Source: Paenibacillus sp. FSL H7-0737
Lineage (GTDB): Bacteria > Bacillota > Bacilli > Paenibacillales > Paenibacillaceae
DNA length: 64,000 nucleotides
Reading direction: 5' to 3'
Assembly (NCBI RefSeq): GCF_000758545.1
Contig: NZ_CP009279.1
Coordinates: forward strand, 4,712,001 to 4,776,000
Part shown: positions 1-64,000 of the stretch, one piece after another
How positions within the stretch are numbered: the first letter of the stretch is position 1
Layout: each line of letters opens with the position of its first letter
Translations under genes and position numbers: made by a program
The notes under the pieces: model-generated
Told to the model about the DNA's origin: nothing
The model's input: the letters and a program-made list of their open reading frames with translations, nothing else
Database searches by the model: none

Positions 1-1355
1 AACTGGATGCTGCAACAAAGCGTGGTATTGTTGTAATCAATGCTCCTGATGGAAATACAATTACGACTTGTGAGCATGCTTTCGCAATGATGATGGCTCT
101 GGCCCGTCATATTCCACAAGCTTATGCAAAAACAATCGGTGGAACCTGGGATAGAAAAACATTCGTAGGTGTAGAGCTTCGTGGCAAAACTTTAGGTGTA
201 CTCGGAATGGGCAGAATCGGTAGCGAAGTGGCTAAACGTGCTAAAGCTTTCGGTATGGAAATTCTTGCTTTCGATCCTTTCCTAACAGCTGAACGTGCTG
301 AAAAGATGGAAGTTAAATTGGCTTCCGTAGACGATGTTGTTCGCGGAGCAGACTTCATTACTGTGCACACTCCACTTACTCCGGAAACACGCCATATGAT
401 TTCTCGCCCACAATTCGAAGTGATGAAAAAGGGAATGCGCATCATCAACTGTGCACGTGGTGGTGTAATTGATGAAATGGCATTGGTAGAAGCTATAGAT
501 AGCGGTATTGTTGCTGGCGCTGCGTTCGACGTATTTGAGAAAGAGCCGCCGCAAGCAGATCATCCTTTCCTGTCTCATCCAAAAATCATCGTGACTCCTC
601 ACCTTGGCGCTTCTACGATTGAAGCTCAAGAAAATGTGGCGATCGATGTTTCGGAGCAAGTGTTGCATATTCTGCGCAATGAACCGTTCATTAACGCGGT
701 CAACATTCCTCCAGTGGCTCCAAGTGTAATGAATAAGCTTCAACCTTACTTCACGCTTGGGGAAAAACTGGGCAGCTTTGTTACCCAAATTGCAGCTGCT
801 GCTATCCGTGAAATCCATGTTGAATACGCTGGTGATCTTTCGGATGTAGATACCCAACCACTAACCCGCTACATTGTAAAAGGAGTGCTCTCCCGCCACT
901 TTGCAGAGGACGTTAATATCGTAAACTCCATGCATTTAGCGAAAACACGTGACGTGAACGTAGTAATAACTAAAGCTTCTAAAACTAAAGGCTTTACCAA
1001 TCTGATTACTGTTACTCTAAAAGCTGATCGTGACCAAGAGTATCTTGTTGCCGGCACCCTGCTGCAAGGTTATGGAGAACGGATTGTTCAAGTGAATAAG
1101 TTCCCAGTTGATATTGCTCCTGAAGGTCATCAAATCTTTGTATCCCATAACGACAAAGTAGGGATTATCGGACTCGTGGGTACATTGCTTGGTGAGAACG
1201 ATGTAAACATCGCTTCCATGCAAGTGGGACGTAAAATTGTTGGGGGCGCTGCAATCATGCTGCTGACCGTTGACAAAGCCGTTCCTAAGCATGTCCTTGT
1301 GAAACTCGCTGGATTACCAGAAATTAACACCGCTGAAGAAATCATCCTTCTTTAA
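1..1355 (+). CDS. serA: D-3-phosphoglycerate dehydrogenase, 5'-truncated by window edge
   Basis: Oxidises 3-phosphoglycerate with NAD+ in the first step of serine synthesis. The open frame runs from base 3 without a start, so roughly the first 80 residues of a protein of about 530 lie outside the window. Visible in order: the NAD-binding Rossmann motif GVLGMGRIG, the substrate-binding INCARGG stretch, the catalytic-histidine segment TPHLGAST, the intervening allosteric-type domain, and a C-terminal ACT domain ([12 protein letters not shown]) that binds serine in this family. It ends just before a strong hairpin terminator, so it is the last gene of its transcript. Family assignment is secure; whether feedback inhibition operates is inferred from the ACT domain. 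Confidence 0.96.
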
Positions 1356-1366
1356 TCTATAATATA

Positions 1367-1404
1367 GAAAGGCCATTCCAGAATGTACTGGAGTGGCCTT
1401 TCTT
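1367..1404. terminator. Hairpin terminator after serA
   Basis: A near-perfect 14-bp stem (1368-1381 with 1388-1401) and six-base loop is followed by CTTAT on the plus strand and by TATATTATAG on the minus strand. It lies between the convergent serA and SDR genes and can serve both. Confidence 0.85.
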
Positions 1405-1427
1405 ATATTTTACGAATCTTTTTCTTC

Positions 1428-2261
1428 CTATATTATGAACGAAGGGATTATCCTTCCATCAATATCAGTAAAACCATACTTTTCAGCAAGCTTTCCAACC
1501 AGCTGCGGCTCACCGGACATAGACATAACCTTTGGATCAGCGGCTAGTGCAGTCACTGCTCGACCAATATATGTCGTCGATTCACTCATTTTCAGTTCCT
1601 CAACTTCTTGCCAATGTTCCTCATCTGTATTCATGGCTTCTAGAACCGCTTCTGTTCTCATCCATCCAGGTGAAAGTGGCATAACCGCAATGCCGTCATC
1701 CTTTAACTCCTTCGACAATCCGAAAGCCATACGTAAAAGTGCATTTTTAGAAAGATCATAATAAAAGTTGCCTAAATATTTATAATGATCCCAGAAGGTT
1801 GTATGGATAATTAGACCACCAGTTTTTGCCTTGCGCATCAAGGGAATTGCGTAATAATTTGTGATCATCTGTGCTCTCACACCGGCATTAAACATATTGT
1901 CCCAATGAGCTGTAGGCAGCTCCCAAAAAGGCTTCTGCTCGATAGCTAAATCATTGCCTCCCCATACGTTGTTAACTAAGATATCGAGCCGACCTTGCTC
2001 TTCAGCGATCTGGCGGATCACTGCTTCTGTTTCTTGATCCTTCGTATGGTCACATCGTATTACCGCACCAGAACCTCCACTTTCTTTTATTTCTCTAAGT
2101 ACGCTATCTATACTCCCCTTAATATGTTCTGTGACGGATACATCTGTGGTCCTCCCTGTAATATAGACAAAAGCTCCTCTTCTCGCTAATTCTAAAGCGA
2201 TCCCCCTCCCAGCACCTCTGCTGCTCCCGGTAACCAATGCGACTTTCCCTTTCAATGTCAT
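1428..2261 (-). CDS. SDR-family short-chain dehydrogenase/reductase
   Basis: NAD(P)-dependent oxidoreductase of the classical short-chain dehydrogenase family; substrate unknown. The N-terminal cofactor motif TGSSRGAGRG (about residues 11-20), the NNVWGG segment near 97 and the YxxxK catalytic pair (YDLSK, about 168-172) are present. The usual catalytic serine position appears to be taken by threonine (HTTFWD, about 154). The start at MTLKGKV is preferred because AAAGGG sits about 10 bases upstream and the protein then begins as typical family members do; a longer reading begins at 2297. It is divergent from a WYL-domain regulator 173 bases away, which may control it. It ends against the shared terminator with serA. 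Confidence 0.87.
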   Translation of the reverse strand: MTLKGKVALVTGSSRGAGRGIALELARRGAFVYITGRTTDVSVTEHIKGSIDSVLREIKESGGSGAVIRCDHTKDQETEAVIRQIAEEQGRLDILVNNVWGGNDLAIEQKPFWELPTAHWDNMFNAGVRAQMITNYYAIPLMRKAKTGGLIIHTTFWDHYKYLGNFYYDLSKNALLRMAFGLSKELKDDGIAVMPLSPGWMRTEAVLEAMNTDEEHWQEVEELKMSESTTYIGRAVTALAADPKVMSMSGEPQLVGKLAEKYGFTDIDGRIIPSFII

Positions 2262-2337
2262 AGCCCTCAACCCTTTCCACATGAATTCGGATTTCAATAT
2301 TCTGTGAATATTCCTTACGTTTTATAAGTATAACCCG

Positions 2338-2364
2338 TATATATGACATCAACTGACATATATA
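2338..2364. promoter_or_regulatory. Inverted repeat in divergent SDR/WYL promoter region
   Basis: Perfect 8-bp arms TATATATG (2338-2345) and CATATATA (2357-2364) flank an 11-base spacer. TGACAT also occurs twice as a direct repeat (2344-2349 and 2354-2359). An AT-rich TATAAT follows at 2361-2366. The position between divergent genes suits an operator for the WYL regulator, but arm sequences this AT-rich can arise by chance. Confidence 0.4.
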
Positions 2365-2434
2365 ATATAATCATAATTTAGAAATGATTAATGGTGATCG
2401 TCCAATCATTAATTCGAGGAGGTACAATAGCCTA

Positions 2435-3391
2435 ATGAGAGCCGACCGTTTGTTATCAATATTACTTCTGTTGCAAAATCGTGGAAAAATGACTTCTAGA
2501 GAATTGGCCCAAACACTCGAGGTATCAGAACGAACTGTGTTTCGTGATATGGAAGCATTAAGTGCTTCAGGAATACCCATTTTAGCTGAACGTGGTCGTG
2601 AAGGAGGCTGGATGCTAACTGAAGGGTACCGAACCTCCCTAACGGGAATGAAGCCACAAGAGATTGGTTCACTGCTTCTGTCCGCTGACGCATCTATAAT
2701 GAAGGATCTGGGGATACAAGACGACTACTCTTCCGCTCTTCTCAAACTAGAGGCTGCATCCTCACATCGACTTAGTAACCCAGCAAATTACCTAAGCGAG
2801 CGTATTCATATTGATGGCGCCAGTTGGCATCCTTCGGATGAGACTTATCCGTTCCTATCTGTACTGCAGAGAGCACTTTGGGAGGACCGTAAAGTAAAAA
2901 TCACTTATCTCCGGAGCAACGAGACAACGGTCCGTTTCATTGAACCTCTTGGGTTAGTTGCAAAACGCGGAGTATGGTATGTCGTAGCCAAAAGCAAAGA
3001 TGAACTACGAACCTTTCGTGTGTCCAGATTAGTTAACGTTGAGGAGACACATGAGTGGTTTAAAAGACCTGATGACTTTGATTTAAAACAGTACTGGGAA
3101 GAGTCCACCACGGCCTTTAAAGCAGCACTGCCAAAGTATCAAGTAAAGCTAAGGGTTAAAACATCTGTCTTAAAAGAATTACAGCGAGAAAGATTCGTCT
3201 CTGTCCAATTAATAGAGCCAACAAGCAATGCTGAGTGGGTGAACGTAGATGCCGAATTTAATACGATCGAGTCGGCCTGCCGGATAATCCTTTCTTTTAG
3301 TCCCTCGGTTATTGTACTTTCACCGCAAGAACTTTTAGAGATGGTAAAGTCTGCTATCGCAAAAATTTCCGCTATTTATGAGGATTTTTGA
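2435..3391 (+). CDS. HTH/WYL-domain transcriptional regulator (YafY/DeoR-like)
   Basis: Predicted DNA-binding regulator with an N-terminal winged helix-turn-helix (residues 1-60, [20 protein letters not shown]) and a WYL ligand-sensing domain. The diagnostic region is [20 protein letters not shown] followed by [19 protein letters not shown], about residues 145-205. The ATG at 2435 is chosen because AGGAGGT lies 11 bases upstream and [11 protein letters not shown] is the usual start of this family; the frame is open to 2384. It is divergent from the SDR gene and probably regulates it and itself. Ligand unknown. Confidence 0.88.
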
Positions 3392-3513
3392 CACGAAATC
3401 TAAAGAACTACTCCGAAAAGAAGATTTATGTCAGTTCTTACTATAGACCAATCACCTTTAAATCCCATATAATAACACCAATACATAATATTAATAAGGA
3501 GGACATTATACCA

Positions 3514-4764
3514 ATGAACTGGATGCATAAACTTCCGTTAAAACAAAGAATTGTTGCCGGATGTTACCTCGTTGCCGCACTATTTGCCATTCCTGTTTTA
3601 GTTACTTTTATGATCTTAGGCAACATTATTTTGGGTATTGTTCTAATCGTTGTTCTTGCTGCTCTAACTTTCCCAGTGGCCCGCTTTATCGAGAGAACGC
3701 TTACATCTTCTTTTGATGACATCGCGAATGTATCTCATAGTATTTCAAAAGGGGATTTTACTAGTAGAGCCGACGAGAACGGGTCTATGGGGGACGTAAG
3801 TCGTTCCTTTAATACTATGATTGACAAGCTCAAGAAGATTTTGACAGAAGCATCACAAATCACTCGTCAAGTTATGGATGCAAGCCGTGGAATCGAAGAT
3901 AAGAATCAGAATTTGAAAATTGTCATGGCACAGGTAGCCTCTTCGTCTAACGAGCTAGCTCTTGGTGCAAATGAAATATCTACGGATATCGCTGAAATGA
4001 CAGAATCCATTAAAGATATTGAGAATAAAGTATCCAATTATACGAACTCAACGAAAGAAATGAACAGACGTTCAATACATACATTAGAACTAGTTGAACA
4101 AGGACGGCAGTCCGTTGATACTCAAGCTGAAGGCATGCGCAAAAACATCCAGGCTACTCAAAAAGTAGCTGATACAATCGAAGCCCTGTCTCATAATGCT
4201 CGCGGAATTACGATGATTACAAAAACCATCACAGAGATCGCTGAGCAGACCAACCTCTTATCGCTGAATGCCTCCATCGAAGCAGCACGCGCCGGAGAGC
4301 ATGGTCGAGGTTTTGCTGTAGTCGCACAGGAGGTTCGTAAACTTGCCGAGGAATCAACAGCTTCAACGAAGGAAGTCTTTGGCTTAGTTCGGAGCATCGA
4401 AACTGATATCAAACAAGCGATTGACAATATCGCTATCAACGAAGAAGTCGTACAGGTACAGAATGAGATGATCACTCAATCTGCTCATATCTTTGCTCAA
4501 ATTGTGCAAAGTGTGCAGTATATTACCGAGCAAATCTCTTCCTTCTCTGCTGAAAGTGATCTGATGTTGGAAAGTGCCTTGAAAATTTCAAGTGCAATAG
4601 AGAATATCTCTGCAATCACACAGCAAACCGCTGCCGGCACCGAGGAAGTATCCGCGGCTATGAATGAACAAATTAATGCCCTGCAGTCCGTCGCTGAAGA
4701 AACTGAGAAAATGACACAGGCTGTGTTTAATCTACAGAAGACTATCCATATTTTCAAGTTTTAA
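3514..4764 (+). CDS. Methyl-accepting chemotaxis protein without extracellular sensor domain
   Basis: Chemoreceptor that signals to the CheA/CheW kinase complex. Two hydrophobic segments (about residues 13-33 and 35-54) are separated by only a few residues, so there is essentially no outside ligand-binding domain. A HAMP region follows ([15 protein letters not shown]), then a long coiled coil with the conserved signalling tip ([35 protein letters not shown]). ATG 3514 follows AAGGAGG at 3496-3502 with an 11-base spacer; the open frame extends upstream to 3388 but has no ribosome site there. A receptor of this shape may sense membrane or cytoplasmic state. It stands alone and ends at a strong terminator. 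Confidence 0.9.
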
Positions 4765-4792
4765 GTCACTTGCAAATCATATAAACAAGTCC

Positions 4793-4832
4793 AAAAACTC
4801 CTCCTAAGTTTTGACTTAGGGGGAGTTTTTTT
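4793..4832 (+). terminator. Terminator after chemoreceptor gene
   Basis: The stem AACTCCTCCTAAG / CTTAGGGGGAGTT with a six-base loop is followed by a run of seven T. Nothing further is evident between it and the riboswitch at 4958 other than AT-rich promoter-like sequence. Confidence 0.9.
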
Positions 4833-4957
4833 ATATCTATTATTTCATAGGTTGGACAAGACTTTCGTCAAAATTCGAGTTAATTTGCGAAAATATATTG
4901 ACAAAGGTACTCTAGGAATATATTGTAAAGGAAAATTCTTCTTATAAATTTTAAAAT

Positions 4958-5050
4958 TAATATTGGCAAAATCTTCGAAAGAGGATGACGCAAAACCATG
5001 GATCTACAGCCTCATTATTAATCAGAGGCCATGACTGCCAGGTTGCAGAA
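4958..5050 (+). ncRNA. Cyclic-di-GMP class I (GEMM) riboswitch aptamer
   Basis: The stretch shows the GEMM-I architecture. GGCAAAA (4965-4971) precedes a short P2 stem closed by a GAAA tetraloop (ATCTTC/GAGGAT, 4971-4986). The hallmark GACGCAAAA follows (4987-4995). A P3 arm comes next, with CATGGATCTACA, GCCTC/GAGGC and CCATG (4997-5033), and then the 3' strand GACTGCCAGGTTGCAG (5033-5048). The tetraloop and the ATCTAC receptor-like segment match the known tertiary contact of this class. It lies 130 bases upstream of the four-gene operon and is followed by an intrinsic terminator. Seen directly as a sequence pattern; ligand identity is inferred from class membership. Confidence 0.85.
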
Positions 5051-5058
5051 AACCAAGA

Positions 5059-5080
5059 CGACTGAACAATTGTTCAGTCT
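5059..5080 (+). other. Palindromic hairpin in riboswitch expression platform
   Basis: GACTGAACAATTGTTCAGTC is a perfect palindrome between the aptamer and the terminator. It could fold as a spacer hairpin in the leader RNA or act as a protein-binding site; its role is unknown. Confidence 0.5.
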
Positions 5081-5100
5081 CTATGGCGATTTATGCCACC

Positions 5101-5133
5101 AACCTGTGCCCTAATTCAGAGCACAGGTTTTCT
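5101..5133 (+). terminator. Riboswitch-controlled intrinsic terminator
   Basis: The stem AACCTGTGC / GCACAGGTT (5101-5109, 5121-5129) is followed by TTCTAATGTTT. The bases CAACCTG (5100-5106) are complementary to CAGGTTG (5039-5045) in the aptamer 3' strand. An antiterminator can therefore form when the aptamer is not folded, which predicts an OFF switch. The T-run is weak, so in vivo efficiency is uncertain. Confidence 0.72.
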
Positions 5134-5177
5134 AATGTTTGATTTTAAAATAACAATCAACTTGTGAGGTGTATTTT

Positions 5178-6812
5178 TTGAAGACAGTCGCAGATTACAT
5201 GTCGGAAGCACTACGGAACCTAGGAGTTACCCATTCCTTTGGTATTATTGGGAAATCCATTTGTCCTATTGTTCTTAAAATGGTAGATTACGGTATTGAA
5301 TTTATTCCTGGGAGACATGAGTCCAGTTCCGGCTTCGAAGCAGCCGGGTATGCGCTTAAAACTGGAAAACTAGGTGTAGCTTTTGGTACTTCAGGTCCTG
5401 GTGGAACAAACCTATTAACTGCAGCAGCACATGCTAAGGCTAACAACCTACCTGTCCTATTTATTACTGGCCATCAATCTATTAAAGAGCTTGGAATTCC
5501 CCAATGTCAGGACTCTACTTCTTTTCTAGCTGATTTAGCTGATATGTTTAGACCTGCCACCTTATATAGCAAGCTTATTGAACGTGGAGATCACTTTAAC
5601 ACAATCTTTAATCATGCCATATCCATTGCTTTGAGCGGTAATCGTGGTCCAGTTCACCTTTGTATTCCCTTTGATGTACAAACGGAATTGCTAGAGGAAT
5701 GTAATATTGTAATCCCTGAACGCGAATCACTGGTTAGCCATGCTAATATCGACCGTGTACTTGATGCTATAAATAACTCTAAGAATCCAATAATTATCGC
5801 GGGTAAAGGCGTTAACCGCTCAGGAGCACATAGTGAGCTAATTCAATTAGCGGAAACATTTAATATTCCTGTAGTTACATCTCCAGGTGGTAAAGGGGCT
5901 ATAGCTTGGGATCATCCACTCTATCACGGTCCAATTGGAGTAGGCGGTTGTACCCATGGGGATGACTTGCTGAATCAAAGTGATCTATTTATCGTTCTCG
6001 GGTCACGTTTAAGTGATATGACTATTTGTAATCTTAAAAGGGAAAATCATCCTGCAACATTAATTCAGTTTGATAGCGATCCGACTTTTGTCGGAAAAAT
6101 ATTGTTCTCTAAAACGATTCCAGTGACTGGAGATCTACGGGACAATCTAGTTTACTATCTCAATAATATTGACACGAACAACATCACAAAACGCGAAGCA
6201 CCGACAAATTCCGATTATACCGAAGAGCCTCCGATTTTACCAAACCTTTCACTTGCATCGGTCTTGAGTACGATGAGTGATTTGATTCCTTATAACAGCA
6301 CAGTCTTTGTTGATGATGGAAGTCACGGTTTCCATGCTGCGAAATGGTACAAGGTTAAGAAACCGGGCAGTTTTGTTTTCGATGCTTACTTTGCTTGTAT
6401 GGGTAATTCCATCGGAATGGCGATTGGTGCAAAGGTTGCTGCTCCAGAAGAAACGATCTTCTGCATTACAGGAGATGGCTGCTTTATGATGCTAGGCGCA
6501 GAGATTAACGCTGCTGTCTGCAAGGATATTCCTGTCATATTCATTGTTGTGAATAATAAACAGCTAGATATGGCTCTAAAAGGTATGGAAAAAACTACAG
6601 GACGTATTGACGGAACTATCTACGAAGTCCCTATGGATGCTGTGAAATTCGCAGAATCACTAGGCGCTAAGGGTTACAAATGTGAGACAGCGGAGGAGTT
6701 CGAAACAGCCATCAAGGACGCTGTTGCCATCAACCGTGTTGCCGTCATTGAACTGCTAACAGACCGTGATGAGGTCCCTCCGACTGCTCACCGTACTTTG
6801 AACCTAAATTAG
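5178..6812 (+). CDS. Thiamine diphosphate-dependent enzyme, acetolactate-synthase-like
   Basis: ThDP enzyme of the acetolactate synthase/decarboxylase superfamily, predicted to cleave a 2-oxoacid and transfer or release the aldehyde unit. The N-terminal PYR domain carries the activating glutamate in GRHESSS (about residue 48) and the SGPGGTN loop. A middle domain follows, and the C-terminal PP domain has the GDG...NN cofactor motif (GDGCFMM near 433, VVNN near 459). Its length of 544 residues is normal. The start is taken as TTG 5178, six bases after TGAGGTG, giving the family-typical KTVADYMSEAL; an alternative GTG lies at 5169. It is first in the operon behind the c-di-GMP riboswitch. Its residues do not identify the substrate; a housekeeping acetolactate synthase would normally sit with ilvN/ilvC, which are absent here. 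Confidence 0.85.
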   Translation: MKTVADYMSEALRNLGVTHSFGIIGKSICPIVLKMVDYGIEFIPGRHESSSGFEAAGYALKTGKLGVAFGTSGPGGTNLLTAAAHAKANNLPVLFITGHQSIKELGIPQCQDSTSFLADLADMFRPATLYSKLIERGDHFNTIFNHAISIALSGNRGPVHLCIPFDVQTELLEECNIVIPERESLVSHANIDRVLDAINNSKNPIIIAGKGVNRSGAHSELIQLAETFNIPVVTSPGGKGAIAWDHPLYHGPIGVGGCTHGDDLLNQSDLFIVLGSRLSDMTICNLKRENHPATLIQFDSDPTFVGKILFSKTIPVTGDLRDNLVYYLNNIDTNNITKREAPTNSDYTEEPPILPNLSLASVLSTMSDLIPYNSTVFVDDGSHGFHAAKWYKVKKPGSFVFDAYFACMGNSIGMAIGAKVAAPEETIFCITGDGCFMMLGAEINAAVCKDIPVIFIVVNNKQLDMALKGMEKTTGRIDGTIYEVPMDAVKFAESLGAKGYKCETAEEFETAIKDAVAINRVAVIELLTDRDEVPPTAHRTLNLN

Positions 6813-6822
6813 GAGGTCACTT

Positions 6823-7191
6823 ATGAAAGACAATGTAAACAGTGGTCTGAACCACTTCACGAATCTCTCTGGAGACTACGGAGCTAAAGCACTGGCTCCG
6901 ATTAAAGAACATTTCCCCGATTTGGCTGAATTTATTATGGGGAATGCCTACGGCGATATTTTTCAACGCAACACAATCGAAGCTGACTGGAAGGAAATCG
7001 CAGTTATCTCTGCCCTGATTTCGATGGGTCAGTTTGATCAATTGGGTGTTCATTATGTCATGGCTCTTCGTGTGGGAGTTACTGTAGAACAACTCAAAGG
7101 TATTCTATTACACTTAGTACCCGCTATAGGGGCACCTAGAATCATCACCGCTTTTAATATTCTTCTCGAAACGATTGAAGAAATAAAGTAA
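6823..7191 (+). CDS. Carboxymuconolactone decarboxylase (CMD/AhpD-like) family protein
   Basis: Small all-helical CMD-fold protein of 122 residues. The characteristic middle segment ISALISMGQFDQLGVHY followed by MALRVGVTVEQLKGILLHL is present. It lacks the CxxC pair of AhpD peroxidase partners, so a redox-disulfide role is unlikely; a lyase, decarboxylase or isomerase-like role is more plausible. AGGAGGT lies just upstream and the gap to the preceding gene is 10 bases, so it is translated from the same message as the ThDP enzyme. In this context it may act on the product of that enzyme; this is inference. Confidence 0.8.
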   Translation: MKDNVNSGLNHFTNLSGDYGAKALAPIKEHFPDLAEFIMGNAYGDIFQRNTIEADWKEIAVISALISMGQFDQLGVHYVMALRVGVTVEQLKGILLHLVPAIGAPRIITAFNILLETIEEIK

Positions 7192-7230
7192 CTATTTTCA
7201 GTAAATTAAAATATCGGGAGAGATGTTAAC

Positions 7231-7581
7231 GTGGGACAGTTTATTTTAAAGACAGACACTACTAAAAAAGTGATCAATATTGAGCTGGAAGGAACATTTT
7301 CTGAAGAAGATGGTCTGAAATCTATCCAAGCTTATCAACAAACTATTAATCCTATCACTCCAGCAGACTATGAATTACAAATCGACTGCAGAAAGCTAAA
7401 CGTAACTGCACCTGATGTTGTACCTCTTTTGGAAGGTTGCTTCGTAATGTTTAAGAATGATGGATTTGTAAAAGTAAATCTAACCCTTGAGAATAACCCA
7501 ATTCTTAAAATGCAGCTTGCTCGTCTGGGTCGTAAAGCAGGACTAGATAACATCGAGATCATTTCCACCGTTACAGCTTAA
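7231..7581 (+). CDS. Small STAS-like protein of unknown function
   Basis: A 116-residue protein not assigned to a family with confidence. The pattern of alternating strands and helices (VINIELEGTFSEEDG, ELQIDCRKLNV, GFVKVNLTLENNP) resembles a STAS/SpoIIAA-like fold, often used for protein-protein regulation. There are no signal peptide, membrane segments or obvious catalytic residues; single cysteines occur in DCRK and EGCF. It starts with GTG 7231 behind GGGAGAG, 9 bases upstream. It lies between the CMD-like and FabH-like genes and may be a scaffold, carrier or regulator for them. Confidence 0.62.
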   Translation: MGQFILKTDTTKKVINIELEGTFSEEDGLKSIQAYQQTINPITPADYELQIDCRKLNVTAPDVVPLLEGCFVMFKNDGFVKVNLTLENNPILKMQLARLGRKAGLDNIEIISTVTA

Positions 7582-7632
7582 TTCTTCTTATAACTAAAAA
7601 AACTATAGAGTTTTTCAGGAGGATTCATTCAT

Positions 7633-8625
7633 ATGACCGGAATTCGTATTCAAGACATTGATATCTATCATCCTAGTAATAAAGTTGGTAACGACTTTTT
7701 TATTAAGCATTTTGACGAAAAGGGTATTGATATCCGAGGTCTACTGACCACTTTAGGTCGTGATACGCGCTATAGCATTAAGAATGAGGAAGAAAATTCT
7801 CTTACGATGGCTTTTGAGGCTGCCAGTAATGTGTTGGATAAAAATGGTCTCACTGGCGCTGATATCGATCTTATTGCCTATGCAAGTCAAACTCCTGAAT
7901 ATATCTTTCCTACTAACTCTTTAATGATTCACCGTTTAATTAACGGCGCATCCCATACAATTTGTATAGATAGCAACGCTAACTGTGCAGGTATGACTGC
8001 TTCCGTAGAACAGGTGAGCCGTCAAATGCAAGCCAATCCTAGAATTAAACGTGCTTTGGTCATCGGATCCGATTATGTAGCACCTCATGCAGATAAGAAT
8101 GATCCAGTCTATTATGCTAACTTCGGTGATGCAGCTGCGGCAGTCCTTCTTGTGCGCGATGATAATGCGGTAGGCTTCATTGATTCTGTCTATCAAACAG
8201 ACACATGCGTTTATGGCAACTCCATGTTCCCGGCTGAAGGCTTGGCTAATCTGGGTAGAAAAGGCGTAGCGGCTGGAGAATTCAATGTGAAGTTCATTCC
8301 ATTTGATGATTCCATTTGCGTAGATGCTGCTTCTGAATCGATTCGCACGCTTCTATCAGATAACAACATAGCGCCTGAATCTATTAAAGCGGCCTGTTTC
8401 TCACAGCTTTCACTGCCTAATATCGTTGGTGTTTGTGAAAAAGTGGGTATTGATCGTGAGGTTGCGGTTTACATAGGTGATGAATTCGGGTACACCTCAA
8501 CCAGTAGCCCGTTTATCGCTCTACACAAAGCTATTACTACAGGAAAGATCGAACGCGGAGATAAAGTTCTGTTCTGGACAGTGGGCGCTGGATGGCAAAA
8601 CGTTGCATTTGTTATTGAATATTAA
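7633..8625 (+). CDS. FabH-like 3-oxoacyl-ACP synthase III homologue with altered active site
   Basis: Thiolase-fold enzyme of the ketoacyl synthase III type, 330 residues. The nucleophilic cysteine is present in NANCAGM (C118). The histidine and asparagine of the FabH triad (E. coli C112, H244, N274) are replaced: the HQAN-equivalent segment reads FSQLS (serine near 257) and the GNTS-equivalent reads GYTS (tyrosine near 287). The spacing between these two positions is exactly 30, as in FabH, so the alignment is solid. Decarboxylative condensation of malonyl-ACP needs H and N, so this protein more likely does acyl transfer or a non-decarboxylating condensation. CAGGAGG precedes ATG 7633. It is last in the c-di-GMP riboswitch operon and ends at a strong terminator. 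Confidence 0.83.
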   Translation: MTGIRIQDIDIYHPSNKVGNDFFIKHFDEKGIDIRGLLTTLGRDTRYSIKNEEENSLTMAFEAASNVLDKNGLTGADIDLIAYASQTPEYIFPTNSLMIHRLINGASHTICIDSNANCAGMTASVEQVSRQMQANPRIKRALVIGSDYVAPHADKNDPVYYANFGDAAAAVLLVRDDNAVGFIDSVYQTDTCVYGNSMFPAEGLANLGRKGVAAGEFNVKFIPFDDSICVDAASESIRTLLSDNNIAPESIKAACFSQLSLPNIVGVCEKVGIDREVAVYIGDEFGYTSTSSPFIALHKAITTGKIERGDKVLFWTVGAGWQNVAFVIEY

Positions 8626-8632
8626 GCGTTAC

Positions 8633-8685
8633 AACCTAAAAAGCGGCAGGCCAAGGATTATCCTTAGCTTGCCGCTTTTTAGGTT
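8633..8685. terminator. Bidirectional terminator between convergent genes
   Basis: AACCTAAAAAGCGGCA pairs with TGCCGCTTTTTAGGTT around an inner AAGGAT/ATCCTT hairpin. A- and T-tracts on both sides let it end both the riboswitch operon and the minus-strand glpK-HhH transcript. Confidence 0.88.
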
Positions 8686-8695
8686 GATCTGTTCT

Positions 8696-8911
8696 TTAGG
8701 ACTCGCTGGCAAAGGATAACCCCTTTACAGTGAGCGCACGCCGTAGTACATCAATCCCTTTTGGTCCCATCCCATGGAGCTGCAGAAGCTCTGACTCAGT
8801 GAGCTTACTGATTTGGTGAATCTGTGTATACCCAGCACCATGAAGTGCTCGAAGTGCAGGCTTAGATAGTCCACTCGGTAGATCAGATTCTGTTCCATTA
8901 AACATAGACAT
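8696..8911 (-). CDS. Small helix-hairpin-helix / alpha-CTD-like protein
   Basis: A 71-residue protein whose body (GLSKPALRALHGAGYTQI, then LTESELLQLHGMGPKGIDVL) matches the helix-hairpin-helix fold seen at the C-terminus of RNA polymerase alpha and in small DNA-binding proteins. ATG 8911 is chosen because AGGGAG lies 6 bases upstream; other in-frame starts (8929 GTG, 8917) sit on or before that site. It begins 14 bases after the glpK stop and is probably co-transcribed with it. DNA or nucleic-acid binding is inferred from the fold; no specific role is known. Confidence 0.75.
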   Translation of the reverse strand: MSMFNGTESDLPSGLSKPALRALHGAGYTQIHQISKLTESELLQLHGMGPKGIDVLRRALTVKGLSFASES

Positions 8912-8925
8912 ATGCATCTCCCTGA

Positions 8926-10419
8926 TCACTGATATCTTTCATGTTTTTCCCAGCCCATGGTACGCGCTACAGCGTCTTTCCAGGCGTTGTAACGTCGTTC
9001 ACGCTCATCTATACCCATTACAGGTGAAAAGACCCTCTCAGCTTTGTTAAAGCTTTCTAGCTGCTCTCTTGTCCAAACTCCTGAGGTTAATCCAGCCAGA
9101 AGTGCTGCTCCCAGCGCAGTCGTCTCCGCATATGTAGTTCGAGTAACTTCACTACCGAGGATATCAGACTGAAACTGCATCAGCAAATCATTACGAACCG
9201 CTCCACCATCTACACGAAGTCCGGTCAATGGCATGCCTGCATCTTTTTCCATCGCCCCAATTACATCTCTAGACTGAAATGCTAATGACTCTAACGTTGC
9301 TCTTACCAAATGCCCCGAGGTGGTTCCTCTAGTTAGACCGAAGACTGCTCCACGTGCATACATATCCCAATAAGGGGCACCTAGTCCAGTAAAAGCAGGT
9401 ACGACGACAACCCCTTCACTGTCCTCTACTTCCCGCGCTTTGTCTTCCGAGCCTGCCGGCTCCGTTATGAGTCCTAACCCCTCCTGAAGCCATTGTACAG
9501 CCGCTCCGGCTACAAACACACTGCCCTCGAGTGCATAATAGAGCTCATCCCCCATTCCCCATGCTACAGTGGTCAACAACCCATGACTGGAGACTACAGC
9601 TTCTGTACCTGTATTCATCAGAATAAAGCATCCAGTTCCATATGTGTTTTTGGCACTGCCGGGTTCAAGACAAGTATGTCCAAACAAAGCAGCTTGTTGA
9701 TCCCCCAATACAGAGTGAATAGGTATTTCTGTCCCGAACCACTGCGCGTCTGCTGCTCCAAATTCACTACCGGACATCCTCACTTCTGGCAGGATGGAGC
9801 GTGGTACACGAAGCTCCTCCATTAGCACTTCGTCCCAGCAGCGCTCATGTAGATTATATAGCATCGTACGCGATGCATTAGTTACATCAGTAGCATGTAC
9901 AGCCCCGCCAGTAAGCTTCCAGATTAGCCAGCTGTCTACTGTCCCAGCTAGTAGCTCGCCATTATTCGCCCGCTCTCGTGCGCCTTCTACATGATCAAGA
10001 ATCCAGGAGAATTTTGTTGCAGAAAAATAAGCATCCACAACGAGTCCCGTCTTGCTAGCAATGAGTCCCTCTAACCCCTTACTCTTGATCTCTTCACACA
10101 GCTCTGCAGTACGTCTGTCCTGCCACACAATCGCAGGATAAATCGGCTTGCCTGTTGCTCTATCCCAGATCAGGGCCGTTTCCCTCTGATTTGTAATTCC
10201 AATGGAATATACTTCCTGAGGTGTTATCCCGCCCTGAGTAATCGCATCTCTTGCAGCTGCAAGCTGTGACGCCCAAATTTGCTCTGGGTCATGCTCCACC
10301 CAGCCAGGGTGTGGGAAAGATTGTTCAACCTCATATTGCCCTTGTGAGACGATTCTAGCGTCCTCATCGAACACTATGGCTCGTGAACTGGTAGTCCCTT
10401 GGTCTAAAGATAAAATCAT
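8926..10419 (-). CDS. glpK: Glycerol kinase
   Basis: Phosphorylates glycerol to sn-glycerol 3-phosphate in the cytoplasm. FGGY-kinase features are clear: the N-terminal phosphate loop DQGTTSSRAIVFD, the glycerol-contact region NQRETALIWDR, GDQQAALFG and the C-terminal DGGAVRND. At 497 residues it has the usual length. ATG 10419 lies 7 bases from GGGAGG; the longer TTG reading at 10434 would overlap that site. No glpF or glpD is adjacent, so the gene stands apart from a classical glp operon. A small HhH protein follows. Confidence 0.96.
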   Translation of the reverse strand: MILSLDQGTTSSRAIVFDEDARIVSQGQYEVEQSFPHPGWVEHDPEQIWASQLAAARDAITQGGITPQEVYSIGITNQRETALIWDRATGKPIYPAIVWQDRRTAELCEEIKSKGLEGLIASKTGLVVDAYFSATKFSWILDHVEGARERANNGELLAGTVDSWLIWKLTGGAVHATDVTNASRTMLYNLHERCWDEVLMEELRVPRSILPEVRMSGSEFGAADAQWFGTEIPIHSVLGDQQAALFGHTCLEPGSAKNTYGTGCFILMNTGTEAVVSSHGLLTTVAWGMGDELYYALEGSVFVAGAAVQWLQEGLGLITEPAGSEDKAREVEDSEGVVVVPAFTGLGAPYWDMYARGAVFGLTRGTTSGHLVRATLESLAFQSRDVIGAMEKDAGMPLTGLRVDGGAVRNDLLMQFQSDILGSEVTRTTYAETTALGAALLAGLTSGVWTREQLESFNKAERVFSPVMGIDERERRYNAWKDAVARTMGWEKHERYQ

Positions 10420-10489
10420 TTGATGGCCTCCCAAGCATAAACAATGAGATATGTTCCACGATGAACAAGATTAATGTGTTTGTTTCAAC

Positions 10490-10516
10490 AAAAAGCACCT
10501 CTGCTGTCAGAGGCGC
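10490..10516 (-). terminator. Terminator after resE
   Basis: On the minus strand GCGCCTCTG / CAGAGGTGC forms a stem followed by TTTTTG. It separates resE from the upstream region of glpK. Confidence 0.85.
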
Positions 10517-10537
10517 TATCACACATTGTGTTTGGAA

Positions 10538-11974
10538 TTACTGTTTTTCGACAGGAAGTCTTAGGGTAAAGGTTGTACTTTCGCCCAACTTACTGGAAGC
10601 TGAAATGGTTCCGTGATGCGACTCAACAATATTTTTAACAATCGCAAGCCCGAGTCCCGTTCCACCTGATTCTCCCCGTACACGTGCCTTATCGGCTTTG
10701 TAGAAACGATCAAATATATAAGGCAGATCTTCCTGCGGAATGCCGACGCCTTCATCCTGAATTTTAATTTCAAAATAGCGACGCCCTTCTAAGACACAAG
10801 TTCCTGTATGAACTGTGATCTTCTTGCCACCCTGCGTATGACGAAAAGCATTATCGAGCAAATTGGTTAAGACCTGCTCAAGCTTATCTTCATCCGCTGC
10901 CTTAAGAACAAGGACATCGCTCTCTTTATTTAGCTGCAGATGAATATCACGCTCTTTCGCACGTACGGAAAATTTGCGATACACTCGTTCCAGCAGTTCG
11001 TTCACATCTACTTCTGCCTTCAACATATCCGTATGTCCAGCTTCCATTCGCGCAAGGTCGAGCAGATCCTTTACAAGACGTCCCATACGGAGCGATTCAT
11101 CATGAATGACCTGAATCAGTTCACTGCTTTCCTCTGGTGAAGATGCCATGCCGTCAAGTAAAGCCTCACTATAACCTTGCATCATCGATAATGGCGTCCG
11201 AATCTCATGAGAGACGTTTGCCACGAAGTCACGGCGCATTTTTTCGAGTCGTACTTCTTCAGTCACATCACGCAGAACAGCAACCACTCCACGAATGCTA
11301 CCCTCAGAATATAAAGGTGCCATATGGACGGACCACACGCCCTGCCGGACATGTACATTAGAACGCTCATCGCCGCCTTCTTTCAACGTGCTCAAAAATA
11401 AAGGACGCAGGGGAGGTGGAACATTACTCTCAGCCGTTTCCGTATGAGGTTCAATGTCACTCTCTTGTTCCCACTCTAAATCGCTCCAGCTCTCAAGTAG
11501 TGATTGACCATGCGGGTTGGTCAGAATAATCTGGCCTTCGATGTCAAAGGTGATTACAGCATCACTCATGCTGCGTAATACACTGGATAGATGGCCCTTC
11601 TCATGGTGCAGACTGCGAATATTCTCTTCCAACTCCTCAGCCATATGGTTGAAGGAAGTCGCCAATTGGCCAATCTCGTCACTTGTGACCAGCGTCAGCC
11701 TTGTTCCGTATTCACCACGTCGAATGTTGTTTGCAGCCTCGATGACACGTTGCATCGGCTGAGTGATCTTGGTAAACAAGAACAACGCGAAGAATGTCGT
11801 CAAAGAAAATCCGATCATGCACGTATACATAAATAAACGTTTGATATCGCCGGAATTAGCAAAGTTGCTGTCGATATAGGGAAGTAGAAACAACCCGAGT
11901 GTAATAAGCACGACAGCGACCAGGCAGATGATCGTGACCCACAGCTTGCCGACAAGACTTCTCCAGAAGTTCAC
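10538..11974 (-). CDS. resE: Sensor histidine kinase ResE-like
   Basis: Membrane kinase partner of ResD, controlling respiration and redox genes. Order: TM1 (about 12-31), a very short outside loop, TM2 (about 45-67), HAMP (ITQPMQRVIEAANNIRRGEY), a PAS domain (SMSDAVITFDIEGQIILTNP), HisKA with phospho-accepting histidine in NVSHEIRTPL, and an HATPase domain (DNAFRH, GVGIPQ, GGTGLGLAIV). It follows resD directly, its start abutting the resD stop. Compared with Bacillus subtilis ResE (about 589 residues) it is 478 long and lacks the large outside domain, so sensing must rely on the PAS domain or the membrane part. Confidence 0.92.
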   Translation of the reverse strand: MNFWRSLVGKLWVTIICLVAVVLITLGLFLLPYIDSNFANSGDIKRLFMYTCMIGFSLTTFFALFLFTKITQPMQRVIEAANNIRRGEYGTRLTLVTSDEIGQLATSFNHMAEELEENIRSLHHEKGHLSSVLRSMSDAVITFDIEGQIILTNPHGQSLLESWSDLEWEQESDIEPHTETAESNVPPPLRPLFLSTLKEGGDERSNVHVRQGVWSVHMAPLYSEGSIRGVVAVLRDVTEEVRLEKMRRDFVANVSHEIRTPLSMMQGYSEALLDGMASSPEESSELIQVIHDESLRMGRLVKDLLDLARMEAGHTDMLKAEVDVNELLERVYRKFSVRAKERDIHLQLNKESDVLVLKAADEDKLEQVLTNLLDNAFRHTQGGKKITVHTGTCVLEGRRYFEIKIQDEGVGIPQEDLPYIFDRFYKADKARVRGESGGTGLGLAIVKNIVESHHGTISASSKLGESTTFTLRLPVEKQ

Positions 11975-12691
11975 TTATTTAGGTACCTCAAGTTTGTAGC
12001 CTACACCCCATACAGTTGTAATCATCGCCGCGGATTCCGGTGATACTTTATTCAGTTTTTCACGAAGACGCTTAACATGGGTATCGACTGTACGCAAATC
12101 TCCGAAAAACTCATAATTCCAAACATCTTTAAGTAGTTCTTCACGAGAGAACACTTTATCCGGTGAAATCGCCAAATAATGCAGCAGTTCGTATTCTTTC
12201 GGTGTCAGACTCACTTCTTCACCGCCAGCAGTTACTCGGTGTGCGTCATGCTCAATAATAAGATGAGTGAATACAATGTTATTACTGGAGTTGCTCTCTT
12301 TGGACAAAAATGCTGTTGCTGAAGAACGGCGCATAATGGCCTTCACGCGATAAATCACTTCGCGAGGACTAAATGGCTTCACGACATAATCATCCGCGCC
12401 CATTTCAAAGCCCTGTACACGATTAATCTCTTCGCCTTTAGCTGTAAGCATTAAGACAGGTGTCGATTTGACCCCTCTGAGTCGGGTCAGCACTTCCATT
12501 CCATCAATGCCAGGCAGCATAACATCCAGCAAAATTAGACCGTAGTCATTTGCTGTTGCTTTGCGAAGAGCGATTTCGCCATCTTCAGCTTCGTCGATTT
12601 CATAACCTTCTTTTTCAAGATACATCTTTAGCAGGCGGCGAATGCGTTCCTCATCATCCACTACCAGAATTCTGTTTAAATGATCTGCCAT
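11975..12691 (-). CDS. resD: Response regulator ResD
   Basis: OmpR-family regulator: receiver domain with acidic pocket VVDDEE, phospho-acceptor aspartate in LLDVMLPG (about residue 56) and lysine in DDYVVKPF, then a winged-helix DNA-binding domain (SPDKVFSREELLKDVW, RTVDTHVKRLREKL). It is 238 residues, as expected. Adjacent resABC and resE and the matching Bacillus subtilis order support the ResD name. It regulates anaerobic and cytochrome genes in that organism. AAGGGG lies upstream of the ATG. Confidence 0.95.
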   Translation of the reverse strand: MADHLNRILVVDDEERIRRLLKMYLEKEGYEIDEAEDGEIALRKATANDYGLILLDVMLPGIDGMEVLTRLRGVKSTPVLMLTAKGEEINRVQGFEMGADDYVVKPFSPREVIYRVKAIMRRSSATAFLSKESNSSNNIVFTHLIIEHDAHRVTAGGEEVSLTPKEYELLHYLAISPDKVFSREELLKDVWNYEFFGDLRTVDTHVKRLREKLNKVSPESAAMITTVWGVGYKLEVPK

Positions 12692-12768
12692 TTCACAACA
12701 ACCCCTTCATCAAATACAGTAGAACGTAACCTTAAATCCATTGTGCTGTGTTAGCAGGTAAACTATGC

Positions 12769-14031
12769 TCAGTCCGTCCCCGCATAAGAATGAAGTCCGG
12801 CGATGACTAGATTAACGCCAACTAAGGTAAACATTACGACCAAAAAACCTAGAACGGCAAGCCAGGCAGATTTTCGCCCTTGCCATCCACGAGCCAATCG
12901 TAAATGAAGATAAGCACTATAGAAGAGCCAAGTAACGAGTGCCCAGACTTCTTTGGGGTCCCATCCCCAGAATCTTCCCCAGGCTATTTGCGCCCATATC
13001 ATTGCAAAAATCAAAGCGCCTAATGTGAAAATAGGAAAGCCAATGGCTATCGCCCTATACGTTATCTCATCTAGATCGCCTTCATCAATCCCCTCCATAA
13101 CCGGGTGAATCGCTGCGCCTAGTGGCTTGCGTACGATCAAGCGAAGAATTCCGTAAAGGAGTAATCCGGAAAGAATCGACCAGATTACAGTATTAAACTT
13201 CCGGCCAGCATTCACACCATTCATCCATGAAGGAGCTTCAAAGAGAGGTTCTTTCATGCCAAGAAACGACTGGAAGCTTTCTATTTCGCTATTGTGAGGA
13301 GCCACAATCGGCGGCATTCGATAACTCACTTTCTCTATTGTACTATTTTCCTGCCCTGCGCTGTCAATCGTAACGTTGGGACGGACAAAAACAGTCTCAT
13401 AACCTGCTCCGCGGAAAGCAAAAACTGAACCCAGAAACCCAATTATAACAATGATTGAAAAGAGAGTAAATTCAATCAGTCTCTGTTGCTTACGATCCGC
13501 CTTCTCTTTACTGGAAAAATTAACAGTCCGTAGCAGATACATCAGCCCTGCCGCAAAACCTACCGCGAAAAAGGATTCACCTAGTGCTGCCAGTGTTACG
13601 TGAATCTTGAGATAGTTCGATTGCAGGGATGGAATTAACGGCTGAACCTCCTGTGGAAATACAGCTGCGTACGCCATCACAATAATGCTAATTGGAACTG
13701 CAAACAGACCGAGAATAACTTTGCGATAGATCGCGTACATCACTGTAAAGGCTACCATAACCATCATGGATAAGAAAGTCATGAACTCATACATATTGCT
13801 GACTGGAATATGTCCTGCACCAAACCAACGTGTAAAGAAATAAATAAGATGAAAGATAAGACCTATAGAAGAAACAATAAAAGCTATTTTACCCCATCGA
13901 GCAGTATGTTCCTCTGGCTTGCGGCCCGACCACTTGCGACCCATGATAGCGATAGTGAATAACATAAACGACCCGCTGTATAATAAGAATGCGGCAATAA
14001 AGACGGCACTGCTGATATCGAGCAAGCTCAT
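12769..14031 (-). CDS. resC: Cytochrome c assembly protein ResC/CcsB
   Basis: Polytopic membrane protein of the system II cytochrome c maturation complex, handling heme export and attachment together with ResB. Many hydrophobic helices are seen, with the tryptophan-rich WWD signature GRFWGWDPKEVWALVTWL near residue 345. It has 420 residues. The start overlaps the resB stop (ATGA), indicating translational coupling. AGGAGG precedes the start. Confidence 0.94.
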   Translation of the reverse strand: MSLLDISSAVFIAAFLLYSGSFMLFTIAIMGRKWSGRKPEEHTARWGKIAFIVSSIGLIFHLIYFFTRWFGAGHIPVSNMYEFMTFLSMMVMVAFTVMYAIYRKVILGLFAVPISIIVMAYAAVFPQEVQPLIPSLQSNYLKIHVTLAALGESFFAVGFAAGLMYLLRTVNFSSKEKADRKQQRLIEFTLFSIIVIIGFLGSVFAFRGAGYETVFVRPNVTIDSAGQENSTIEKVSYRMPPIVAPHNSEIESFQSFLGMKEPLFEAPSWMNGVNAGRKFNTVIWSILSGLLLYGILRLIVRKPLGAAIHPVMEGIDEGDLDEITYRAIAIGFPIFTLGALIFAMIWAQIAWGRFWGWDPKEVWALVTWLFYSAYLHLRLARGWQGRKSAWLAVLGFLVVMFTLVGVNLVIAGLHSYAGTD

Positions 14032-15713
14032 GTAAGGCCTCCTCCATTATCTATTGATTTTTCATCGACTACCATATCTACTTTTTCTAAAATAGAAACG
14101 ATCTCACGACGGAAACCGAACCAATTCTTGTTCGTATGTCCTCCGAGTATTAGCTCTCCGTTTACAACGGTAAGCCAGATGCGTCTATGCTGCCAGTAAA
14201 ATCCAAGGATTAAACCCAGCATCACGATTGCTGCACCTAACCATACAAAAGGCATTGCACGATCAATACGTATATTCAAGTATGTAGTCGATTCCGAAAA
14301 ATCAACATCGCTCATGTTGTCCACTTCAAGCTCAAGAAATCTATTGCTGCCACCAAGCTTATCGTTAATAGCCACCTGCTGAAACTGAGACTTATCTACC
14401 TGCTTAGGAAAATAGAAGTACTGCTGCCCTTCCGCTGGCAAATTCGGTCCTTGAATCAAGAATAAGAATGCTGGTGCATTCGGATAAGGCGACTTAGATA
14501 TCGGCTGACCATCCTCATTCAGTCCAAAATCCATATACTTCTCTTTTAAAGTCATCGTATAGGGTCCCGCTGTAATTGTACGCTGCGGATTCTTCATATC
14601 CAGTTTGAATTTACCGTACGACTCCCCAGTGGTGGAATTTTTAAGCACAGGCTGTACAGAACGCAGTACAGGTGTTAGATCATAATCAAACTGATACGCT
14701 TTCAATCCTTTATAATCCAAAGGTGAGTTTACTTGGATATTATGCGTTGTCGCCTCGGTAAGCTGCGGTTCCTTAGTAGGATCTGCGCAATCCGCGGTAC
14801 ATTTATAAAGCACTGCTTTAGTTTGGAATAATTTTGGAAGGATCTTTTTGCCTCGAAACTCCGCAGGCATCTCTTCATCTGTGTAGAACTCTACGGTGAA
14901 TTTCTCGTTTTTTAAATAGTAGGTAGTATCCGGAATCTGTGTAATCTCCCCTTGCGGGAAAGCAAGATGCTGATCCATGTTGAGACCCGGCAATCCTCTT
15001 GCCAGTACAGCAAGTAAAAAAATAATCAAACCAATATGTATTACGTAAGGCCCCCAGCGGCTGAAGCGGTGTTTCTCTGCCAGCAGAGCTCCTCCATCCG
15101 TCTTGACTCGGTAGCCCTTTTTACGCATAGGCTGAACCACCCGAGCAACCCAAGCTTCTGGTTCTTCTTGCACTTCAGTAACTAGCACAGCCTTTTGCCG
15201 AGTTAAGAACTGACGATGTTTCCGAATCTTCTGCCTAGTTAATGCCTTATATAGCGGAAGTACTCTGTCCAAACTACAAATGACTAATGAAGCACCAATC
15301 ATTACGAGTAGAGTCACAAACCACCAGGATTCGTATGTATGTGAAAGTCCAAGCTTATAGTAGATGTCCCCAGCTGTTCCGTACTCCTGCTTATAATAAC
15401 TCGATGCATCAATATTAAGGAAAGTACTCTCCTGAGGGAAAATGGTTCCCAGCATAGATCCTAACAGTGTCAAAACGATTAGATATATCGCTATTTTGAC
15501 AGATGAAAAAAAGTTCCAAACTCGATCAATAATGCTTGGATTAACACGCTGCGAACGACGGGCTACACCATCATAACGCATTTCCAGATTCTCGCCCCAG
15601 TCCGATTCTTTGCCAAGCGGTTTTCCGCATGCTTCACATAGAACAGTGCCTACAGGGTTCTGATGGCCGCATTCACATTTGGTATTGGTTATAAAAGCTT
15701 CGCGTTCACTCAT
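14028..15713 (-). CDS. resB: Cytochrome c biogenesis protein ResB
   Basis: Second core subunit of system II cytochrome c synthase. An N-terminal zinc-ribbon-like segment (CECGHQNPVGTVLCEACGK) is followed by membrane helices, a large extracytoplasmic domain (about residues 240-480) and a last helix near 490-510. The four-cysteine ribbon is an addition relative to a minimal ResB. ATG 15713 overlaps the resA stop as TGATG, so the two genes are coupled; a TTG one codon upstream is the alternative. It sits in resA-resB-resC order. Confidence 0.94.
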   Translation of the reverse strand: MSEREAFITNTKCECGHQNPVGTVLCEACGKPLGKESDWGENLEMRYDGVARRSQRVNPSIIDRVWNFFSSVKIAIYLIVLTLLGSMLGTIFPQESTFLNIDASSYYKQEYGTAGDIYYKLGLSHTYESWWFVTLLVMIGASLVICSLDRVLPLYKALTRQKIRKHRQFLTRQKAVLVTEVQEEPEAWVARVVQPMRKKGYRVKTDGGALLAEKHRFSRWGPYVIHIGLIIFLLAVLARGLPGLNMDQHLAFPQGEITQIPDTTYYLKNEKFTVEFYTDEEMPAEFRGKKILPKLFQTKAVLYKCTADCADPTKEPQLTEATTHNIQVNSPLDYKGLKAYQFDYDLTPVLRSVQPVLKNSTTGESYGKFKLDMKNPQRTITAGPYTMTLKEKYMDFGLNEDGQPISKSPYPNAPAFLFLIQGPNLPAEGQQYFYFPKQVDKSQFQQVAINDKLGGSNRFLELEVDNMSDVDFSESTTYLNIRIDRAMPFVWLGAAIVMLGLILGFYWQHRRIWLTVVNGELILGGHTNKNWFGFRREIVSILEKVDMVVDEKSIDNGGGLT

Positions 15714-16234
15714 CAATCCACCAGCTTCCCAATTTGATCATCTAGTGAATCTAAATCAAGCTGGCCAATATGAATGCTGTCAATTTTACCCTTTGCATTA
15801 ATAAAAAAAGTAGTGGGGAGCGGAGAAATACCATAACTTCGTACAGCGTCTCGTCCCGTGTCCATCAAAATCGGAAAATCAATATTGACTTGCTTCACAA
15901 AATTCTCGACAGTCATCTGATCTTCACCTACGTTGATTCCAATAACGACTACATCTTTGTCCTTCCATTTTTCCCATTGTGCTTGGAGAGCCGGCATTTC
16001 TTTTACACATGGCGTGCACCATGAGCCCCAGAAATTCAGCACAATAGCCTTACCCTTATACTCGTCTAACGTATGCCCAAGTCCATCAAGACCCAGCAAA
16101 TCAATGGCAGGCGCTTTACTACCTTCCTCTGGTTTTCCGCTTCCACCAAATACAGAGGAACCAATTGCATAACCACCCACTAGAACGATTAGAAACAGAA
16201 TTACGATTTGAATTGGTTTTCTCGCTTTACCCAC
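15713..16234 (-). CDS. resA: Thiol-disulfide oxidoreductase ResA
   Basis: Membrane-anchored thioredoxin-fold protein that reduces the CXXCH cysteines of apocytochrome c on the outer side. One N-terminal transmembrane anchor (IQIVILFLIVLVGGYAIG) is followed by a thioredoxin domain with the active site WGSWCTPCVKEM and the cis-proline region SPLPTTFFI. It starts with GTG 16234 behind AAGGGGG with 8 bases spacing. First gene of the resABCDE run; promoter features were not resolved. Confidence 0.95.
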   Translation of the reverse strand: MGKARKPIQIVILFLIVLVGGYAIGSSVFGGSGKPEEGSKAPAIDLLGLDGLGHTLDEYKGKAIVLNFWGSWCTPCVKEMPALQAQWEKWKDKDVVVIGINVGEDQMTVENFVKQVNIDFPILMDTGRDAVRSYGISPLPTTFFINAKGKIDSIHIGQLDLDSLDDQIGKLVD

Positions 16235-16354
16235 ATGTAAAGCCCCCTTCTGTGACGCAACTCATACTTATGTTGTAAGGTGTGAACATCCTATGAACAT
16301 TATAGCGAATTTCGTCACAGTATTAGGGGGTTTAATTGTGAATATTGTGTGTCT

Positions 16355-17113
16355 TTATGACTCTTTACGTGGAGTTCTTTCTTTGAGTAATCCTGCTTTG
16401 GCAATTTGCTGCAGATGGTTAATTTCATCTTTAGTCAAATGACGGTAAGATCCACGTTTAAGATTTTGCAGCATAATATCCCCGAATGAAATCCGCTTCA
16501 GACGGAGAACGGGGTGTGAAATCGCATCAAACATGCGTCGTACCTGACGGTTACGTCCCTCGTGAATCGTAATGCTGATTACTGCTTCTTTATTCGCTTC
16601 ATCAATATCTTTGTACTCTACTTCGGCAGGCGCTGTCATACCATCTTCCAGCTTGATCCCAGCCTTTAGCTTGTCCAGTGCAGTACCGTGCGGAATACCC
16701 TTGACCGTAGCGTGATACGTCTTAGGTACATGATGCTTAGGATGGGTAAGCAAGTTAGCGAAATCTCCATCATTCGTTAACAGCAGCAGTCCTTCCGTAT
16801 CATAATCCAGACGGCCTACAGGGTAAACCCGTTCTGTAATTCCTTTAAGGTAGTCTGTTACAACCTTGCGACCCTTTGGATCGGAAGCACTTGTAATGAC
16901 TCCTTTAGGTTTGTTGAACATAATATAGATTTTGTTCTCGCCCCGGATCAGTCTACCGGAGACTTTAATAATATCTGTTGCGGGGTCCACCTTCGTGCCA
17001 AGCGTAGTTACGAGTTCCCCGTTGACTTCCACTTTACCGGCCAAAATCATTTCTTCACACTTACGTCTGGACGCCACACCTGCCTGCGCCAAAATTTTCT
17101 GTAATCTTTCCAT
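16355..17113 (-). CDS. rluB: 23S rRNA pseudouridine synthase RluB-type
   Basis: Pseudouridine synthase of the RsuA/RluB family, expected to modify helix 89 of 23S rRNA (U2605 in E. coli numbering). An N-terminal S4 RNA-binding domain (ILAQAGVASRRKCEEMILAG) is followed by the catalytic domain with GRLDYDTEGLLLLTND carrying the catalytic aspartate, and the RQVRRMFDAI motif. At 252 residues it is normal. Its position between spmB and resA matches ypuL in Bacillus subtilis. GAGGTG lies 11 bases before the ATG. Confidence 0.94.
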   Translation of the reverse strand: MERLQKILAQAGVASRRKCEEMILAGKVEVNGELVTTLGTKVDPATDIIKVSGRLIRGENKIYIMFNKPKGVITSASDPKGRKVVTDYLKGITERVYPVGRLDYDTEGLLLLTNDGDFANLLTHPKHHVPKTYHATVKGIPHGTALDKLKAGIKLEDGMTAPAEVEYKDIDEANKEAVISITIHEGRNRQVRRMFDAISHPVLRLKRISFGDIMLQNLKRGSYRHLTKDEINHLQQIAKAGLLKERTPRKES

Positions 17114-17133
17114 TTTCGACTAGTCACCTCAGA

Positions 17134-17478
17134 TTAATGATAACCATCAGAGGGATAAATCACAAGTTCATTCCATGGAAAAAATGCGCCTGGGCAGTAA
17201 TTATTGTGGGGTTCGATGATTAAAGGGGAGATTTGGTAGCGCTCTACCAGTTCTAAAATGAGTTTACCTGTGGCAAATAGCTGTTCCTTCCTTCCAGATA
17301 ATGGAGGAATGCCATCTTCCCTGCTGAAATCACCTTCCAAGCAAATGTGAATATACTCCGGATCGGTCAGCAGTGGTGCTGCATAAATGGCTCCGTCCAC
17401 ACCAACCCAGAAATCAAAGCCTTTGCCATTAATGGAAGTACAGCGAGACTGATGCAGAATAAAACCTTTGTAGTTCAT
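17134..17478 (-). CDS. Small amidase/PGRP-like domain protein in the spm cluster
   Basis: A 114-residue protein not clearly named. Its layout recalls a shortened peptidoglycan-recognition/N-acetylmuramoyl-L-alanine amidase (Amidase_2) domain: FILHQSRC where such enzymes have the first zinc histidine, HICLEGDFS like their central strand, a helix KEQLFATGKLILELVERY, and PHNNYCPGAFFPW resembling the final HxxxxCPG segment. There is no signal peptide. ATG 17478 follows GGAGGGAGG with 9 bases spacing; the frame is open to 17514. It lies between spmB and rluB, suggesting expression with spore genes. Enzyme activity is uncertain. Confidence 0.62.
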   Translation of the reverse strand: MNYKGFILHQSRCTSINGKGFDFWVGVDGAIYAAPLLTDPEYIHICLEGDFSREDGIPPLSGRKEQLFATGKLILELVERYQISPLIIEPHNNYCPGAFFPWNELVIYPSDGYH

Positions 17479-17544
17479 AGCGGATTGCCTCCCTCCACAT
17501 TGCTGCAATAGCATATGTCGAGGAAGGAAAGGGGGTGACGCCTC

Positions 17545-18078
17545 CTACCCAAAAAGCAGGAGGCAGACCGCGATCGCGGCGACGAAGCCAACAACATCGG
17601 AGAATAGACCTACCTTAAGTGCATAACGTCCGTTACGCACACCAACGGCTCCAAAATAAACCGTTAATACATAGAGCGTTGTGTCCGTGCTGCCTTGTAT
17701 GGTGGAGGCAATCATGCCGATTAGAGAATCCGGACCATGAACGCGAATCAGATCCGTGGTATAAGCAAGCGAGCCTGTCCCAGTGAGGGGCCGCAGAAGG
17801 CCGAGCGGCAGTACTTCTGGAGGTACGCCAAGTCCCCGCAGAGCAGGAGATATGAATCCCATTAGGAAGTCGAGTGCGCCCGATGCGCGAAAGACGCTGA
17901 TCGCCACAAGCATTCCCACAAGATGAGGAATAATCGCGATTGCCGTTCCAAATCCATCCTTCGCCCCTTCAACAAATGACTCATACACCGGGACTTTACG
18001 CGTAAAAGCATAGAGCGGGATGAACGTAATCATGACCGGAATCGCCCATGCCGATAGGAGACTGATTAACTGGTACAA
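17545..18078 (-). CDS. spmB: Spore maturation protein B
   Basis: Membrane protein with a gate-like nucleoside-transporter fold, needed with SpmA for full spore core dehydration in Bacillus subtilis. It is 177 residues with several helices and conserved stretches GAKDGFGTAIAIIPHLVG, RPLTGTGSLAY and GSTDTTLYVLTVYFG. It starts with TTG 18078 behind GGGTGAG; no ATG is available in frame. It follows spmA by 7 bases in the dacB-spmA-spmB operon. Confidence 0.95.
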   Translation of the reverse strand: MYQLISLLSAWAIPVMITFIPLYAFTRKVPVYESFVEGAKDGFGTAIAIIPHLVGMLVAISVFRASGALDFLMGFISPALRGLGVPPEVLPLGLLRPLTGTGSLAYTTDLIRVHGPDSLIGMIASTIQGSTDTTLYVLTVYFGAVGVRNGRYALKVGLFSDVVGFVAAIAVCLLLFG

Positions 18079-18085
18079 GTCATGC

Positions 18086-18751
18086 TCACCCTTTCAATGA
18101 AGAATTAGGCAGCGACGTCTTGGCCAATGGAGCAGAACCAGACTTTGCTGACGGCGGCTTTGGAGGTTTGCGCAGCAATGTCATCCTTCGGAAAAACCGG
18201 TCAGCCGCTATAGCCGCAAGAGTCGCCACAGCCGTTGCGGCGAGGGTTGTGCCTACTATTCCCGCAGGATCTGCCGAATTGTAATTCAATCGGATCGCAA
18301 TTAGTGTCGCGGGAATTAGCGTAATGCTTGCTGTGTTAAGCGCCAGTAAGGTACACATGGCTGGTGTGGCCGTTTCTTTATCCGGGTTGAGCTTCTGCAG
18401 CTCCTGCATCGCCTTGATTCCCATAGGTGTAGCCGCATTGCCAAGTCCAAGCAAATTAGCGCTCATGTTGGAGAGAATATATCCGATTGCAGGATGGCCC
18501 TTCGGCACATCTGGAAAGAGGAAGGCTACGATTGGCCCAAGAATCTTGGCTATTTTTTTAAGCAAACCAGCATCCTCTGCGATCCGCATGATTCCTAGCC
18601 AGAATACAAGCACACTTATTAAGCCGAAACTTACTGTAACCCCACTCTTGGCTCCGTCGAATACGGCGGCTGTAAATTCATCCATTCTGCCGTTAACGGC
18701 GGCGAACAGAAAACCGATGATGATCATTCCTAGCCAGATCCCGTTAATCAT
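18086..18751 (-). CDS. spmA: Spore maturation protein A
   Basis: Partner of SpmB. Recognisable family regions: NGIWLGMIIIGFLFAAVNGR, GAKSGVTVSFGLISVLVFWL, LSNMSANLLGLGNAATPMG and the C-terminal helices. It is 221 residues with a proline/lysine-rich tail after residue 195. Upstream lies the dacB carboxypeptidase gene 35 bases away, the order found in Bacillus subtilis. Confidence 0.95.
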   Translation of the reverse strand: MINGIWLGMIIIGFLFAAVNGRMDEFTAAVFDGAKSGVTVSFGLISVLVFWLGIMRIAEDAGLLKKIAKILGPIVAFLFPDVPKGHPAIGYILSNMSANLLGLGNAATPMGIKAMQELQKLNPDKETATPAMCTLLALNTASITLIPATLIAIRLNYNSADPAGIVGTTLAATAVATLAAIAADRFFRRMTLLRKPPKPPSAKSGSAPLAKTSLPNSSLKG

Positions 18752-18786
18752 GGATACGCCTCCCTCTTCATTATTCAGCTATCTGC

Positions 18787-19986
18787 TTACTTGGAACTTT
18801 CACCCAATTTAAATAACGCCTTCAGTGCACTCCCTATAGCCTGAAACCAATTATCAGCAGGATAAGTGTGTGCTTGCGTTGTACTGTATTTTTTAGTATA
18901 AGCGGATTCCTCAGGTGGTAAGGACTCTCGTGTATATACTGGAACCCGGCCTATCTCCTTGCCACCTAGATCAAGAACGAGAACCCCTTGTAATCCAAAG
19001 TTTGATCTTGCAGCTTTGGCTGACGCCGAAGGGATCTGATTTAAGACAAGTTTGGTGGTCACTCTATCCTGCTCCCCTTGTCCGAGTGGATAGGCGAATT
19101 TTTTGGCTGTCACGAAGTCATAACCGCTCACGGGGTCCCCGCGTTCGATCATTGTTTTTAGTGGGTAGTGATTAAATCCAAAGTTTAGCAGTGAGGCATG
19201 ATCATTCCAGTCATCCCCATCATTTATGGTCACTGCGACAAGCTGCTGGCCGTTTCTGGTCGCTGAGCTGACAAGGCAGCGTAGCGCTTTTTTGGTATAT
19301 CCTGTCTTCACACCATCTGCGCCCTCATATAAGTACAGCATTTTATTTTTGTTTCTCCACTTGTAATCCCATTTCTCATTTGGATTGTCCGCAGTTTTCT
19401 CCTGTGTCTTCACAATTTGCTTAAATACAGGATTATGAAGAGCATACGCCGTCAGTACGGCTAAGTCGTTAGCACTCGAATAATGGCCTTCAGCATCTAG
19501 ACCATGCGGATTAGCAAAATGAGTGTTTTTTAATCCGAGCTCTTCAGCCTTATTGTTCATCAGGTATACAAACCCTTCTTCAGAACCGCCGATATGTTCA
19601 GCGATCGCTGTTGCCGCATCATTCCCAGAGCGCAGCATTAGACCATACAGCATATTTTCCAGCGTCATCTCTTCACCTTGCTGTAAATAAATAGAGGAGC
19701 CTTCTTTGGCGAAAGCATTTTTACCAACTTTGACTTTGGATGCTAAATCACCATTCTCAATAGCGACGAGGGCGGTCATTATTTTAGTCAGGCTGGCAAT
19801 AAGCATCGGCTCATCTCCTCGACTGCTATACAAAATACGCCCGGATTCCACATCAATCAGCGCCGCTGCCCGTGCATGCGTAGATATAGAGCTGTTCTCC
19901 GCATGAATCAAAGTTAGCGGTGTCAGAAACAGCAGCAAAATGCTCAGTAATAAGGCGATTGGAAATTTACGGGTTATTGTCTTCAT
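18787..19986 (-). CDS. dacB: D-alanyl-D-alanine carboxypeptidase, DacB/DacF type
   Basis: Serine-type penicillin-binding protein that trims the terminal D-alanine of peptidoglycan stem peptides; in spore formers DacB limits cortex cross-linking. A signal peptide spans residues 1-29. The SxxK motif SLTK (S65, K68), SGN (120-122) and KTG (227-229) are all present, followed by the C-terminal beta domain of PBP5-type enzymes. It is first gene of dacB-spmA-spmB. The neighbour context, not the sequence, favours the name dacB over dacF. Confidence 0.92.
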   Translation of the reverse strand: MKTITRKFPIALLLSILLLFLTPLTLIHAENSSISTHARAAALIDVESGRILYSSRGDEPMLIASLTKIMTALVAIENGDLASKVKVGKNAFAKEGSSIYLQQGEEMTLENMLYGLMLRSGNDAATAIAEHIGGSEEGFVYLMNNKAEELGLKNTHFANPHGLDAEGHYSSANDLAVLTAYALHNPVFKQIVKTQEKTADNPNEKWDYKWRNKNKMLYLYEGADGVKTGYTKKALRCLVSSATRNGQQLVAVTINDGDDWNDHASLLNFGFNHYPLKTMIERGDPVSGYDFVTAKKFAYPLGQGEQDRVTTKLVLNQIPSASAKAARSNFGLQGVLVLDLGGKEIGRVPVYTRESLPPEESAYTKKYSTTQAHTYPADNWFQAIGSALKALFKLGESSK

Positions 19987-20090
19987 ATTTATCCTCCGGA
20001 TTCTTATCGGTTCTTAAGTAAAGTCATTCATTTCATGCTTATGTTGTACAAGTGTATGCGGACCAGCCTTAGGGTATGTCCTCTCCACAC

Positions 20091-20125
20091 AAAAAGGGAC
20101 ACCGCCTGATGTAAGGCGATATCCC
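20091..20125 (-). terminator. Terminator after ytfJ
   Basis: On the minus strand GGGATATCGCC / GGCGGTGTCCC forms a stem followed by TTTTTG. Confidence 0.85.
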
Positions 20126-20152
20126 CGAGGCTATTTGAACAATTATGTGTAC

Positions 20153-20683
20153 CTAATGTGTTGAAGATTGGGATGTACTTGGATCGGGTTTAGCAGGTGC
20201 TTGTGATGCAGGTGCTTGTGGTGCTTGTGGTGCTTGTGGTGCTTGTGGTGCTTGTGTAGCAGTTGACCCAGCTTGACCTGAAGTACTGCTGCTTTGGAAC
20301 ATGGTCTGGATTTTGTCGATGAGCCCAGGCGTAGCATCGATAATTTTTTCGAACAAATGCGTTTGATTGTCGAGTGGAACAATGTTTACCCCATCTTTAC
20401 CAACCACTAGAAAAGCGATCGGTCTGATGGAGACACCGCCCCCACTACCGCCACCAAAAGGAAGCATTTTGACACCGCCTTGGGAGCTTGATCCACTTAT
20501 AGAATCCTCTACTCGATAATCACTACCCCCTGCAGCAAATCCAAAGGCCACCTTACTAATCGGTAGAATAATACTACCGTCAGGTGTTTGTACTGGATCT
20601 CCAACAATCGTATTAACATCTACCATGCCCTTGATATTTTCCATCGCTGTTTGCATTAGACCCTGAATAGGATGGTCGCTCAT
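20153..20683 (-). CDS. ytfJ: Sporulation protein YtfJ (GerW family)
   Basis: Forespore-made protein of the GerW/YtfJ family, linked with spore germination in Bacillus. The conserved core covers about residues 1-120: HPIQGLMQTAMENIKGMVD, GDPVQTPDGSIILPISKVAF, a glycine-rich segment GGGSGGGVSIRPIAFLVV and NIVPLDN. The C-terminus carries a tandem PQA tripeptide repeat and a proline/serine tail that look like strain-variable low-complexity sequence. It lies downstream of the DUF2953 gene, as ytfI-ytfJ do in Bacillus. Confidence 0.92.
   Translation of the reverse strand: MSDHPIQGLMQTAMENIKGMVDVNTIVGDPVQTPDGSIILPISKVAFGFAAGGSDYRVEDSISGSSSQGGVKMLPFGGGSGGGVSIRPIAFLVVGKDGVNIVPLDNQTHLFEKIIDATPGLIDKIQTMFQSSSTSGQAGSTATQAPQAPQAPQAPQAPASQAPAKPDPSTSQSSTH
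20207..20262. repeat. 9-bp tandem repeat in ytfJ
   Basis: Four to five near-identical copies of a 9-base unit (GCTTGTGGT on the plus strand) encode the PQA repeats in YtfJ. In-frame units would change protein length without frameshift. Confidence 0.85.
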
Positions 20684-20766
20684 ATTGTTTCCTCCTTAAT
20701 TGAGTACGATTTCTCTTGCTTCTACAGCGCTTATCATCCCCACATCCACGCATTTGTATGTAACTT

Positions 20767-21480
20767 TCATTCTAAACTTTGCCCATGAGACTCCCTACGC
20801 ATCCGTTTTAGTATTTTTCTCCACTTACTGATTCCCCCCGCCTCCCTCAAGACACGAAGAAGAAGCTGCAATGATGCGTATACGGCATAGGAAACGGACA
20901 ATTTACCCTCACATACGAACTCCATTGAAAAAGAATGCTCATCTTGAAAAACAGGCTTCACAAACACTCGTGGATTGTGTTTCAATTTGACCCTCTGCGA
21001 AATAAATCCAACGATGCTCCATTTCAATCCCCAGACGGCTCCTGATACTATGGCAGTGTCTGCCGCATCACCTAGTGAGAAGTCTGTGGACCAGTCGAGC
21101 TTTGATATTTTGACATGTGATACAGTTTCCTTGAACCACTTCTTCAATCCACGTGTGGATTTCACTGCTAGCTGTACATTGTCCCGCCAGCGCTCAATTC
21201 TTTCTTTATCGAATTGTTCTTCCTTTACAGTGTCAACACCTGTAGTCGCGGTACCCGTCTCTTTAAACTTCCCAAGCACGCCTTGCTCCAATCCCTTAAA
21301 GACCAATCGAGGCAGTTCATAGTGCAGTTTGATCAGACCAAAAAGTGTCTTAACATCTAACTCGATCAGATCATTTTTGTCATGTTTATAGCACCGGATG
21401 CGGAAATCGATAGATGAAGACAGAACCAGGATCATTGCCAGTACCAGCAATCCGAGGGGTATTCCAAGCCATAACGTCAC
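20767..21480 (-). CDS. ytfI: DUF2953 protein (YtfI-like)
   Basis: Protein of unknown function with one N-terminal transmembrane helix (WLGIPLGLLVLAMILVLSSS) and the DUF2953 body: LIELDVKTLFGLIKLHYELP, a charged middle, and DAADTAIVSGAVWGLKWS near residue 145. It is the usual upstream neighbour of ytfJ in spore-forming Bacillota, so a sporulation link is inferred. The gap to ytfJ is 83 bases. Confidence 0.83.
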   Translation of the reverse strand: MTLWLGIPLGLLVLAMILVLSSSIDFRIRCYKHDKNDLIELDVKTLFGLIKLHYELPRLVFKGLEQGVLGKFKETGTATTGVDTVKEEQFDKERIERWRDNVQLAVKSTRGLKKWFKETVSHVKISKLDWSTDFSLGDAADTAIVSGAVWGLKWSIVGFISQRVKLKHNPRVFVKPVFQDEHSFSMEFVCEGKLSVSYAVYASLQLLLRVLREAGGISKWRKILKRMRRESHGQSLE

Positions 21481-21589
21481 GTATTTACCTCCAAGAAACC
21501 TTAATAATGGGAACCTTTGGTTTAGTATGGCAATTTAATCTGGAAAAAATTCGGGGTTTGACTAAAAAATGTGGCTCTACAAAAAAATA

Positions 21590-21632
21590 GGGACTGCCCA
21601 TAAACCATTATGAATGGTTTATGGGCAGTCCC
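21590..21632 (-). terminator. Perfect 20-bp hairpin terminator after scpB
   Basis: GGGACTGCCCATAAACCATT pairs exactly with 21613-21632 around an ATG loop and is followed on the minus strand by TATTTTTTTG. The stem is unusually long and perfect for a terminator, but its place between scpB and ytfI fits this role. Confidence 0.85.
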
Positions 21633-21665
21633 AGCAATACAAATCATTGCGGAATAACAAAAAAA

Positions 21666-22268
21666 CTAAGGTTGCTCTATATCCTCGAACGTCATTTGAG
21701 TATCCAGCTTATTGAACAATAGCTGTGTCTCCTCTTCCAAATTATCAGTGGATTCGAAGTTAGATGGTTCTGGCAGCTCATTCAGACTTGCTAGGCCAAA
21801 GCTCTCCAAGAATGATTTAGTCGTCCCATATAAGATTGGACGCCCTACGGCCTCCGCACGACCTACCTCATGGATCAAATCCTTGTTATTCAGCGTATGA
21901 ATAGCACGTTCGGATTTCACGCCTCGAATCTCTTCGATCTCCACCCGTGTAATGGGCTGACGATAGGCCACGATCGCCAATGTCTCTAATGCGGCCTGAG
22001 ACAAGGTTGATCTGGATGGGGAGTAAGCTAAGCGCTCAAAATAATGGGCATGCTCCGGCAATGTAGCCAACCGATAATTCCCGGCAATTTGGACTACCTG
22101 CAATCCCCGCTCCTGTGTTACATAATCCTCTTTTAGTTCTTCTAATGCTCCAGCCGCAAGCTCTGGCCGCTGCTCCGTAATCTCGGCGACTTGCCGTACG
22201 GAGATCCCTTCATCACCTGATAGAAACAACAGGCCCTCAATAATCGATTTCAGCGTTTTGTAATCCAT
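21666..22268 (-). CDS. scpB: Segregation and condensation protein B
   Basis: Winged-helix subunit of the SMC-ScpAB condensin that compacts and separates chromosomes. Family landmarks: LKSIIEGLLFLSGDEG at the N-terminus, RSTLSQAALETLAIVAYRQP, ITRVEIEEIRGVKSE and the second winged helix GRPILYGTTKSFLESFGL. It is 200 residues. Its start lies 32 bases inside the end of scpA, so the two are translationally coupled. Confidence 0.96.
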   Translation of the reverse strand: MDYKTLKSIIEGLLFLSGDEGISVRQVAEITEQRPELAAGALEELKEDYVTQERGLQVVQIAGNYRLATLPEHAHYFERLAYSPSRSTLSQAALETLAIVAYRQPITRVEIEEIRGVKSERAIHTLNNKDLIHEVGRAEAVGRPILYGTTKSFLESFGLASLNELPEPSNFESTDNLEEETQLLFNKLDTQMTFEDIEQP

Positions 22269-23028
22269 TGAAGTGTTCTCCTCCTCTCCACTCCATTACG
22301 ATGTCCTCAAACAATTTCTCCTGATAGCAAAAAATCGCCTTCATTTTCATCAGTTCCAGAATCGCAAGAAAAGTAACTACGATTTCGTGTCGCGCCATTT
22401 CATCGTGAAGCAGTGCTGAGAAGTGGAGCCTACCGCCCTTCCCTCTGCGCTGCAGCGCATCCGATACATCACGTATACGATCTTTTACCGATATTTCGTC
22501 CCGGGTGATCCGCTGGTAAGATGACCTTCTTGCCGCCTTACTAAGTGCTTTACGGAAAGCAGCTATAAGGTCGGAAGTATGTAGTCCTTTTAGCGTATGG
22601 TCAATCTCTTCAGGCACGTATGGACCCAGATCCTCCGGCTCCTTCGTAAAAATCAAGCTCCGCTCGCTCTCCATATCCATTAAATGAACAGCAATACTCT
22701 TGAATTTACGATACTCAATCAGTCGCTGAACAAGTTCAGCTCGTGGATCAAATTCATCTTCTTCGTAATATTCAAAATCATCGATCTCAATGACCGGTGG
22801 TTTGGGCAGCAATAGCTTGCTCTTTATAGATAATAGGGTTGCGGCCATCACGAGAAATTCACTCGTAATATCCAGTTCAAGCTCCTGCATACTTCGCAGG
22901 TATTCCATATACTGTTCGGTGATCTCGGCGACCGGAATGTCCTGGATGTCGATTTCCGCCTTATCAATTAAATGCAAAAGCAGATCCAGCGGACCTTCAA
23001 ACGTTTCCAGCTTGTACAATACAGTCAC
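22237..23028 (-). CDS. scpA: Segregation and condensation protein A
   Basis: Kleisin subunit bridging the SMC heads. N-terminal signature YKLETFEGPLDLLLHLIDKA, then ISVKDRIRDVSDAL and a C-terminal winged helix ending FLAILELMKMKAI. It starts with GTG 23028, seven bases after GGGAGGA; the ATG at 23046 lies upstream of that site and is unlikely. It overlaps scpB. Confidence 0.95.
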   Translation of the reverse strand: MTVLYKLETFEGPLDLLLHLIDKAEIDIQDIPVAEITEQYMEYLRSMQELELDITSEFLVMAATLLSIKSKLLLPKPPVIEIDDFEYYEEDEFDPRAELVQRLIEYRKFKSIAVHLMDMESERSLIFTKEPEDLGPYVPEEIDHTLKGLHTSDLIAAFRKALSKAARRSSYQRITRDEISVKDRIRDVSDALQRRGKGGRLHFSALLHDEMARHEIVVTFLAILELMKMKAIFCYQEKLFEDIVMEWRGGEHFNGLQNAEIDY

Positions 23029-23043
23029 GAAGCATCCTCCCGC

Positions 23044-23082
23044 CAAAAAAAGTAAAGTGCAGCGCCCTAAAGGACGCTACAC
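23044..23082 (-). terminator. Terminator after ribH
   Basis: On the minus strand GTGTAGCGTCC / GGGCGCTGCAC forms a stem followed by TTTACTTTTTTT, ending the riboflavin operon before scpA. Confidence 0.82.
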
Positions 23083-23163
23083 AAGTAGAAAGGGCTCTAT
23101 AATCCATGCTTTCTTCTTATACTATAAATAAGCACGAATTCGACTGATTCGTCAATAGCTGAC

Positions 23164-23640
23164 TTACTTAAACAGTTTGTTAAGATTCGCCATTTCAATC
23201 GCAGCAGTCGCAGCATCCCAGCCTTTATTCCCTGCTTTGGTTCCTGAACGCTCAATGGCCTGTTCAATATTCTCAGTAGTTACTACGCCAAAAATCGTCG
23301 GCACGCCGGTTTTAAGATTGATCGCAGCTACCCCTTTTGCAACTTCATTACATACATAATCATAGTGCGTTGTAGACCCACGGATAACAGTTCCTAAAGT
23401 GATTACAGCGTCGTATTTACCGCTTTCCGCCATTTTTTGAGCGATTAACGGAATTTCAAACACGCCTGGAACCCAAGCAACATCTACTTCATCATCGTTA
23501 GCACCGTGGCGTTTAAATGCATCAAGTGCACCTGACAAAAGCTTGCTGGTAATAAATTCATTAAAACGTCCTACTACGACTCCGTATTTTAACCCCTCGG
23601 AAACTAAATGTCCTTCTAAATATTTCGGCATATCATTCAT
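23164..23640 (-). CDS. ribH: 6,7-dimethyl-8-ribityllumazine synthase
   Basis: Joins 5-amino-6-ribitylaminouracil with 3,4-dihydroxy-2-butanone 4-phosphate to form lumazine, the penultimate riboflavin step; forms icosahedral or pentameric shells. Seen: [34 protein letters not shown], and the catalytic histidine region [18 protein letters not shown]. It is 158 residues. AAGGG lies close to the first ATG, so the ATG at 23631 may be the real start. It is last in the rib operon; no ribT follows. Confidence 0.96.
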
Positions 23641-23667
23641 CTACCCTTCGTTTTTTATTGTGTGTGA

Positions 23668-24921
23668 TTATACTTTCGAATCCTCATTTTGTTCAATGTC
23701 GTCAAAAGACAGCAAATGCCCAAGTTTCGCCTGCTTCGTATGGAGATAATTAGTATTATCCTTATTCTCCGGCATTTGAATTGGCACTCGCTCAACAACT
23801 TCCAATCCATAACCTTCCAACCCTTTGATCTTTCGAGGATTGTTCGTTAAGAGACGAATTTGACTTATACCTAGATCCTTCAGAATTTGTGCTCCAATCC
23901 CGTAATCACGCAAATCTGCTGGAAAACCAAGCTTTAGATTGGCATCTACAGTATCGAGTCCTTCTTCTTGAAGCTTGTAGGCTTTAAGCTTATTAATAAG
24001 ACCAATGCCCCTGCCTTCTTGACGCATATAGAGCAACACGCCTCTACCAGCAGCTTCGATCTGCCGAAGCGCTGCTTCAAACTGGGGACCACAATCGCAG
24101 CGATGGGAGTGGAAAACGTCACCGGTTAAGCATTCGGAATGTACTCGTACTAACACTGGCTCATCACCGGAAATATCGCCCTTCACCAATGCTACATGTT
24201 CTTTATCATCCACTTCATTTGTATAGGCAATGGTCTGAAACTCACCGAAATCAGTAGGCAGACGTACAGACACCTCGCGATTGACGAGCTGTTCCTTCTC
24301 ATTCCGATAGTGAATGAGGTCTTTGATGCTGATCAACTTAAGATCATGCTTCTTAGCAATCTCAACCAGATCAGGCAACCGGGCCATCGAGCCATCTTCA
24401 TTGATGATTTCACAAATCACACTGGCTGGATATGCACCACACATACGGGCTAAATCAACAGCAGCCTCTGTATGTCCGGAACGGCGTAGTACGCCACCTT
24501 TTTTCGCAATCAGCGGGAACATATGGCCAGGTCTACGGAAATCAGACGGCTTCGCTTTAGGGTCAATCATGGCCTTTACAGTCAAGGATCTTTCCCCTGC
24601 TGATATACCAGTAGTTGTATCTATATGGTCAACCGATACAGTAAAGGCTGTGCCGTGATTATCTGTATTGTGACTGACCATAGCCTGTAGTTCAAGCTCT
24701 TCCGCACGCTCAGCGGTAATTGGCATGCAGACCAAACCACGTCCCTCAGTGATCATAAAATTGATGACTTCTGGTGTCGCCCGTTCAGCAAGAGCTATAA
24801 AATCCCCTTCATTCTCACGATCTTCATCATCCACCACGATAATGACTTTGCCGCGCATTAAATCATATATCGCTTCTTCAATCGGATCCAAGACACTATC
24901 CTTCTTCGATTGTTCGCTCAT
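23668..24921 (-). CDS. ribBA: Bifunctional DHBP synthase / GTP cyclohydrolase II
   Basis: Supplies both precursors of riboflavin. The N-terminal half makes 3,4-dihydroxy-2-butanone 4-phosphate ([29 protein letters not shown]); the C-terminal half opens GTP and carries the zinc cysteines in [17 protein letters not shown] and the RQEGRGIGL motif. It is 417 residues, a normal fused enzyme. It lies between ribE and ribH. Confidence 0.97.
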
Positions 24922-24983
24922 GATCCTATCCTCCCAATAGCTTTACGAAGGATTATTCCCTTCTTCGTAAGCTTACTCATTAT

Positions 24984-25652
24984 TTAAACAAATCCGTTTG
25001 CCGCCAAGAAATCACGACTAATCCCGGAACTGCTATCACTTTCTTCATCCTGTGCAGCTGAGCCATAATGAAGAAGATGATCTACATATTTGCCCAGGAC
25101 ATCACACTCAATATTCACACTATCTCCTGCCCGCTTATAAGTTAGCACAGTTTCCCCTAACGTATGCGGAATAATGGATACAGTAAGCGATGAAGCCGTC
25201 GTCTTTACTACTGTTAAGCTAATGCCATCAATCGTGATCGACCCTTTAGGGATGATATATTTAAACAGCGATTTGCGATCCGGCGCAATCTCATAGACTA
25301 CTGCATTTTGATCACGCTTTACACTTTTGATGACAGCAGTGCCATCTACATGTCCCTGAACAATATGACCTCCAAATCGACCACCGGCTGCCATTGCTCG
25401 CTCCAGATTCATCCGACTGCCAGGACGTAGCTCCTTCAGATTACTGTTTCGATAGGTCTGAGGCATGACATCCACTGTAAAATAGTTCTCGCCTAAAGCT
25501 GTCGCTGTAAGACAGACGCCATTAACCGATACGCTATCACCAATCTTCAAATCATCCATGATGACGGAAGCGGCAATGTTCAGCACCATCATTTCTCCAC
25601 CGGTGGAGACACTTCTCAGAGTGCCAACTTCTTCGACTAATCCAGTGAACAT
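24984..25652 (-). CDS. ribE: Riboflavin synthase alpha chain
   Basis: Dismutates two lumazines to riboflavin. Two lumazine-binding repeats begin MFTGLVEEVG and GGHIVQGHVDG, with conserved NGVCLT and SITIDGISLTV. ATG 25652 is chosen because AGGAGGG lies 5-6 bases upstream and all homologues begin MFTG; the frame is open for 32 more codons upstream. It is 222 residues; the gap to ribD is 101 bases. The B. subtilis literature also calls this gene ribE (older name ribB). Confidence 0.96.
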   Translation of the reverse strand: MFTGLVEEVGTLRSVSTGGEMMVLNIAASVIMDDLKIGDSVSVNGVCLTATALGENYFTVDVMPQTYRNSNLKELRPGSRMNLERAMAAGGRFGGHIVQGHVDGTAVIKSVKRDQNAVVYEIAPDRKSLFKYIIPKGSITIDGISLTVVKTTASSLTVSIIPHTLGETVLTYKRAGDSVNIECDVLGKYVDHLLHYGSAAQDEESDSSSGISRDFLAANGFV

Positions 25653-25753
25653 GCTTTCCCTCCTAGGAGTTTTGTGTGAGTAACACTTCTCCGCTATCTC
25701 TCCGAACAAAACTTGCTCCGGAAGCACACGATTGAGTTTTGTAACCATTCACT

Positions 25754-26854
25754 TTAGCGTACCGGAGTACCGCTGATACATACATTATCTCCGAGCACTT
25801 TTACTTCCAATCCCTCCAGAGAAATCGCATCCTTCATTAGCTCTATACCAGGAAATACGAACGTCCCTTTCGCTTCAGCACCACCGCCAACAATCTTTGG
25901 AGCGAAAAAGAGAATCACTCGATCAACTAGCCCACTCTCCAGCATCGCACCATTTAGCGTGCCTCCGCCTTCAAGTAAAATCGATCCGATTTCCATTTCA
26001 CCGAGTGTTACCATAGCAGCCTTCAAATCCACCCGTGGTCCTGCTCCGCTAACAATGATTTGCACACCTGCTTGAAGAAGTGCTGCTTTCTTTTCATCAT
26101 CTGCGGCTTCAGTTGTCACGATGATAGTAGGCGCTAGACCGTCACTTACAACTGCTGAATCCAAAGGAATACGTAGTCCAGAATCAATCACAATCCGTAT
26201 CGGATGAATACCCGGCACTTCCGTTCTTGTAGTCAGTGAAGGATTATCTGCAATCACTGTGTTCACACCGACCATTATTCCCTGATGCCGATGCCGCAGC
26301 GTATGTACGATCTCCCGCGCTTCACCATTTGAAATCCATTTACTGTCACCAGATTTGGTAGCTAGGTTACCATCCAGCGTGCTGGCACTCTTGAGCGTAA
26401 CAAAAGGCTGTTTTGTCAAAATATACTTGATAAAACGCTCATTCAACCGCAGCGCACGTTCACGCAGCAACCCTACTTCTACTTCAATGCCATGCTCACG
26501 CAGCATTTGAACGCCGCGACCCGCAACCTGAGGGTTAGGGTCTTCACAAGCGACTACCACTCTGGCTACTCCCTCGTCGATCAGCCTTTGGCTGCAGGGC
26601 GGAGTCTTGCCATAGTGACTGCAAGGTTCCAGTGTTACGTAGGCAGTGCTGCCCTGTGCTTGACCGGCCGCCATATTCAAGGCATGAACCTCAGCATGAC
26701 CTGTTCCGCGCTGCAAATGAGTTCCAAGTCCAATCATCGCTCCATTCTTTACAACAACACAGCCAACAACAGGGTTAATTCCTGTCTGTCCTTGGGCCCG
26801 TTCTGCCATATCCAGCGCTAACGACATATAAAACTCGTCATTCATATTATCCAT
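25754..26854 (-). CDS. ribD: Bifunctional riboflavin deaminase/reductase RibD
   Basis: Performs the second and third riboflavin steps. The N-terminal deaminase has the zinc motif HAEVHALNMA and PCSHYGKTPPC; the C-terminal reductase has SGDSKWISNGEAR and GSILLEGGGTLNGAMLESGL. ATG 26854 lies 5 bases after GGAGGA; the upstream ATG at 26872 precedes that site. It is first gene of ribD-ribE-ribBA-ribH, 46 bases after the riboswitch terminator. Confidence 0.96.
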   Translation of the reverse strand: MDNMNDEFYMSLALDMAERAQGQTGINPVVGCVVVKNGAMIGLGTHLQRGTGHAEVHALNMAAGQAQGSTAYVTLEPCSHYGKTPPCSQRLIDEGVARVVVACEDPNPQVAGRGVQMLREHGIEVEVGLLRERALRLNERFIKYILTKQPFVTLKSASTLDGNLATKSGDSKWISNGEAREIVHTLRHRHQGIMVGVNTVIADNPSLTTRTEVPGIHPIRIVIDSGLRIPLDSAVVSDGLAPTIIVTTEAADDEKKAALLQAGVQIIVSGAGPRVDLKAAMVTLGEMEIGSILLEGGGTLNGAMLESGLVDRVILFFAPKIVGGGAEAKGTFVFPGIELMKDAISLEGLEVKVLGDNVCISGTPVR

Positions 26855-26899
26855 CTCGTTCCTCCTATCCACTTACTGTCTATCTGATGCGTAAAAACA

Positions 26900-26941
26900 G
26901 AAAAACCCATCTCATTCTCCAGGAGGAGTAAAGATGGGTTA
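26900..26941 (-). terminator. Terminator of the rib operon riboswitch
   Basis: On the minus strand AACCCATCT / AGATGGGTT, with an inner CTCCTCCTGGAG element, is followed by TTTTCTG. It lies between the FMN aptamer and ribD, so FMN binding is expected to favour it and stop transcription. Confidence 0.83.
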
Positions 26942-27074
26942 TGCGAGAGTTTATCGGCAGTCCAAATAAAAGTGTGCGTAAATAACCGTCAAACGACGGC
27001 AATTGTGAAATATCGCACATAATAAATGAAAATACTGCAGTCCACCTGTCTATTACAGACAAGCGGTTAACCTC

Positions 27075-27242
27075 TCCTTCTTCCATCCAGACTATACTGT
27101 CGGTCCCGGAATTTCACCGGGTCCACCGTTCGCGTCAACAACGCGAGCCGGGTAGCGGACTAAGTGTGGTAGATAAACTTAATAAATAAGCACTCTACAA
27201 CAACATCACCGCCGGTAGGGAATTGCACCCTGCCCTGAAGGA
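27075..27242 (-). ncRNA. FMN riboswitch (RFN element) of the rib operon
   Basis: Read on the minus strand the conserved blocks appear in order: TCCTTCAGGGCAGGGTG, AATTCCCTACCGGCGGTGAT, a variable arm, CCCGGTGAAATTCCGGGACC, GACAGTATAGTCTGGATG and the closing GAAGGA. Outer pairing TCCTTC/GAAGGA closes the six-way junction. It precedes ribD by 220 bases. A possible promoter TTGCAT (27309-27314) with AT-rich -10 lies just upstream. Confidence 0.95.
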
Positions 27243-27446
27243 TTGATCCTTTATTTAATTGAGGTTCAAGTTTTCCTTACTAACAAAATTATCACTTACA
27301 CCTTCGAAATGCAAGTGCGTTTTATATATTTACTTAAAATTTGTAACTTAATTCTGAGAGGTATGGTGATTACTAGAAGAAACGACATGGTAATATATAG
27401 CCTGCAAATGTACAGTTAAAACCCATTCCATACATTTACATAACAA

Positions 27447-27490
27447 AAGAAAAAGCGCCTGGACTGTATCTCCAGGCGCTTTTTCTTTTT
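27447..27490. terminator. Bidirectional-type terminator beside mscL
   Basis: AAAAGCGCCTGGA and TCCAGGCGCTTTT (27451-27463, 27471-27483) form a strong stem with T-tracts on both strands. The stretch 27243-27446 above the rib riboswitch holds only the presumed rib promoter. Confidence 0.9.
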
Positions 27491-27494
27491 CCAA

Positions 27495-27899
27495 TTACAA
27501 TCCGCGTTCTTGTTGTTTCAACAAATCACGAATTTCCGTTAGCAACACGATATCTTCTGTGGGTGCTGGCGTCTCCACCACTTCAACTTTAACGGCTTCT
27601 TTGCGCTGGAATTTATTAGCCAGTTTAATCACCATAAAGATTGAGAAGGAAATAATAAAGAAATCAACTACCGCCTGCAAAAATTGCCCATAAGGAATAA
27701 TCAGTTCATTATGCATAACCATAACACTTAGAGCCCGATCCTTCAGATCTATACCACCTGTTATCAAGCCGACAATTGGCGTAATGATGTCAGATACTAA
27801 TGAAGTCACAATCTTACCAAAAGCTGCTCCGATAACGACAGCAATGGCTAAATCTAGTACATTTCCTTTCAGGGCAAAAGCTTTAAACTCTTTCCACAT
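27495..27899 (-). CDS. mscL: Large-conductance mechanosensitive channel
   Basis: Pentameric tension-gated pore that releases solutes on osmotic downshock. Typical start MWKEFKAFALKGNVLDLAIA, first helix with GAAFGKIVTSLVSDIITP, loop, second helix FFIISFSIFMVIKLANKF and a charged C-terminal helix (LLTEIRDLLKQQ). It is 134 residues. ATG 27899 lies 9 bases after GGAGGAG. Single-gene transcript with its own terminator. Confidence 0.96.
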   Translation of the reverse strand: MWKEFKAFALKGNVLDLAIAVVIGAAFGKIVTSLVSDIITPIVGLITGGIDLKDRALSVMVMHNELIIPYGQFLQAVVDFFIISFSIFMVIKLANKFQRKEAVKVEVVETPAPTEDIVLLTEIRDLLKQQERGL

Positions 27900-28145
27900 C
27901 TTCCATTTCTCCTCCAACCTATTGAATTTGAAATTATTATAGCATAGCCGCTTCCCAAATCTTAAGGCTTGTTTAGAAACTATTAAGTTTACTTTTTACT
28001 TTTACATGCCGCCATTGGGAAGTTCGCCTGTCTCATCTTTGGTATGTGGAAGGCTTTATGATAGCTTTAAGTTTTTCAAAGAGCTAAACAAACTGTTTCC
28101 CATCGATCTTCGCCGGCCTTCAAATAAGGATTTCAATCGAGAATA

Positions 28146-28394
28146 TTGTATACTTCTTGTAGTACGGACGGTATAGAGGCCTGTATAAAAATTCGAGGAA
28201 CACAAAAATCCCCGATTATTATGTTATCTGCCAAGGGTCAGGAACTAGATAAAATTACTGGACTCAGTAATACACTCATGGTACACATTCGAAAAATCAG
28301 AGAAAAAATTGAAGCTAAGCCGAGAAAACTACTGTATTTAAAGACGGTATAGGGCGTTGGCTACAAACTGGAAAAAGGAGGTTCTTCTAGTTGA
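28146..28394 (+). pseudogene. Wrecked OmpR-family response regulator
   Basis: Only two pieces of a response regulator remain. DGIEACIKIRG and SPIIMLSAKGQELDKITGL come from the receiver domain and are followed at once by VHIRKIREKIEAKPRKL from the end of the DNA-binding domain, so about 110-120 codons are missing between them. The last codons read T-V-stop-G-V-G-Y-K-L-E-K where regulators have TVWGVGYKL, so tryptophan TGG became TAG. The 5' end is also gone. The ancestral stop TGA still overlaps the TTG start of the following kinase. Confidence 0.85.
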
Positions 28395-29494
28395 ACTTTA
28401 AAAGATTCGATACCTTATCTTGGAAAATAGTTGGCTTTAGCCTAACGAGTCTAGCTCTTACAGCAGCAATTTTATTGGTCGGCTATTATGGGACATCCCT
28501 TTTGCTATGGCTCAATCCTTCTCATTCCTTCTGGGGCGTTAAACTCATCCGCTGGGTGACCAATAACATCGGTTCTACTTCTATAGTGATTCTCATTGGG
28601 GTTCCTTTATTTATTTTTTTCATCCTGAAGCTATCCAGAAATACAACAAGCCATCTTCATAACATTTCAAGCGGGGTTCAAGCGATTGCTGACGGCAACT
28701 TATCTTTCAAGGTACCAGTAACAGGAACGGATGAACTCGGTAAACTCGCGGAAAATATGAACCTCATGGCGGGCAAGCTAAAATCCGCTATAGATGAAGA
28801 ACGAGCAGCAGCGAAAGCCAAAAACGACCTAATCACTGGTGTATCCCATGATCTTCGAACCCCTCTAATTTCTGTACTGGGATTCCTGGAATATGTGGAG
28901 AAGGATCGTTATAAGAACGAGGTTGAGCTGCGTTATTATGTGAATATCGCCTATGAGAAGTCCCTGACTCTTAAAAAGCGAATCGGCGATTTATTTGAAT
29001 ATACACGTGTTAGCAGCAACGGGCTTCCCCTTAATATGGAGCCTGTAGATCTCGGCAAGCTGCTCAAAAAGCTTGTCGAGGAATTCGCTCCCGTATTGGA
29101 GCAAGCGGATATGACCTGCCGTATTCATACGGATATGGGCCCTTTGATTATCCATGGTGATGCGGACGAGTTAGTACGATTATATGAGAACCTATTTACC
29201 AATGCGGTTAGATACGGTAAAGAAGGTAAAATTCTAGATATTTCCGTTTATAGAAAAGATAACAGTGTGATTACTACATGCACGAATTACGGTAACCCGA
29301 TCCCTGCCACGGACCTCCCCCACTTATTCAAGCGATTTTATCGTGTAGATAAGTCACGTTCCAGGGAGACTGGCGGAAGCGGCTTAGGACTCGCGATTGC
29401 CAAGAGCATCACAGAGCTCCACGGTGGAACAATTTCAGCCAAAAGCTCACGTAAACAAACCGAATTCGAGACTTCCTTCCCTGCGAGTGAATAG
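28391..29494 (+). CDS. Sensor histidine kinase, orphaned by loss of its regulator
   Basis: Membrane kinase: TM1 (about 14-35), short outside loop, TM2 (about 57-77), HAMP (ISSGVQAIADGNLSF), HisKA with histidine in GVSHDLRTPLISVLG, and HATPase blocks ENLFTNAVRYGK and GGSGLGLAIAKS. It is 367 residues. TTG start 28391 follows AAGGAGG with 9 bases. The preceding response regulator is a pseudogene, so this kinase either talks to another regulator or is decaying; its own reading frame is intact. It ends at a terminator. Confidence 0.88.
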   Translation: MNFKRFDTLSWKIVGFSLTSLALTAAILLVGYYGTSLLLWLNPSHSFWGVKLIRWVTNNIGSTSIVILIGVPLFIFFILKLSRNTTSHLHNISSGVQAIADGNLSFKVPVTGTDELGKLAENMNLMAGKLKSAIDEERAAAKAKNDLITGVSHDLRTPLISVLGFLEYVEKDRYKNEVELRYYVNIAYEKSLTLKKRIGDLFEYTRVSSNGLPLNMEPVDLGKLLKKLVEEFAPVLEQADMTCRIHTDMGPLIIHGDADELVRLYENLFTNAVRYGKEGKILDISVYRKDNSVITTCTNYGNPIPATDLPHLFKRFYRVDKSRSRETGGSGLGLAIAKSITELHGGTISAKSSRKQTEFETSFPASE

Positions 29495-29511
29495 GTTCTG
29501 AACACAAACAA

Positions 29512-29543
29512 AAGCACCCGACTATAATCACGCCGGGTGCTTC
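29512..29543. terminator. Terminator shared by histidine kinase and adhesin genes
   Basis: AAGCACCCG pairs with CGGGTGCTT, with T-rich flanks on both strands, between the convergent genes. Confidence 0.82.
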
Positions 29544-29575
29544 TTTCCGTTCAATTTCAAATCATACTTATTCAT

Positions 29576-31606
29576 TTACTTTAAGTTTCCTCCACGTCTA
29601 AACACACGGTTTAGAATATAGCCTATGGCTATTAATCCAATACCTGTCATGTAGAGCGGCGCAGGGCTACTTTCTCCCGTCTTTGGAAGCTGAGGGGCAC
29701 TTGAAGTACTGTTGTTGATGGTACCTTTCGGAACTTCCTCATCAACAATGTCGACTTCACCCAAAGGAACATTTTCATCTGTAATAACTAAATCAGGAGC
29801 TCCTACTTCTTCTGATGTCGCGGATTCCAGATCGCTCGTATTCCCAGGGCCAGCAGGTACTGCCGGATCATTGATGATTACTCCTGGCACCTGCGAACTC
29901 GTAGGTGTAGGTGTCAACGGACCTCCTGGGGCTCCTGAGGTTGGTGTAGACGCAGGTTCTGATGTCGGCTCTGTTGACGGAGTAGCCGTCGGTTCCGATG
30001 AAGCTGATGGTGTTGCGGTTGGGACTATAGTTGGTTCTGGCGTTGCAGTAGGCGTAGGCTCAACTGCTTTATGATTCGTAATTACGAGTTGATTCGTTGA
30101 TGAGGAATGAATGGACACTGGATGCTCTGTAGGATCAAGTACATAGCCACTAGGAGCTGTCGTCTCAATCAATACGTAGTTACCCAACCATAATTTATTG
30201 AATGTTGCTGTACCAGCGGAATCTGTGGTTAAGCTATTAATAAATACCCTGTCTGAGCCGTTAAGGCGATAGAGTGCAAAAGTTGCATCTGCCAGCGTCT
30301 TCAAGTTGTCCTCTGCATCCAGCTTCTTGATCATCAAGGAACCTCTAACCCCGCTGCCTGATCCTGATCCATTCGACACACCGACGATAATTTCTTTAGA
30401 AGAATCTTTGCTTATTTCGATAACATTAAAACCACTGAAACGAACAGTATTAGTAACCTTGTCTCCTGTATTCGCCATAATCAGGGATTGATAGTCGAGA
30501 ATATAAGGTTTACTAATCTCCTTGGCGAAGCTTAAAGCAAACGACTGCTTGCCGTCTACATCCGTTTTTATTTCTAAGCTGTAATCGATACCCTGAATCA
30601 ATTCAGGTCCGCTTTTTGTTACATCCCCGTTTTCAGCTACGCTTGTAGGATACAGATGGAATGAATCCTGCAGCAGAATCTGATTAGCGCTAGGAGTATC
30701 TTTGATTAACGCATTCTTCACAGTAGACTGACTACGATTAATTTGAATGCCCCAATCGATTTTTTCGCCATTCTGAACACCATTTTTCAAGAGATATTCG
30801 TCTCCATAAGGAATCTTTACGGTAGCGTTCAAATCCTTGGATACCTTTTTTGCCCCATCATAGAGACTGGCTTTATTATCAATAGAAGTGCCAATGACTT
30901 TGCCTTCAAGACTTGTATGAAATTCTATATAATAAGCGGATTGAATAGCATCTGTAAAGGAGAGCTTCAGCTCATTATTACCATTAACACTGTAAGTGTA
31001 TTTGCTACTATTTACCTCGACACCTTTCGTTGGGTCTCCATTCTTAGCAACATTCATGGTGTACACTTTCAGCGATCCAGGAACCAGGGTTTGACCCGAT
31101 TTCAAAATATCCACGACCTCTGGCTCTGCAACTGTTTTGCTATTATAGTTGACCCCTAATTTCCAAGCTAATTCTTTAGTTGAAGCATTATAAGAACCAA
31201 ACTTCAAACCATTGCTTTTCGCTTCGGTTCTTGGAATAAATAGCCCTTCTGCTTCTGTTGTGCGAGGAATTTCGGACGTGTCTAACCAGTCCATCCTAAC
31301 CTTGTTATTGAAATTTTCAGTATTAGACCAAATCCAATCCTTATTAAATTCCGTTGTATAGCTAATCGTATAAAGACTAGTAATCTGCGAATTAAAGACA
31401 ACCTTGAATCCTTTATTAGCCTGAACAGGAGCATTGTAAACCAAACTATATTTGGAAGGATTCAATACATTCCCATTAGAATTTCTAATTACGAGTGATT
31501 CCGGAATAAACTTCAGTCCGCCAAACGGGAATGACTCCGTAACTTCAACCTGACCCATTGGATAGTTATCACTGTTTAATGTGACTTTCCATCCAACCGT
31601 TTTATT
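29576..31606 (-). CDS. LPXTG-anchored adhesin, C-terminal part after in-frame amber codon
   Basis: Continues the frame of the preceding N-terminal part after one TAG. The first ATG (31558) has no ribosome site, so separate translation is doubtful. It contains two to three further adhesin repeats (WKVTLN, WKLGVN and WGIQIN starts), a CnaB-type domain ending ETTAPSGYVLD near residue 470 (from 31558), a long threonine/proline/serine-rich stalk, and a sortase signal LPKTGESS with hydrophobic helix and basic tail. The intact protein would be a wall-attached fibrillar adhesin of about 1,146 residues. It could be expressed only by readthrough, suppression or reversion. Confidence 0.82.
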   Translation of the reverse strand, partial: NKTVGWKVTLNSDNYPMGQVEVTESFPFGGLKFIPESLVIRNSNGNVLNPSKYSLVYNAPVQANKGFKVVFNSQITSLYTISYTTEFNKDWIWSNTENFNNKVRMDWLDTSEIPRTTEAEGLFIPRTEAKSNGLKFGSYNASTKELAWKLGVNYNSKTVAEPEVVDILKSGQTLVPGSLKVYTMNVAKNGDPTKGVEVNSSKYTYSVNGNNELKLSFTDAIQSAYYIEFHTSLEGKVIGTSIDNKASLYDGAKKVSKDLNATVKIPYGDEYLLKNGVQNGEKIDWGIQINRSQSTVKNALIKDTPSANQILLQDSFHLYPTSVAENGDVTKSGPELIQGIDYSLEIKTDVDGKQSFALSFAKEISKPYILDYQSLIMANTGDKVTNTVRFSGFNVIEISKDSSKEIIVGVSNGSGSGSGVRGSLMIKKLDAEDNLKTLADATFALYRLNGSDRVFINSLTTDSAGTATFNKLWLGNYVLIETTAPSGYVLDPTEHPVSIHSSSTNQLVITNHKAVEPTPTATPEPTIVPTATPSASSEPTATPSTEPTSEPASTPTSGAPGGPLTPTPTSSQVPGVIINDPAVPAGPGNTSDLESATSEEVGAPDLVITDENVPLGEVDIVDEEVPKGTINNSTSSAPQLPKTGESSPAPLYMTGIGLIAIGYILNRVFRRGGNLK

Positions 31607-33019
31607 CTAATAATCTACGCCTGATAAGTTCTTATACAAAATGGCTGGCCGTATTAAGCGTATAGCTTCTCCAGTATAGGTACTGTCCGTAACTGTATTA
31701 GTGATTATAGTATCTTCAAACACACGTTTTACAGCTTTGGTCTTATACTCGATTCGATAAGCCGATGTTACATCTTGTTTAAATTGCAAGGTGAACCCTG
31801 ACTTCTTCACGTCTGAAGCTGCAACTACAGTGTAATCAATATCCTTGGTCAAAAGATTACTCAACGTTGCTGTACCCGCTGAATCCAGTTGCACCGTGTA
31901 TACTTTTATCGAATTGGCTACTAACGCTTGAGAATCATCAAACAAATCCTTTAGTACAGCATTTCCTTGCGGAATCGTTTTTTTATTATAGTTATATTCG
32001 ATTGCCCAGGAAATGATTTGATTGCTCCAGTCATATCCGCTAGAGTACTTGTTCAAGCTTCCTCCTCGTTCTACTTGAACAGTAGCAGAGGAACTTGCAG
32101 GAACTTGCCCATCTCCTGTAAAAGTCGCTGTATTCGTGAAGCTTAGCCGATGCTCATCAGTAATAGCTGTGGAGTATTCAATACGGTAAGCACTCGAAAT
32201 CGCAGGATCAGTGAAACGAACATTTAACGATCCTCCAGTGAACTCTGTAGAATATTTACTGGTATCGAGTAGTGCACCTTGTGTTACCGAACCGTCCAAC
32301 TGGATACTCAGTTGATACACACTCACAGTAACCGGAGTGCTAAGTGACAAACCTGTTGGTATAGGGTCCGTTACGACTGCATTTCCAACAGTTTTTAATG
32401 ATTTATTTACGTCAACAGACCATAGAATATGGTCTGCATTAAAACCCTGAGGAATCCCCCTCTTCTCAATGGTCGATCCTACATTCGGTTTAAAATTCAC
32501 AGTAACCGTCTGAACACCACCGCTCACCGGAAATAAAATCTGCTGAACAGTACTTCCTGAGATTTTTTGTTTATCAAACTTAGTATTGATCCGAAGCGTT
32601 CCTTGCACGTCATCATGCGTTTCTATGTAGTCGTTAAAGGTCATTGCTACTTGGTGTGATAACTGCTCAACTGTAAAAGTTCCTACATCTCCATCCTCTG
32701 AGACCAACAAGCCGCTAATATCATTAAAAAGCTGAAACTGCTCTGGAAGCTGAAAGGTAAAGGTGTCACCTTGCTTGTACGGATGAGCTTTAGGAAGAGA
32801 CCACGTATAATCTAATGTTACATTAGCTTCTTGCTCATAGACGCTATCCGTAACCGTCTGCCCGTCTTCACCATATACAGCCATTGAGACACTGGTGATG
32901 ATATTCCGCTCTTGATCGATTGCCGCTGCTTGTACTTGTGGAGTGAACCCGATGCCATAGGCATATTGAGCTACAAGCATCAGAATGACTATCATCATAC
33001 TTATTCTTTTCTTTAACAT
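31607..33019 (-). CDS. LPXTG-type surface adhesin, N-terminal part ending at amber codon
   Basis: Begins with a signal peptide (about residues 1-33), then an adhesive head resembling collagen/fibrinogen-binding domains (DYTWSLPKAHPYKQGDTFTF) and repeats that each start with a W-x-V/I-x-x-N pattern and contain D-x-x-P and K-V-Y-T stretches. GGAGG lies 10 bases before the ATG. The frame stops at TAG (31607-31609); the same frame then continues for 676 more codons to a complete LPXTG anchor. If translation ends here, the product lacks the wall anchor and would be secreted. Confidence 0.84.
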   Translation of the reverse strand: MLKKRISMMIVILMLVAQYAYGIGFTPQVQAAAIDQERNIITSVSMAVYGEDGQTVTDSVYEQEANVTLDYTWSLPKAHPYKQGDTFTFQLPEQFQLFNDISGLLVSEDGDVGTFTVEQLSHQVAMTFNDYIETHDDVQGTLRINTKFDKQKISGSTVQQILFPVSGGVQTVTVNFKPNVGSTIEKRGIPQGFNADHILWSVDVNKSLKTVGNAVVTDPIPTGLSLSTPVTVSVYQLSIQLDGSVTQGALLDTSKYSTEFTGGSLNVRFTDPAISSAYRIEYSTAITDEHRLSFTNTATFTGDGQVPASSSATVQVERGGSLNKYSSGYDWSNQIISWAIEYNYNKKTIPQGNAVLKDLFDDSQALVANSIKVYTVQLDSAGTATLSNLLTKDIDYTVVAASDVKKSGFTLQFKQDVTSAYRIEYKTKAVKRVFEDTIITNTVTDSTYTGEAIRLIRPAILYKNLSGVDY

Positions 33020-33299
33020 TATCCTAAAGCCTCCAATTCCTTTTCCAATTTGATTTTTCTATGTTTGTATCCCCTCTTGAAGCGTAATCTCTGCCATTCC
33101 TCATGCTCGAATGCTTCTTATGTAAATCCGCGCCCATTGCCCCATCTTATGTTAAAATAATGAAAAGCCATCCTTTTGTGGGTAGCTGACAGAATGCATA
33201 CATATATAACCATTTTTTGGATGTTTCGAAACAGAAAATATCAAAAATTTACAAAGATGTTTTTTGAAGTGCTTTTTAGGTACGAAGGAGGTTGGTTCC

Positions 33300-34058
33300 A
33301 TGCATCTTTCATCTTATTTTGATCGACAGCGTACGGAGGATTTCATTATGTTCTCCCCTTCACATTGGATTGCTCTGTCTATCATTACATTGGTCTGTAT
33401 ACTGTTTTACAGTTTAAGATTCGAGATTCGGACTGATGTGAGACTTCGGCAAAGTGTGCGCTTGCTGCTGATTATTATTCTTTTGTTCTCAGAAACAGGT
33501 CTTCAAATATGGTACCTCTCTCAAGGCGTATGGCAATCCAGCAGCTCACTCCCGCTCGAACTATGCGGAATTACTTTACTACTATCCGTTATCATGCTGA
33601 TCACTCGCAGCCGAGCACTATATTCCTTTCTGTATTTTGCTGGGATTGGTGGAGCATTCATTGCTTTACTCACACCGAATCTGGTCTATCCATTCCCTCA
33701 TTTCCGATTTCTACTGTTCTTTATAGCACATGGTGGTATTGTTCTCGCTTCTCTTTATATGACCTGGATTGAGGGCTATAAGCCCACTTGGAAATCCCTC
33801 CTGTTCACCATGCTTGGACTAAACCTTGTGGCCGCTTGTGTGTGGATCGCCAATTACATCCTAGGATCTAACTACATGTTCCTATCTCATAAGCCCAGCA
33901 CTTATTCTGTATTGGATTATTTCGGGCCTTATCCTTATTACCTGCTTGTTGAAGAGTTGTTTGCCTTCATTGTGTTTCTGCTCATGTATTTGGTATTCTT
34001 CTGGGTGCCAGAGCAACGTAAATCGAGACGTAAACGAATAAGCCGGATTCCTTATTAA
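33300..34058 (+). CDS. TIGR02206/YwaF-type integral membrane protein
   Basis: A 252-residue membrane protein with six to seven hydrophobic helices and conserved ELCGITLLLSVIMLITRS, GGAFIALLTPNL and FFIAHGGIVLASLYMTW. These match the YwaF/TIGR02206 family of unknown function. ATG 33300 follows AAGGAGG with 8 bases. The 280 bases upstream, shared with the divergent adhesin gene, hold only AT-rich sequence in which I recognise no motif. Confidence 0.82.
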   Translation: MHLSSYFDRQRTEDFIMFSPSHWIALSIITLVCILFYSLRFEIRTDVRLRQSVRLLLIIILLFSETGLQIWYLSQGVWQSSSSLPLELCGITLLLSVIMLITRSRALYSFLYFAGIGGAFIALLTPNLVYPFPHFRFLLFFIAHGGIVLASLYMTWIEGYKPTWKSLLFTMLGLNLVAACVWIANYILGSNYMFLSHKPSTYSVLDYFGPYPYYLLVEELFAFIVFLLMYLVFFWVPEQRKSRRKRISRIPY

Positions 34059-34063
34059 AATAA

Positions 34064-34103
34064 GAAAAGGCCAGCCTCCGATAATCCGGAGACTAGCCTT
34101 TTT
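34064..34103. terminator. Terminator between ywaF-like gene and ppiB
   Basis: AAAAGGC-CAG-CCTCCGG pairs with CCGGAG-ACTA-GCCTTTTT. It serves the convergent pair. Confidence 0.82.
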
Positions 34104-34116
34104 AAATTAAGAATTC

Positions 34117-34548
34117 TTAAGCTTCGATGATTTCTACCGAAGTCATTTTGTCGCGTCCTTTGAAAGTATCAACAAGATCCATACCTTCAACTACTTTACC
34201 GAATACAGTGTGAACTCCATCCAAGTGTGGTTGCGGTGCATAGCAGATGTAGAACTGGCTTCCGCCTGTGTTCTTACCCGCATGTGCCATAGCAAGTGTT
34301 CCGCGCTCGTGCTTGTTTGGGTTGATTTCGCAGTTGATTGTGTATCCTGGACCACCAGATCCAGTTCCGTTAGGACATCCGCCTTGAGCTACGAAACCAG
34401 GGATAACACGGTGGAATGTCAATCCATTGTAGAAACCATCTTTTGCTAGCTTTTCAAAGTTAGCTACAGTGTTTGGTGCATCTTGATCGAACAAGTCAAT
34501 CAGCACTACGCCGCCATTTTCAAGAGTAATTTTCGCTTGCTTTGCCAT
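34117..34548 (-). CDS. ppiB: Peptidyl-prolyl cis-trans isomerase, cyclophilin type
   Basis: Cytoplasmic cyclophilin that speeds proline isomerisation during folding. Diagnostic blocks: [49 protein letters not shown] and [12 protein letters not shown]. It is 143 residues. ATG 34548 (MAKQAKIT) is preferred, with AAAGGGG upstream; the frame is open to 34593. It lies downstream of lysA in the same orientation, with a terminator between. Confidence 0.95.
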
Positions 34549-34621
34549 ATGTAAATGACCCCTTTCAAAATTAACAAATTTAGAATACCTCAATTATATT
34601 ACTATGAAACTACGCACAAAG

Positions 34622-34655
34622 CAAAGCAAGCAGGAGTAATTCCTGCTTGCTCTTT
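34622..34655 (-). terminator. Terminator after lysA
   Basis: AGCAAGCAGGA / TCCTGCTTGCT stem with a five-base loop; on the minus strand TTGCTTTG follows, a weak T-tract. Confidence 0.7.
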
Positions 34656-34693
34656 ATGCCTTACCAGTTTTCCCTACCTAACATTAACGGCTG

Positions 34694-36028
34694 TTACTTA
34701 GCAACAGCAGCTTGTTTAGCGATACGCTCAGGAACAATATCGTTGGCAATAAGATCATTATAGCTTTCGCGACGCACTACAAGATCGCTGTGTCCGTTCT
34801 GAACGAACACTAAAGCCGGACGACGAAGCCGGTTGTAGTTGCTCGCCATGGAGTAATTGTAAGCGCCTGTGCAGGCTACAGCCAACAGATCGCCGCTTTC
34901 AGCCTCAGGCAGCTCTACATCCCAGATCAGCATATCTCCGCTCTCGCAGCATTTACCAGCGATGGATACAGTTTCTGTAGCCTCTTCATTCGCACGATTA
35001 GCAAGTAATGCCTCATATTTAGATTGGTACAATGCAGGACGTGGATTATCAGTCATCCCACCGTCAACGGCAACGTACTTACGCACGCCTGGGATATCCT
35101 TGTTACTTCCTACTGTATAAAGTGTAGTACCTGCATCTCCAACAATACTACGGCCCGGCTCCACCCAAATTTCAGGCAAAGCATTATAGATTCCAGCAAA
35201 ATGAGTCTTCACGGCATCCGTAATTGCAGTTACATATTCAGAAACATGTAACGGGGTATCACCCTCAACGTAACGAATACCGAAACCTCCACCTAGGTTT
35301 ACTACACGGAAGTCCACTTCCAAACCTTCTTTAACACTACGAGCAAAACTCGCTACACGTTCAACAGCAAGCTGGAATCCATCCGTTTCAAAAATTTGAG
35401 AACCAATATGGGAATGTACGCCAAGCAGCACTAAATTCTTTTTGCTGACTGCCGCTTTAACTGCTTCATAAGCCGATCCATTACCGATATCAAATCCAAA
35501 TTTGGAATCGGTCTGGCCTGTTGTAATATACTCATGCGTATGAGCTTCGACACCTGGTGTCACACGTAACAAGATGTTAACCTTAACTTCTTTACGTGAT
35601 GCAATCGACTGCAAAAGATTAAGCTCTACCAGATTATCGACTACAAAGCAGCCAATCCCGGCATCAATCGCCATTTCGATCTCTTCAGACGTCTTATTGT
35701 TGCCATGAAAATGAATGCGTTCTGCAGGAAAGCCAGCTTGCAAAGCAGTATAAAGTTCGCCATCAGATACAACATCAAGCGACAAGCCTTCTTCATCAGC
35801 CAAACGAACCATAGCCATTACTGAGAACGCCTTACTTGCGTAAGCTACTTGGAACCCAAGTCCAGAGGATTTAAAAGCATCCATATATTCCCGGCAACGT
35901 TGTCTCACCAATTGCTCGTCCAATATATATAGCGGGGTTCCATATTCCGCCTTCAATTCAGTTACATCACATCCGCCGATCTCCAAATGCCCAGCATCGT
36001 TAATTCGGCTAGTACCGTGTAGAAACAT
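34694..36028 (-). CDS. lysA: Diaminopimelate decarboxylase
   Basis: PLP-dependent last step of lysine synthesis from meso-diaminopimelate. The PLP lysine lies in QVAYASKAFSV, the glycine-rich phosphate site in NLGGGFGIRY, and the second active-site loop in GKCCESGDML. It is 444 residues from ATG 36028, which has GGAGG 8 bases upstream; the open frame extends to 36163 without support. It is located after spoVAF as in Bacillus subtilis. Confidence 0.96.
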   Translation of the reverse strand: MFLHGTSRINDAGHLEIGGCDVTELKAEYGTPLYILDEQLVRQRCREYMDAFKSSGLGFQVAYASKAFSVMAMVRLADEEGLSLDVVSDGELYTALQAGFPAERIHFHGNNKTSEEIEMAIDAGIGCFVVDNLVELNLLQSIASRKEVKVNILLRVTPGVEAHTHEYITTGQTDSKFGFDIGNGSAYEAVKAAVSKKNLVLLGVHSHIGSQIFETDGFQLAVERVASFARSVKEGLEVDFRVVNLGGGFGIRYVEGDTPLHVSEYVTAITDAVKTHFAGIYNALPEIWVEPGRSIVGDAGTTLYTVGSNKDIPGVRKYVAVDGGMTDNPRPALYQSKYEALLANRANEEATETVSIAGKCCESGDMLIWDVELPEAESGDLLAVACTGAYNYSMASNYNRLRRPALVFVQNGHSDLVVRRESYNDLIANDIVPERIAKQAAVAK

Positions 36029-36155
36029 TCTATAGTCCTCCAATTTCTGTGGAATATCAAGGTTCCACCCTGTCTTTAGTGTATTCAGTATAACAGACAG
36101 TGGGAACTCCATTGAATGGACTAATTTGCAGTAGTTTTGTATTTTCCTACGATTG

Positions 36156-38465
36156 TTAATCATTCTTTTGAGTAGGCGGCACTCTTGTATTATCTCTAGT
36201 TTTGTTGAAAGACGGCCTTGTCTTCGAGCTTAAGACTGGCTTGCGAACTAGAATTTCGCTCATTGCCTTTGCATTAAAAGGTATGAACGGCCACATATAA
36301 GAGGAGTTATAGGACCGATGGGTAGTTAGGAAAATAGTCAGTAGCGTCGTGCCAATCATAAATCCAGGCACCTGGAATGCCGCTACGGCTAGTAATAATA
36401 CAAGCCTGACTATTCGATTCGCAAGACCCAGCTCATAACTCGGGGTCGCAAACATGCCTATGGAAGCTACAGCCATATATAGAACAACCTCGTTTACAAA
36501 AAGGCCGCTCTTCACCGCTATATCGCCAATCAATATCGCTGCAATCAGACCCATCGCTGAGCCTAAAGGGGTTGGAGTGTGTACTGCGGCCATCCGCAGT
36601 AAATCAACCCCAAGCTCCACAATAAGAAACTGGGCGAGTATTGGAATTCTGGCGGTCTTTTGAGGTCCAATGAAGTCCAGCATAGCCGGCTTTAGTTCAG
36701 GATGAATGACAAGCAACATCCATAGCGGCAGAAGGAACATGGATGCAAATATACCGATGAAACGGACCCACCGTAAGTAGGTTCCCATAAAAGGAGTCTG
36801 ACGATTCTCCTCTGCATGTTGACAAAGATCAAAAAAGGTAGTCGGAAGAACAATAACAATTGGTGAGGTATCTACAAATATTATTACCCGTCCCTCCAAT
36901 AAATTGGAAGCTACGACGTCAGGGCGTTCAGAATAACGCACCATAGGATATGGATTCCATCCACCGCCGATAATCGCCTCCTCTAATTGTTTATCTGCCA
37001 GAGGAATACCATCAATATCAATGCTTTTGATTTTGTCGATAACAGACTTGACCTGTGTTTTATCAACGATATCATCAATGTAAGCCACGCATACATCTGT
37101 CTGTGTCCGTCGCCCAACCCGAAATAGCTCATATTTTAACCCTGGATCTCGAACCCGTCTTCTGACAAGCGAGATATTGCTCAGTAAAGTCTCTGTAAAA
37201 CCGTCGCGCGCACCGCGCACCACCCGATCAATCGAAGGCTCGGCTGGACTGCGACTAGGGTAAGAACGAGTATCCATGATGATAACTTTGTTCTCACCTT
37301 CGACGAATAGCACGCTCAAGCCTTCTAGTACCTTCTCGATACTTTCGCTTAAAGAATTCCCCTCTTCCACCTGGATGTGAGGGACATATTCATTCATAAA
37401 GCTAGACAGCACACCCGTAGACAGATTCTCAGAGGTGAGATAGGTCAGACGTTTTAGAATATCATCGGTCACATCTGTGTTGGTAAATCCACTTAAACAG
37501 AGTAGAGCTGTCTTATGTCCGCCAAAGGACATCTGTCTGAACGTTACATCAAAGCTTGTGCCCAGTCCCATTACCTCAGTAAGTGTTTGTTTCGTATCTT
37601 GCAGGGACATTGGGATTTCATCATTACCTTGCCAGTAAATGACGGATTCTTTTAACGAGTTGGAGTGCTCGCGATCCCGTTTCTTTTGTAGCTTGCCGCT
37701 CCCCTTTTGATTGCTGTCTTGTGACTCTTGTTGCGCTTGCTTCTTAGATAGTTTGGGCTTTGGCGTCACTTTGGCTTGAGATTCTTCCCCGGACTCTGTT
37801 GCGGACTCTGATCCGACTGTTTGTTGGGTATTCTGATCTTGCGCCTCATCTTCGGATTCCGAGTCTGAATCTAAGCCGAATAACCTGGCAAAAAATCCTT
37901 TACCAGGCTCATTCTGCTCCTGATTTCCGAGCTCATCTGACGCCTCTGCATCCTGCTGCCCGGAATCGGGCTGAGCTGATGCTTCAGCGTTTTGCTCTTC
38001 TGCCCCTAGCTCCGCAGCTGCTTCTGTATCCTGTTGCCCGGAATCGGGCTGTGCTGACGCTTCGGTACTCTGCTCTTCTGCCCCTAGCTCCGCAGCTGCT
38101 TCTGTATCCTGTTGCCCGGAATCGGGCTGTGCTGACGCTTCGGTACTCTGCTCTTCTGCCCCCAGCTCCGCAGCTGCTTCTGCATCCTGCTGCCCTGAAT
38201 CCGGCTGAGCTGATGCTTCAGCGCTTTGCTCTTCTGCCCCTAGCTCCGCAGCTGCTTCTGTATCCTGCTGTTCTTGACTCGGATCAGCTGCTGTAGTATT
38301 TTCCGCCGGATCTGCGTCTTCACTGGTCATAGAAGCTCCGTTAACCTCGGTATGATCATCAACTAGATCCTCTGCGGTATTCTTCATTGCTGCGGCAGCC
38401 GCAGCGTTTTCTTCCTGATGATCCTCTTCTGGCACAGAATCACCGCTGTGAATAAATTTGCTCAT
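36156..38465 (-). CDS. spoVAF: SpoVAF-like spore germinant-receptor-type protein with long repeat extension
   Basis: Member of the GerA/SpoVAF family in the spore inner membrane. The family core runs from about residue 270 (SVIYWQGNDEIP) to 750, with the soluble part and membrane helices near 570-740 (LPLWMLLVIHPELKP, GLIAAILIGDIAVKSGLFVN). The first 270 residues are an acidic alanine/glutamate/glutamine-rich extension with four 26-residue repeats and then a lysine-rich stretch; Bacillus subtilis SpoVAF is about 490 residues and lacks this. GGGGG lies 8 bases before ATG 38465. It is third in spoVAA-AB-AF; lysA follows. Confidence 0.9.
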   Translation of the reverse strand: MSKFIHSGDSVPEEDHQEENAAAAAAMKNTAEDLVDDHTEVNGASMTSEDADPAENTTAADPSQEQQDTEAAAELGAEEQSAEASAQPDSGQQDAEAAAELGAEEQSTEASAQPDSGQQDTEAAAELGAEEQSTEASAQPDSGQQDTEAAAELGAEEQNAEASAQPDSGQQDAEASDELGNQEQNEPGKGFFARLFGLDSDSESEDEAQDQNTQQTVGSESATESGEESQAKVTPKPKLSKKQAQQESQDSNQKGSGKLQKKRDREHSNSLKESVIYWQGNDEIPMSLQDTKQTLTEVMGLGTSFDVTFRQMSFGGHKTALLCLSGFTNTDVTDDILKRLTYLTSENLSTGVLSSFMNEYVPHIQVEEGNSLSESIEKVLEGLSVLFVEGENKVIIMDTRSYPSRSPAEPSIDRVVRGARDGFTETLLSNISLVRRRVRDPGLKYELFRVGRRTQTDVCVAYIDDIVDKTQVKSVIDKIKSIDIDGIPLADKQLEEAIIGGGWNPYPMVRYSERPDVVASNLLEGRVIIFVDTSPIVIVLPTTFFDLCQHAEENRQTPFMGTYLRWVRFIGIFASMFLLPLWMLLVIHPELKPAMLDFIGPQKTARIPILAQFLIVELGVDLLRMAAVHTPTPLGSAMGLIAAILIGDIAVKSGLFVNEVVLYMAVASIGMFATPSYELGLANRIVRLVLLLAVAAFQVPGFMIGTTLLTIFLTTHRSYNSSYMWPFIPFNAKAMSEILVRKPVLSSKTRPSFNKTRDNTRVPPTQKND
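37914..38264. repeat. 78-bp tandem repeat region in spoVAF
   Basis: Four 78-base units plus a half unit encode the 26-residue module (A/T)EAAAELGAEEQ-xxEASAQPDSGQQD. Copies are nearly identical at DNA level, differing at a few codons, which indicates recent duplication. Confidence 0.9.
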
Positions 38466-38479
38466 TCCATAACCCCCGT

Positions 38480-38905
38480 TTACTGTCGGTATACAAACCA
38501 GTCGAACAAAGAACCCGCGACCTTCCCGCTTACCATCGCCATTAACAGGCCGAACAGATAATGTGTCATGTTCAAGCGTTTAGCGAGTATCGGCAGCACA
38601 TTTAATACCTCGGTCAATGCTGCAGCAAGCATCCCGACAAAAATCCCGTCAAAAAGTCCTATACCAAGTTCAACTAAAGTACCTGACGATATTTTCCAAT
38701 TCCAAAAATCACTTACGGTTCCTAGCAATGATCCAGCTACCATCGCACCCTCGTACCAATGTACTTTATCGTAAGAAGAAGTTAATTGAGCCAGACGGGG
38801 CACCATGTCGAGAACCACAAATAAAGCGATCACACCACCACCTACTGCGATCCCCCCTGCAATACCCAGCAGCAAATTCAACCCTAGTGTTATAGGTGCC
38901 GTCAT
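38480..38905 (-). CDS. spoVAB: Stage V sporulation protein AB
   Basis: Small membrane protein of the SpoVA system linked to dipicolinic-acid movement. It is 141 residues with four to five helices; family-like stretches are GIAGGIAVGGGVIALFVVLD, VPRLAQLT and GIGLFDGIFVGMLAAALTE. Its start overlaps the spoVAA stop (ATGA). spoVAC, AD and AE, which normally come next, are missing; spoVAF follows 14 bases later. Confidence 0.88.
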   Translation of the reverse strand: MTAPITLGLNLLLGIAGGIAVGGGVIALFVVLDMVPRLAQLTSSYDKVHWYEGAMVAGSLLGTVSDFWNWKISSGTLVELGIGLFDGIFVGMLAAALTEVLNVLPILAKRLNMTHYLFGLLMAMVSGKVAGSLFDWFVYRQ

Positions 38906-39564
38906 CTTCCGTCCTCCACGTTCTCTGGTTGATTTTCTCCACGGCGCCTCATTTTGCTATACTCCTCATTGATGACGTATTGGTCGATATTTTTCTGATA
39001 CAGGTACATTTCCACTTCTAGCGGTGTAGGCTCTTCATTCCACTTTTTCTTAAATAAATGGTTGAAAAAAATGACCATCCCAAAGCCGATTCCCAGCGAA
39101 TACGCAATCTGAAATACAACCGGATGCTCATCCCGATGACCGGTGATCATCTCCACGATTCGGATTTGAACCTCCTGCATGTTTACATCTGCATGGAAAT
39201 TCATGATGGTCAGCGCAGACCCAAAGAAAAGCAGCAGCCACACTAAGACAAACATCGCTACTGAAGGCTTCCGCCTCTCCACTGGACCTTCAATCTGAAC
39301 AATCGTTCTCCCTTCGCCGATCGGCTCAATGTCCGCTTCCGGCAAAAGCTCATAAATGCGGGGAATAACCATCAGAAGATCAATCAAAATTAGATTGCCG
39401 TCACTTTGCTCTGGCTTCATTAGCAGAATAGATTCCAGCGACTCTTTCAGCTCTGGCTCCGCGATCAAAAATGCAATATCACCCAATGTGACACCTTTAC
39501 CTTTGGGCACCGTCACCCGGTTCTTAAGCTGTATATAGATGGCGGGAGCAGAATGTTGTTTCAT
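38902..39564 (-). CDS. spoVAA: Stage V sporulation protein AA
   Basis: First gene of the spoVA run. The N-terminal half is soluble (YIQLKNRVTVPKGKGVTLGD), followed by helices near 104-122 and 150-170 (VFQIAYSLGIGFGMVIFFNH), the expected SpoVAA arrangement. It is 220 residues. ATG 39564 is six bases after AGGAGGA; an ATG two codons earlier abuts that site. A SigG-like promoter lies upstream, consistent with forespore expression. Confidence 0.88.
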   Translation of the reverse strand: MKQHSAPAIYIQLKNRVTVPKGKGVTLGDIAFLIAEPELKESLESILLMKPEQSDGNLILIDLLMVIPRIYELLPEADIEPIGEGRTIVQIEGPVERRKPSVAMFVLVWLLLFFGSALTIMNFHADVNMQEVQIRIVEMITGHRDEHPVVFQIAYSLGIGFGMVIFFNHLFKKKWNEEPTPLEVEMYLYQKNIDQYVINEEYSKMRRRGENQPENVEDGR

Positions 39565-39615
39565 CCGCATTCCTCCTAAAGGTTGTGGTCAAGTAGCTCC
39601 GGTGCAAGATAACGG

Positions 39616-39646
39616 TAGTATGGGAGTAAAGCCTTATTTTTACTCT
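39616..39646 (-). promoter_or_regulatory. SigG-like forespore promoter for spoVAA
   Basis: On the minus strand AGAGTA (39641-39646) and CATACTA (39616-39622) are separated by 18 bases. The -10 matches the forespore sigma-G consensus perfectly; the -35 matches 4 of 6 of TGAATA. It is 52 bases upstream of the spoVAA start. Confidence 0.6.
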
Positions 39647-39757
39647 TGAAGCTCTGAATCAATTTCCAAAGATGCTGAAATGTTGAATTTTTATTGGTAT
39701 CGGGAATGCTTACCCCACCTTACAATCTTGTTATAAAAGAGAAAGGGAGGAGTTTTA

Positions 39758-39771
39758 TGTAAACGGATACA
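39758..39771 (+). promoter_or_regulatory. CcpA catabolite-response element (cre) before the secreted galactanase gene
   Basis: TGTAAACGGATACA matches the consensus WTGNAARCGNWWWCA at every core position. It lies 57 bases upstream of the galactanase start and downstream of an AT-rich TATAAA (39732-39737), where CcpA binding would block transcription when preferred sugars are present. Confidence 0.75.
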
Positions 39772-39827
39772 ACCATCGCTAAACTAAGGGCGCCTGTTGT
39801 TAAATTCCTAATCCGGAGGTTATGATC

Positions 39828-40862
39828 ATGAACAAACAGAACTCAAAAACAACGTTCAAATTGTTCGTTTGCCTGTCTCTCGTGTTTAGTATGTGTTTCA
39901 ACTTTGGGAATAACAAACCAGCGGAAGCTGCTACGACTTTTGCAAAAGGGGCTGATGTAGGCTGGCTATCGGAGATGGAGTACTATAATTGGTCTTTTTA
40001 CAATGATAACGGTGTGAAACAAGACCTACTGCAAATTCTCAAAGATCACGGAATGAACTCCATTAGACTACGGGTCTGGGTTAACCCTTCCATTAATTTC
40101 TCTAACAAAGCCGATGTTGTGAAACAGGCCGTTCGGGCCAAGAACATGGGTTTCCGAATCATGATTGACTTTCATTACAGTGATACATGGGCAGATCCCG
40201 GCAATCAGAAGAAACCTGCTGCCTGGACCAGCAAGAACTTTACAGCTCTAAAGACAGCGGTATATGACCACACGTATGATGTTATGAATACACTCAAAGC
40301 TAGCGGTGTTACGCCGGAATGGGTACAGGTAGGGAACGAGACGAATAATGGAATGCTTTGGGAGGATGGAAAGGCTTCTGTAAGTATGAGCAATTTTGCT
40401 GCGTTGATCAATTCAGGATATAGTGCAGTAAAAGCGGTCAGTAGTAGTTCAAAAGTCATCGTCCACCTCTCTAACGGCTACGACAATTCCTTATTCCGCT
40501 GGATGTTTGACGGTCTGAAGTCTAACGGTGCCAACTATGATGTGATCGGCATGTCACTCTATCCTACTACAAGCAACTGGTCTACACTGAATGCTCAGAC
40601 ATTAACGAATATGAATGATATGGTTGCCCGGTATGGTAAAGAAGTGATCATTTCTGAGGTCGGGATGGACGTTAGTGCTCCAACAACGGCTAAAGCTTTT
40701 CTTACCGACATCATTAGCAAAACAAAATCGGTAAGTGGCGGCAAAGGGCTTGGCGTGTTCTATTGGGAGCCGGAGAGTTATGGTACATGGTACGCTTACA
40801 CAAAAGGTGCCTTTGATTCTTCTGGTAAGCCTACGGTGGCTTTAGATGCCTTTTTGAATTAA
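39828..40862 (+). CDS. Secreted arabinogalactan endo-beta-1,4-galactanase (GH53)
   Basis: Cuts beta-1,4-galactan side chains of pectin outside the cell. A signal peptide covers about residues 1-35 (LFVCLSLVFSMCFNFG, ending AEA). The GH53 domain shows FHYSDTWADPGNQKKPAAW, the acid/base glutamate in WVQVGNETNNGMLW and the nucleophile glutamate in EVIISEVGMDV. It is 344 residues. ATG 39828 is 8 bases after GGAGG; the ATG at 39822 is too close. It begins the galactan locus and is preceded by a cre site. Confidence 0.93.
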   Translation: MNKQNSKTTFKLFVCLSLVFSMCFNFGNNKPAEAATTFAKGADVGWLSEMEYYNWSFYNDNGVKQDLLQILKDHGMNSIRLRVWVNPSINFSNKADVVKQAVRAKNMGFRIMIDFHYSDTWADPGNQKKPAAWTSKNFTALKTAVYDHTYDVMNTLKASGVTPEWVQVGNETNNGMLWEDGKASVSMSNFAALINSGYSAVKAVSSSSKVIVHLSNGYDNSLFRWMFDGLKSNGANYDVIGMSLYPTTSNWSTLNAQTLTNMNDMVARYGKEVIISEVGMDVSAPTTAKAFLTDIISKTKSVSGGKGLGVFYWEPESYGTWYAYTKGAFDSSGKPTVALDAFLN

Positions 40863-40908
40863 AAAAGAAGACAGCCACGGTGCTTAACCATTGGCTGTCT
40901 TCTTTTCT
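40863..40908. terminator. Bidirectional terminator between the two GH53 genes
   Basis: AAAAGAAGACAGCCA pairs with TGGCTGTCTTCTTTT, with A/T tracts on both sides. Confidence 0.88.
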
Positions 40909-40916
40909 AATAATCT

Positions 40917-41960
40917 TTAGAAATGGAGCGAATCCAGTTTCTTACCTTCAAAATCAAACAGAGCTAAATTGGACCACCCATTCTCATGCCCAACAGACCA
41001 TTCCTTTTGCGAAGGAATCCAAGCAGGCTCCCAGTAATAAAAGCCGATTCCTTTTCCGTTTGGTGTATTCTCAATTACGTTTATGAAATCCTTCATATAC
41101 TTAGCTTGACCCTCTACTGTGGCTGGATAACCTTCATGGAGCTGGGCTTCCTCATTCACAATTACTGGAAATCCTTCAGGTGCATTCAGTGTCCATGGAT
41201 AGGCTGTTTCCACCACAATGATATCCTTGTTATAACGCAGCGCTAATTCGTTCAGGTTAAGCTGCAAGTCGTCCAAAGTACCATGCCACCAAGAGTAGAA
41301 TGATAATCCGATAACATCAAAATTTACGCCATGTTCTAAGAAACGATCAAAAAAGTTACGGCTCGCCGGATGATCAGCACCCCGGTCAATGTGGATCATG
41401 ATGGACAAGTCAGAATCGACGGATTTCGCACCCGCTATACCTGCTTTAACTAGCGTAGTGAACTGCTCCCACTGCTCCGGAGTATCACAATCTCCATCTA
41501 CCTTGCCTTCTCCCCATAACATGCCTGGCGTAATTTCATTACCGATCTGCACCATATCGGGCAGTGTGCCTTGGGACTGTAAAGCTTTAAGGGTCTCGCG
41601 TGTATAATCATACACGGCGGATGTCAAACCACTGAAGTCAAGTGCCTCCCAAGCTTTTGGCTTCCATTGGTTAGCTGGATCCGCCCATTTATCTGAATAA
41701 TGAAAATCCAGTAGAAAATCCAGCCCTGCTTCTTTGATCCGCTTTGCCATAACCAGCGTCCGTTCCAAATTGCAAAAGACGCCTGGAGGGTCATTCCAAA
41801 TCCGCAGCCGTATGGCATTTACTCCATTGTCCTTAAGGATGTGGAGTAAATCCTCACCTTCCTCAACGTTCCGAACAGAGCGACTATGGAATTTGCCTCC
41901 ACCCTGCTCTATTTCATCCAAAAACGAGATGTCCATTCCATTAATAAATGTCGTTATCAT
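40917..41960 (-). CDS. Cytoplasmic GH53 endo-beta-1,4-galactanase-like enzyme
   Basis: Second GH53 enzyme, 347 residues, without any signal peptide. Catalytic glutamates are kept: VQIGNEITPGMLW and DIIVVETAYPW; FHYSDKWADPANQWKPKAW is shared with the secreted enzyme. It is last in the operon of a sugar ABC importer, 5 bases after a permease gene, so it probably degrades imported galacto-oligosaccharides. Two ATGs lie in tandem (41963, 41960); the second is 7 bases after AAAGGAGT. Confidence 0.9.
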   Translation of the reverse strand: MITTFINGMDISFLDEIEQGGGKFHSRSVRNVEEGEDLLHILKDNGVNAIRLRIWNDPPGVFCNLERTLVMAKRIKEAGLDFLLDFHYSDKWADPANQWKPKAWEALDFSGLTSAVYDYTRETLKALQSQGTLPDMVQIGNEITPGMLWGEGKVDGDCDTPEQWEQFTTLVKAGIAGAKSVDSDLSIMIHIDRGADHPASRNFFDRFLEHGVNFDVIGLSFYSWWHGTLDDLQLNLNELALRYNKDIIVVETAYPWTLNAPEGFPVIVNEEAQLHEGYPATVEGQAKYMKDFINVIENTPNGKGIGFYYWEPAWIPSQKEWSVGHENGWSNLALFDFEGKKLDSLHF

Positions 41961-41965
41961 CATCC

Positions 41966-42844
41966 CTACTCCTTTACAGAACCAAGTGTCATTCCTTTAA
42001 CAAAATACTTCTGCAAAAATGGATATACGATTAGAATAGGAGCAGCCCCGATAAAGATTTGCGCGGCTCTAACCGTTGTCTGCGAGATTAATTCCATCTC
42101 CTTCGGATTAATGCTCATGGAGCTCATATCCCGTTGAATGATAACGGTCTGCAGAAAGGTCGCCAGCGGAAACTGCTTGGAATTGTTCAAGTACAATAGT
42201 CCATCGAACCAGGAGTTCCAGTGGAACACCATACTAAACAGTGCAATCGTCGCAATCGATGGTAATGAAATCGGTAAGTAAATGCTGAACAAGGTACGGA
42301 AATGTCCTGCGCCGTCAATTAGCGAAGCTTCCTCCAAATCTTTAGGAATACCGCGGAAGAAGTTCAGCATCAGAATTACCAAGAATGTATTCACCGCACC
42401 TGGCAGAACGAGTACCCAGAAGGAATCCATTAAGCCAATCTTTTGAATAACAATATAGAATGGAATCAGACCACCATTAAACACCATGCTGAACACGAAC
42501 AACCAGGAATAAACATTCCGGCCTTTGAAGGCTGAGTTTTCCTTAGATAGCGGATAAGCTGCCAGAAAAGTAATCAGAAGCGTAAGTCCGGTTCCGAGTA
42601 CAGTTCTTTGTACGGATACCCATATAGAGTGTAGGAATATCGGATTATTCATTGTCTTTTTATAAGCTTCCAGAGAGAACTGCTTTGGCCACAAGCCCAC
42701 CAGATTGGCATCAGCCGCAGACTTGGCACTGAAAGATACAGCTAATACGTGAATCAGAGGAACAATACACATGAGTGCGAGTATGATCAGAAAACAAGTA
42801 TTGAATATGTTGAAAATACGATAACCTCTAGTTTTGTAATACAT
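41966..42844 (-). CDS. Carbohydrate ABC transporter permease (YtcP/LplC type)
   Basis: Inner-membrane subunit of a sugar importer, 292 residues with six helices. The EAA-type loop is FRGIPKDLEEASLIDGAGH. Family-typical N-terminus with FNTCFLIILALMCIVPLIHV. It is downstream of the LplB-like permease by 24 bases and followed by the cytoplasmic GH53 enzyme. No ATPase gene is in the locus; such systems commonly share MsmX. Confidence 0.93.
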   Translation of the reverse strand: MYYKTRGYRIFNIFNTCFLIILALMCIVPLIHVLAVSFSAKSAADANLVGLWPKQFSLEAYKKTMNNPIFLHSIWVSVQRTVLGTGLTLLITFLAAYPLSKENSAFKGRNVYSWLFVFSMVFNGGLIPFYIVIQKIGLMDSFWVLVLPGAVNTFLVILMLNFFRGIPKDLEEASLIDGAGHFRTLFSIYLPISLPSIATIALFSMVFHWNSWFDGLLYLNNSKQFPLATFLQTVIIQRDMSSMSINPKEMELISQTTVRAAQIFIGAAPILIVYPFLQKYFVKGMTLGSVKE

Positions 42845-42868
42845 AGGTCTCCCTCTTCCATTGGTAGT

Positions 42869-43759
42869 TTAGAAAATGCGATATCCTGCCCATTTTTTAG
42901 CCAGACTGTATGATACAAGGATTAGGACCATACTAATGGCTGACTTGAACAGTCCGATTGCTGTACCAAAGCCCATCTCACCATTCAGAATAGCTGTCCG
43001 GTATACGAAGGTGTCGATAATATCGCCTTTCTGATAGACCAGCGGATTGTAGAGGTTAAAGATCTGGTCAAACCCTGCATTCAATACATTTCCGAGAGCC
43101 AGAGTACCTACCACAACAACCATTGGCAGTAGAGAAGGCATTGTGATAAAACGTGTCTGTTTCCAGCGGGTTGCACCATCTATTTCTGCAGCTTCATATA
43201 ATGAAGGGTTAATTCCTGCTAGAGCAGCCAGGAAGACGATCGTGTTATAACCAAATTCCTTCCATACATCTGTGAGAATGACGGTGAACCTGAACCAGTT
43301 ATTATCTCCTAAGAAAAAGATGGGTTTAATCCCCATACTCCCGAGGATCTGATTGACGAAGCCATCTGTAGCAAGCAAATCTAGCAAGATCCCGCCAAGG
43401 ATGACCCAAGACAAGAAGTGAGGTAAATAAACCAATGTCTGAATTGTACGCTGTATATAAACCTTGCGAATCTCATTCAAAAGAATGGCGAAAACAAATG
43501 GCACAGCCAGATTGAAGATCATCTTCAGAACGGCAATAATCAATGTGTTCCAAATGACCTGCATGCTGTCATTACGTTCAAATAGATAGCGGAAATTATC
43601 TAATCCAACCCACGCTGATCCCGAAATTTTTAGCCATGGCTTATAATCCTGAAACGCCATCACAATTCCGCCCATCGGGATAAAGCTGAAGATGATCAGG
43701 AATATCATCGCCGGCAGCAACATTAAGTGAAATGGCCATGTTTTTTTAAGTGTTCTCAT
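42869..43759 (-). CDS. Carbohydrate ABC transporter permease (LplB type)
   Basis: First permease subunit, 296 residues. Six helices; FSFIPMGGIVMAFQDYKPW near the N-terminus and the EAA loop NPSLYEAAEIDGATRWKQ identify the LplB family. ATG 43759 is chosen over TTG 43783 because the latter lies upstream of the GGGGGA site. It pairs with the following permease. Confidence 0.93.
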   Translation of the reverse strand: MRTLKKTWPFHLMLLPAMIFLIIFSFIPMGGIVMAFQDYKPWLKISGSAWVGLDNFRYLFERNDSMQVIWNTLIIAVLKMIFNLAVPFVFAILLNEIRKVYIQRTIQTLVYLPHFLSWVILGGILLDLLATDGFVNQILGSMGIKPIFFLGDNNWFRFTVILTDVWKEFGYNTIVFLAALAGINPSLYEAAEIDGATRWKQTRFITMPSLLPMVVVVGTLALGNVLNAGFDQIFNLYNPLVYQKGDIIDTFVYRTAILNGEMGFGTAIGLFKSAISMVLILVSYSLAKKWAGYRIF

Positions 43760-43926
43760 CCTTGGTCCCCCATATCGTGTCAAGTTCTTCTGTAACCATA
43801 CTCAAATTATAGCAACGACAGGATTCCCCAAATAGCGAGCAAAACCAATATATATGGTACAAAACCAATCTCTTTACCGTATAGAAACAGAAGCTAATTT
43901 ATACAAATTCGGATAACCGCTAACGC

Positions 43927-43978
43927 AAAAAGAGACGGTTCCCACAGCTAAATAAACAGCTGAGGAAACAGTCCCTAA
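43927..43978 (-). terminator. Partial terminator between binding protein and permease genes
   Basis: On the minus strand AGGGACTGTTTCC-TCAGCTG and TAGCTGTGGGAACCGTCTC form a long imperfect stem followed by TTTTTGC. It probably reduces, without abolishing, transcription into the permeases, giving more binding protein than permease. The rest of 43760-44006 shows nothing further. Confidence 0.75.
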
Positions 43979-44006
43979 TTGTGCTACTTATACCCTTCAC
44001 AGAGCA

Positions 44007-45710
44007 TTATTTTACGCTGTCATACCATTCATTTACTTCTTTAGTGATTTGGTCGCCGCCGCCTGATTTCCAGGTCGTTACGAAGGTATCGAAAGCTTCT
44101 AGTGGCTTGTTGCCATAGATGATCTCATTAAACGTTTGGTTCTCGATTTTGTTCAGATAATCCATCTTCGATTTCATAGTTTCAGTAGTAGGACCAGTGA
44201 ACATATTTTTGAAGGATTTATCCTCTTGTGCCAGCAGAACCTTTGCAGCTGCAGGGGTATCCTTACCATAGTTCACAGCTACATCCTTCTCCAAACGAGT
44301 GGTTGGTTCAGCACCATCTGCAAGATTAAGAAGGGCTTTCATTTGGGCATCCGGAATCCGGGCACCGTCACGAACCAGCATATAACGAACGCTGTTCACA
44401 TAACCACCAGCAATTTTATCATTTTCAATCATCTTACCGTTTGCATCTAGTTCATAGTCATATCCTGCGAAGAGGCCATTATCCAGCTCGCTACCAGGCT
44501 TAGGATCAGCGAAGTTATCGAACAGATAGTTTTGATAGGTGAAGAATGCCTCTGGATTTTTCATCTTAGTGCTAATCAGAGTTACACCGTTGGTGAACTG
44601 TGTTCCATGACGCATAACTTTACCATCTGGTCCCGCTGGAATTTCAATTGGAGCCCATACAGCATCCGGAGCATTCTTCACAGTATCTTGAAGCGGCCAA
44701 CCGCTCATCCAGTAAGGTCCTGGGAGAATACCTGCTGTACCCGCCACTGCCGGCTCAGCTGTTTTGTTCTCATCCCAAAGCGCTGCTTCTTGAGGAATGT
44801 AACCTTTTGCGAGCCATTCCTTCATTTTTTCCAGCCCTTGCTTCATACCTGCATTTACAGAGCCGTATTCCAATTTACCATCAGCATCAAGATTCCATTG
44901 CTGCGGAAGCGTTCCATAAGCACCGAAGATCCAGGAAGGATCGCCCATCCAAGTGTTCATCGATGTCTTAAAGCCGATACTAAGCGGAGTTACCTTGTCT
45001 GGTGCCAAGCCATCAGGGTTCTGATTCTTGAATGCATCCATAACTTTTTCTAGCTCATCTATCGTTTTAGGTGCTTGCATATTTAGCTTGTCCAGCCAAT
45101 CTTGGCGGATCCAAAGAATGTAATCATGGTTGTACGCGTAATCGAGAACAGGCAGACCCATTCTTTTGCCATCACGGCTGTATTGGTTCCATACGTTCGG
45201 ATCCTGTGCCATGGCTTCTTTCCAAGTAGCTGAAGCGTATTTATCAAACAGTGTTCCCACTTCAGCATACATACCGGAATCGATCAAATCCTGAGCAATC
45301 GTGCTATCACCTGTACCGATCGTTACAACATCGGGCATTTCCTGACCAGATGACATCGACAGGCGCAGTTTGGTTCCAAAAGCACCATTCGTATCTGTAA
45401 TGGACCAAAGTGATTTAATATTGATGCCGAACTTTTCTTTTGTCCACTTCGTAGCTACGTTATTCTCAATGCTTTCCCCGTTCTTGAATTTAAGCTCAGG
45501 GTCAACACCCCATACCGTTGTAATGGTTACCTCAGGATCATATTTATCCTTGTAGGCGTTTTCAGAATTAGATGTTGTATTGGTAGTCGTATCACCGGCT
45601 GTATTCTTTCCATCAGCAGCATTATTGCCCGAACAACCTGCGAGACTACCTACCAAAAGCATACTCATACACAGGAGCGGCAGCCATCTCTTTCTCTTCA
45701 TCGCGCTCAT
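44007..45710 (-). CDS. Sugar ABC transporter substrate-binding lipoprotein (LplA type)
   Basis: Extracellular binding protein of 567 residues, the long form found in Paenibacillus importers. A lipoprotein signal with lipobox LAGC (cysteine near 26) is followed by an asparagine/threonine linker. The domain contains NWLDKLNMQAPKTIDELEKV-type helices (WLDKLNMQ, PKTIDELEKVMDAF) and repeated galacto-oligosaccharide-binding family features. The operon and adjacent GH53 enzymes suggest galactan fragments as ligand. The start ATG 45710 has GGGGGAAC upstream. Confidence 0.92.
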   Translation of the reverse strand: MSAMKRKRWLPLLCMSMLLVGSLAGCSGNNAADGKNTAGDTTTNTTSNSENAYKDKYDPEVTITTVWGVDPELKFKNGESIENNVATKWTKEKFGINIKSLWSITDTNGAFGTKLRLSMSSGQEMPDVVTIGTGDSTIAQDLIDSGMYAEVGTLFDKYASATWKEAMAQDPNVWNQYSRDGKRMGLPVLDYAYNHDYILWIRQDWLDKLNMQAPKTIDELEKVMDAFKNQNPDGLAPDKVTPLSIGFKTSMNTWMGDPSWIFGAYGTLPQQWNLDADGKLEYGSVNAGMKQGLEKMKEWLAKGYIPQEAALWDENKTAEPAVAGTAGILPGPYWMSGWPLQDTVKNAPDAVWAPIEIPAGPDGKVMRHGTQFTNGVTLISTKMKNPEAFFTYQNYLFDNFADPKPGSELDNGLFAGYDYELDANGKMIENDKIAGGYVNSVRYMLVRDGARIPDAQMKALLNLADGAEPTTRLEKDVAVNYGKDTPAAAKVLLAQEDKSFKNMFTGPTTETMKSKMDYLNKIENQTFNEIIYGNKPLEAFDTFVTTWKSGGGDQITKEVNEWYDSVK

Positions 45711-45819
45711 TTTGTTCCCCCTTAGATTCCTTAAGTGTTGGTTATGACTTAATTATAGGGAACGAAGATGATGTCGAATACGTCATTTAAACAAGGTTTC
45801 TGCACCTTTCTCAACCTCT

Positions 45820-47460
45820 CTATCCGTCACGAAACTCATTTGGTGTCATATTGTAATGCTTCTTGAACATTTTGCTGAAATATTGCGGATTCTGATATCC
45901 AAGTTCGGTCGTGATTTCATAGATTTTTTTATTCGTATTCTTAAGTAGATAAAGTGCACGTTCCATCCGCATGCGGATAATATAGTCTCCGAGCCCTTCT
46001 CCTGTCTCTGCCTTATATATTTTAGATAAGTACACAGGGTGCAGATACACATGATCCGCTATCGTCTTGACCGACAGATCATGCCCAGAATGGTTTCCTA
46101 CCAGCTCATGTACCTGCTTTATAATGTAACTTTTCGTGTTCTGATCACTTTCTGAGAGTTCCTTCTGCAGCTTGTTTAACATATCAAAAGCCCAGTCCTT
46201 CAGCTTGTCAAAAGAAACAATAATGCTCTGTGTCAGCATCGGATCGAACGCATATTGATCGATTTGCGAGATGAACTGCCCCCCTTTGTGGGCAATGTAC
46301 ATGAATGCATTAGTAATGGACAGAAAGACTTCATACAGATGCTCACTTGAAAAGCGTGCATTCTCCATATCTCGGAACACATCAGCTATCTTCTGACGGG
46401 CTGTATCCCATTGCTTAGATTCCAGCAAATGAATGAGCGTTGGCGGACGATAAAGACTTTCGAGTGATTTGATGCTCATCATCTCCTGAAGATGACGATC
46501 CCCCAGATAAAGTACCGAGCCTGTTTCATTATGTGTTGTCAAATACATTGAACTTAAGCCACTTCGATAGGCAGCCGTCATCCCTTCGGGAAAAGCAAAC
46601 CACTCCGTTACGATAAGCGATATCTCACCCTTCAGATAGTTACTCACACTAATTCTGAAGTTAGCAATCGCTGACTTAAGGATCTGTTGTCTCGCAGCAT
46701 CGTAATTATTCGACTTCTCTAACTCTCGCTGGATGACTGGCTTCAGTTCCACAAGCAAAATTAAACAATCATGGGGTGCTTTGCAAAACCAGACATGGAA
46801 TTGCTCCTTAAAGAGCTCCTCGGCAATATTGCCGATGGCATATTCCATTAGGGAAACCGAATGATGATCCATTGCGGCGTAATGTTTACCCAGCTGAATC
46901 AATAACATCGCCGCTTCAACATCTGATTCGAAAGAGATTTCATATTCCTTAAGCTTTAATGCAAGTGTCCGCTCAGACAGCACTCTACCAAGTAGTAACT
47001 CATGCATCAAGTTGGCCCGCAAAACACTGTAATCGGCTTTGCGATTATAGAGTAGCAAATGATATTTATCATGTGCCTCCCATTCGTCTTTTAGAGACTC
47101 AATCGCTCCGGAGATACTATTGATAAATTCCTCATCACTTACTGGCTTCAAAATATAATCAAAAGCCTGTAGCTGAATCGCCTTCTTAGCGTACTGAAAA
47201 TCAGAAAAACCTGTCAGCAGAATCGACCGGATATCCGGCCATCTCTCACTCACCGTTTCAATTAATTGCAAACCGGACATTCCAGGCATCGAAATATCAG
47301 TAACCATGATATCTATGTCCTGCTGTTCCAATATTTCCAGAGCCTCGGCACCCGATGCCGCCTGATGCACTTGCTTTACGCCAATCTCGTCCCACGGAAT
47401 CGTGCGGGCCAGACTTTCTGTTACATAAGGCTCATCATCGACTAACAATATCTCTATCAT
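45820..47460 (-). CDS. AraC-type response regulator (YesN family)
   Basis: Two-component regulator of 546 residues: receiver domain with VDDEPYV and phospho-aspartate in MVTDISMPG (about 55), a long middle region, and a C-terminal AraC double helix-turn-helix (VKTIADHVYLHPVYLSKIYK, IYEITTELGYQNPQYFSKMF). It lies upstream of the binding-protein gene and downstream of the kinase gene by 11 bases. It likely activates the importer operon. Two ATGs lie in tandem (47463, 47460); AGGAGGG favours the second. Confidence 0.94.
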   Translation of the reverse strand: MIEILLVDDEPYVTESLARTIPWDEIGVKQVHQAASGAEALEILEQQDIDIMVTDISMPGMSGLQLIETVSERWPDIRSILLTGFSDFQYAKKAIQLQAFDYILKPVSDEEFINSISGAIESLKDEWEAHDKYHLLLYNRKADYSVLRANLMHELLLGRVLSERTLALKLKEYEISFESDVEAAMLLIQLGKHYAAMDHHSVSLMEYAIGNIAEELFKEQFHVWFCKAPHDCLILLVELKPVIQRELEKSNNYDAARQQILKSAIANFRISVSNYLKGEISLIVTEWFAFPEGMTAAYRSGLSSMYLTTHNETGSVLYLGDRHLQEMMSIKSLESLYRPPTLIHLLESKQWDTARQKIADVFRDMENARFSSEHLYEVFLSITNAFMYIAHKGGQFISQIDQYAFDPMLTQSIIVSFDKLKDWAFDMLNKLQKELSESDQNTKSYIIKQVHELVGNHSGHDLSVKTIADHVYLHPVYLSKIYKAETGEGLGDYIIRMRMERALYLLKNTNKKIYEITTELGYQNPQYFSKMFKKHYNMTPNEFRDG

Positions 47461-47471
47461 CATATTCCCTC

Positions 47472-49223
47472 CTAGATGTCATCCATATTATTGTCAGTTA
47501 GCGGTAACAACCACTGAAGTTTAACCTGCAATCCTCCGAGTGATGATGGTGCAATCGTCAATCCTGCATCCTCACCAAAACGCAGCCGCATTCTCTGATG
47601 CACATTCCAAAGCCCGCAGCCCATTTCTTCATCCATCGCTTTGCCTAGCTTATTTTCCAATACGATAATTTCCTCCGGGGTCATGCCTTTTCCGTCATCC
47701 TCAACCGTTAATGTCATAACTCTTCCGTTGCATGTGCCCGTAATTCGCACCAGCCCCTCTTTAGAGACAGGTTCAATCCCATGGATAACCGCATTCTCGA
47801 CCAAAGGCTGAAGAACCAACGGAGGAAGATCTCTTTTCCGCATTTGCGGCGGGATATGAACTTCATATTGAAGTCTGCTCATCCTCATTTTTTGGATCTC
47901 CAGATAGTGAGTCACAAATTCCGTTTCTTCAGATAAAGCGACAAGATCGCGTTCTTGGCGGGTCGTATATCTGTAATACCGGGATAAATTATGTGACATA
48001 CCGACGACAGCACCCATATTATCGAGCTTCGCCATACTCGTAATAAATGAGAAGCAATTATAGAAGAAATGCGGATTAATCTGGGATTGAAGCTGCTTTA
48101 ATCTAGCTTCTCGAACATGGATCTTTTCCATTAACACATTCTCAATCAGCTTCTGAATCTGTTCCACCATGCTATTAAACCTTCCGGACAGAAAGCTGAA
48201 CTCATTCTTACCTTTGATCTCCACCCGCGCAGAGTAGTCTCCTTGCTTCAACCTCTGGAAGCCTCCAACCAATAATCTAACGGGCACCTGCACCTGAACA
48301 TACAGTAGATAGGCTACGAGACAGCTCATTAATAACAATGCACCAATAGCAAAATAAAATAAGCGATTGGAGGTTTGGATCGGATGCAGTATTTCTGACA
48401 GCGGCATATAGTCGATCAAATACCAGCCCATTTTATCCGAATAGACTATGTTTACACTGTAGGACTCACCATTAATGTTCACGGTACGATTTTCACTTTG
48501 CTTCAGCTGCTCTTGCTCCAGCCTTTTTACCAATTCATTAGCTAGTAGCTTGTCAGCACTACGGTTAAAGATAAGACCAGTGCCCTGTTTATAATAAAAA
48601 GGATCTCTCCTGCCATCACTTTTGAATTTATCCAGCATATCTTCAATGTTTCGGCTGTCAAACTCCACTTTCATAATCGTATTGGCTTTTTCAGGAGTGA
48701 ACTCTGACATGAAGGGGGTAAAAGAAAACCAAGAGAACACAAAATGGTCGCCATCTTGCTCAATGATCTTTTCTACATGCCAGCCTGACTTTACTTCCCG
48801 CTTCAAATCCTCATCCGAATACGGTATAGCATCATTCTCTGACACCATTCGGTGGATGGACGGTGAATATAGATACAACTTACTCTTCCAGTTGGAGGAG
48901 CTTTCCTGAATACTGATTTTGGTCTGAATCCGCTTAATCGTGTTTATCGCATCCAGGTTCAAATGTGTTCCCTTCAAATAAGTATCCTTTAAGCTCAAAA
49001 TATCAGGATCATGAATGAGCAGGATCGGCCAGGAGGACAACAGCTCCATATTGCTCTCTACTTGATTCTGAAAAAAACTGAGCTGATTGCTGTTCGAAGT
49101 ATTTAATTCCGTACGTAGCACATCCGTGGTCGTCTTATTGGAATAGAAATAGAGGATCGTAATAGGAATCAGCATGATGACCATGATACTTACGATTTTG
49201 GTAAATAAATTATATCTATACAC
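47472..49223 (-). CDS. YesM-type sensor histidine kinase
   Basis: Membrane sensor with an outside domain (about residues 35-285) between two helices, HAMP (FQRLKQGDYSARVEIKGKNE), His_kinase domain with the phospho-histidine in SQINPHFFYNCFSFI, and an HATPase domain (LVENAVIHGIE, GLWNVHQRMRLRFG). It is 583 residues. GTG start 49223 is behind AAGGA. First gene of the kinase-regulator pair; it senses a sugar or cell-surface cue related to galactan by context. Confidence 0.93.
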   Translation of the reverse strand: MYRYNLFTKIVSIMVIMLIPITILYFYSNKTTTDVLRTELNTSNSNQLSFFQNQVESNMELLSSWPILLIHDPDILSLKDTYLKGTHLNLDAINTIKRIQTKISIQESSSNWKSKLYLYSPSIHRMVSENDAIPYSDEDLKREVKSGWHVEKIIEQDGDHFVFSWFSFTPFMSEFTPEKANTIMKVEFDSRNIEDMLDKFKSDGRRDPFYYKQGTGLIFNRSADKLLANELVKRLEQEQLKQSENRTVNINGESYSVNIVYSDKMGWYLIDYMPLSEILHPIQTSNRLFYFAIGALLLMSCLVAYLLYVQVQVPVRLLVGGFQRLKQGDYSARVEIKGKNEFSFLSGRFNSMVEQIQKLIENVLMEKIHVREARLKQLQSQINPHFFYNCFSFITSMAKLDNMGAVVGMSHNLSRYYRYTTRQERDLVALSEETEFVTHYLEIQKMRMSRLQYEVHIPPQMRKRDLPPLVLQPLVENAVIHGIEPVSKEGLVRITGTCNGRVMTLTVEDDGKGMTPEEIIVLENKLGKAMDEEMGCGLWNVHQRMRLRFGEDAGLTIAPSSLGGLQVKLQWLLPLTDNNMDDI

Positions 49224-49443
49224 TTTCCTTCACACTCCGACTCAAATGTCATAGCCTCTATTGTACAAATAATCTTCATTAACGCATAGATAATTTCTCC
49301 CTGCAAAATGAGGTAGACAAGTGATAGCTTGTTCAAGCACTATTATCGTCCTCTCTATTGTAAAGGCTTAAATTATTGCGCTATATGCTACGTACGAAAC
49401 ATTTCTGCAGTTTTTGCAGTCTAATGTATTGTAGAGACATACA
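49224..49443. other. Intergenic stretch with no recognised element
   Basis: AT-rich sequence upstream of the kinase gene. It must hold its promoter, but no clear -35/-10 pair, operator or RNA structure could be assigned. Confidence 0.5.
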
Positions 49444-49492
49444 AAAAGGGATGATCCGAAAGCCGCTAGGCATTCCAGTCATCCCTTTATAC
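49444..49492 (-). terminator. Terminator after the EamA transporter gene
   Basis: On the minus strand AAAGGGATGA pairs with TCATCCCTTT around a long structured loop, followed by TTGTATG. Confidence 0.72.
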
Positions 49493-49526
49493 TTTATTTA
49501 GTTCAATCTATACAATCAGAGTCTGT

Positions 49527-50486
49527 TCAGAGCGTTTGTGCTTTAGATTGTTGACTCGATATGAAGAATAAAGCGGTCCAGATCAACGCGAACCCGATAA
49601 TTTGCGGTAGCGTGACGAGCTGCTGGAATACGATCCAGTTAATGATTACTCCCGTCATAGGAAAGCTTAGTTCAGCCAATGTAGCAAAGGAAGCTTTGGT
49701 AGTGCTGAGTCCTTTGTAATACATCAGCATACTGAGTAGTCCTGGCAGCAGAGCCTGCAGCAACAAATTAATGGCGATGGCAGCAGATGCACCAAATCCA
49801 CCATTAATCTGCCAAGGAGCACCTTCTAATGTGGTGATAATGAAAAGCAACGGCAGCGCCAATATAAATCTTAGGGAAGTCACTGTCTCATATTTCATAG
49901 ACCCAAGCAGATAACGTCCCATTACTGTTGAGCCACCCCACAATGCGGCCGCTCCTAAGGCCATCAGACTGCTAACACCGATGAAGTTGTTCACATGTCC
50001 GAATGGAATACTCCAGCCAAAGGTCAGCAGATAGGTTCCTACCAGTGCCACAATAATGAGGATTCCGAAATTTTTAGGCAGACGTTCTTTAAGAATTAAG
50101 GCTGCAAGCCCGATAGCGAATATCGGCTGAAGCTTTTGCAGCAACAGCACAGCATTTAAATCCCCACTGGAGAGTGCCATCGTAAATAGAATTGTCGCCC
50201 CGGCAGAACCTCCCCAGGAAACAATTAGCAAAGCTCCAATCTGGCGAAATCCAATGCCTTTTAGCTCCGCCCGGTGACGCCAAAGAACAGGGGAAGCAGC
50301 CAAGAAAAGCACCACATGCTCCAAAAGAACAATTTGCGATGAGGTCAAAGATTTTAAGAGGATAATACGAAAGAGCGGATCAACGCCCCATAGTGCTGCA
50401 CCGAACACAACGAGCCAAAACCCACTGCGTAACGGTGACGTGCTGCTTACCTTATTAGCTGATGATGAAGCTGTTACATTACTCAT
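49527..50486 (-). CDS. EamA/DMT-family transporter under FMN riboswitch, likely flavin transporter
   Basis: Ten-helix drug/metabolite-transporter family protein with two EamA halves (LVVFGAALWGVDPLFRI, SLMALGAAALWGGSTVMGRY), 319 residues. The gene is preceded by an FMN riboswitch and a terminator with nothing between, so expression responds to flavin level. EamA proteins in the RibN and ImpX groups are predicted or shown riboflavin carriers, so riboflavin import is the best guess; export cannot be excluded. AAGGAG lies 9 bases before the ATG. Confidence 0.88.
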   Translation of the reverse strand: MSNVTASSSANKVSSTSPLRSGFWLVVFGAALWGVDPLFRIILLKSLTSSQIVLLEHVVLFLAASPVLWRHRAELKGIGFRQIGALLIVSWGGSAGATILFTMALSSGDLNAVLLLQKLQPIFAIGLAALILKERLPKNFGILIIVALVGTYLLTFGWSIPFGHVNNFIGVSSLMALGAAALWGGSTVMGRYLLGSMKYETVTSLRFILALPLLFIITTLEGAPWQINGGFGASAAIAINLLLQALLPGLLSMLMYYKGLSTTKASFATLAELSFPMTGVIINWIVFQQLVTLPQIIGFALIWTALFFISSQQSKAQTL

Positions 50487-50527
50487 TATTCCATTCTCCT
50501 TGTCGATACAAACCCTCGATAAGAGAC

Positions 50528-50567
50528 CAAAAACCCCCGAATCACCATAAAAGGTCGACTCGGGGGC
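50528..50567 (-). terminator. Riboswitch terminator before the EamA gene
   Basis: On the minus strand CCCCCGAGTC / GATTCGGGGG forms a stem followed by TTTTTGG, placed between the FMN aptamer and the gene. Confidence 0.88.
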
Positions 50568-50615
50568 ATTATCAATAAAGACGTACAGGATAGACTCCTA
50601 GCGCCTTTATCTTAT

Positions 50616-50759
50616 GATCCTCTCCCATCCGGACTTTACCGTCGGCTCTGGATTCACACCAGATCAGTCACTTCTCTGCAAGCAGAACAAGTGAGTCGCG
50701 GGCTCAGTTCGCTTTGAACATTACCGCCGGTTGGGAATTTCACCCTACCCCGAGAATCT
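50616..50759 (-). ncRNA. Second FMN riboswitch (RFN element)
   Basis: Minus-strand blocks in the standard order: GATTCTCGGGGTAGGGTG, AATTCCCAACCGGCGGTAAT, GAGCCCGCGACTCAC, ATCTGGTGTGAATCCAGAG, CCGACGGTAAAGTCCGGATG and GGAGAGGATC. All universally conserved cores of the class are seen. It controls the EamA transporter gene. Confidence 0.95.
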
Positions 50760-50969
50760 TGTATTCCGTTGTTTTTTTCACAATCTCAGAATAAACCTCT
50801 TCTTGCCATTCGTCCAGTACTTTATGAAAATATACATAAAATTTTCATGTATCACAGCTTTTCTTACATATTTTTTTCGTTATTGTTCTACTGTCCCATC
50901 CCAAAAAATCTGTATAATGAAATTATGTTTATTTTTCCATAGTTTAGGAATTTTTCTAAGGAGGTTGTT

Positions 50970-52160
50970 ATGAAGGAATCATTTTGGACGAAGGAGTCAT
51001 TCTGGACGAAGTTATTGTTCTCCTTTTTTGCTGTCGGAGTCATAGCTTTTTTAGGATTCATAGGTTCGATAATTACCGCGCTTTTCGGGGGACTAATGTT
51101 TTATACTCCACTTGTGGCGATTTTATCTGTTGTGATAGCTATTTATGTTGTACTCCTTATATTTAATGTGTTGTCCCGAAAAACAAGCAATATTATATTG
51201 CTATCCATCCTCGGACTTAGTGTGCTCGTAACCGCAGGATATGAGATCAAACAAGCATATATCAACAGCATTGCCACGGTCGATGATCGGGAAGTTAATT
51301 TGGTACTATACGAACCTTTTGCTGAGAATACCAAAGCAGTGAATTTGGATAAACCTTCTTCATATCATATCGATAACAACTTACCAAAATTGGATGGCGC
51401 AACCGCACTATACCCACTGTATTCAGCTTTCGTACAATCTGCTTATCCTGCGGCCAGTTATAATCCATATGATTTCCAAACAAGTCAAGTGATTTGCAGT
51501 AGCACACCGGAAGCTTACAAAAGACTAATCGAAGGTGACACTGATATTATCTTTGTCGCTGCTCCTTCTCTTGCCCAACAGAAACATGCGAAGCGAAAAG
51601 GCGTTGAGCTGAAGCTCACACCCATCGGCCGCGAGGCTTTCGTATTTTTTGTGAATAAACGAAACGAAGTAACTGGACTTTCCACCGCCCAGCTTAAAGA
51701 TATCTACGCAGGCAAGATCACCAATTGGAAAGATGTAGGCGGAGCTAATAACCGTATTCGCGCTTTTCAACGCCCAGAGGATAGTGGGAGCCAGACGATG
51801 CTGCAAAAGTTTATGGGAGACACTACACTCATGACACCTCCTAAGGAAGACGTGGCGGATATTATGAGTGGAATTATTAAACAAACCTCCAGTTATCGCA
51901 ATTATAAAAATGCACTCGGGTACAGCTTCTTATTTTACGCCTCAGAAATGAATCAAAGTGGGGAAATTGCACTACTCGCCATTGATGGTGTTAAGCCCGA
52001 CAAAGAAAGTATTCGCAGTGGACAGTACCCTTTGGCTACAGAATTTTATGCTGTGACTGCTGGAAGTGACAACCCCAATATTCAGCCCTTTCTAGATTGG
52101 ATGCAATCTGCTCAAGGTCAGGAATTGGTAGAAAAAACGGGTTATACTTCTTTGCAATAA
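50970..52160 (+). CDS. Membrane-anchored phosphate-binding-like (PstS-type) protein
   Basis: A 396-residue protein with three N-terminal membrane helices (about 15-37, 41-67, 75-90) and then a PBP-type phosphate-binding domain (LPKLDGATALYPLYSAFVQ, GDTDIIFVAAPS, NWKDVGGANNRIRAFQRPED with SGSQTMLQKFMG). Standard PstS is a lipoprotein; this one is fixed by helices and has no adjacent pstCAB. Its first 13 residues contain a direct repeat of KESFWT. AAGGAGG lies 8 bases before the ATG. It may be a phosphate sensor rather than a transporter subunit; ligand is inferred. Confidence 0.82.
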   Translation: MKESFWTKESFWTKLLFSFFAVGVIAFLGFIGSIITALFGGLMFYTPLVAILSVVIAIYVVLLIFNVLSRKTSNIILLSILGLSVLVTAGYEIKQAYINSIATVDDREVNLVLYEPFAENTKAVNLDKPSSYHIDNNLPKLDGATALYPLYSAFVQSAYPAASYNPYDFQTSQVICSSTPEAYKRLIEGDTDIIFVAAPSLAQQKHAKRKGVELKLTPIGREAFVFFVNKRNEVTGLSTAQLKDIYAGKITNWKDVGGANNRIRAFQRPEDSGSQTMLQKFMGDTTLMTPPKEDVADIMSGIIKQTSSYRNYKNALGYSFLFYASEMNQSGEIALLAIDGVKPDKESIRSGQYPLATEFYAVTAGSDNPNIQPFLDWMQSAQGQELVEKTGYTSLQ

Positions 52161-52170
52161 AATATTGTTA

Positions 52171-52220
52171 CGAAAAGAGAGCTAACCCAAATGTTTGGGA
52201 AAGCTCTCTTTTCGCTTTTT
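52171..52220 (+). terminator. Terminator after the PstS-like gene
   Basis: GAAAAGAGAGCT pairs with AGCTCTCTTTTC around CCCAAATGTTTGGG, followed by GCTTTTTAT. Confidence 0.9.
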
Positions 52221-52367
52221 ATACCGAAATTTTTCCTTTTTCACTCTAAAAGAGCGCAACTTTTGGAAACTATTGTCGTTTAAGATTTATATAAGCCGAA
52301 ACTGCATCATAGGAAGAAAAAGTAAGAATTGCTAGAAACCAAGAAACGGGGATGGTAGGGATTGCAG

Positions 52368-53864
52368 ATGAAGAAGTTTGGTTTTTTGGCGTTACTGCTG
52401 CTTTTGTTGGTGCTGGTTCATCCAGGAACTGGTTATGCCGGCTCTGCAGAGACACACATCAATCTAGACGGCAATGATCTTAAGATTTCAAAAGAAGCAC
52501 AAGTTCAAATTGTAAATGGAAGCGTGATGGTTCCACTTCGCCTCGTTACGGAGCAGCTTGGTTATACCGTGAAATGGGATAATGTGACCAAGACTGCAAC
52601 CATTGAGCAAAAGGGAACGACATTAAAGCTTATCGTGAATAATGCGATGGCAGAGGCTTCGGGGAAACAGGTAAAACTGGACAACCCTCCTTTTCTCAGT
52701 GGCAACACGACCCTCGTTCCTTTAAGATTTGTTGGTGAACAGACAGGAACTACTGTCGGTTGGGATAATGTGACCAAAACGGTATACTTAACTTCTCCAG
52801 TACCAGAGATTGGCGGAAGCGAACCAGAAATTACAGTTCCAGACACATCTGTAACCGCACCCTCTGATAATGGATCGAATGGTAACACAACAACTGATGG
52901 AAACACCTCGACGGCAGCAGTCACAAATCTTAGCTTCATCGATAACAAGCTCATCATCGCGATGAACGGCAGTGTAACACCAAATGTATTCACAATGACA
53001 GATAAAGACCGAATTGTCGTAGATTTACCGAATACCAGCTTTGGCGACAGCTTTCATCAGAACCTTTCTGTCGGAAAAAACCAAAGTGGGCAGTTGACGA
53101 TTACCGAATATCCTAACGTCTCAACCATTCGTTATTCATTATTCAGTAGTTCTCCCTCTACGATCCGGATCGTGATTGATCTGAACAGTGCGAATAACTA
53201 CAGTGTAACGAATGCTAACGACGGACTTATTATAGTGGATCTAAATGGGACAAGCACAACGCCTCCTGCAACCACTGTACCTGAAGTACCGGTCACAACG
53301 CCTCCACCTTCTTCTGGCAACACAGACAAGAAGATAATTGTTATTGATGCAGGACATGGTGGGAAAGATCCTGGCACTGGAAGTAACCGCAAAGAGAAGG
53401 ATTTCACCTTGCCAACAGCACTGAAAATTGCAGAATTACTAAAGAAAGAGCCAAATATTGAGGTTGTGCTCACTCGAAGTGATGATACATACCCGACCCT
53501 GCAGGACAGATCCAACCTCGCCAATAAGGTAAAAGCAGATTTGTTTATCTCTGTTCATGCCAATAGTATCCCAGTGGGCAGTAAGAGCAATCCTAGTGGT
53601 ACAGAGACCTATTACACACGTAAAGATAGTTTATTATTCGCGCAAACCGTTCATAAATATCTTACTGTTGCTACAGGTCTTCAGGATCGAGGGGTTCGTC
53701 AAGCAAATTATCATGTAACAAGAGAAACTAAAATGCCAGCCATTTTATTAGAATGTGGTTACTTAAGTAATACCAAGGACGAAGCATTACTCTTCACAGT
53801 AGATGTTCAGAATAGGATAGCCGAAGCAGTAGTTCTAGGGATTAAGGAATATTTAGGTCGATAG
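52368..53864 (+). CDS. N-acetylmuramoyl-L-alanine amidase with copper-amine-oxidase-type and AMIN domains
   Basis: Secreted cell-wall hydrolase that cuts the bond between muramic acid and L-alanine. A signal peptide (1-25) is followed by a copper_amine_oxidase_N domain with two MVPLRLVTEQLGYTVKWD / LVPLRFVGEQTGTTVGWD halves, an AMIN domain (about 190-285), a proline linker and the zinc Amidase_3 domain with IDAGHGGKDPG, the SVHAN histidine and ILLECGYLSN glutamate. It is 498 residues. ATG 52368 is preferred over TTG 52362; AGGG lies upstream. The domain mix is typical of Paenibacillus. Confidence 0.94.
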   Translation: MKKFGFLALLLLLLVLVHPGTGYAGSAETHINLDGNDLKISKEAQVQIVNGSVMVPLRLVTEQLGYTVKWDNVTKTATIEQKGTTLKLIVNNAMAEASGKQVKLDNPPFLSGNTTLVPLRFVGEQTGTTVGWDNVTKTVYLTSPVPEIGGSEPEITVPDTSVTAPSDNGSNGNTTTDGNTSTAAVTNLSFIDNKLIIAMNGSVTPNVFTMTDKDRIVVDLPNTSFGDSFHQNLSVGKNQSGQLTITEYPNVSTIRYSLFSSSPSTIRIVIDLNSANNYSVTNANDGLIIVDLNGTSTTPPATTVPEVPVTTPPPSSGNTDKKIIVIDAGHGGKDPGTGSNRKEKDFTLPTALKIAELLKKEPNIEVVLTRSDDTYPTLQDRSNLANKVKADLFISVHANSIPVGSKSNPSGTETYYTRKDSLLFAQTVHKYLTVATGLQDRGVRQANYHVTRETKMPAILLECGYLSNTKDEALLFTVDVQNRIAEAVVLGIKEYLGR

Positions 53865-53866
53865 AA

Positions 53867-53909
53867 AAAAGGGGAGCTTCTTAGCCAATTGGCTAAGAAG
53901 CTCCCCTTT
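53867..53909. terminator. Bidirectional terminator between amidase and VOC genes
   Basis: AAAGGGGAGCTTCTTAGCCA pairs perfectly with TGGCTAAGAAGCTCCCCTTT, with A/T-rich flanks on both strands. Confidence 0.92.
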
Positions 53910-53915
53910 CTATTT

Positions 53916-54320
53916 TTATTCTTGTTTGTTATTCCAAACACTCATTCGTTCTCTTAGATTAGAAGTGTGTAGCTCTAACTGAATCCCATCTGGATCGAGA
54001 AAGTTGACGGTCCAGCCTACTCCCCTTTTAACAGGTCCTCTAATGATTCGTACTTCGTGGGTACGGAGTACCTGTACAGCCTCCTCGAAATGTTCTTCCG
54101 CTATACTAAAGGCAATGTGGTCTATCCCAATTACACTGCCCATTAATTCAGTGTATTCTGGCTTTTCAATGAGGCAAATCCATGCGCTTCCCCATTCCAT
54201 ATAGGCATCTGTATTGCCTTTGTGTATTAGCTGAAGACCCAAAATACCAGTATAAAAATTCAATGAACGTGATAAATCACTCACATTTACCGTCACATGA
54301 TTAAATCCTTGGACCTTCAT
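53916..54320 (-). CDS. VOC-family metalloenzyme, FosA/FosB-like
   Basis: Glyoxalase/bleomycin-resistance fold protein of 134 residues. Metal ligands expected of the family are present: histidine 8 (GFNHVTVNV), a second histidine in GIDHIAFSI (about 72) and glutamate in IQLELHT (about 116). The C-terminal LELHTSNLRERM resembles the fosfomycin thiol transferases FosA/FosB, but the substrate-contact region PVKRGVGWTVNF differs from theirs. Probably the last gene of an AI-2E transporter-esterase-VOC transcript. A resistance role is possible but not shown. Confidence 0.8.
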   Translation of the reverse strand: MKVQGFNHVTVNVSDLSRSLNFYTGILGLQLIHKGNTDAYMEWGSAWICLIEKPEYTELMGSVIGIDHIAFSIAEEHFEEAVQVLRTHEVRIIRGPVKRGVGWTVNFLDPDGIQLELHTSNLRERMSVWNNKQE

Positions 54321-54343
54321 CCCCGTTCATCTCCTCAGACTTC

Positions 54344-55816
54344 TCAAACCAGAATAGAGACAATTCTCTTGCGTTTCTCTGAATCGGGATCTTGAGTTAC
54401 TCGCATCTCTTCATCAAAGATCAGTGTAGGACGTTCTTCCAGATTATACTCAGGCCATGATAGCTCGGATGTAGCTGGGTTTCCTCGATGAGCAAAGGCA
54501 ATCCATGCCGTATGCATACTTTCAGCCAATTTTTGCATCGCCGGTGTAATTTCCGCACCCAAGCGAGTTACATGAGACAAATTGTTAAAAGCATAGACAA
54601 TTTCCGCACCATGTACAGCTTTGTTTAACAATGGATGGCCAGGGACCGTCCCATCAAAACGATACATCCAAACAGGCGCATAGGCCAATTGATTCTCAGC
54701 TAAGGATATAGAGGTTCCCCAGAAATATAGATCCGTTAGAATCTCCGCCTGTCCTTCCCATGTAGAAGAATAGTGGCTGGCAACCTCCGCCAGACTTCCA
54801 GTTCCCATCATCTGCTCCAGCGCCTTGAGCGATTCATCAAAGTCTGCACCTGGTGTTTCTCCCCTGAAAAATAAATTCCCCTCATCTCGATTGGTTCCAA
54901 TCAACAACGGAATCCCCTGGGCTGATCCTTCTGCCACAGCCTGTGCAGGATCTACAGGAAGCGTATCCCCATCAATGACAGGCTGAAATAACATGCCTAT
55001 TGAACCACCCGTTAATTTAATAGTCATTCTTGTGGCTGCTTCTATAATTTGTTCCGCTGAGAACGTATTAAGTAGGCTAGTATCTCCATCAGGAGAAATG
55101 CCTAGTTCAGTAAGTAATGCTACAGCAATATCTTTTCCTTGTTGATTTGACAAGGTTTGAGCAGCCCCACTTTGCATGATCGCTCCAGCAAATAATCCCT
55201 TTGCAGCAGGCATAGCCAGAAGGGCAGCGATACTCATGCTGCCAGCTGATTCTCCAAATACCGTAACTCGCTGAGGGTCGCCTCCAAAGGCGGCAATATT
55301 AAGCTTTACCCATTCCAGCGCGGCAATTTGATCCAGCAAGCCTTGATTAGACGCAAATCCATCACCAAGCGAAGACAGATGCATAAAACCAAATGGTCCC
55401 AGTCGATAATTAATCGTCACCAAGACAACATTACCATTCTTCGCGAAACTAGTGCCATCAAACTGTGGCTGACTTCCAGCGCCAGTCACAAATGTACCCC
55501 CGTGGATCCAAAACATAACAGGGAGTGCCTCGCCTGGGGATGCAGGTGACCATACATTTAAATACAAACAATCTTCAGAATGACGAGGTGTTAAGCCACC
55601 GAAACGCGTACCTCTCGTATCCGCTGGCTGATGGCTAACTGGACCAAATTCAGAAGCATCTCTAATTCCGCTCCAAGCTTCTGGTGGCTGCGGCGCACGA
55701 AATCGAAGCTCTCCAACTGGTGGAGCGGCAAAAGGGATTCCACGCCAAACGTTCACGCCATCCTCCTCTCGTCCTTGAAGCTTACCGTAAGAGGTTACTG
55801 CTATCGGTCCTACCAT
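54344..55816 (-). CDS. Type-B carboxylesterase (para-nitrobenzyl-esterase-like)
   Basis: Alpha/beta-hydrolase of the carboxylesterase type-B family, 490 residues, cytoplasmic. The oxyanion motif FWIHGGTF, the nucleophile elbow FGESAGS (serine near 190), the acid in NRDEGNLFF and histidine in AVHGAEIVY form the triad. SEDCLYLNVW is the family signature. AAGGGTG lies 7 bases before the ATG. It lies 19 bases after the AI-2E transporter gene; physiological substrate unknown. Confidence 0.93.
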   Translation of the reverse strand: MVGPIAVTSYGKLQGREEDGVNVWRGIPFAAPPVGELRFRAPQPPEAWSGIRDASEFGPVSHQPADTRGTRFGGLTPRHSEDCLYLNVWSPASPGEALPVMFWIHGGTFVTGAGSQPQFDGTSFAKNGNVVLVTINYRLGPFGFMHLSSLGDGFASNQGLLDQIAALEWVKLNIAAFGGDPQRVTVFGESAGSMSIAALLAMPAAKGLFAGAIMQSGAAQTLSNQQGKDIAVALLTELGISPDGDTSLLNTFSAEQIIEAATRMTIKLTGGSIGMLFQPVIDGDTLPVDPAQAVAEGSAQGIPLLIGTNRDEGNLFFRGETPGADFDESLKALEQMMGTGSLAEVASHYSSTWEGQAEILTDLYFWGTSISLAENQLAYAPVWMYRFDGTVPGHPLLNKAVHGAEIVYAFNNLSHVTRLGAEITPAMQKLAESMHTAWIAFAHRGNPATSELSWPEYNLEERPTLIFDEEMRVTQDPDSEKRKRIVSILV

Positions 55817-55835
55817 TACATTTCACCCTTCCACA

Positions 55836-56990
55836 TTATTCCTTATTCTCTTCAATCTGCTTATACAATCCGGACTGGAACCGGAACCATTGAAAAATAT
55901 GTGTAAATACAACCTTGAGCACCGCGTAACCAGGAACTGCAAGGATAATGCCAAGAACGCCAAACATTTTGCCGGCAAAAATAATCACAAAAATGATCGT
56001 GATCGGATGAATCTTCAGTGTCTTGCCCATAATCTGCGGAGAGATAAACTTTCCTTCAATCAGCTGTACAGCCGTCCAAACGATGATCATCTTCAGCAGC
56101 ATAAATGGTGAAGTGACCATGGCCACAATTAAGGCTGGTGTAATAGCAATTGCCGGACCCAAATAGGGAACAACTGCTGTACAAGCAGCGGCAATGGCAA
56201 GGACAAGTGAATACTCCAGACCAATAATCAAGTAGCCAATATAGAGCAGCGCACCAATGCAGCAGCTTACTATAATTTGCCCTCGAATATAGGAAGATAC
56301 CTGGGCGTTCATCTCCGACATTACCATCCGAGTCTGCGGCTGCAGCGCGGTAGGTACAAATTTCAAAATGTAATCTGGCAATCTTTTTCCATCACGAAGC
56401 AAGTAGAATAGAATAAACGGTGTCGTCACCACCGCCAGCACAATCTCCGTAACGGCTCCGACGAAGCTCCCTACACCTGTTAGCGCATTATTCAGAAAAG
56501 AAGTGCCCCAAGCCGTAATTTTACTGGTGATTTCACTTAGGTTAGTTCCTATACTATCTTGAACTTGACCAAAGAATTCGCTTCCCGTCAGATTCATAAA
56601 TCGTTCCTGGATCAAGTCACTATACCTTGGAAAATCGTCAATCAAACCAGATAATTGCGTTCGAAGAATCGGAATCACCATCACCAGAATCAACGTAATA
56701 ATACCCGCAATTAACAGATAAAGAATGATGATTGCATACACACGTTTCATCCTGAATCTTTTTCCCATCAGGTCTACTAACGGATTCAGCAAATAATAAG
56801 CGATACCGGATAGTAACAATGGTGCAGCCACCGTGTGCAGCAATACAGATATAGGCGTAAAAATAAACGGTATCTTTGAGAACACCAGGATAGTTACCCC
56901 AGTTAACAATAAAATAAGTAAGGTTACCACAAATTTGTTGTTCAGAAAAAACTTCTTAAACTTCCCCGGCCACACCTGCAGCCTCTCCAT
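55836..56990 (-). CDS. AI-2E family membrane transporter
   Basis: 384-residue polytopic protein of the AI-2E exporter/YdbI family. Eight helices are likely; conserved regions are [58 protein letters not shown] and [18 protein letters not shown]. The real substrate of most members is uncertain (ions or small metabolites). ATG 56990 has GGAGAGGG just upstream; a GTG reading at 57014 is less likely. First gene of a three-gene transcript. Confidence 0.9.
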
Positions 56991-57061
56991 CGAACCCTCT
57001 CCCCCATGCGCCACCTTATATGAAGTGTTATTTTATTCACTTTTTAATAGCATAGTCAACG

Positions 57062-57309
57062 TTAGGGGCGCAAGTCAAATTTGATATCTGCAATTCTGCC
57101 CGCCTTCACAAAACCAATCGATTGATATACTTTGTTAGAATCCAGGTTTTTGGCATCTGCTACGCCATGAATTCTGCAATCGTAGTACTGTATTCTTCAG
57201 TCGCAAGCATCATATATGTATGAAAAGTTTCTTCATGTAATTCACAAAAAGATTCCGTAAACAACTGCGCCGGTTCTGCATGATCATCCACTGTAAACCT
57301 CTTAAACAT
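57062..57309 (-). pseudogene. GNAT acetyltransferase remnant
   Basis: The minus strand opens with GGGGGA-ATAGAC-ATG and reads 48 codons (MFKRFTVDDHAEPAQLF...) to a stop. In another frame it then continues DAKNLDSNKVYQSIGFVKAG with a stop at 57062; this is the C-terminal coenzyme-A-binding end of a GNAT acetyltransferase (N-xx-SN-xx-Y-xx-IGF). A frameshift and a large internal deletion have left about a quarter of a gene. Confidence 0.72.
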
Positions 57310-57395
57310 GTCTATTCCCCCCAGATCTTCCTTTCATTCAATCATAATCCTCTACTAAACAAAAAGAAACGAAGTTGCTTTCCTGAAAAGACAAA

Positions 57396-57421
57396 AAAAT
57401 ACCGCCAGCGCATTGACGGTA
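57396..57421 (-). terminator. Terminator after the ferredoxin-like gene
   Basis: On the minus strand TACCGTC / GGCGGTA with a short loop is followed by TTTTTTTG. Confidence 0.75.
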
Positions 57422-57477
57422 CTTCAATCATTTCTACTTAGATTTCACTTAGCTGCGAACCTTCGATCAGTGAACAG

Positions 57478-57837
57478 CTATTTTTTCTTCTTCCCTTTAG
57501 CTCCCTTGTCATTTGCAGCCATCAGCTGACCATCATATGTATACAGCAGATGATCCTCAAGTCTCTCGCCTTGTAAATGCTTCCGTACTAGCGATTTCGC
57601 TGATTTAGGTGTGATCTCTTTATACCACACGCCTTCAGGGTATGCGATTACGACGCAGGAATCTGAACATCTACCATTACAACGGGTTACCGTCGTATGT
57701 ATAAGACTCTGTGCACCTTGCTTTTCAATCTCATCTTCTATCGCTTCAGCTACCTCTTCACCTTTATGTTTCTTGCAGCTGCTACCATTACATATCAACA
57801 AGTGACTTACGGTTCCTTGTAAATTCCAAGTTGTCAT
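57478..57837 (-). CDS. Thioredoxin-like [2Fe-2S] ferredoxin
   Basis: 119-residue protein with four cysteines in the pattern of thioredoxin-like ferredoxins: ICNGSSCKKHKG and RCNGRCSDSC. It probably carries electrons as a [2Fe-2S] protein. The C-terminus is lysine-rich (KGKKKK). ATG 57837 is chosen because it opens MTTWNLQG after GGGGGA; the frame is open to 57858. It is divergent from the first siderophore regulator and may share its Fur-box region, suggesting a link with iron metabolism, perhaps iron release. Confidence 0.83.
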   Translation of the reverse strand: MTTWNLQGTVSHLLICNGSSCKKHKGEEVAEAIEDEIEKQGAQSLIHTTVTRCNGRCSDSCVVIAYPEGVWYKEITPKSAKSLVRKHLQGERLEDHLLYTYDGQLMAANDKGAKGKKKK

Positions 57838-57945
57838 GAAATCCCCCATTCCTTTCATACCTAAAAATATTCGTTAGCGGATTATTCTAAACACTATCAT
57901 AAGAGCCATTATAGTCAATAGAAAGAAAGACTGGTATACTATAAT

Positions 57946-57965
57946 TGAGAATGATTATCATTGAA
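57946..57965. promoter_or_regulatory. Fur box 1
   Basis: TGAGAATGATTATCATTGAA closely matches the Fur consensus GATAATGATAATCATTATC. It overlaps the end of a TATACT/TATAAT -10-like stretch (57935-57944), so iron-loaded Fur would block the downstream AraC gene and perhaps the divergent ferredoxin gene. Confidence 0.83.
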
Positions 57966-57985
57966 AAAAGGGAGCGACTTCTACC

Positions 57986-59572
57986 ATGCCCATCCAATCC
58001 GGCGGGATGCCACATCATTCCCATCCTTTTTATATGCCTGTTAAGATTAGTAGCCTAACAAGTCTTTCCCACTACGCAACCGATAACATCCCAGCTACGA
58101 ATTCCTGTATTATGTTTGTCTGGGAAGGTAAAGGTCAGCTTGAGATAGATGGCGAACTTCATAGCCTCGAATCCGGAAGCATCATGATCTTTGCTGCAAC
58201 TTCAAATTTGAAGCTAGAGAATGAGCAACAGTTACAGGGGATGTGGATAGAGTACACCAGTATGCCCAACCGTAGGCAAGAGCATTATTTTCTAAATGGC
58301 AGCCCAGCCTTACACCACGCCTCCACACAATTGATCGCATTGTCTGGTGAGCTTTACAGTGCTTGGATAGAACCCGATGATCGGAAACCGTTTAAGGTCC
58401 AGCAATTATTCACCCAATTCATCGTGGATCTTCATCATGAACTGACTGCAAAAAAGGAGACTTCAGGAGGATGGATTGAAAATGTGTTTGAATACATAGA
58501 AGCTCATTACAACGAAGATATTACTCGGGAGCAGATGGCTACGTTAGCTGGGGTAAGCCCTGAACACTTCTCACGTACCTTTCGTAAAATTATGGGTCAA
58601 ACTTTCAGCGCTTATATTACACTGTTAAGAATCCGCAGAGCACAGCAGCGAATCCTCACCAGTTCCCCAAATCTAACAACACTGGCGCATGAGGTTGGTT
58701 ATGAAGAAGGAACTTATCTGAGCCGTAAATTCAAGCAGCTTGTGGGTCTTTCACCTACAGCCTATCAGAATAAGAACAAAAAAATTGTTGCTTTAAACTA
58801 CAATCACACAGCTATCCTACGGGTACTGGAAATTATGCCTCAACTCGGTGTTTATTCGGATTGGCATCGGAGCTTAGAGCAAGTGCCAGCCTCCAAACAA
58901 CTTACGATGAACGAAGGTAACTCTTCCCTTCTATTTGATTCGATAGCTTTAGCAGAACCAGATATCATTATCAGCTACAATATTCCTGAGAATAAGATGC
59001 TGACTCCAGTTGCTCCGGTCATTGAATTACCCTTTATGCAAATGAGCTGGCGAGAGCAATTTGGTTTGATCGCTGATGTAGTCAACCGGCGACAGCGAGC
59101 AGAAGAATGGTTAGGTCATTACGATGGGCTCTGCCATACTGCCAATAAGAAACTGAATCATTCGATAGGATCGGAAAGAGGGACAGCTATCGTTTGGGAG
59201 CTTAGTTCCCGAGCAGCTTATTGTTTCAGTAGCAGTTACGGTAGGGGGTGTCAGATTTTGTACGGAGATCTTGGATTCAAGCCACCATCCATCATTATGG
59301 AGAACGGAATAATGGATTCAGGGTATCTAGTGTCATCTATTGAGGAAATCGGAACCTATCCTGCAGACTATATTATTATCACTAGCATCCCATCATCTTC
59401 TGAGGGAAGAAAACGCCTCTCTCGCCTTCTGCATTCTCGTGATTGGAAGCAGTTAGATGCAGTCCGTAACAATCGGGTATACATCCTGAACCAGGGTGAC
59501 ATGTTCTATGGATTTGATCCGCTGTCTTCTCAAGCACAGCTTAAAGAATTGCTGCATGTGATGACATCATAA
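57986..59572 (+). CDS. AraC regulator fused to siderophore-binding domain (Btr-like)
   Basis: Transcription factor of 528 residues: N-terminal cupin-like region (about 40-110), AraC double helix-turn-helix (REQMATLAGVSPEHFSRTFR near 195 and VGYEEGTYLSRKFKQL near 238), then a periplasmic-binding-protein domain for ferric siderophores (AEPDIIISYN, SYGRGCQILYGDLGFKPP). Bacillus subtilis Btr has the same design and activates siderophore uptake genes when it binds bacillibactin. A binding lipoprotein follows in the same orientation. Upstream lies a Fur box. Confidence 0.92.
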   Translation: MPIQSGGMPHHSHPFYMPVKISSLTSLSHYATDNIPATNSCIMFVWEGKGQLEIDGELHSLESGSIMIFAATSNLKLENEQQLQGMWIEYTSMPNRRQEHYFLNGSPALHHASTQLIALSGELYSAWIEPDDRKPFKVQQLFTQFIVDLHHELTAKKETSGGWIENVFEYIEAHYNEDITREQMATLAGVSPEHFSRTFRKIMGQTFSAYITLLRIRRAQQRILTSSPNLTTLAHEVGYEEGTYLSRKFKQLVGLSPTAYQNKNKKIVALNYNHTAILRVLEIMPQLGVYSDWHRSLEQVPASKQLTMNEGNSSLLFDSIALAEPDIIISYNIPENKMLTPVAPVIELPFMQMSWREQFGLIADVVNRRQRAEEWLGHYDGLCHTANKKLNHSIGSERGTAIVWELSSRAAYCFSSSYGRGCQILYGDLGFKPPSIIMENGIMDSGYLVSSIEEIGTYPADYIIITSIPSSSEGRKRLSRLLHSRDWKQLDAVRNNRVYILNQGDMFYGFDPLSSQAQLKELLHVMTS

Positions 59573-59636
59573 ATATGCACAAACGAAGATCATATTCGTC
59601 CATAGTAAATAACCAGAGAAGATTGTAAAGTTCTTA

Positions 59637-59656
59637 TTGAGAATGATAATCAATTA
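59637..59656 (+). promoter_or_regulatory. Fur box 2
   Basis: TTGAGAATGATAATCAATTA fits the Fur consensus and lies 20 bases upstream of the siderophore-binding lipoprotein start, between the two genes. Confidence 0.83.
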
Positions 59657-59675
59657 CCATAGGAGGAACAACAAA

Positions 59676-60695
59676 TTGCATAATCTACAAAAGAATACTT
59701 CGAAACAGAATCATTGGCTTCTATTTCCCTTCATGCTGACGTTAATTCTAGTCCTATCAGCTTGTGGAAATTCCAATACTACGGTGGAGAATACAGGTGG
59801 TACCAGTAATACAACAGCAGCAACACAAGCACCAACCGAAACTAATCAAGAAGCAGAAAGTGCTGAAACTCCTACTGTCAAAACAGTAAGTACCGTAAAA
59901 GGTGATGTTGAAATCCCTGTTCATCCTAAACGAATTGTCGCTGAGGAATACTTGGGAAGTCTAATAGCTCTTGATACCATTCCTATCGGAGCTCCAGGCT
60001 TGACCTTAGAGAATATGTATTATAAGGAGGCTCTTACCGGTGTTACAGACACAGGGGCGTACGGTAAAATGTCACCTGAAAAAATCATCGCACTAAATCC
60101 TGACTTGATTATTTCGGGACAAGCAGAAAGCTATGAAACGCTTAGCAAAATTGCTCCTACCATCATTGTGCCTTACGGGGATTTAAAAGATGCTCATGCA
60201 GAATTAACCTATTTCGGAGAACTCCTTGGAAAGGAACAAGAAGCAAAGAATTGGCTTGCAGATTATGACAAACGGATAGCCGAAGCTAAAGCAAAAGTGG
60301 ACAAGGCCCTCCCGGCAGATGCAACCTTCTCCATCATGGAAGACGGTGGAAAATCCATCTGGGTCTATGGCGATAACTTTGGCCGAGGCGGACAGCCCAT
60401 CTATCAAGCGCTTGGTCGCAAGCCGCCTACAGAAGTAGCAGCGGAGATTATGGAGAAGCAATGGGCGGAAATTTCTAAAGAAGCGTTAACTAAATATGCC
60501 GGAGATTATATTATCTTAACCTCAAATAACCTTACAGAAGCTGATTACAAGGCTGATTCATTTTGGGGCAACCTTCCTGCAGTCAAAAATGGACACCTCT
60601 ATGTTTGGAAAGAAGAACGTTCCTGGTATTATGACCCTATCGCGGTATTAACCCAGACCGAAGAGCTGGCCGATTGGCTAATAAATAATAAATAA
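59676..60695 (+). CDS. Ferric-siderophore-binding lipoprotein
   Basis: 339-residue lipoprotein (lipobox LSAC, cysteine about 29) with the FecB/FeuA-type binding domain: PVHPKRIVAEEYLGSLIAL, KIIALNPDLIISGQAESYET, VYGDNFGRGGQPIYQALGRK and KNGHLYVWKEE. It hands iron chelates to an ABC importer not in the window. It starts at TTG 59676, eight bases after AGGAGGA; the upstream ATGs lack a ribosome site. A terminator follows. The GDNFGRGG segment mirrors the AraC fusion domain. Confidence 0.9.
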   Translation: MHNLQKNTSKQNHWLLFPFMLTLILVLSACGNSNTTVENTGGTSNTTAATQAPTETNQEAESAETPTVKTVSTVKGDVEIPVHPKRIVAEEYLGSLIALDTIPIGAPGLTLENMYYKEALTGVTDTGAYGKMSPEKIIALNPDLIISGQAESYETLSKIAPTIIVPYGDLKDAHAELTYFGELLGKEQEAKNWLADYDKRIAEAKAKVDKALPADATFSIMEDGGKSIWVYGDNFGRGGQPIYQALGRKPPTEVAAEIMEKQWAEISKEALTKYAGDYIILTSNNLTEADYKADSFWGNLPAVKNGHLYVWKEERSWYYDPIAVLTQTEELADWLINNK

Positions 60696-60703
60696 TGCAT
60701 GAG

Positions 60704-60748
60704 GAAAAGGGATGTCCGAAGCCATAGCGGCTAAGCGGACATCCCTTT
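60704..60748. terminator. Terminator after the first siderophore-binding gene
   Basis: AAAGGGATGTCCG pairs with CGGACATCCCTTT around an AGCC/GGCT inner loop, with T-rich flank. Confidence 0.88.
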
Positions 60749-60838
60749 ATTGTTGTACAAAATTCCTACTAAGATAACTTATAAGCATCTAAAGGCGTTT
60801 TATCTGTGAGTGTTGTTATCTCACGCTTCAAATTTAAC

Positions 60839-61864
60839 TTATTGTAGGGACTTCAACAACGTGACTATCTCATCCAGCTGCTTGTCCAGCGCATAAGCAT
60901 CAGAGAGATAATAAGTTTTGAGATCGTAGGTGAACACATGACCCGCCTTAACAGCAGGTAGGCTTTGCCAGAAGACACTGTCCAGAATGTCCAGCTTATC
61001 CTGCTCCACACCACGACTGAAGCCTTGGAATATATAATCAGCTTCTCCTAGATACTCGGGCAGCGTTTCGAGAGAAAGGGAAGCCCAGCCTTCCTTAAAG
61101 GCTACCTCTTCGACAAGATCAGGTGCATGCAGCCCCAATCCGTTGTATATAATCTCTCCACCACGCCCATATGACGAACCGTATAGAAACAGCTCTTTAC
61201 CGGCAATTTCAAAGATTGCCACCTTTTTGTCAGCTGCGATCAGATCGGCCAATTCCGCTTTCTTCGCTTCCAGCTTCTGATTGAAATCCGTCACCCATTT
61301 TACAGCCTGCTGCTCCTTGTTCAAGATTTTCCCGATCTCAATCAATCGTTCCTTATAGTCGTATTTACCCCAAGGAATAAAGACAGTCGGAGCAATCTTG
61401 GAGATTTGCTCATAGGTATCTTCCTGATAAGTGATAATCAAATCCGGTTCCAGGCTCGTTATTTTCTCCAGGGACACCGTCATGTCATCACCCACTACTT
61501 CTACACCTGTAAGCGCCTCTTTGAAATATGGATGATTCAAGATGTCATTCCCAGCTACGGCAATGGGCGTCACCCCCAGCGTCAGAAGATCACCGATAAA
61601 GTCTTGTACCGGAATTACAATTCTTTGTGGATTGCGTGGGATCTGCACCGGACCTTTGTCGCTTTCATATGTCCAGTACTCTGCATCAGCAGCCGGCTCC
61701 GTGCTGGCAACTACAGAATCATTAGTGCTTTTAGCCACTTCAGCAGACGTGCTAGCTGGAGCATTCCCCTGATTAGCAGCTTGTCCGCATGCGCTCAACA
61801 TTAGCACCAGCGTAAGTACAACGGCTATCATACTTGTTTTTCCTAACGATATTACTCTGTACAA
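60839..61864 (-). CDS. Second ferric-siderophore-binding lipoprotein
   Basis: 341-residue lipoprotein with lipobox LSAC and the same fold (PRNPQRIVIPVQDFIGDLLT, KITSLEPDLIITYQEDTYEQ, LYGSSYGRGGEIIYNGLGL). It is related to but clearly different from the first binding protein. It starts at TTG 61864 behind AAGGGGGA; the earlier ATG at 61957 has no such site. A perfect Fur palindrome lies 33 bases upstream. It is paired with the second AraC fusion gene, which lies upstream in the same orientation. Confidence 0.9.
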   Translation of the reverse strand: MYRVISLGKTSMIAVVLTLVLMLSACGQAANQGNAPASTSAEVAKSTNDSVVASTEPAADAEYWTYESDKGPVQIPRNPQRIVIPVQDFIGDLLTLGVTPIAVAGNDILNHPYFKEALTGVEVVGDDMTVSLEKITSLEPDLIITYQEDTYEQISKIAPTVFIPWGKYDYKERLIEIGKILNKEQQAVKWVTDFNQKLEAKKAELADLIAADKKVAIFEIAGKELFLYGSSYGRGGEIIYNGLGLHAPDLVEEVAFKEGWASLSLETLPEYLGEADYIFQGFSRGVEQDKLDILDSVFWQSLPAVKAGHVFTYDLKTYYLSDAYALDKQLDEIVTLLKSLQ

Positions 61865-61896
61865 TGTAAATCCCCCTTGAGACTTTATATTATTGT

Positions 61897-61915
61897 GATA
61901 TTGATAATCAATATC
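61897..61915 (-). promoter_or_regulatory. Fur box 3, perfect 9-1-9 palindrome
   Basis: GATATTGAT-A-ATCAATATC is a perfect inverted repeat of the Fur type between the second AraC fusion gene and its binding-protein gene. Confidence 0.88.
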
Positions 61916-61996
61916 ATTTAGATCCATGTTTAATATAACGTCTCCGTGGGAAAACATATATACACGCTAATACATCAATTTGGCTATGGACGATTG

Positions 61997-63622
61997 TCAG
62001 CTTAACTTATGGCCGATTAACAAATCTGTCTGTATCTCCAACTGACGTTCGAGTGCAAGCCCTTCGCTGCCCCAAAATTCCTCAAGCTTGAGGTAATATA
62101 TGCGTTCATTCCTGAATGCTGGAAGATTGCGCCAAACCACACTCTTGCTAATGCGTTTACGTGTTCTCGACATCCAGTCCTCTCGTCCTGATACAACCAC
62201 AAACATATGGTCAGCCGCGTATATTGGCAATTCCGACAGTGAGATGCATAGATGATCATTCCGCTCCAGAACATCTGACCTTACCTTGTCCGGCGGAGCT
62301 AACCCTAGCATTGGATACAGATTGTACACACCTCGGGCTGTATGATTCCAGATATAAATACTGTTATCTTGCCTAATCTCATACACCGCTACCGTTTCAC
62401 CAGATTCAATTAGTGAGGACAAGCGCTGCTTGGCCAAATCTATTTTCAAATGATAGTGCCTTATCCATGCCTCTGCCTTCTCCTCTTCTCCCAGCAGTCT
62501 GCCGAATAAACGAATCTGTTCTAAGCGGTCCATCTCATCACATTCCACCGTAACTAGTGGACCCAACTTTTCCATGCATTTAAGCTGACGGGGGCTCAGA
62601 TAGGTCGGTGCAATGACTATATCAGCTTCCAGTCCAGACAAGTCCGCTTCCGCCGGACATCCCTGTAATTCAAACGATCGTACATCCGCCAGTTCCGGCT
62701 GCAAAAGCAATGAGTAGTTCATCACATCTTTTTCAACCGCGACAGGCTTCACACCCAGCGCAAGTAAATCCCCTAAAAATTGCAACGCTACAATCCGCTT
62801 CGGTTTGGGACGCAAACGGAAATCTGTTGGAGTCATCCCGGTGACTTGCTTGAATTTCCGGCTCAGATATAGTCCATCTGAATAGCCTACTTTTTGAGAA
62901 ATTTGCTGGATTGTTGCTTGGCTGGACATCAAATATTTTTTCGCTTTATTCACTCTTAAATGAGCTACATATTCGGTGAAGCTCCACCCCGTCTGCTTGC
63001 GGAACCATACTGAGAAATAGCGAGGATTAAATCCCATCATTCTAGACATCATCTCTCGCGTAATCTCCTTTTGGATGTTCTGGTGAATATAAGAGAGCAT
63101 TCTGAAATATGAACTATCCGTAATGTCTGCTTCAGTGTCAGCCTCTACGACCAGTTGATGCAGCTGATACAGCAAGGATTGAATTCTATCTGCCTGTACT
63201 TCTAAATTATTGGCAGCAACATCTTCCAATTCGCTGAATAAGCGGGTTATTTTATTCGTCGTACGTACTGGTAAAATCCCATTGACCGGAAAAAATTCAC
63301 GGCAAAGTCCATAAACCAATTCTTGCTCAGTGCTATTGCTTAGCCCATATACCTCATAGGAGATTGCTAGAACAGAGATAACGGTCTCTAATGGAGCATT
63401 AATATGATAAATCGTACCTGCACTTAAAAAAAGAATTTCACCTATTTTAAGAGCTACTGTCTCTCCTTCAATGGTTATTAGAACGGTAGCTTCTATTGGT
63501 GTCAGGAAGAGTGGGGACTGGGCCATCTGGAGATTACTGATGTGACCACCGCCGCATTGGCGTTTCCCAGCCTCTTTTAACATATAAATTCTGTGTACCA
63601 GGTTATTATTAGATAGCTTCAT
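61997..63622 (-). CDS. Second AraC regulator fused to siderophore-binding domain
   Basis: 541-residue regulator with an N-terminal cupin-like part, AraC helix-turn-helix pair (REMMSRMMGFNPRYFSVWFR, QISQKVGYSDGLYLSRKFKQ near 240) and a C-terminal siderophore-binding-type domain (GLEADIVIAPTYLSPRQLK, VYNLYPMLGLAPPDKV). It starts at MKLSNNN, ATG 63622, with AAGGGAG close upstream; the frame is open to 63679. In the ligand domain the loop corresponding to SYGRGC is NHTARGV, so ligand specificity differs from the first regulator. Confidence 0.9.
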   Translation of the reverse strand: MKLSNNNLVHRIYMLKEAGKRQCGGGHISNLQMAQSPLFLTPIEATVLITIEGETVALKIGEILFLSAGTIYHINAPLETVISVLAISYEVYGLSNSTEQELVYGLCREFFPVNGILPVRTTNKITRLFSELEDVAANNLEVQADRIQSLLYQLHQLVVEADTEADITDSSYFRMLSYIHQNIQKEITREMMSRMMGFNPRYFSVWFRKQTGWSFTEYVAHLRVNKAKKYLMSSQATIQQISQKVGYSDGLYLSRKFKQVTGMTPTDFRLRPKPKRIVALQFLGDLLALGVKPVAVEKDVMNYSLLLQPELADVRSFELQGCPAEADLSGLEADIVIAPTYLSPRQLKCMEKLGPLVTVECDEMDRLEQIRLFGRLLGEEEKAEAWIRHYHLKIDLAKQRLSSLIESGETVAVYEIRQDNSIYIWNHTARGVYNLYPMLGLAPPDKVRSDVLERNDHLCISLSELPIYAADHMFVVVSGREDWMSRTRKRISKSVVWRNLPAFRNERIYYLKLEEFWGSEGLALERQLEIQTDLLIGHKLS

Positions 63623-63671
63623 TCCTGCTCCCTTCCAGATCATCAGGCTATTAAACCTTGAAATATAAAGA

Positions 63672-63722
63672 AGGCGCATAAGGCTTCTCTCCGCTCGAAA
63701 TGGATAAGAAGCCCTATACGCA
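63672..63722 (-). terminator. Terminator after ferredoxin-NADP reductase gene
   Basis: On the minus strand GCGTATAGGGCTTCT and AGAAGCCTTATGCGC form a stem allowing G-U pairs, followed by CTTCTTTATATTTC. Confidence 0.78.
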
Positions 63723-63763
63723 CAACATTAAAATCAAACCTATTCCTTAAGAATTTACCGCTA

Positions 63764-64000
63764 TTAATGGTCGTCAACGACACCAAGCGCCTTATTCTTC
63801 TCTTTGAACCGCTCATTGTGAGAAGACACATAAGCAACTTTAGCCGCAGTTGGATCTATGAACAGCTTGGCACTATTAAGCGCCAGAACTGCATCGGTGA
63901 AGGCACCGGCAATTAAACGTACCTTACTTGTATAATCCACAAAGTCACCAGCTGCAAATATGCCAGGGAGATTGGTCTCCAGCTTATCAGATACGTTCGC
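63764..64000 (-). CDS. Ferredoxin--NADP(+) reductase, thioredoxin-reductase type, C-terminal end
   Basis: The last 78 codons of a flavoprotein of about 330 residues, cut by the window edge. [16 protein letters not shown] is the conserved FAD-ribityl motif GxxAAGD, followed by [20 protein letters not shown], as in YumC-type ferredoxin-NADP reductases. It transfers electrons between NADPH and ferredoxin. The tail ends GVVDDH. A terminator follows. Reductases of this kind may supply electrons for iron release from siderophores, but the neighbourhood is only suggestive. Confidence 0.88.

Follow-up and report, generated by a model that had tools for sequence, protein, structure and literature searches.

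The c-di-GMP-I riboswitches (RF01051) precede genes for motility, adhesion and chemotaxis, and CqsA and CqsS are the synthase and the receptor of a quorum-sensing system that uses alpha-hydroxyketones. The gene families of the AI-2 system differ from those of the module described below. A Vibrio quorum-sensing receptor is reported to have 6 transmembrane (TM) segments (PMC4821796), and E. coli to exhibit AI-2 chemotaxis and autoaggregation (PMC5056481). The module that we describe here shares with the c-di-GMP-I riboswitches the platform of aptamer, terminator and antiterminator, but differs in what is placed under it: a FabH-like protein together with a STAS-fold protein or a chemoreceptor (MCP), with or without a ThDP enzyme. 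No description of such a module was found in the open-access literature searched, and it is widespread in bacteria and apparently undescribed. As in CqsA/CqsS, a possible synthase lies beside a multi-TM membrane receptor; the receptor here is, however, a chemoreceptor and the candidate synthase has a KASIII fold. The likeness to the E. coli AI-2 system is in the proposed taxis to a self-made compound, and the difference is in the receptor linkage.

The window, by which we mean the whole analysed stretch of 64,000 nucleotides from Paenibacillus sp. FSL H7-0737, contains the features listed below. KAS* is a name coined here for a FabH-like subfamily with an altered active site.

3514 to 4764, plus strand: MCP chemoreceptor with two TM helices, almost no loop, a HAMP and a signalling domain (Pfam MCPsignal, 3.3e-37; HAMP)
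4955 to 5050, plus strand: c-di-GMP-I (GEMM-I) aptamer (RF01051, 74.0 bits, E 1.2e-12)
5039 to 5045, plus strand: aptamer strand CAGGTTG, the antiterminator half, complementary to 5100-5106
5060 to 5079, plus strand: 20-nt perfect inverted repeat in the aptamer-terminator linker (sequence and MFE fold)
5100 to 5131, plus strand: intrinsic terminator hairpin and T tract (-14.8 kcal/mol), the 5' arm overlapped by CAACCTG (5100-5106)
5178 to 6812, plus strand: 544-aa ThDP-dependent enzyme resembling acetolactate synthase (TTG start at 5178, stop codon ending at 6812; PF02776, PF00205, PF02775)
6823 to 7191, plus strand: CMD-family protein, PcaC-like, 122 aa (PF02627, 2e-11; PDB 4g9q)
7231 to 7581, plus strand: STAS-fold partner protein, 116 aa (AF2 model and Foldseek)
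7633 to 8625, plus strand: KAS*, FabH-fold, 330 aa (Pfam ACP_syn_III and its C-terminal domain; Cys118, Ser257, Tyr287)
8633 to 8686, plus strand: inverted repeat with T/A tracts 3' of the operon, a likely terminator (by eye)

A sequence-only reading of this DNA had placed a GEMM-I aptamer and a terminator ahead of the operon, and both were found there, the 74.0 bits of the aptamer match standing against a gathering threshold of 35. In ViennaRNA predictions, the antiterminator CAGGTTG/CAACCTG forms in transcripts ending at 5110-5120; antiterminator and terminator overlap by 7 nt and are mutually exclusive, and the predicted folds switch between ends 5120 and 5128. This predicted overlap agrees with the direction of control suggested earlier, in which the operon would likely be ON at low c-di-GMP. 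The leaders of relatives have terminator hairpins at a comparable place. Of 17 other leaders, 10 carry ACCTG or CAACCTG as a complement of the aptamer end, 2 carry another 5-mer and 5 carry none, although 5-mer complementarity by itself is weak evidence.

All four genes, in the same order, were recovered from 45 of 50 related loci in a search of genome contigs (loci L005-L049), which bears out the earlier expectation that they are conserved together. The aptamer precedes 18 of these 45 operons, as motif search and covariance model agree (eight aptamers from the genome of the window, including the window's own, went into model R1). In the other 27, the covariance model detected no aptamer at E up to 1, and Rfam detected no GEMM-I in the 5 of them that it covered (L020, L029, L041, L042 and L047). 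The operon is therefore wider than the riboswitch within Paenibacillus, and we rejected GEMM-I as a fixed part of it in this genus. We also rejected another known riboswitch in the pabuli/amylolyticus-type leader, Rfam having found none in 5 such loci.

Pfam domains support the identities first given to the ThDP, CMD and FabH-like genes. The ThDP gene encodes the N, M and C domains of TPP_enzyme, three domains that it has in common with the acetolactate synthase large subunit, BbmA and CsmA, and its best PDB sequence matches are BbmA, CsmA and AHAS. It differs from acetolactate synthase in scoring below the equivalog cut-off (TIGR00118, 303.1 against 538.35 bits) and in the lack of a small subunit among the four genes. 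A literature search found nothing explaining BbmA or CsmA, so they offer no substrate to borrow for this enzyme. Between the two cluster types, the ThDP enzymes share only 26-28% identity and therefore may not make one product. The CMD-like protein scored 44.1 with PF02627 (gathering threshold 23) and 42.7 with the PcaC equivalog TIGR02425 (cut-off 155.7). A gene of 144-153 aa was read by eye as GAF.

We compared KAS* and its surroundings in 80 loci that were picked by hand, not at random: 49 of 78 listed places in Clostridiaceae (a family label obtained via a gene stretch, L105, common to a Clostridiaceae bacterium, L051) and 31 among the listed matches in Paenibacillaceae, the window's own family. 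Close orthologues of the window were deliberately left out, except L218. KAS* matches are present in 176 of 394 Paenibacillaceae genomes and in 64 of 146 Clostridiaceae genomes, the latter being 64 of the 131 with CheA and none of the 15 without it. Large plasmids also carry KAS* relatives, and the 6 records of these, of which two are alike, showed no further partner. Named members of the family carry fatty-acid-synthesis names.

The AF2 model of KAS* (pLDDT 93.5) has FabH/KASIII proteins as all of its 20 best structure matches, with TM of 0.84-0.92. KAS* shares with FabH/KASIII (TIGR00747, PRK09352) the fold and the nucleophilic Cys, and differs in having Ser and Tyr for His and Asn. In the window these residues are Cys118, Ser257 (FabH His) and Tyr287 (FabH Asn); the Cys is kept at 80 of 80 loci, the Ser at 79 (Phe at the other) and the Tyr at all 80. 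Moreover, N115, C118, Q258 and Y287 are invariant in 67 of 67 aligned sequences, which overlap the 80 sampled loci. The description of this protein as a thiolase-fold acyl enzyme stands for the fold; a standard condensing enzyme is not supported, because the whole sampled subfamily has substitutions at two of FabH's three catalytic positions, and the two changes may mean that catalysis has been lost. The fold matches would suit a normal beta-ketoacyl-ACP synthase III acting in fatty-acid initiation, but the sequence contradicts that assignment, which we consider hardly credible: apart from the replaced His and Asn, KAS* lies far below the FabH cut-offs (TIGR00747, 108.2 against 292.1 bits; PRK09352, 120.5 against 249 bits), and the window's genome has other FabH-type genes (L003, L004) that keep Cys, His and Asn.

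Within 700 bp of KAS*, a STAS gene was present at 45 of the 80 loci, an MCP gene at 31 (all clostridial), both at none and neither at 4 (L149, L155, L165 and L212). By gene offset, which was counted at 78 of the 80 loci (all except L197 and L200), an MCP occupied 31 of 98 positions at ±1 in the 49 Clostridiaceae loci, against 7 of 462 at ±2 to 6; the Fisher p of 2e-19 for this adjacency is only indicative, as the rows are related by descent. In Paenibacillaceae, an MCP directly flanked KAS* at 0 of 58 positions, against 8 of 284 further out, and an MCP heads 9 of 12 ThDP clusters. A tree of 82 KAS* sequences requires at least 5 changes between STAS and MCP as partner, partnerless rows not being counted. 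Alpha/beta hydrolases, scored by eye, occur within 3 genes of clostridial KAS* at 4 of 78 loci, too few to build on. In a study of Clostridium acetobutylicum adhE mutants, CA_C0814 (KASIII), 0815 (MCP) and 0816 (lipase) fall together (PMC4845359), and CA_C0814 is a candidate KAS*.

GEMM-I heads the KAS* operon at 24 of the 80 loci, in five architectures that extend to Clostridiaceae, and by covariance model is absent from the other 56. The 1.19 Mb of these loci contain one further GEMM-I match at E <= 0.01, and Rfam, run on 27 of the loci, found the aptamer in 11, the same 11 as the covariance model. We rejected the four genes as the unit, since KAS* occurs far more widely next to a STAS or an MCP gene. 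The sequence-only reading was right about riboswitch and operon, and did not cover the chemoreceptor link, the STAS/KAS* core or the clostridial GEMM-I. An ordinary small-molecule pathway of the kind proposed in that reading, in which a ketone or acyl product would be made by the ThDP enzyme, the CMD decarboxylase and the FabH-like enzyme and then secreted, with incidental MCP neighbours, would fit the co-occurrence of all four genes at 45 of 50 loci and the lack of any MCP directly beside KAS* in Paenibacillaceae. We judge it improbable, however, as a ThDP gene of the window's kind is missing from 67 of the 80 KAS* loci and clostridial MCP adjacency is far above local background.

For the small gene, the STAS-like assignment holds by fold: the AlphaFold model (pLDDT 90.9) was matched by Foldseek to SpoIIAA and RsbS at TM 0.64-0.70. 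Unlike these proteins, it has no Pfam STAS match and pairs with KAS*; 11 members searched at E up to 10 gave only 4 unrelated weak families. By eye, the position of the SpoIIAA serine is Pro in the window's protein, an observation that touches the idea of a phospho-switch. The exclusive pairing of KAS* with one of two proteins could also reflect protein acylation: the STAS or MCP partner would receive an acyl group that KAS* had bound at Cys118, and signalling would be tuned in this way. We regard this as very improbable: no acceptor is evident in STAS, because Q95 is the only invariant column among 43 sequences, and we know of no precedent.

The window's MCP was listed as an open reading frame from TTG 3388, with TM segments at 53-77 and 78-103 of that long frame; ATG 3514 is the start used by the relative L218. 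By appearance it is transcribed separately, ahead of the riboswitch, and its orthologue is present at 15 of the 18 riboswitch-bearing loci. Short-loop topology was found in 2 of 24 MCP matches in the window's genome, one being the window's own, where 3 of the 24 (L235, L238 and L242) have internal stops and were counted as soluble. In ThDP-bearing clusters with an MCP, 10 of 10 receptors show two TM segments with a loop of <= 23 residues. KAS*-adjacent MCPs at clostridial loci have 4-6 predicted TM helices in 28 of 31 cases, against 0 of 9 other MCP frames, these counts being hydropathy-script estimates, not those of a trained predictor, in which long hydrophobic stretches are split in two. 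At L157, two MCP frames lie near KAS* and neither is multi-TM.

The linked MCPs mostly have no outside sensor domain and, to our knowledge, the inputs of such receptors are mostly unknown. KAS* may itself be the input, as a cytosolic sensor of acyl-CoA or acyl-ACP whose Cys is acylated or whose pocket is ligand-bound, and which docks on MCP or STAS as alternative outputs. The mutually exclusive partners would then be alternative readers of one input, and a site rigidly conserved (67 of 67) despite two replaced catalytic residues is in keeping with such a role, as are receptors that lack an outside domain. We think it somewhat unlikely, since the ThDP and CMD enzymes of the Paenibacillaceae clusters point to chemistry and the multi-TM receptor region points to a membrane ligand, not to a cytosolic protein.

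We tentatively favour a signalling module repressed by c-di-GMP, of which the operon would be the version found in Paenibacillus and in which a signal derived from an acyl group by KAS* would be read by a chemoreceptor; this reading draws on linkage, operons, fold, residues, riboswitch and, in the Clostridiaceae sample, the confinement to CheA-bearing genomes. The constant part would be KAS*, partnered by a STAS-fold protein or by a chemoreceptor that lacks a sensor domain outside the cell. At high c-di-GMP, CAGGTTG would be held by the aptamer, the terminator would form and the module would be off, so that it would be made in motile, low-c-di-GMP cells. The KAS* Cys would take an acyl group and pass it to a small acceptor to give a hydrophobic signal; a possible acceptor in Paenibacillus and Cohnella-like bacteria is an acyloin or a 2-hydroxy-keto compound from the ThDP enzyme. 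This self-made signal would be read by chemoreceptors that are embedded in the membrane or face the cytosol, and cells would therefore steer by, or gauge, their own compound. Several observations weigh against the signalling module. An MCP is never the direct neighbour of KAS* in Paenibacillaceae, the link there being drawn from the heads of ThDP clusters and the window's upstream MCP, and GEMM-I is absent at 56 of 80 KAS* loci and 27 of 45 four-gene operons. The 45 of 80 KAS* genes that adjoin STAS adjoin no MCP, and a diffusible signal leaves STAS unexplained. The apparently separate transcript of the window's MCP, the two catalytic replacements, the divergent ThDP enzymes and the four partnerless loci also count against it.

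The broader form of the signalling reading, which we put forward as possible though doubtful, is a new class of self-signalling systems in motile, low-c-di-GMP Bacillota, in which an enzyme of FabH fold, its active site being Cys-Ser-Tyr, would make a hydrophobic compound for membrane-embedded chemoreceptors encoded next to it, and c-di-GMP would shut off both through one riboswitch. The KAS*-MCP pair under one riboswitch is compact enough to be tested directly by genetics and metabolite analysis. The findings provide a functional lead for a large FabH-like family whose named members bear names from fatty-acid synthesis. For chemoreceptors that lack an outside sensor domain they suggest candidate ligands, internal or in the membrane, and they would also connect c-di-GMP directly with an acyl module coupled to chemoreceptors.

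The sequence-only reading had placed a c-di-GMP-I (GEMM-I) aptamer before a four-gene operon, and this is borne out by a match to RF01051 with 74.0 bits. The features of the operon are as follows.

Leader and operon of the window
4955-5050, GEMM-I aptamer
leader before the ThDP gene, 20-nt inverted repeat
leader before the ThDP gene, strong terminator
TTG start at 5178, ThDP (thiamine-diphosphate-type) enzyme gene, first of four same-strand genes
second gene, CMD family
third gene, 116-aa STAS-fold protein
fourth gene, FabH-like, ending at 8625

A search of genome contigs with the window FabH-like protein as query gave 50 loci, 45 of them with the identical set and order. Both a motif search and a covariance model (E 2.5e-9 or better) placed GEMM-I upstream of 18 of these 45 operons. 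The remaining 27, of the pabuli/amylolyticus type, gave no GEMM-I with the covariance model at E up to 1, and an Rfam scan of five of them detected no aptamer. By eye, two such loci carry a TTGACA-type promoter and a short leader in the aptamer's place. Beyond the operon, a 77-aa ORF (8696-8929, minus strand) appears helix-hairpin-helix-like by eye and gave no Pfam match. The window also holds two FMN riboswitches, whose downstream ORFs were named by eye.

FMN riboswitches of the window
50613-50761, minus strand, 117 bits, preceding an EamA/DMT permease-like ORF (49527-50486)
27071-27246, minus strand, 105 bits, preceding a ribD-like ORF (25754-26872)

In the minimum-energy fold of transcripts ending at 5110-5120, the aptamer strand CAGGTTG pairs with CAACCTG, which overlaps the 5' arm of the terminator; for ends at 5128 and beyond, the terminator is the predicted winning fold. 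Bound c-di-GMP would keep CAGGTTG within the aptamer and favour termination, and the leader sequence indicates that the riboswitch should be an OFF switch for c-di-GMP. Among the 18 aptamer-bearing relatives, of which our script validly read 17, a complement to the aptamer end was present as ACCTG or CAACCTG in 10 and as another 5-mer in 2, and was absent in 5.

The AlphaFold model of the window FabH-like protein (pLDDT 93.5) has the FabH fold, with TM scores of 0.84-0.92 across the 20 best PDB matches. By alignment, the Cys is common to both proteins, whereas the FabH His and Asn are replaced by Ser and Tyr; we call this subfamily KAS*. Cys118, Asn115, Gln258 and Tyr287 were invariant among 67 aligned KAS* sequences, and position 257 was Ser in 66 and Thr in one. 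At 80 hand-picked KAS* loci, Cys and Tyr were present in all and Ser in 79 (one Phe). Two FabH-type paralogues in the window's genome keep Cys, His and Asn, and judged from its sequence the window protein is not a FabH. KAS* is a large subfamily: at E <= 1e-60 it was present in 176 of the 394 genomes from the window's family, in 64 of the 146 from Clostridiaceae and in 7 of 398 drawn across the phylum. Another STAS/KAS* pair lies at 5.91 Mb in the same genome as the window. Large plasmids in Jeotgalibacillus, Brevibacillus, Paenibacillus and Alkaliphilus also carry KAS* relatives (L134-L138), two of them adjoining nicotinate phosphoribosyltransferase and PRPP synthetase genes.

The 80 loci comprised 49 from Clostridiaceae and 31 from Paenibacillaceae. 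Within 700 bp of KAS*, 45 had a STAS-fold gene, 31 a chemoreceptor (MCP) gene, none had both and 4 neither. All 31 MCP partners were clostridial; STAS partners were found at 15 of 49 clostridial loci versus 30 of 31 in Paenibacillaceae. All 47 STAS matches lay within 700 bp of KAS*, on either side of it or on the other strand, and at L203 and L209 KAS* stands between two STAS genes, one per side. In Clostridiaceae, MCP genes occupied 31 of 98 positions directly flanking KAS* versus 7 of 462 two to six genes away; in Paenibacillaceae, the counts were 0 of 58 versus 8 of 284 further out. On the KAS* tree, the partners were exchanged at least five times. The mutual exclusion of STAS and MCP argues equally for KAS* being itself a sensor, and for this reason we rate that rival as only somewhat less probable than our main reading. 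In a second cluster type, seen in other Paenibacillaceae, a ThDP gene (product 26-28% identical to the window's) precedes STAS and KAS* at 12 loci; an MCP gene heads 9 of these clusters, and by eye 7 have a GAF-like gene between the MCP and ThDP positions.

A covariance model built on eight aptamers from the genome of the window, including the window's own, detected GEMM-I at 24 of the 80 loci and not at the other 56. It lay on the same strand, 42-216 nt ahead of the first detected operon gene, except at L209 (657 nt to the ThDP gene, with a GAF-like gene between). Unlinked GEMM-I at E <= 0.01 numbered one in 1.19 Mb of sampled loci.

GEMM-I loci by architecture
KAS*-MCP, 11
MCP-ThDP-STAS-KAS*, 7
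STAS-KAS*, 4
GAF-ThDP-STAS-KAS*, 1
ThDP-CMD-STAS-KAS*, 1

An Rfam scan of 27 of the 80 loci found GEMM-I in 11, the same 11 that the covariance model picks out among those 27 (L196, L197, L198, L200, L203, L216, L161, L174, L182, L158, L175). For the aptamers at L196 (11786-11868, minus strand) and L200 (2810-2891, plus strand), both preceding MCP-ThDP-STAS-KAS* operons, the top-scoring family was RF03167, the c-di-GMP-I-GGC variant, and their ligand preference may differ. Genome G000, with nine GEMM-I matches in total, has a tandem pair (712531-712611 and 712720-712800; L061, L057) before one gene that by eye encodes a secreted-like protein.

The MCP next to KAS* is predicted to carry 4-6 TM helices toward its N-terminus at 28 of the 31 loci; nine other MCP ORFs of clostridial loci have 0-2. 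For MCPs of ThDP-bearing clusters (10 of 10) and for the window's own, the prediction is a pair of TM segments joined by a loop no longer than 23 residues, a topology found in 2 of 24 MCP matches in the window's genome. From these predicted topologies, the linked receptors seem directed at the cell interior or the membrane, as would suit a cell-made ligand. Among the 146 Clostridiaceae genomes, KAS* was present in 64 of the 131 that have CheA and in 0 of the 15 that lack it (Fisher p 1.3e-4), an association weakened by incomplete genomes and common descent.

In Clostridium acetobutylicum, CA_C0814-0816 are annotated as KASIII, MCP and lipase, and CA_C0814 may be a KAS*; in published expression data they drop jointly to 0.11, 0.13 and 0.17 of control in one adhE mutant and to 0.02, 0.04 and 0.04 in the other (PMC4845359). 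By eye, an alpha/beta hydrolase gene lies within three genes of KAS* at L142, L145, L148 and L162, comparable to lipase CA_C0816 beside CA_C0814-0815.

Open-access literature, searched at listing level, yielded no description of the KAS* gene combination; the individual parts are known in kind, and we know of no precedent for their combination or for the KAS* site. The loci have in common an enzyme fold of acyl type, receptors that lack an outside domain, a c-di-GMP aptamer in many lineages and, among the sampled Clostridiaceae, confinement to genomes with CheA. Our tentative reading, held with somewhat less than even confidence, is a module in which KAS* would make an acyl-derived signal, internal or in the membrane, that the chemoreceptor would read, and for which in Paenibacillaceae the ThDP enzyme would supply the acceptor.
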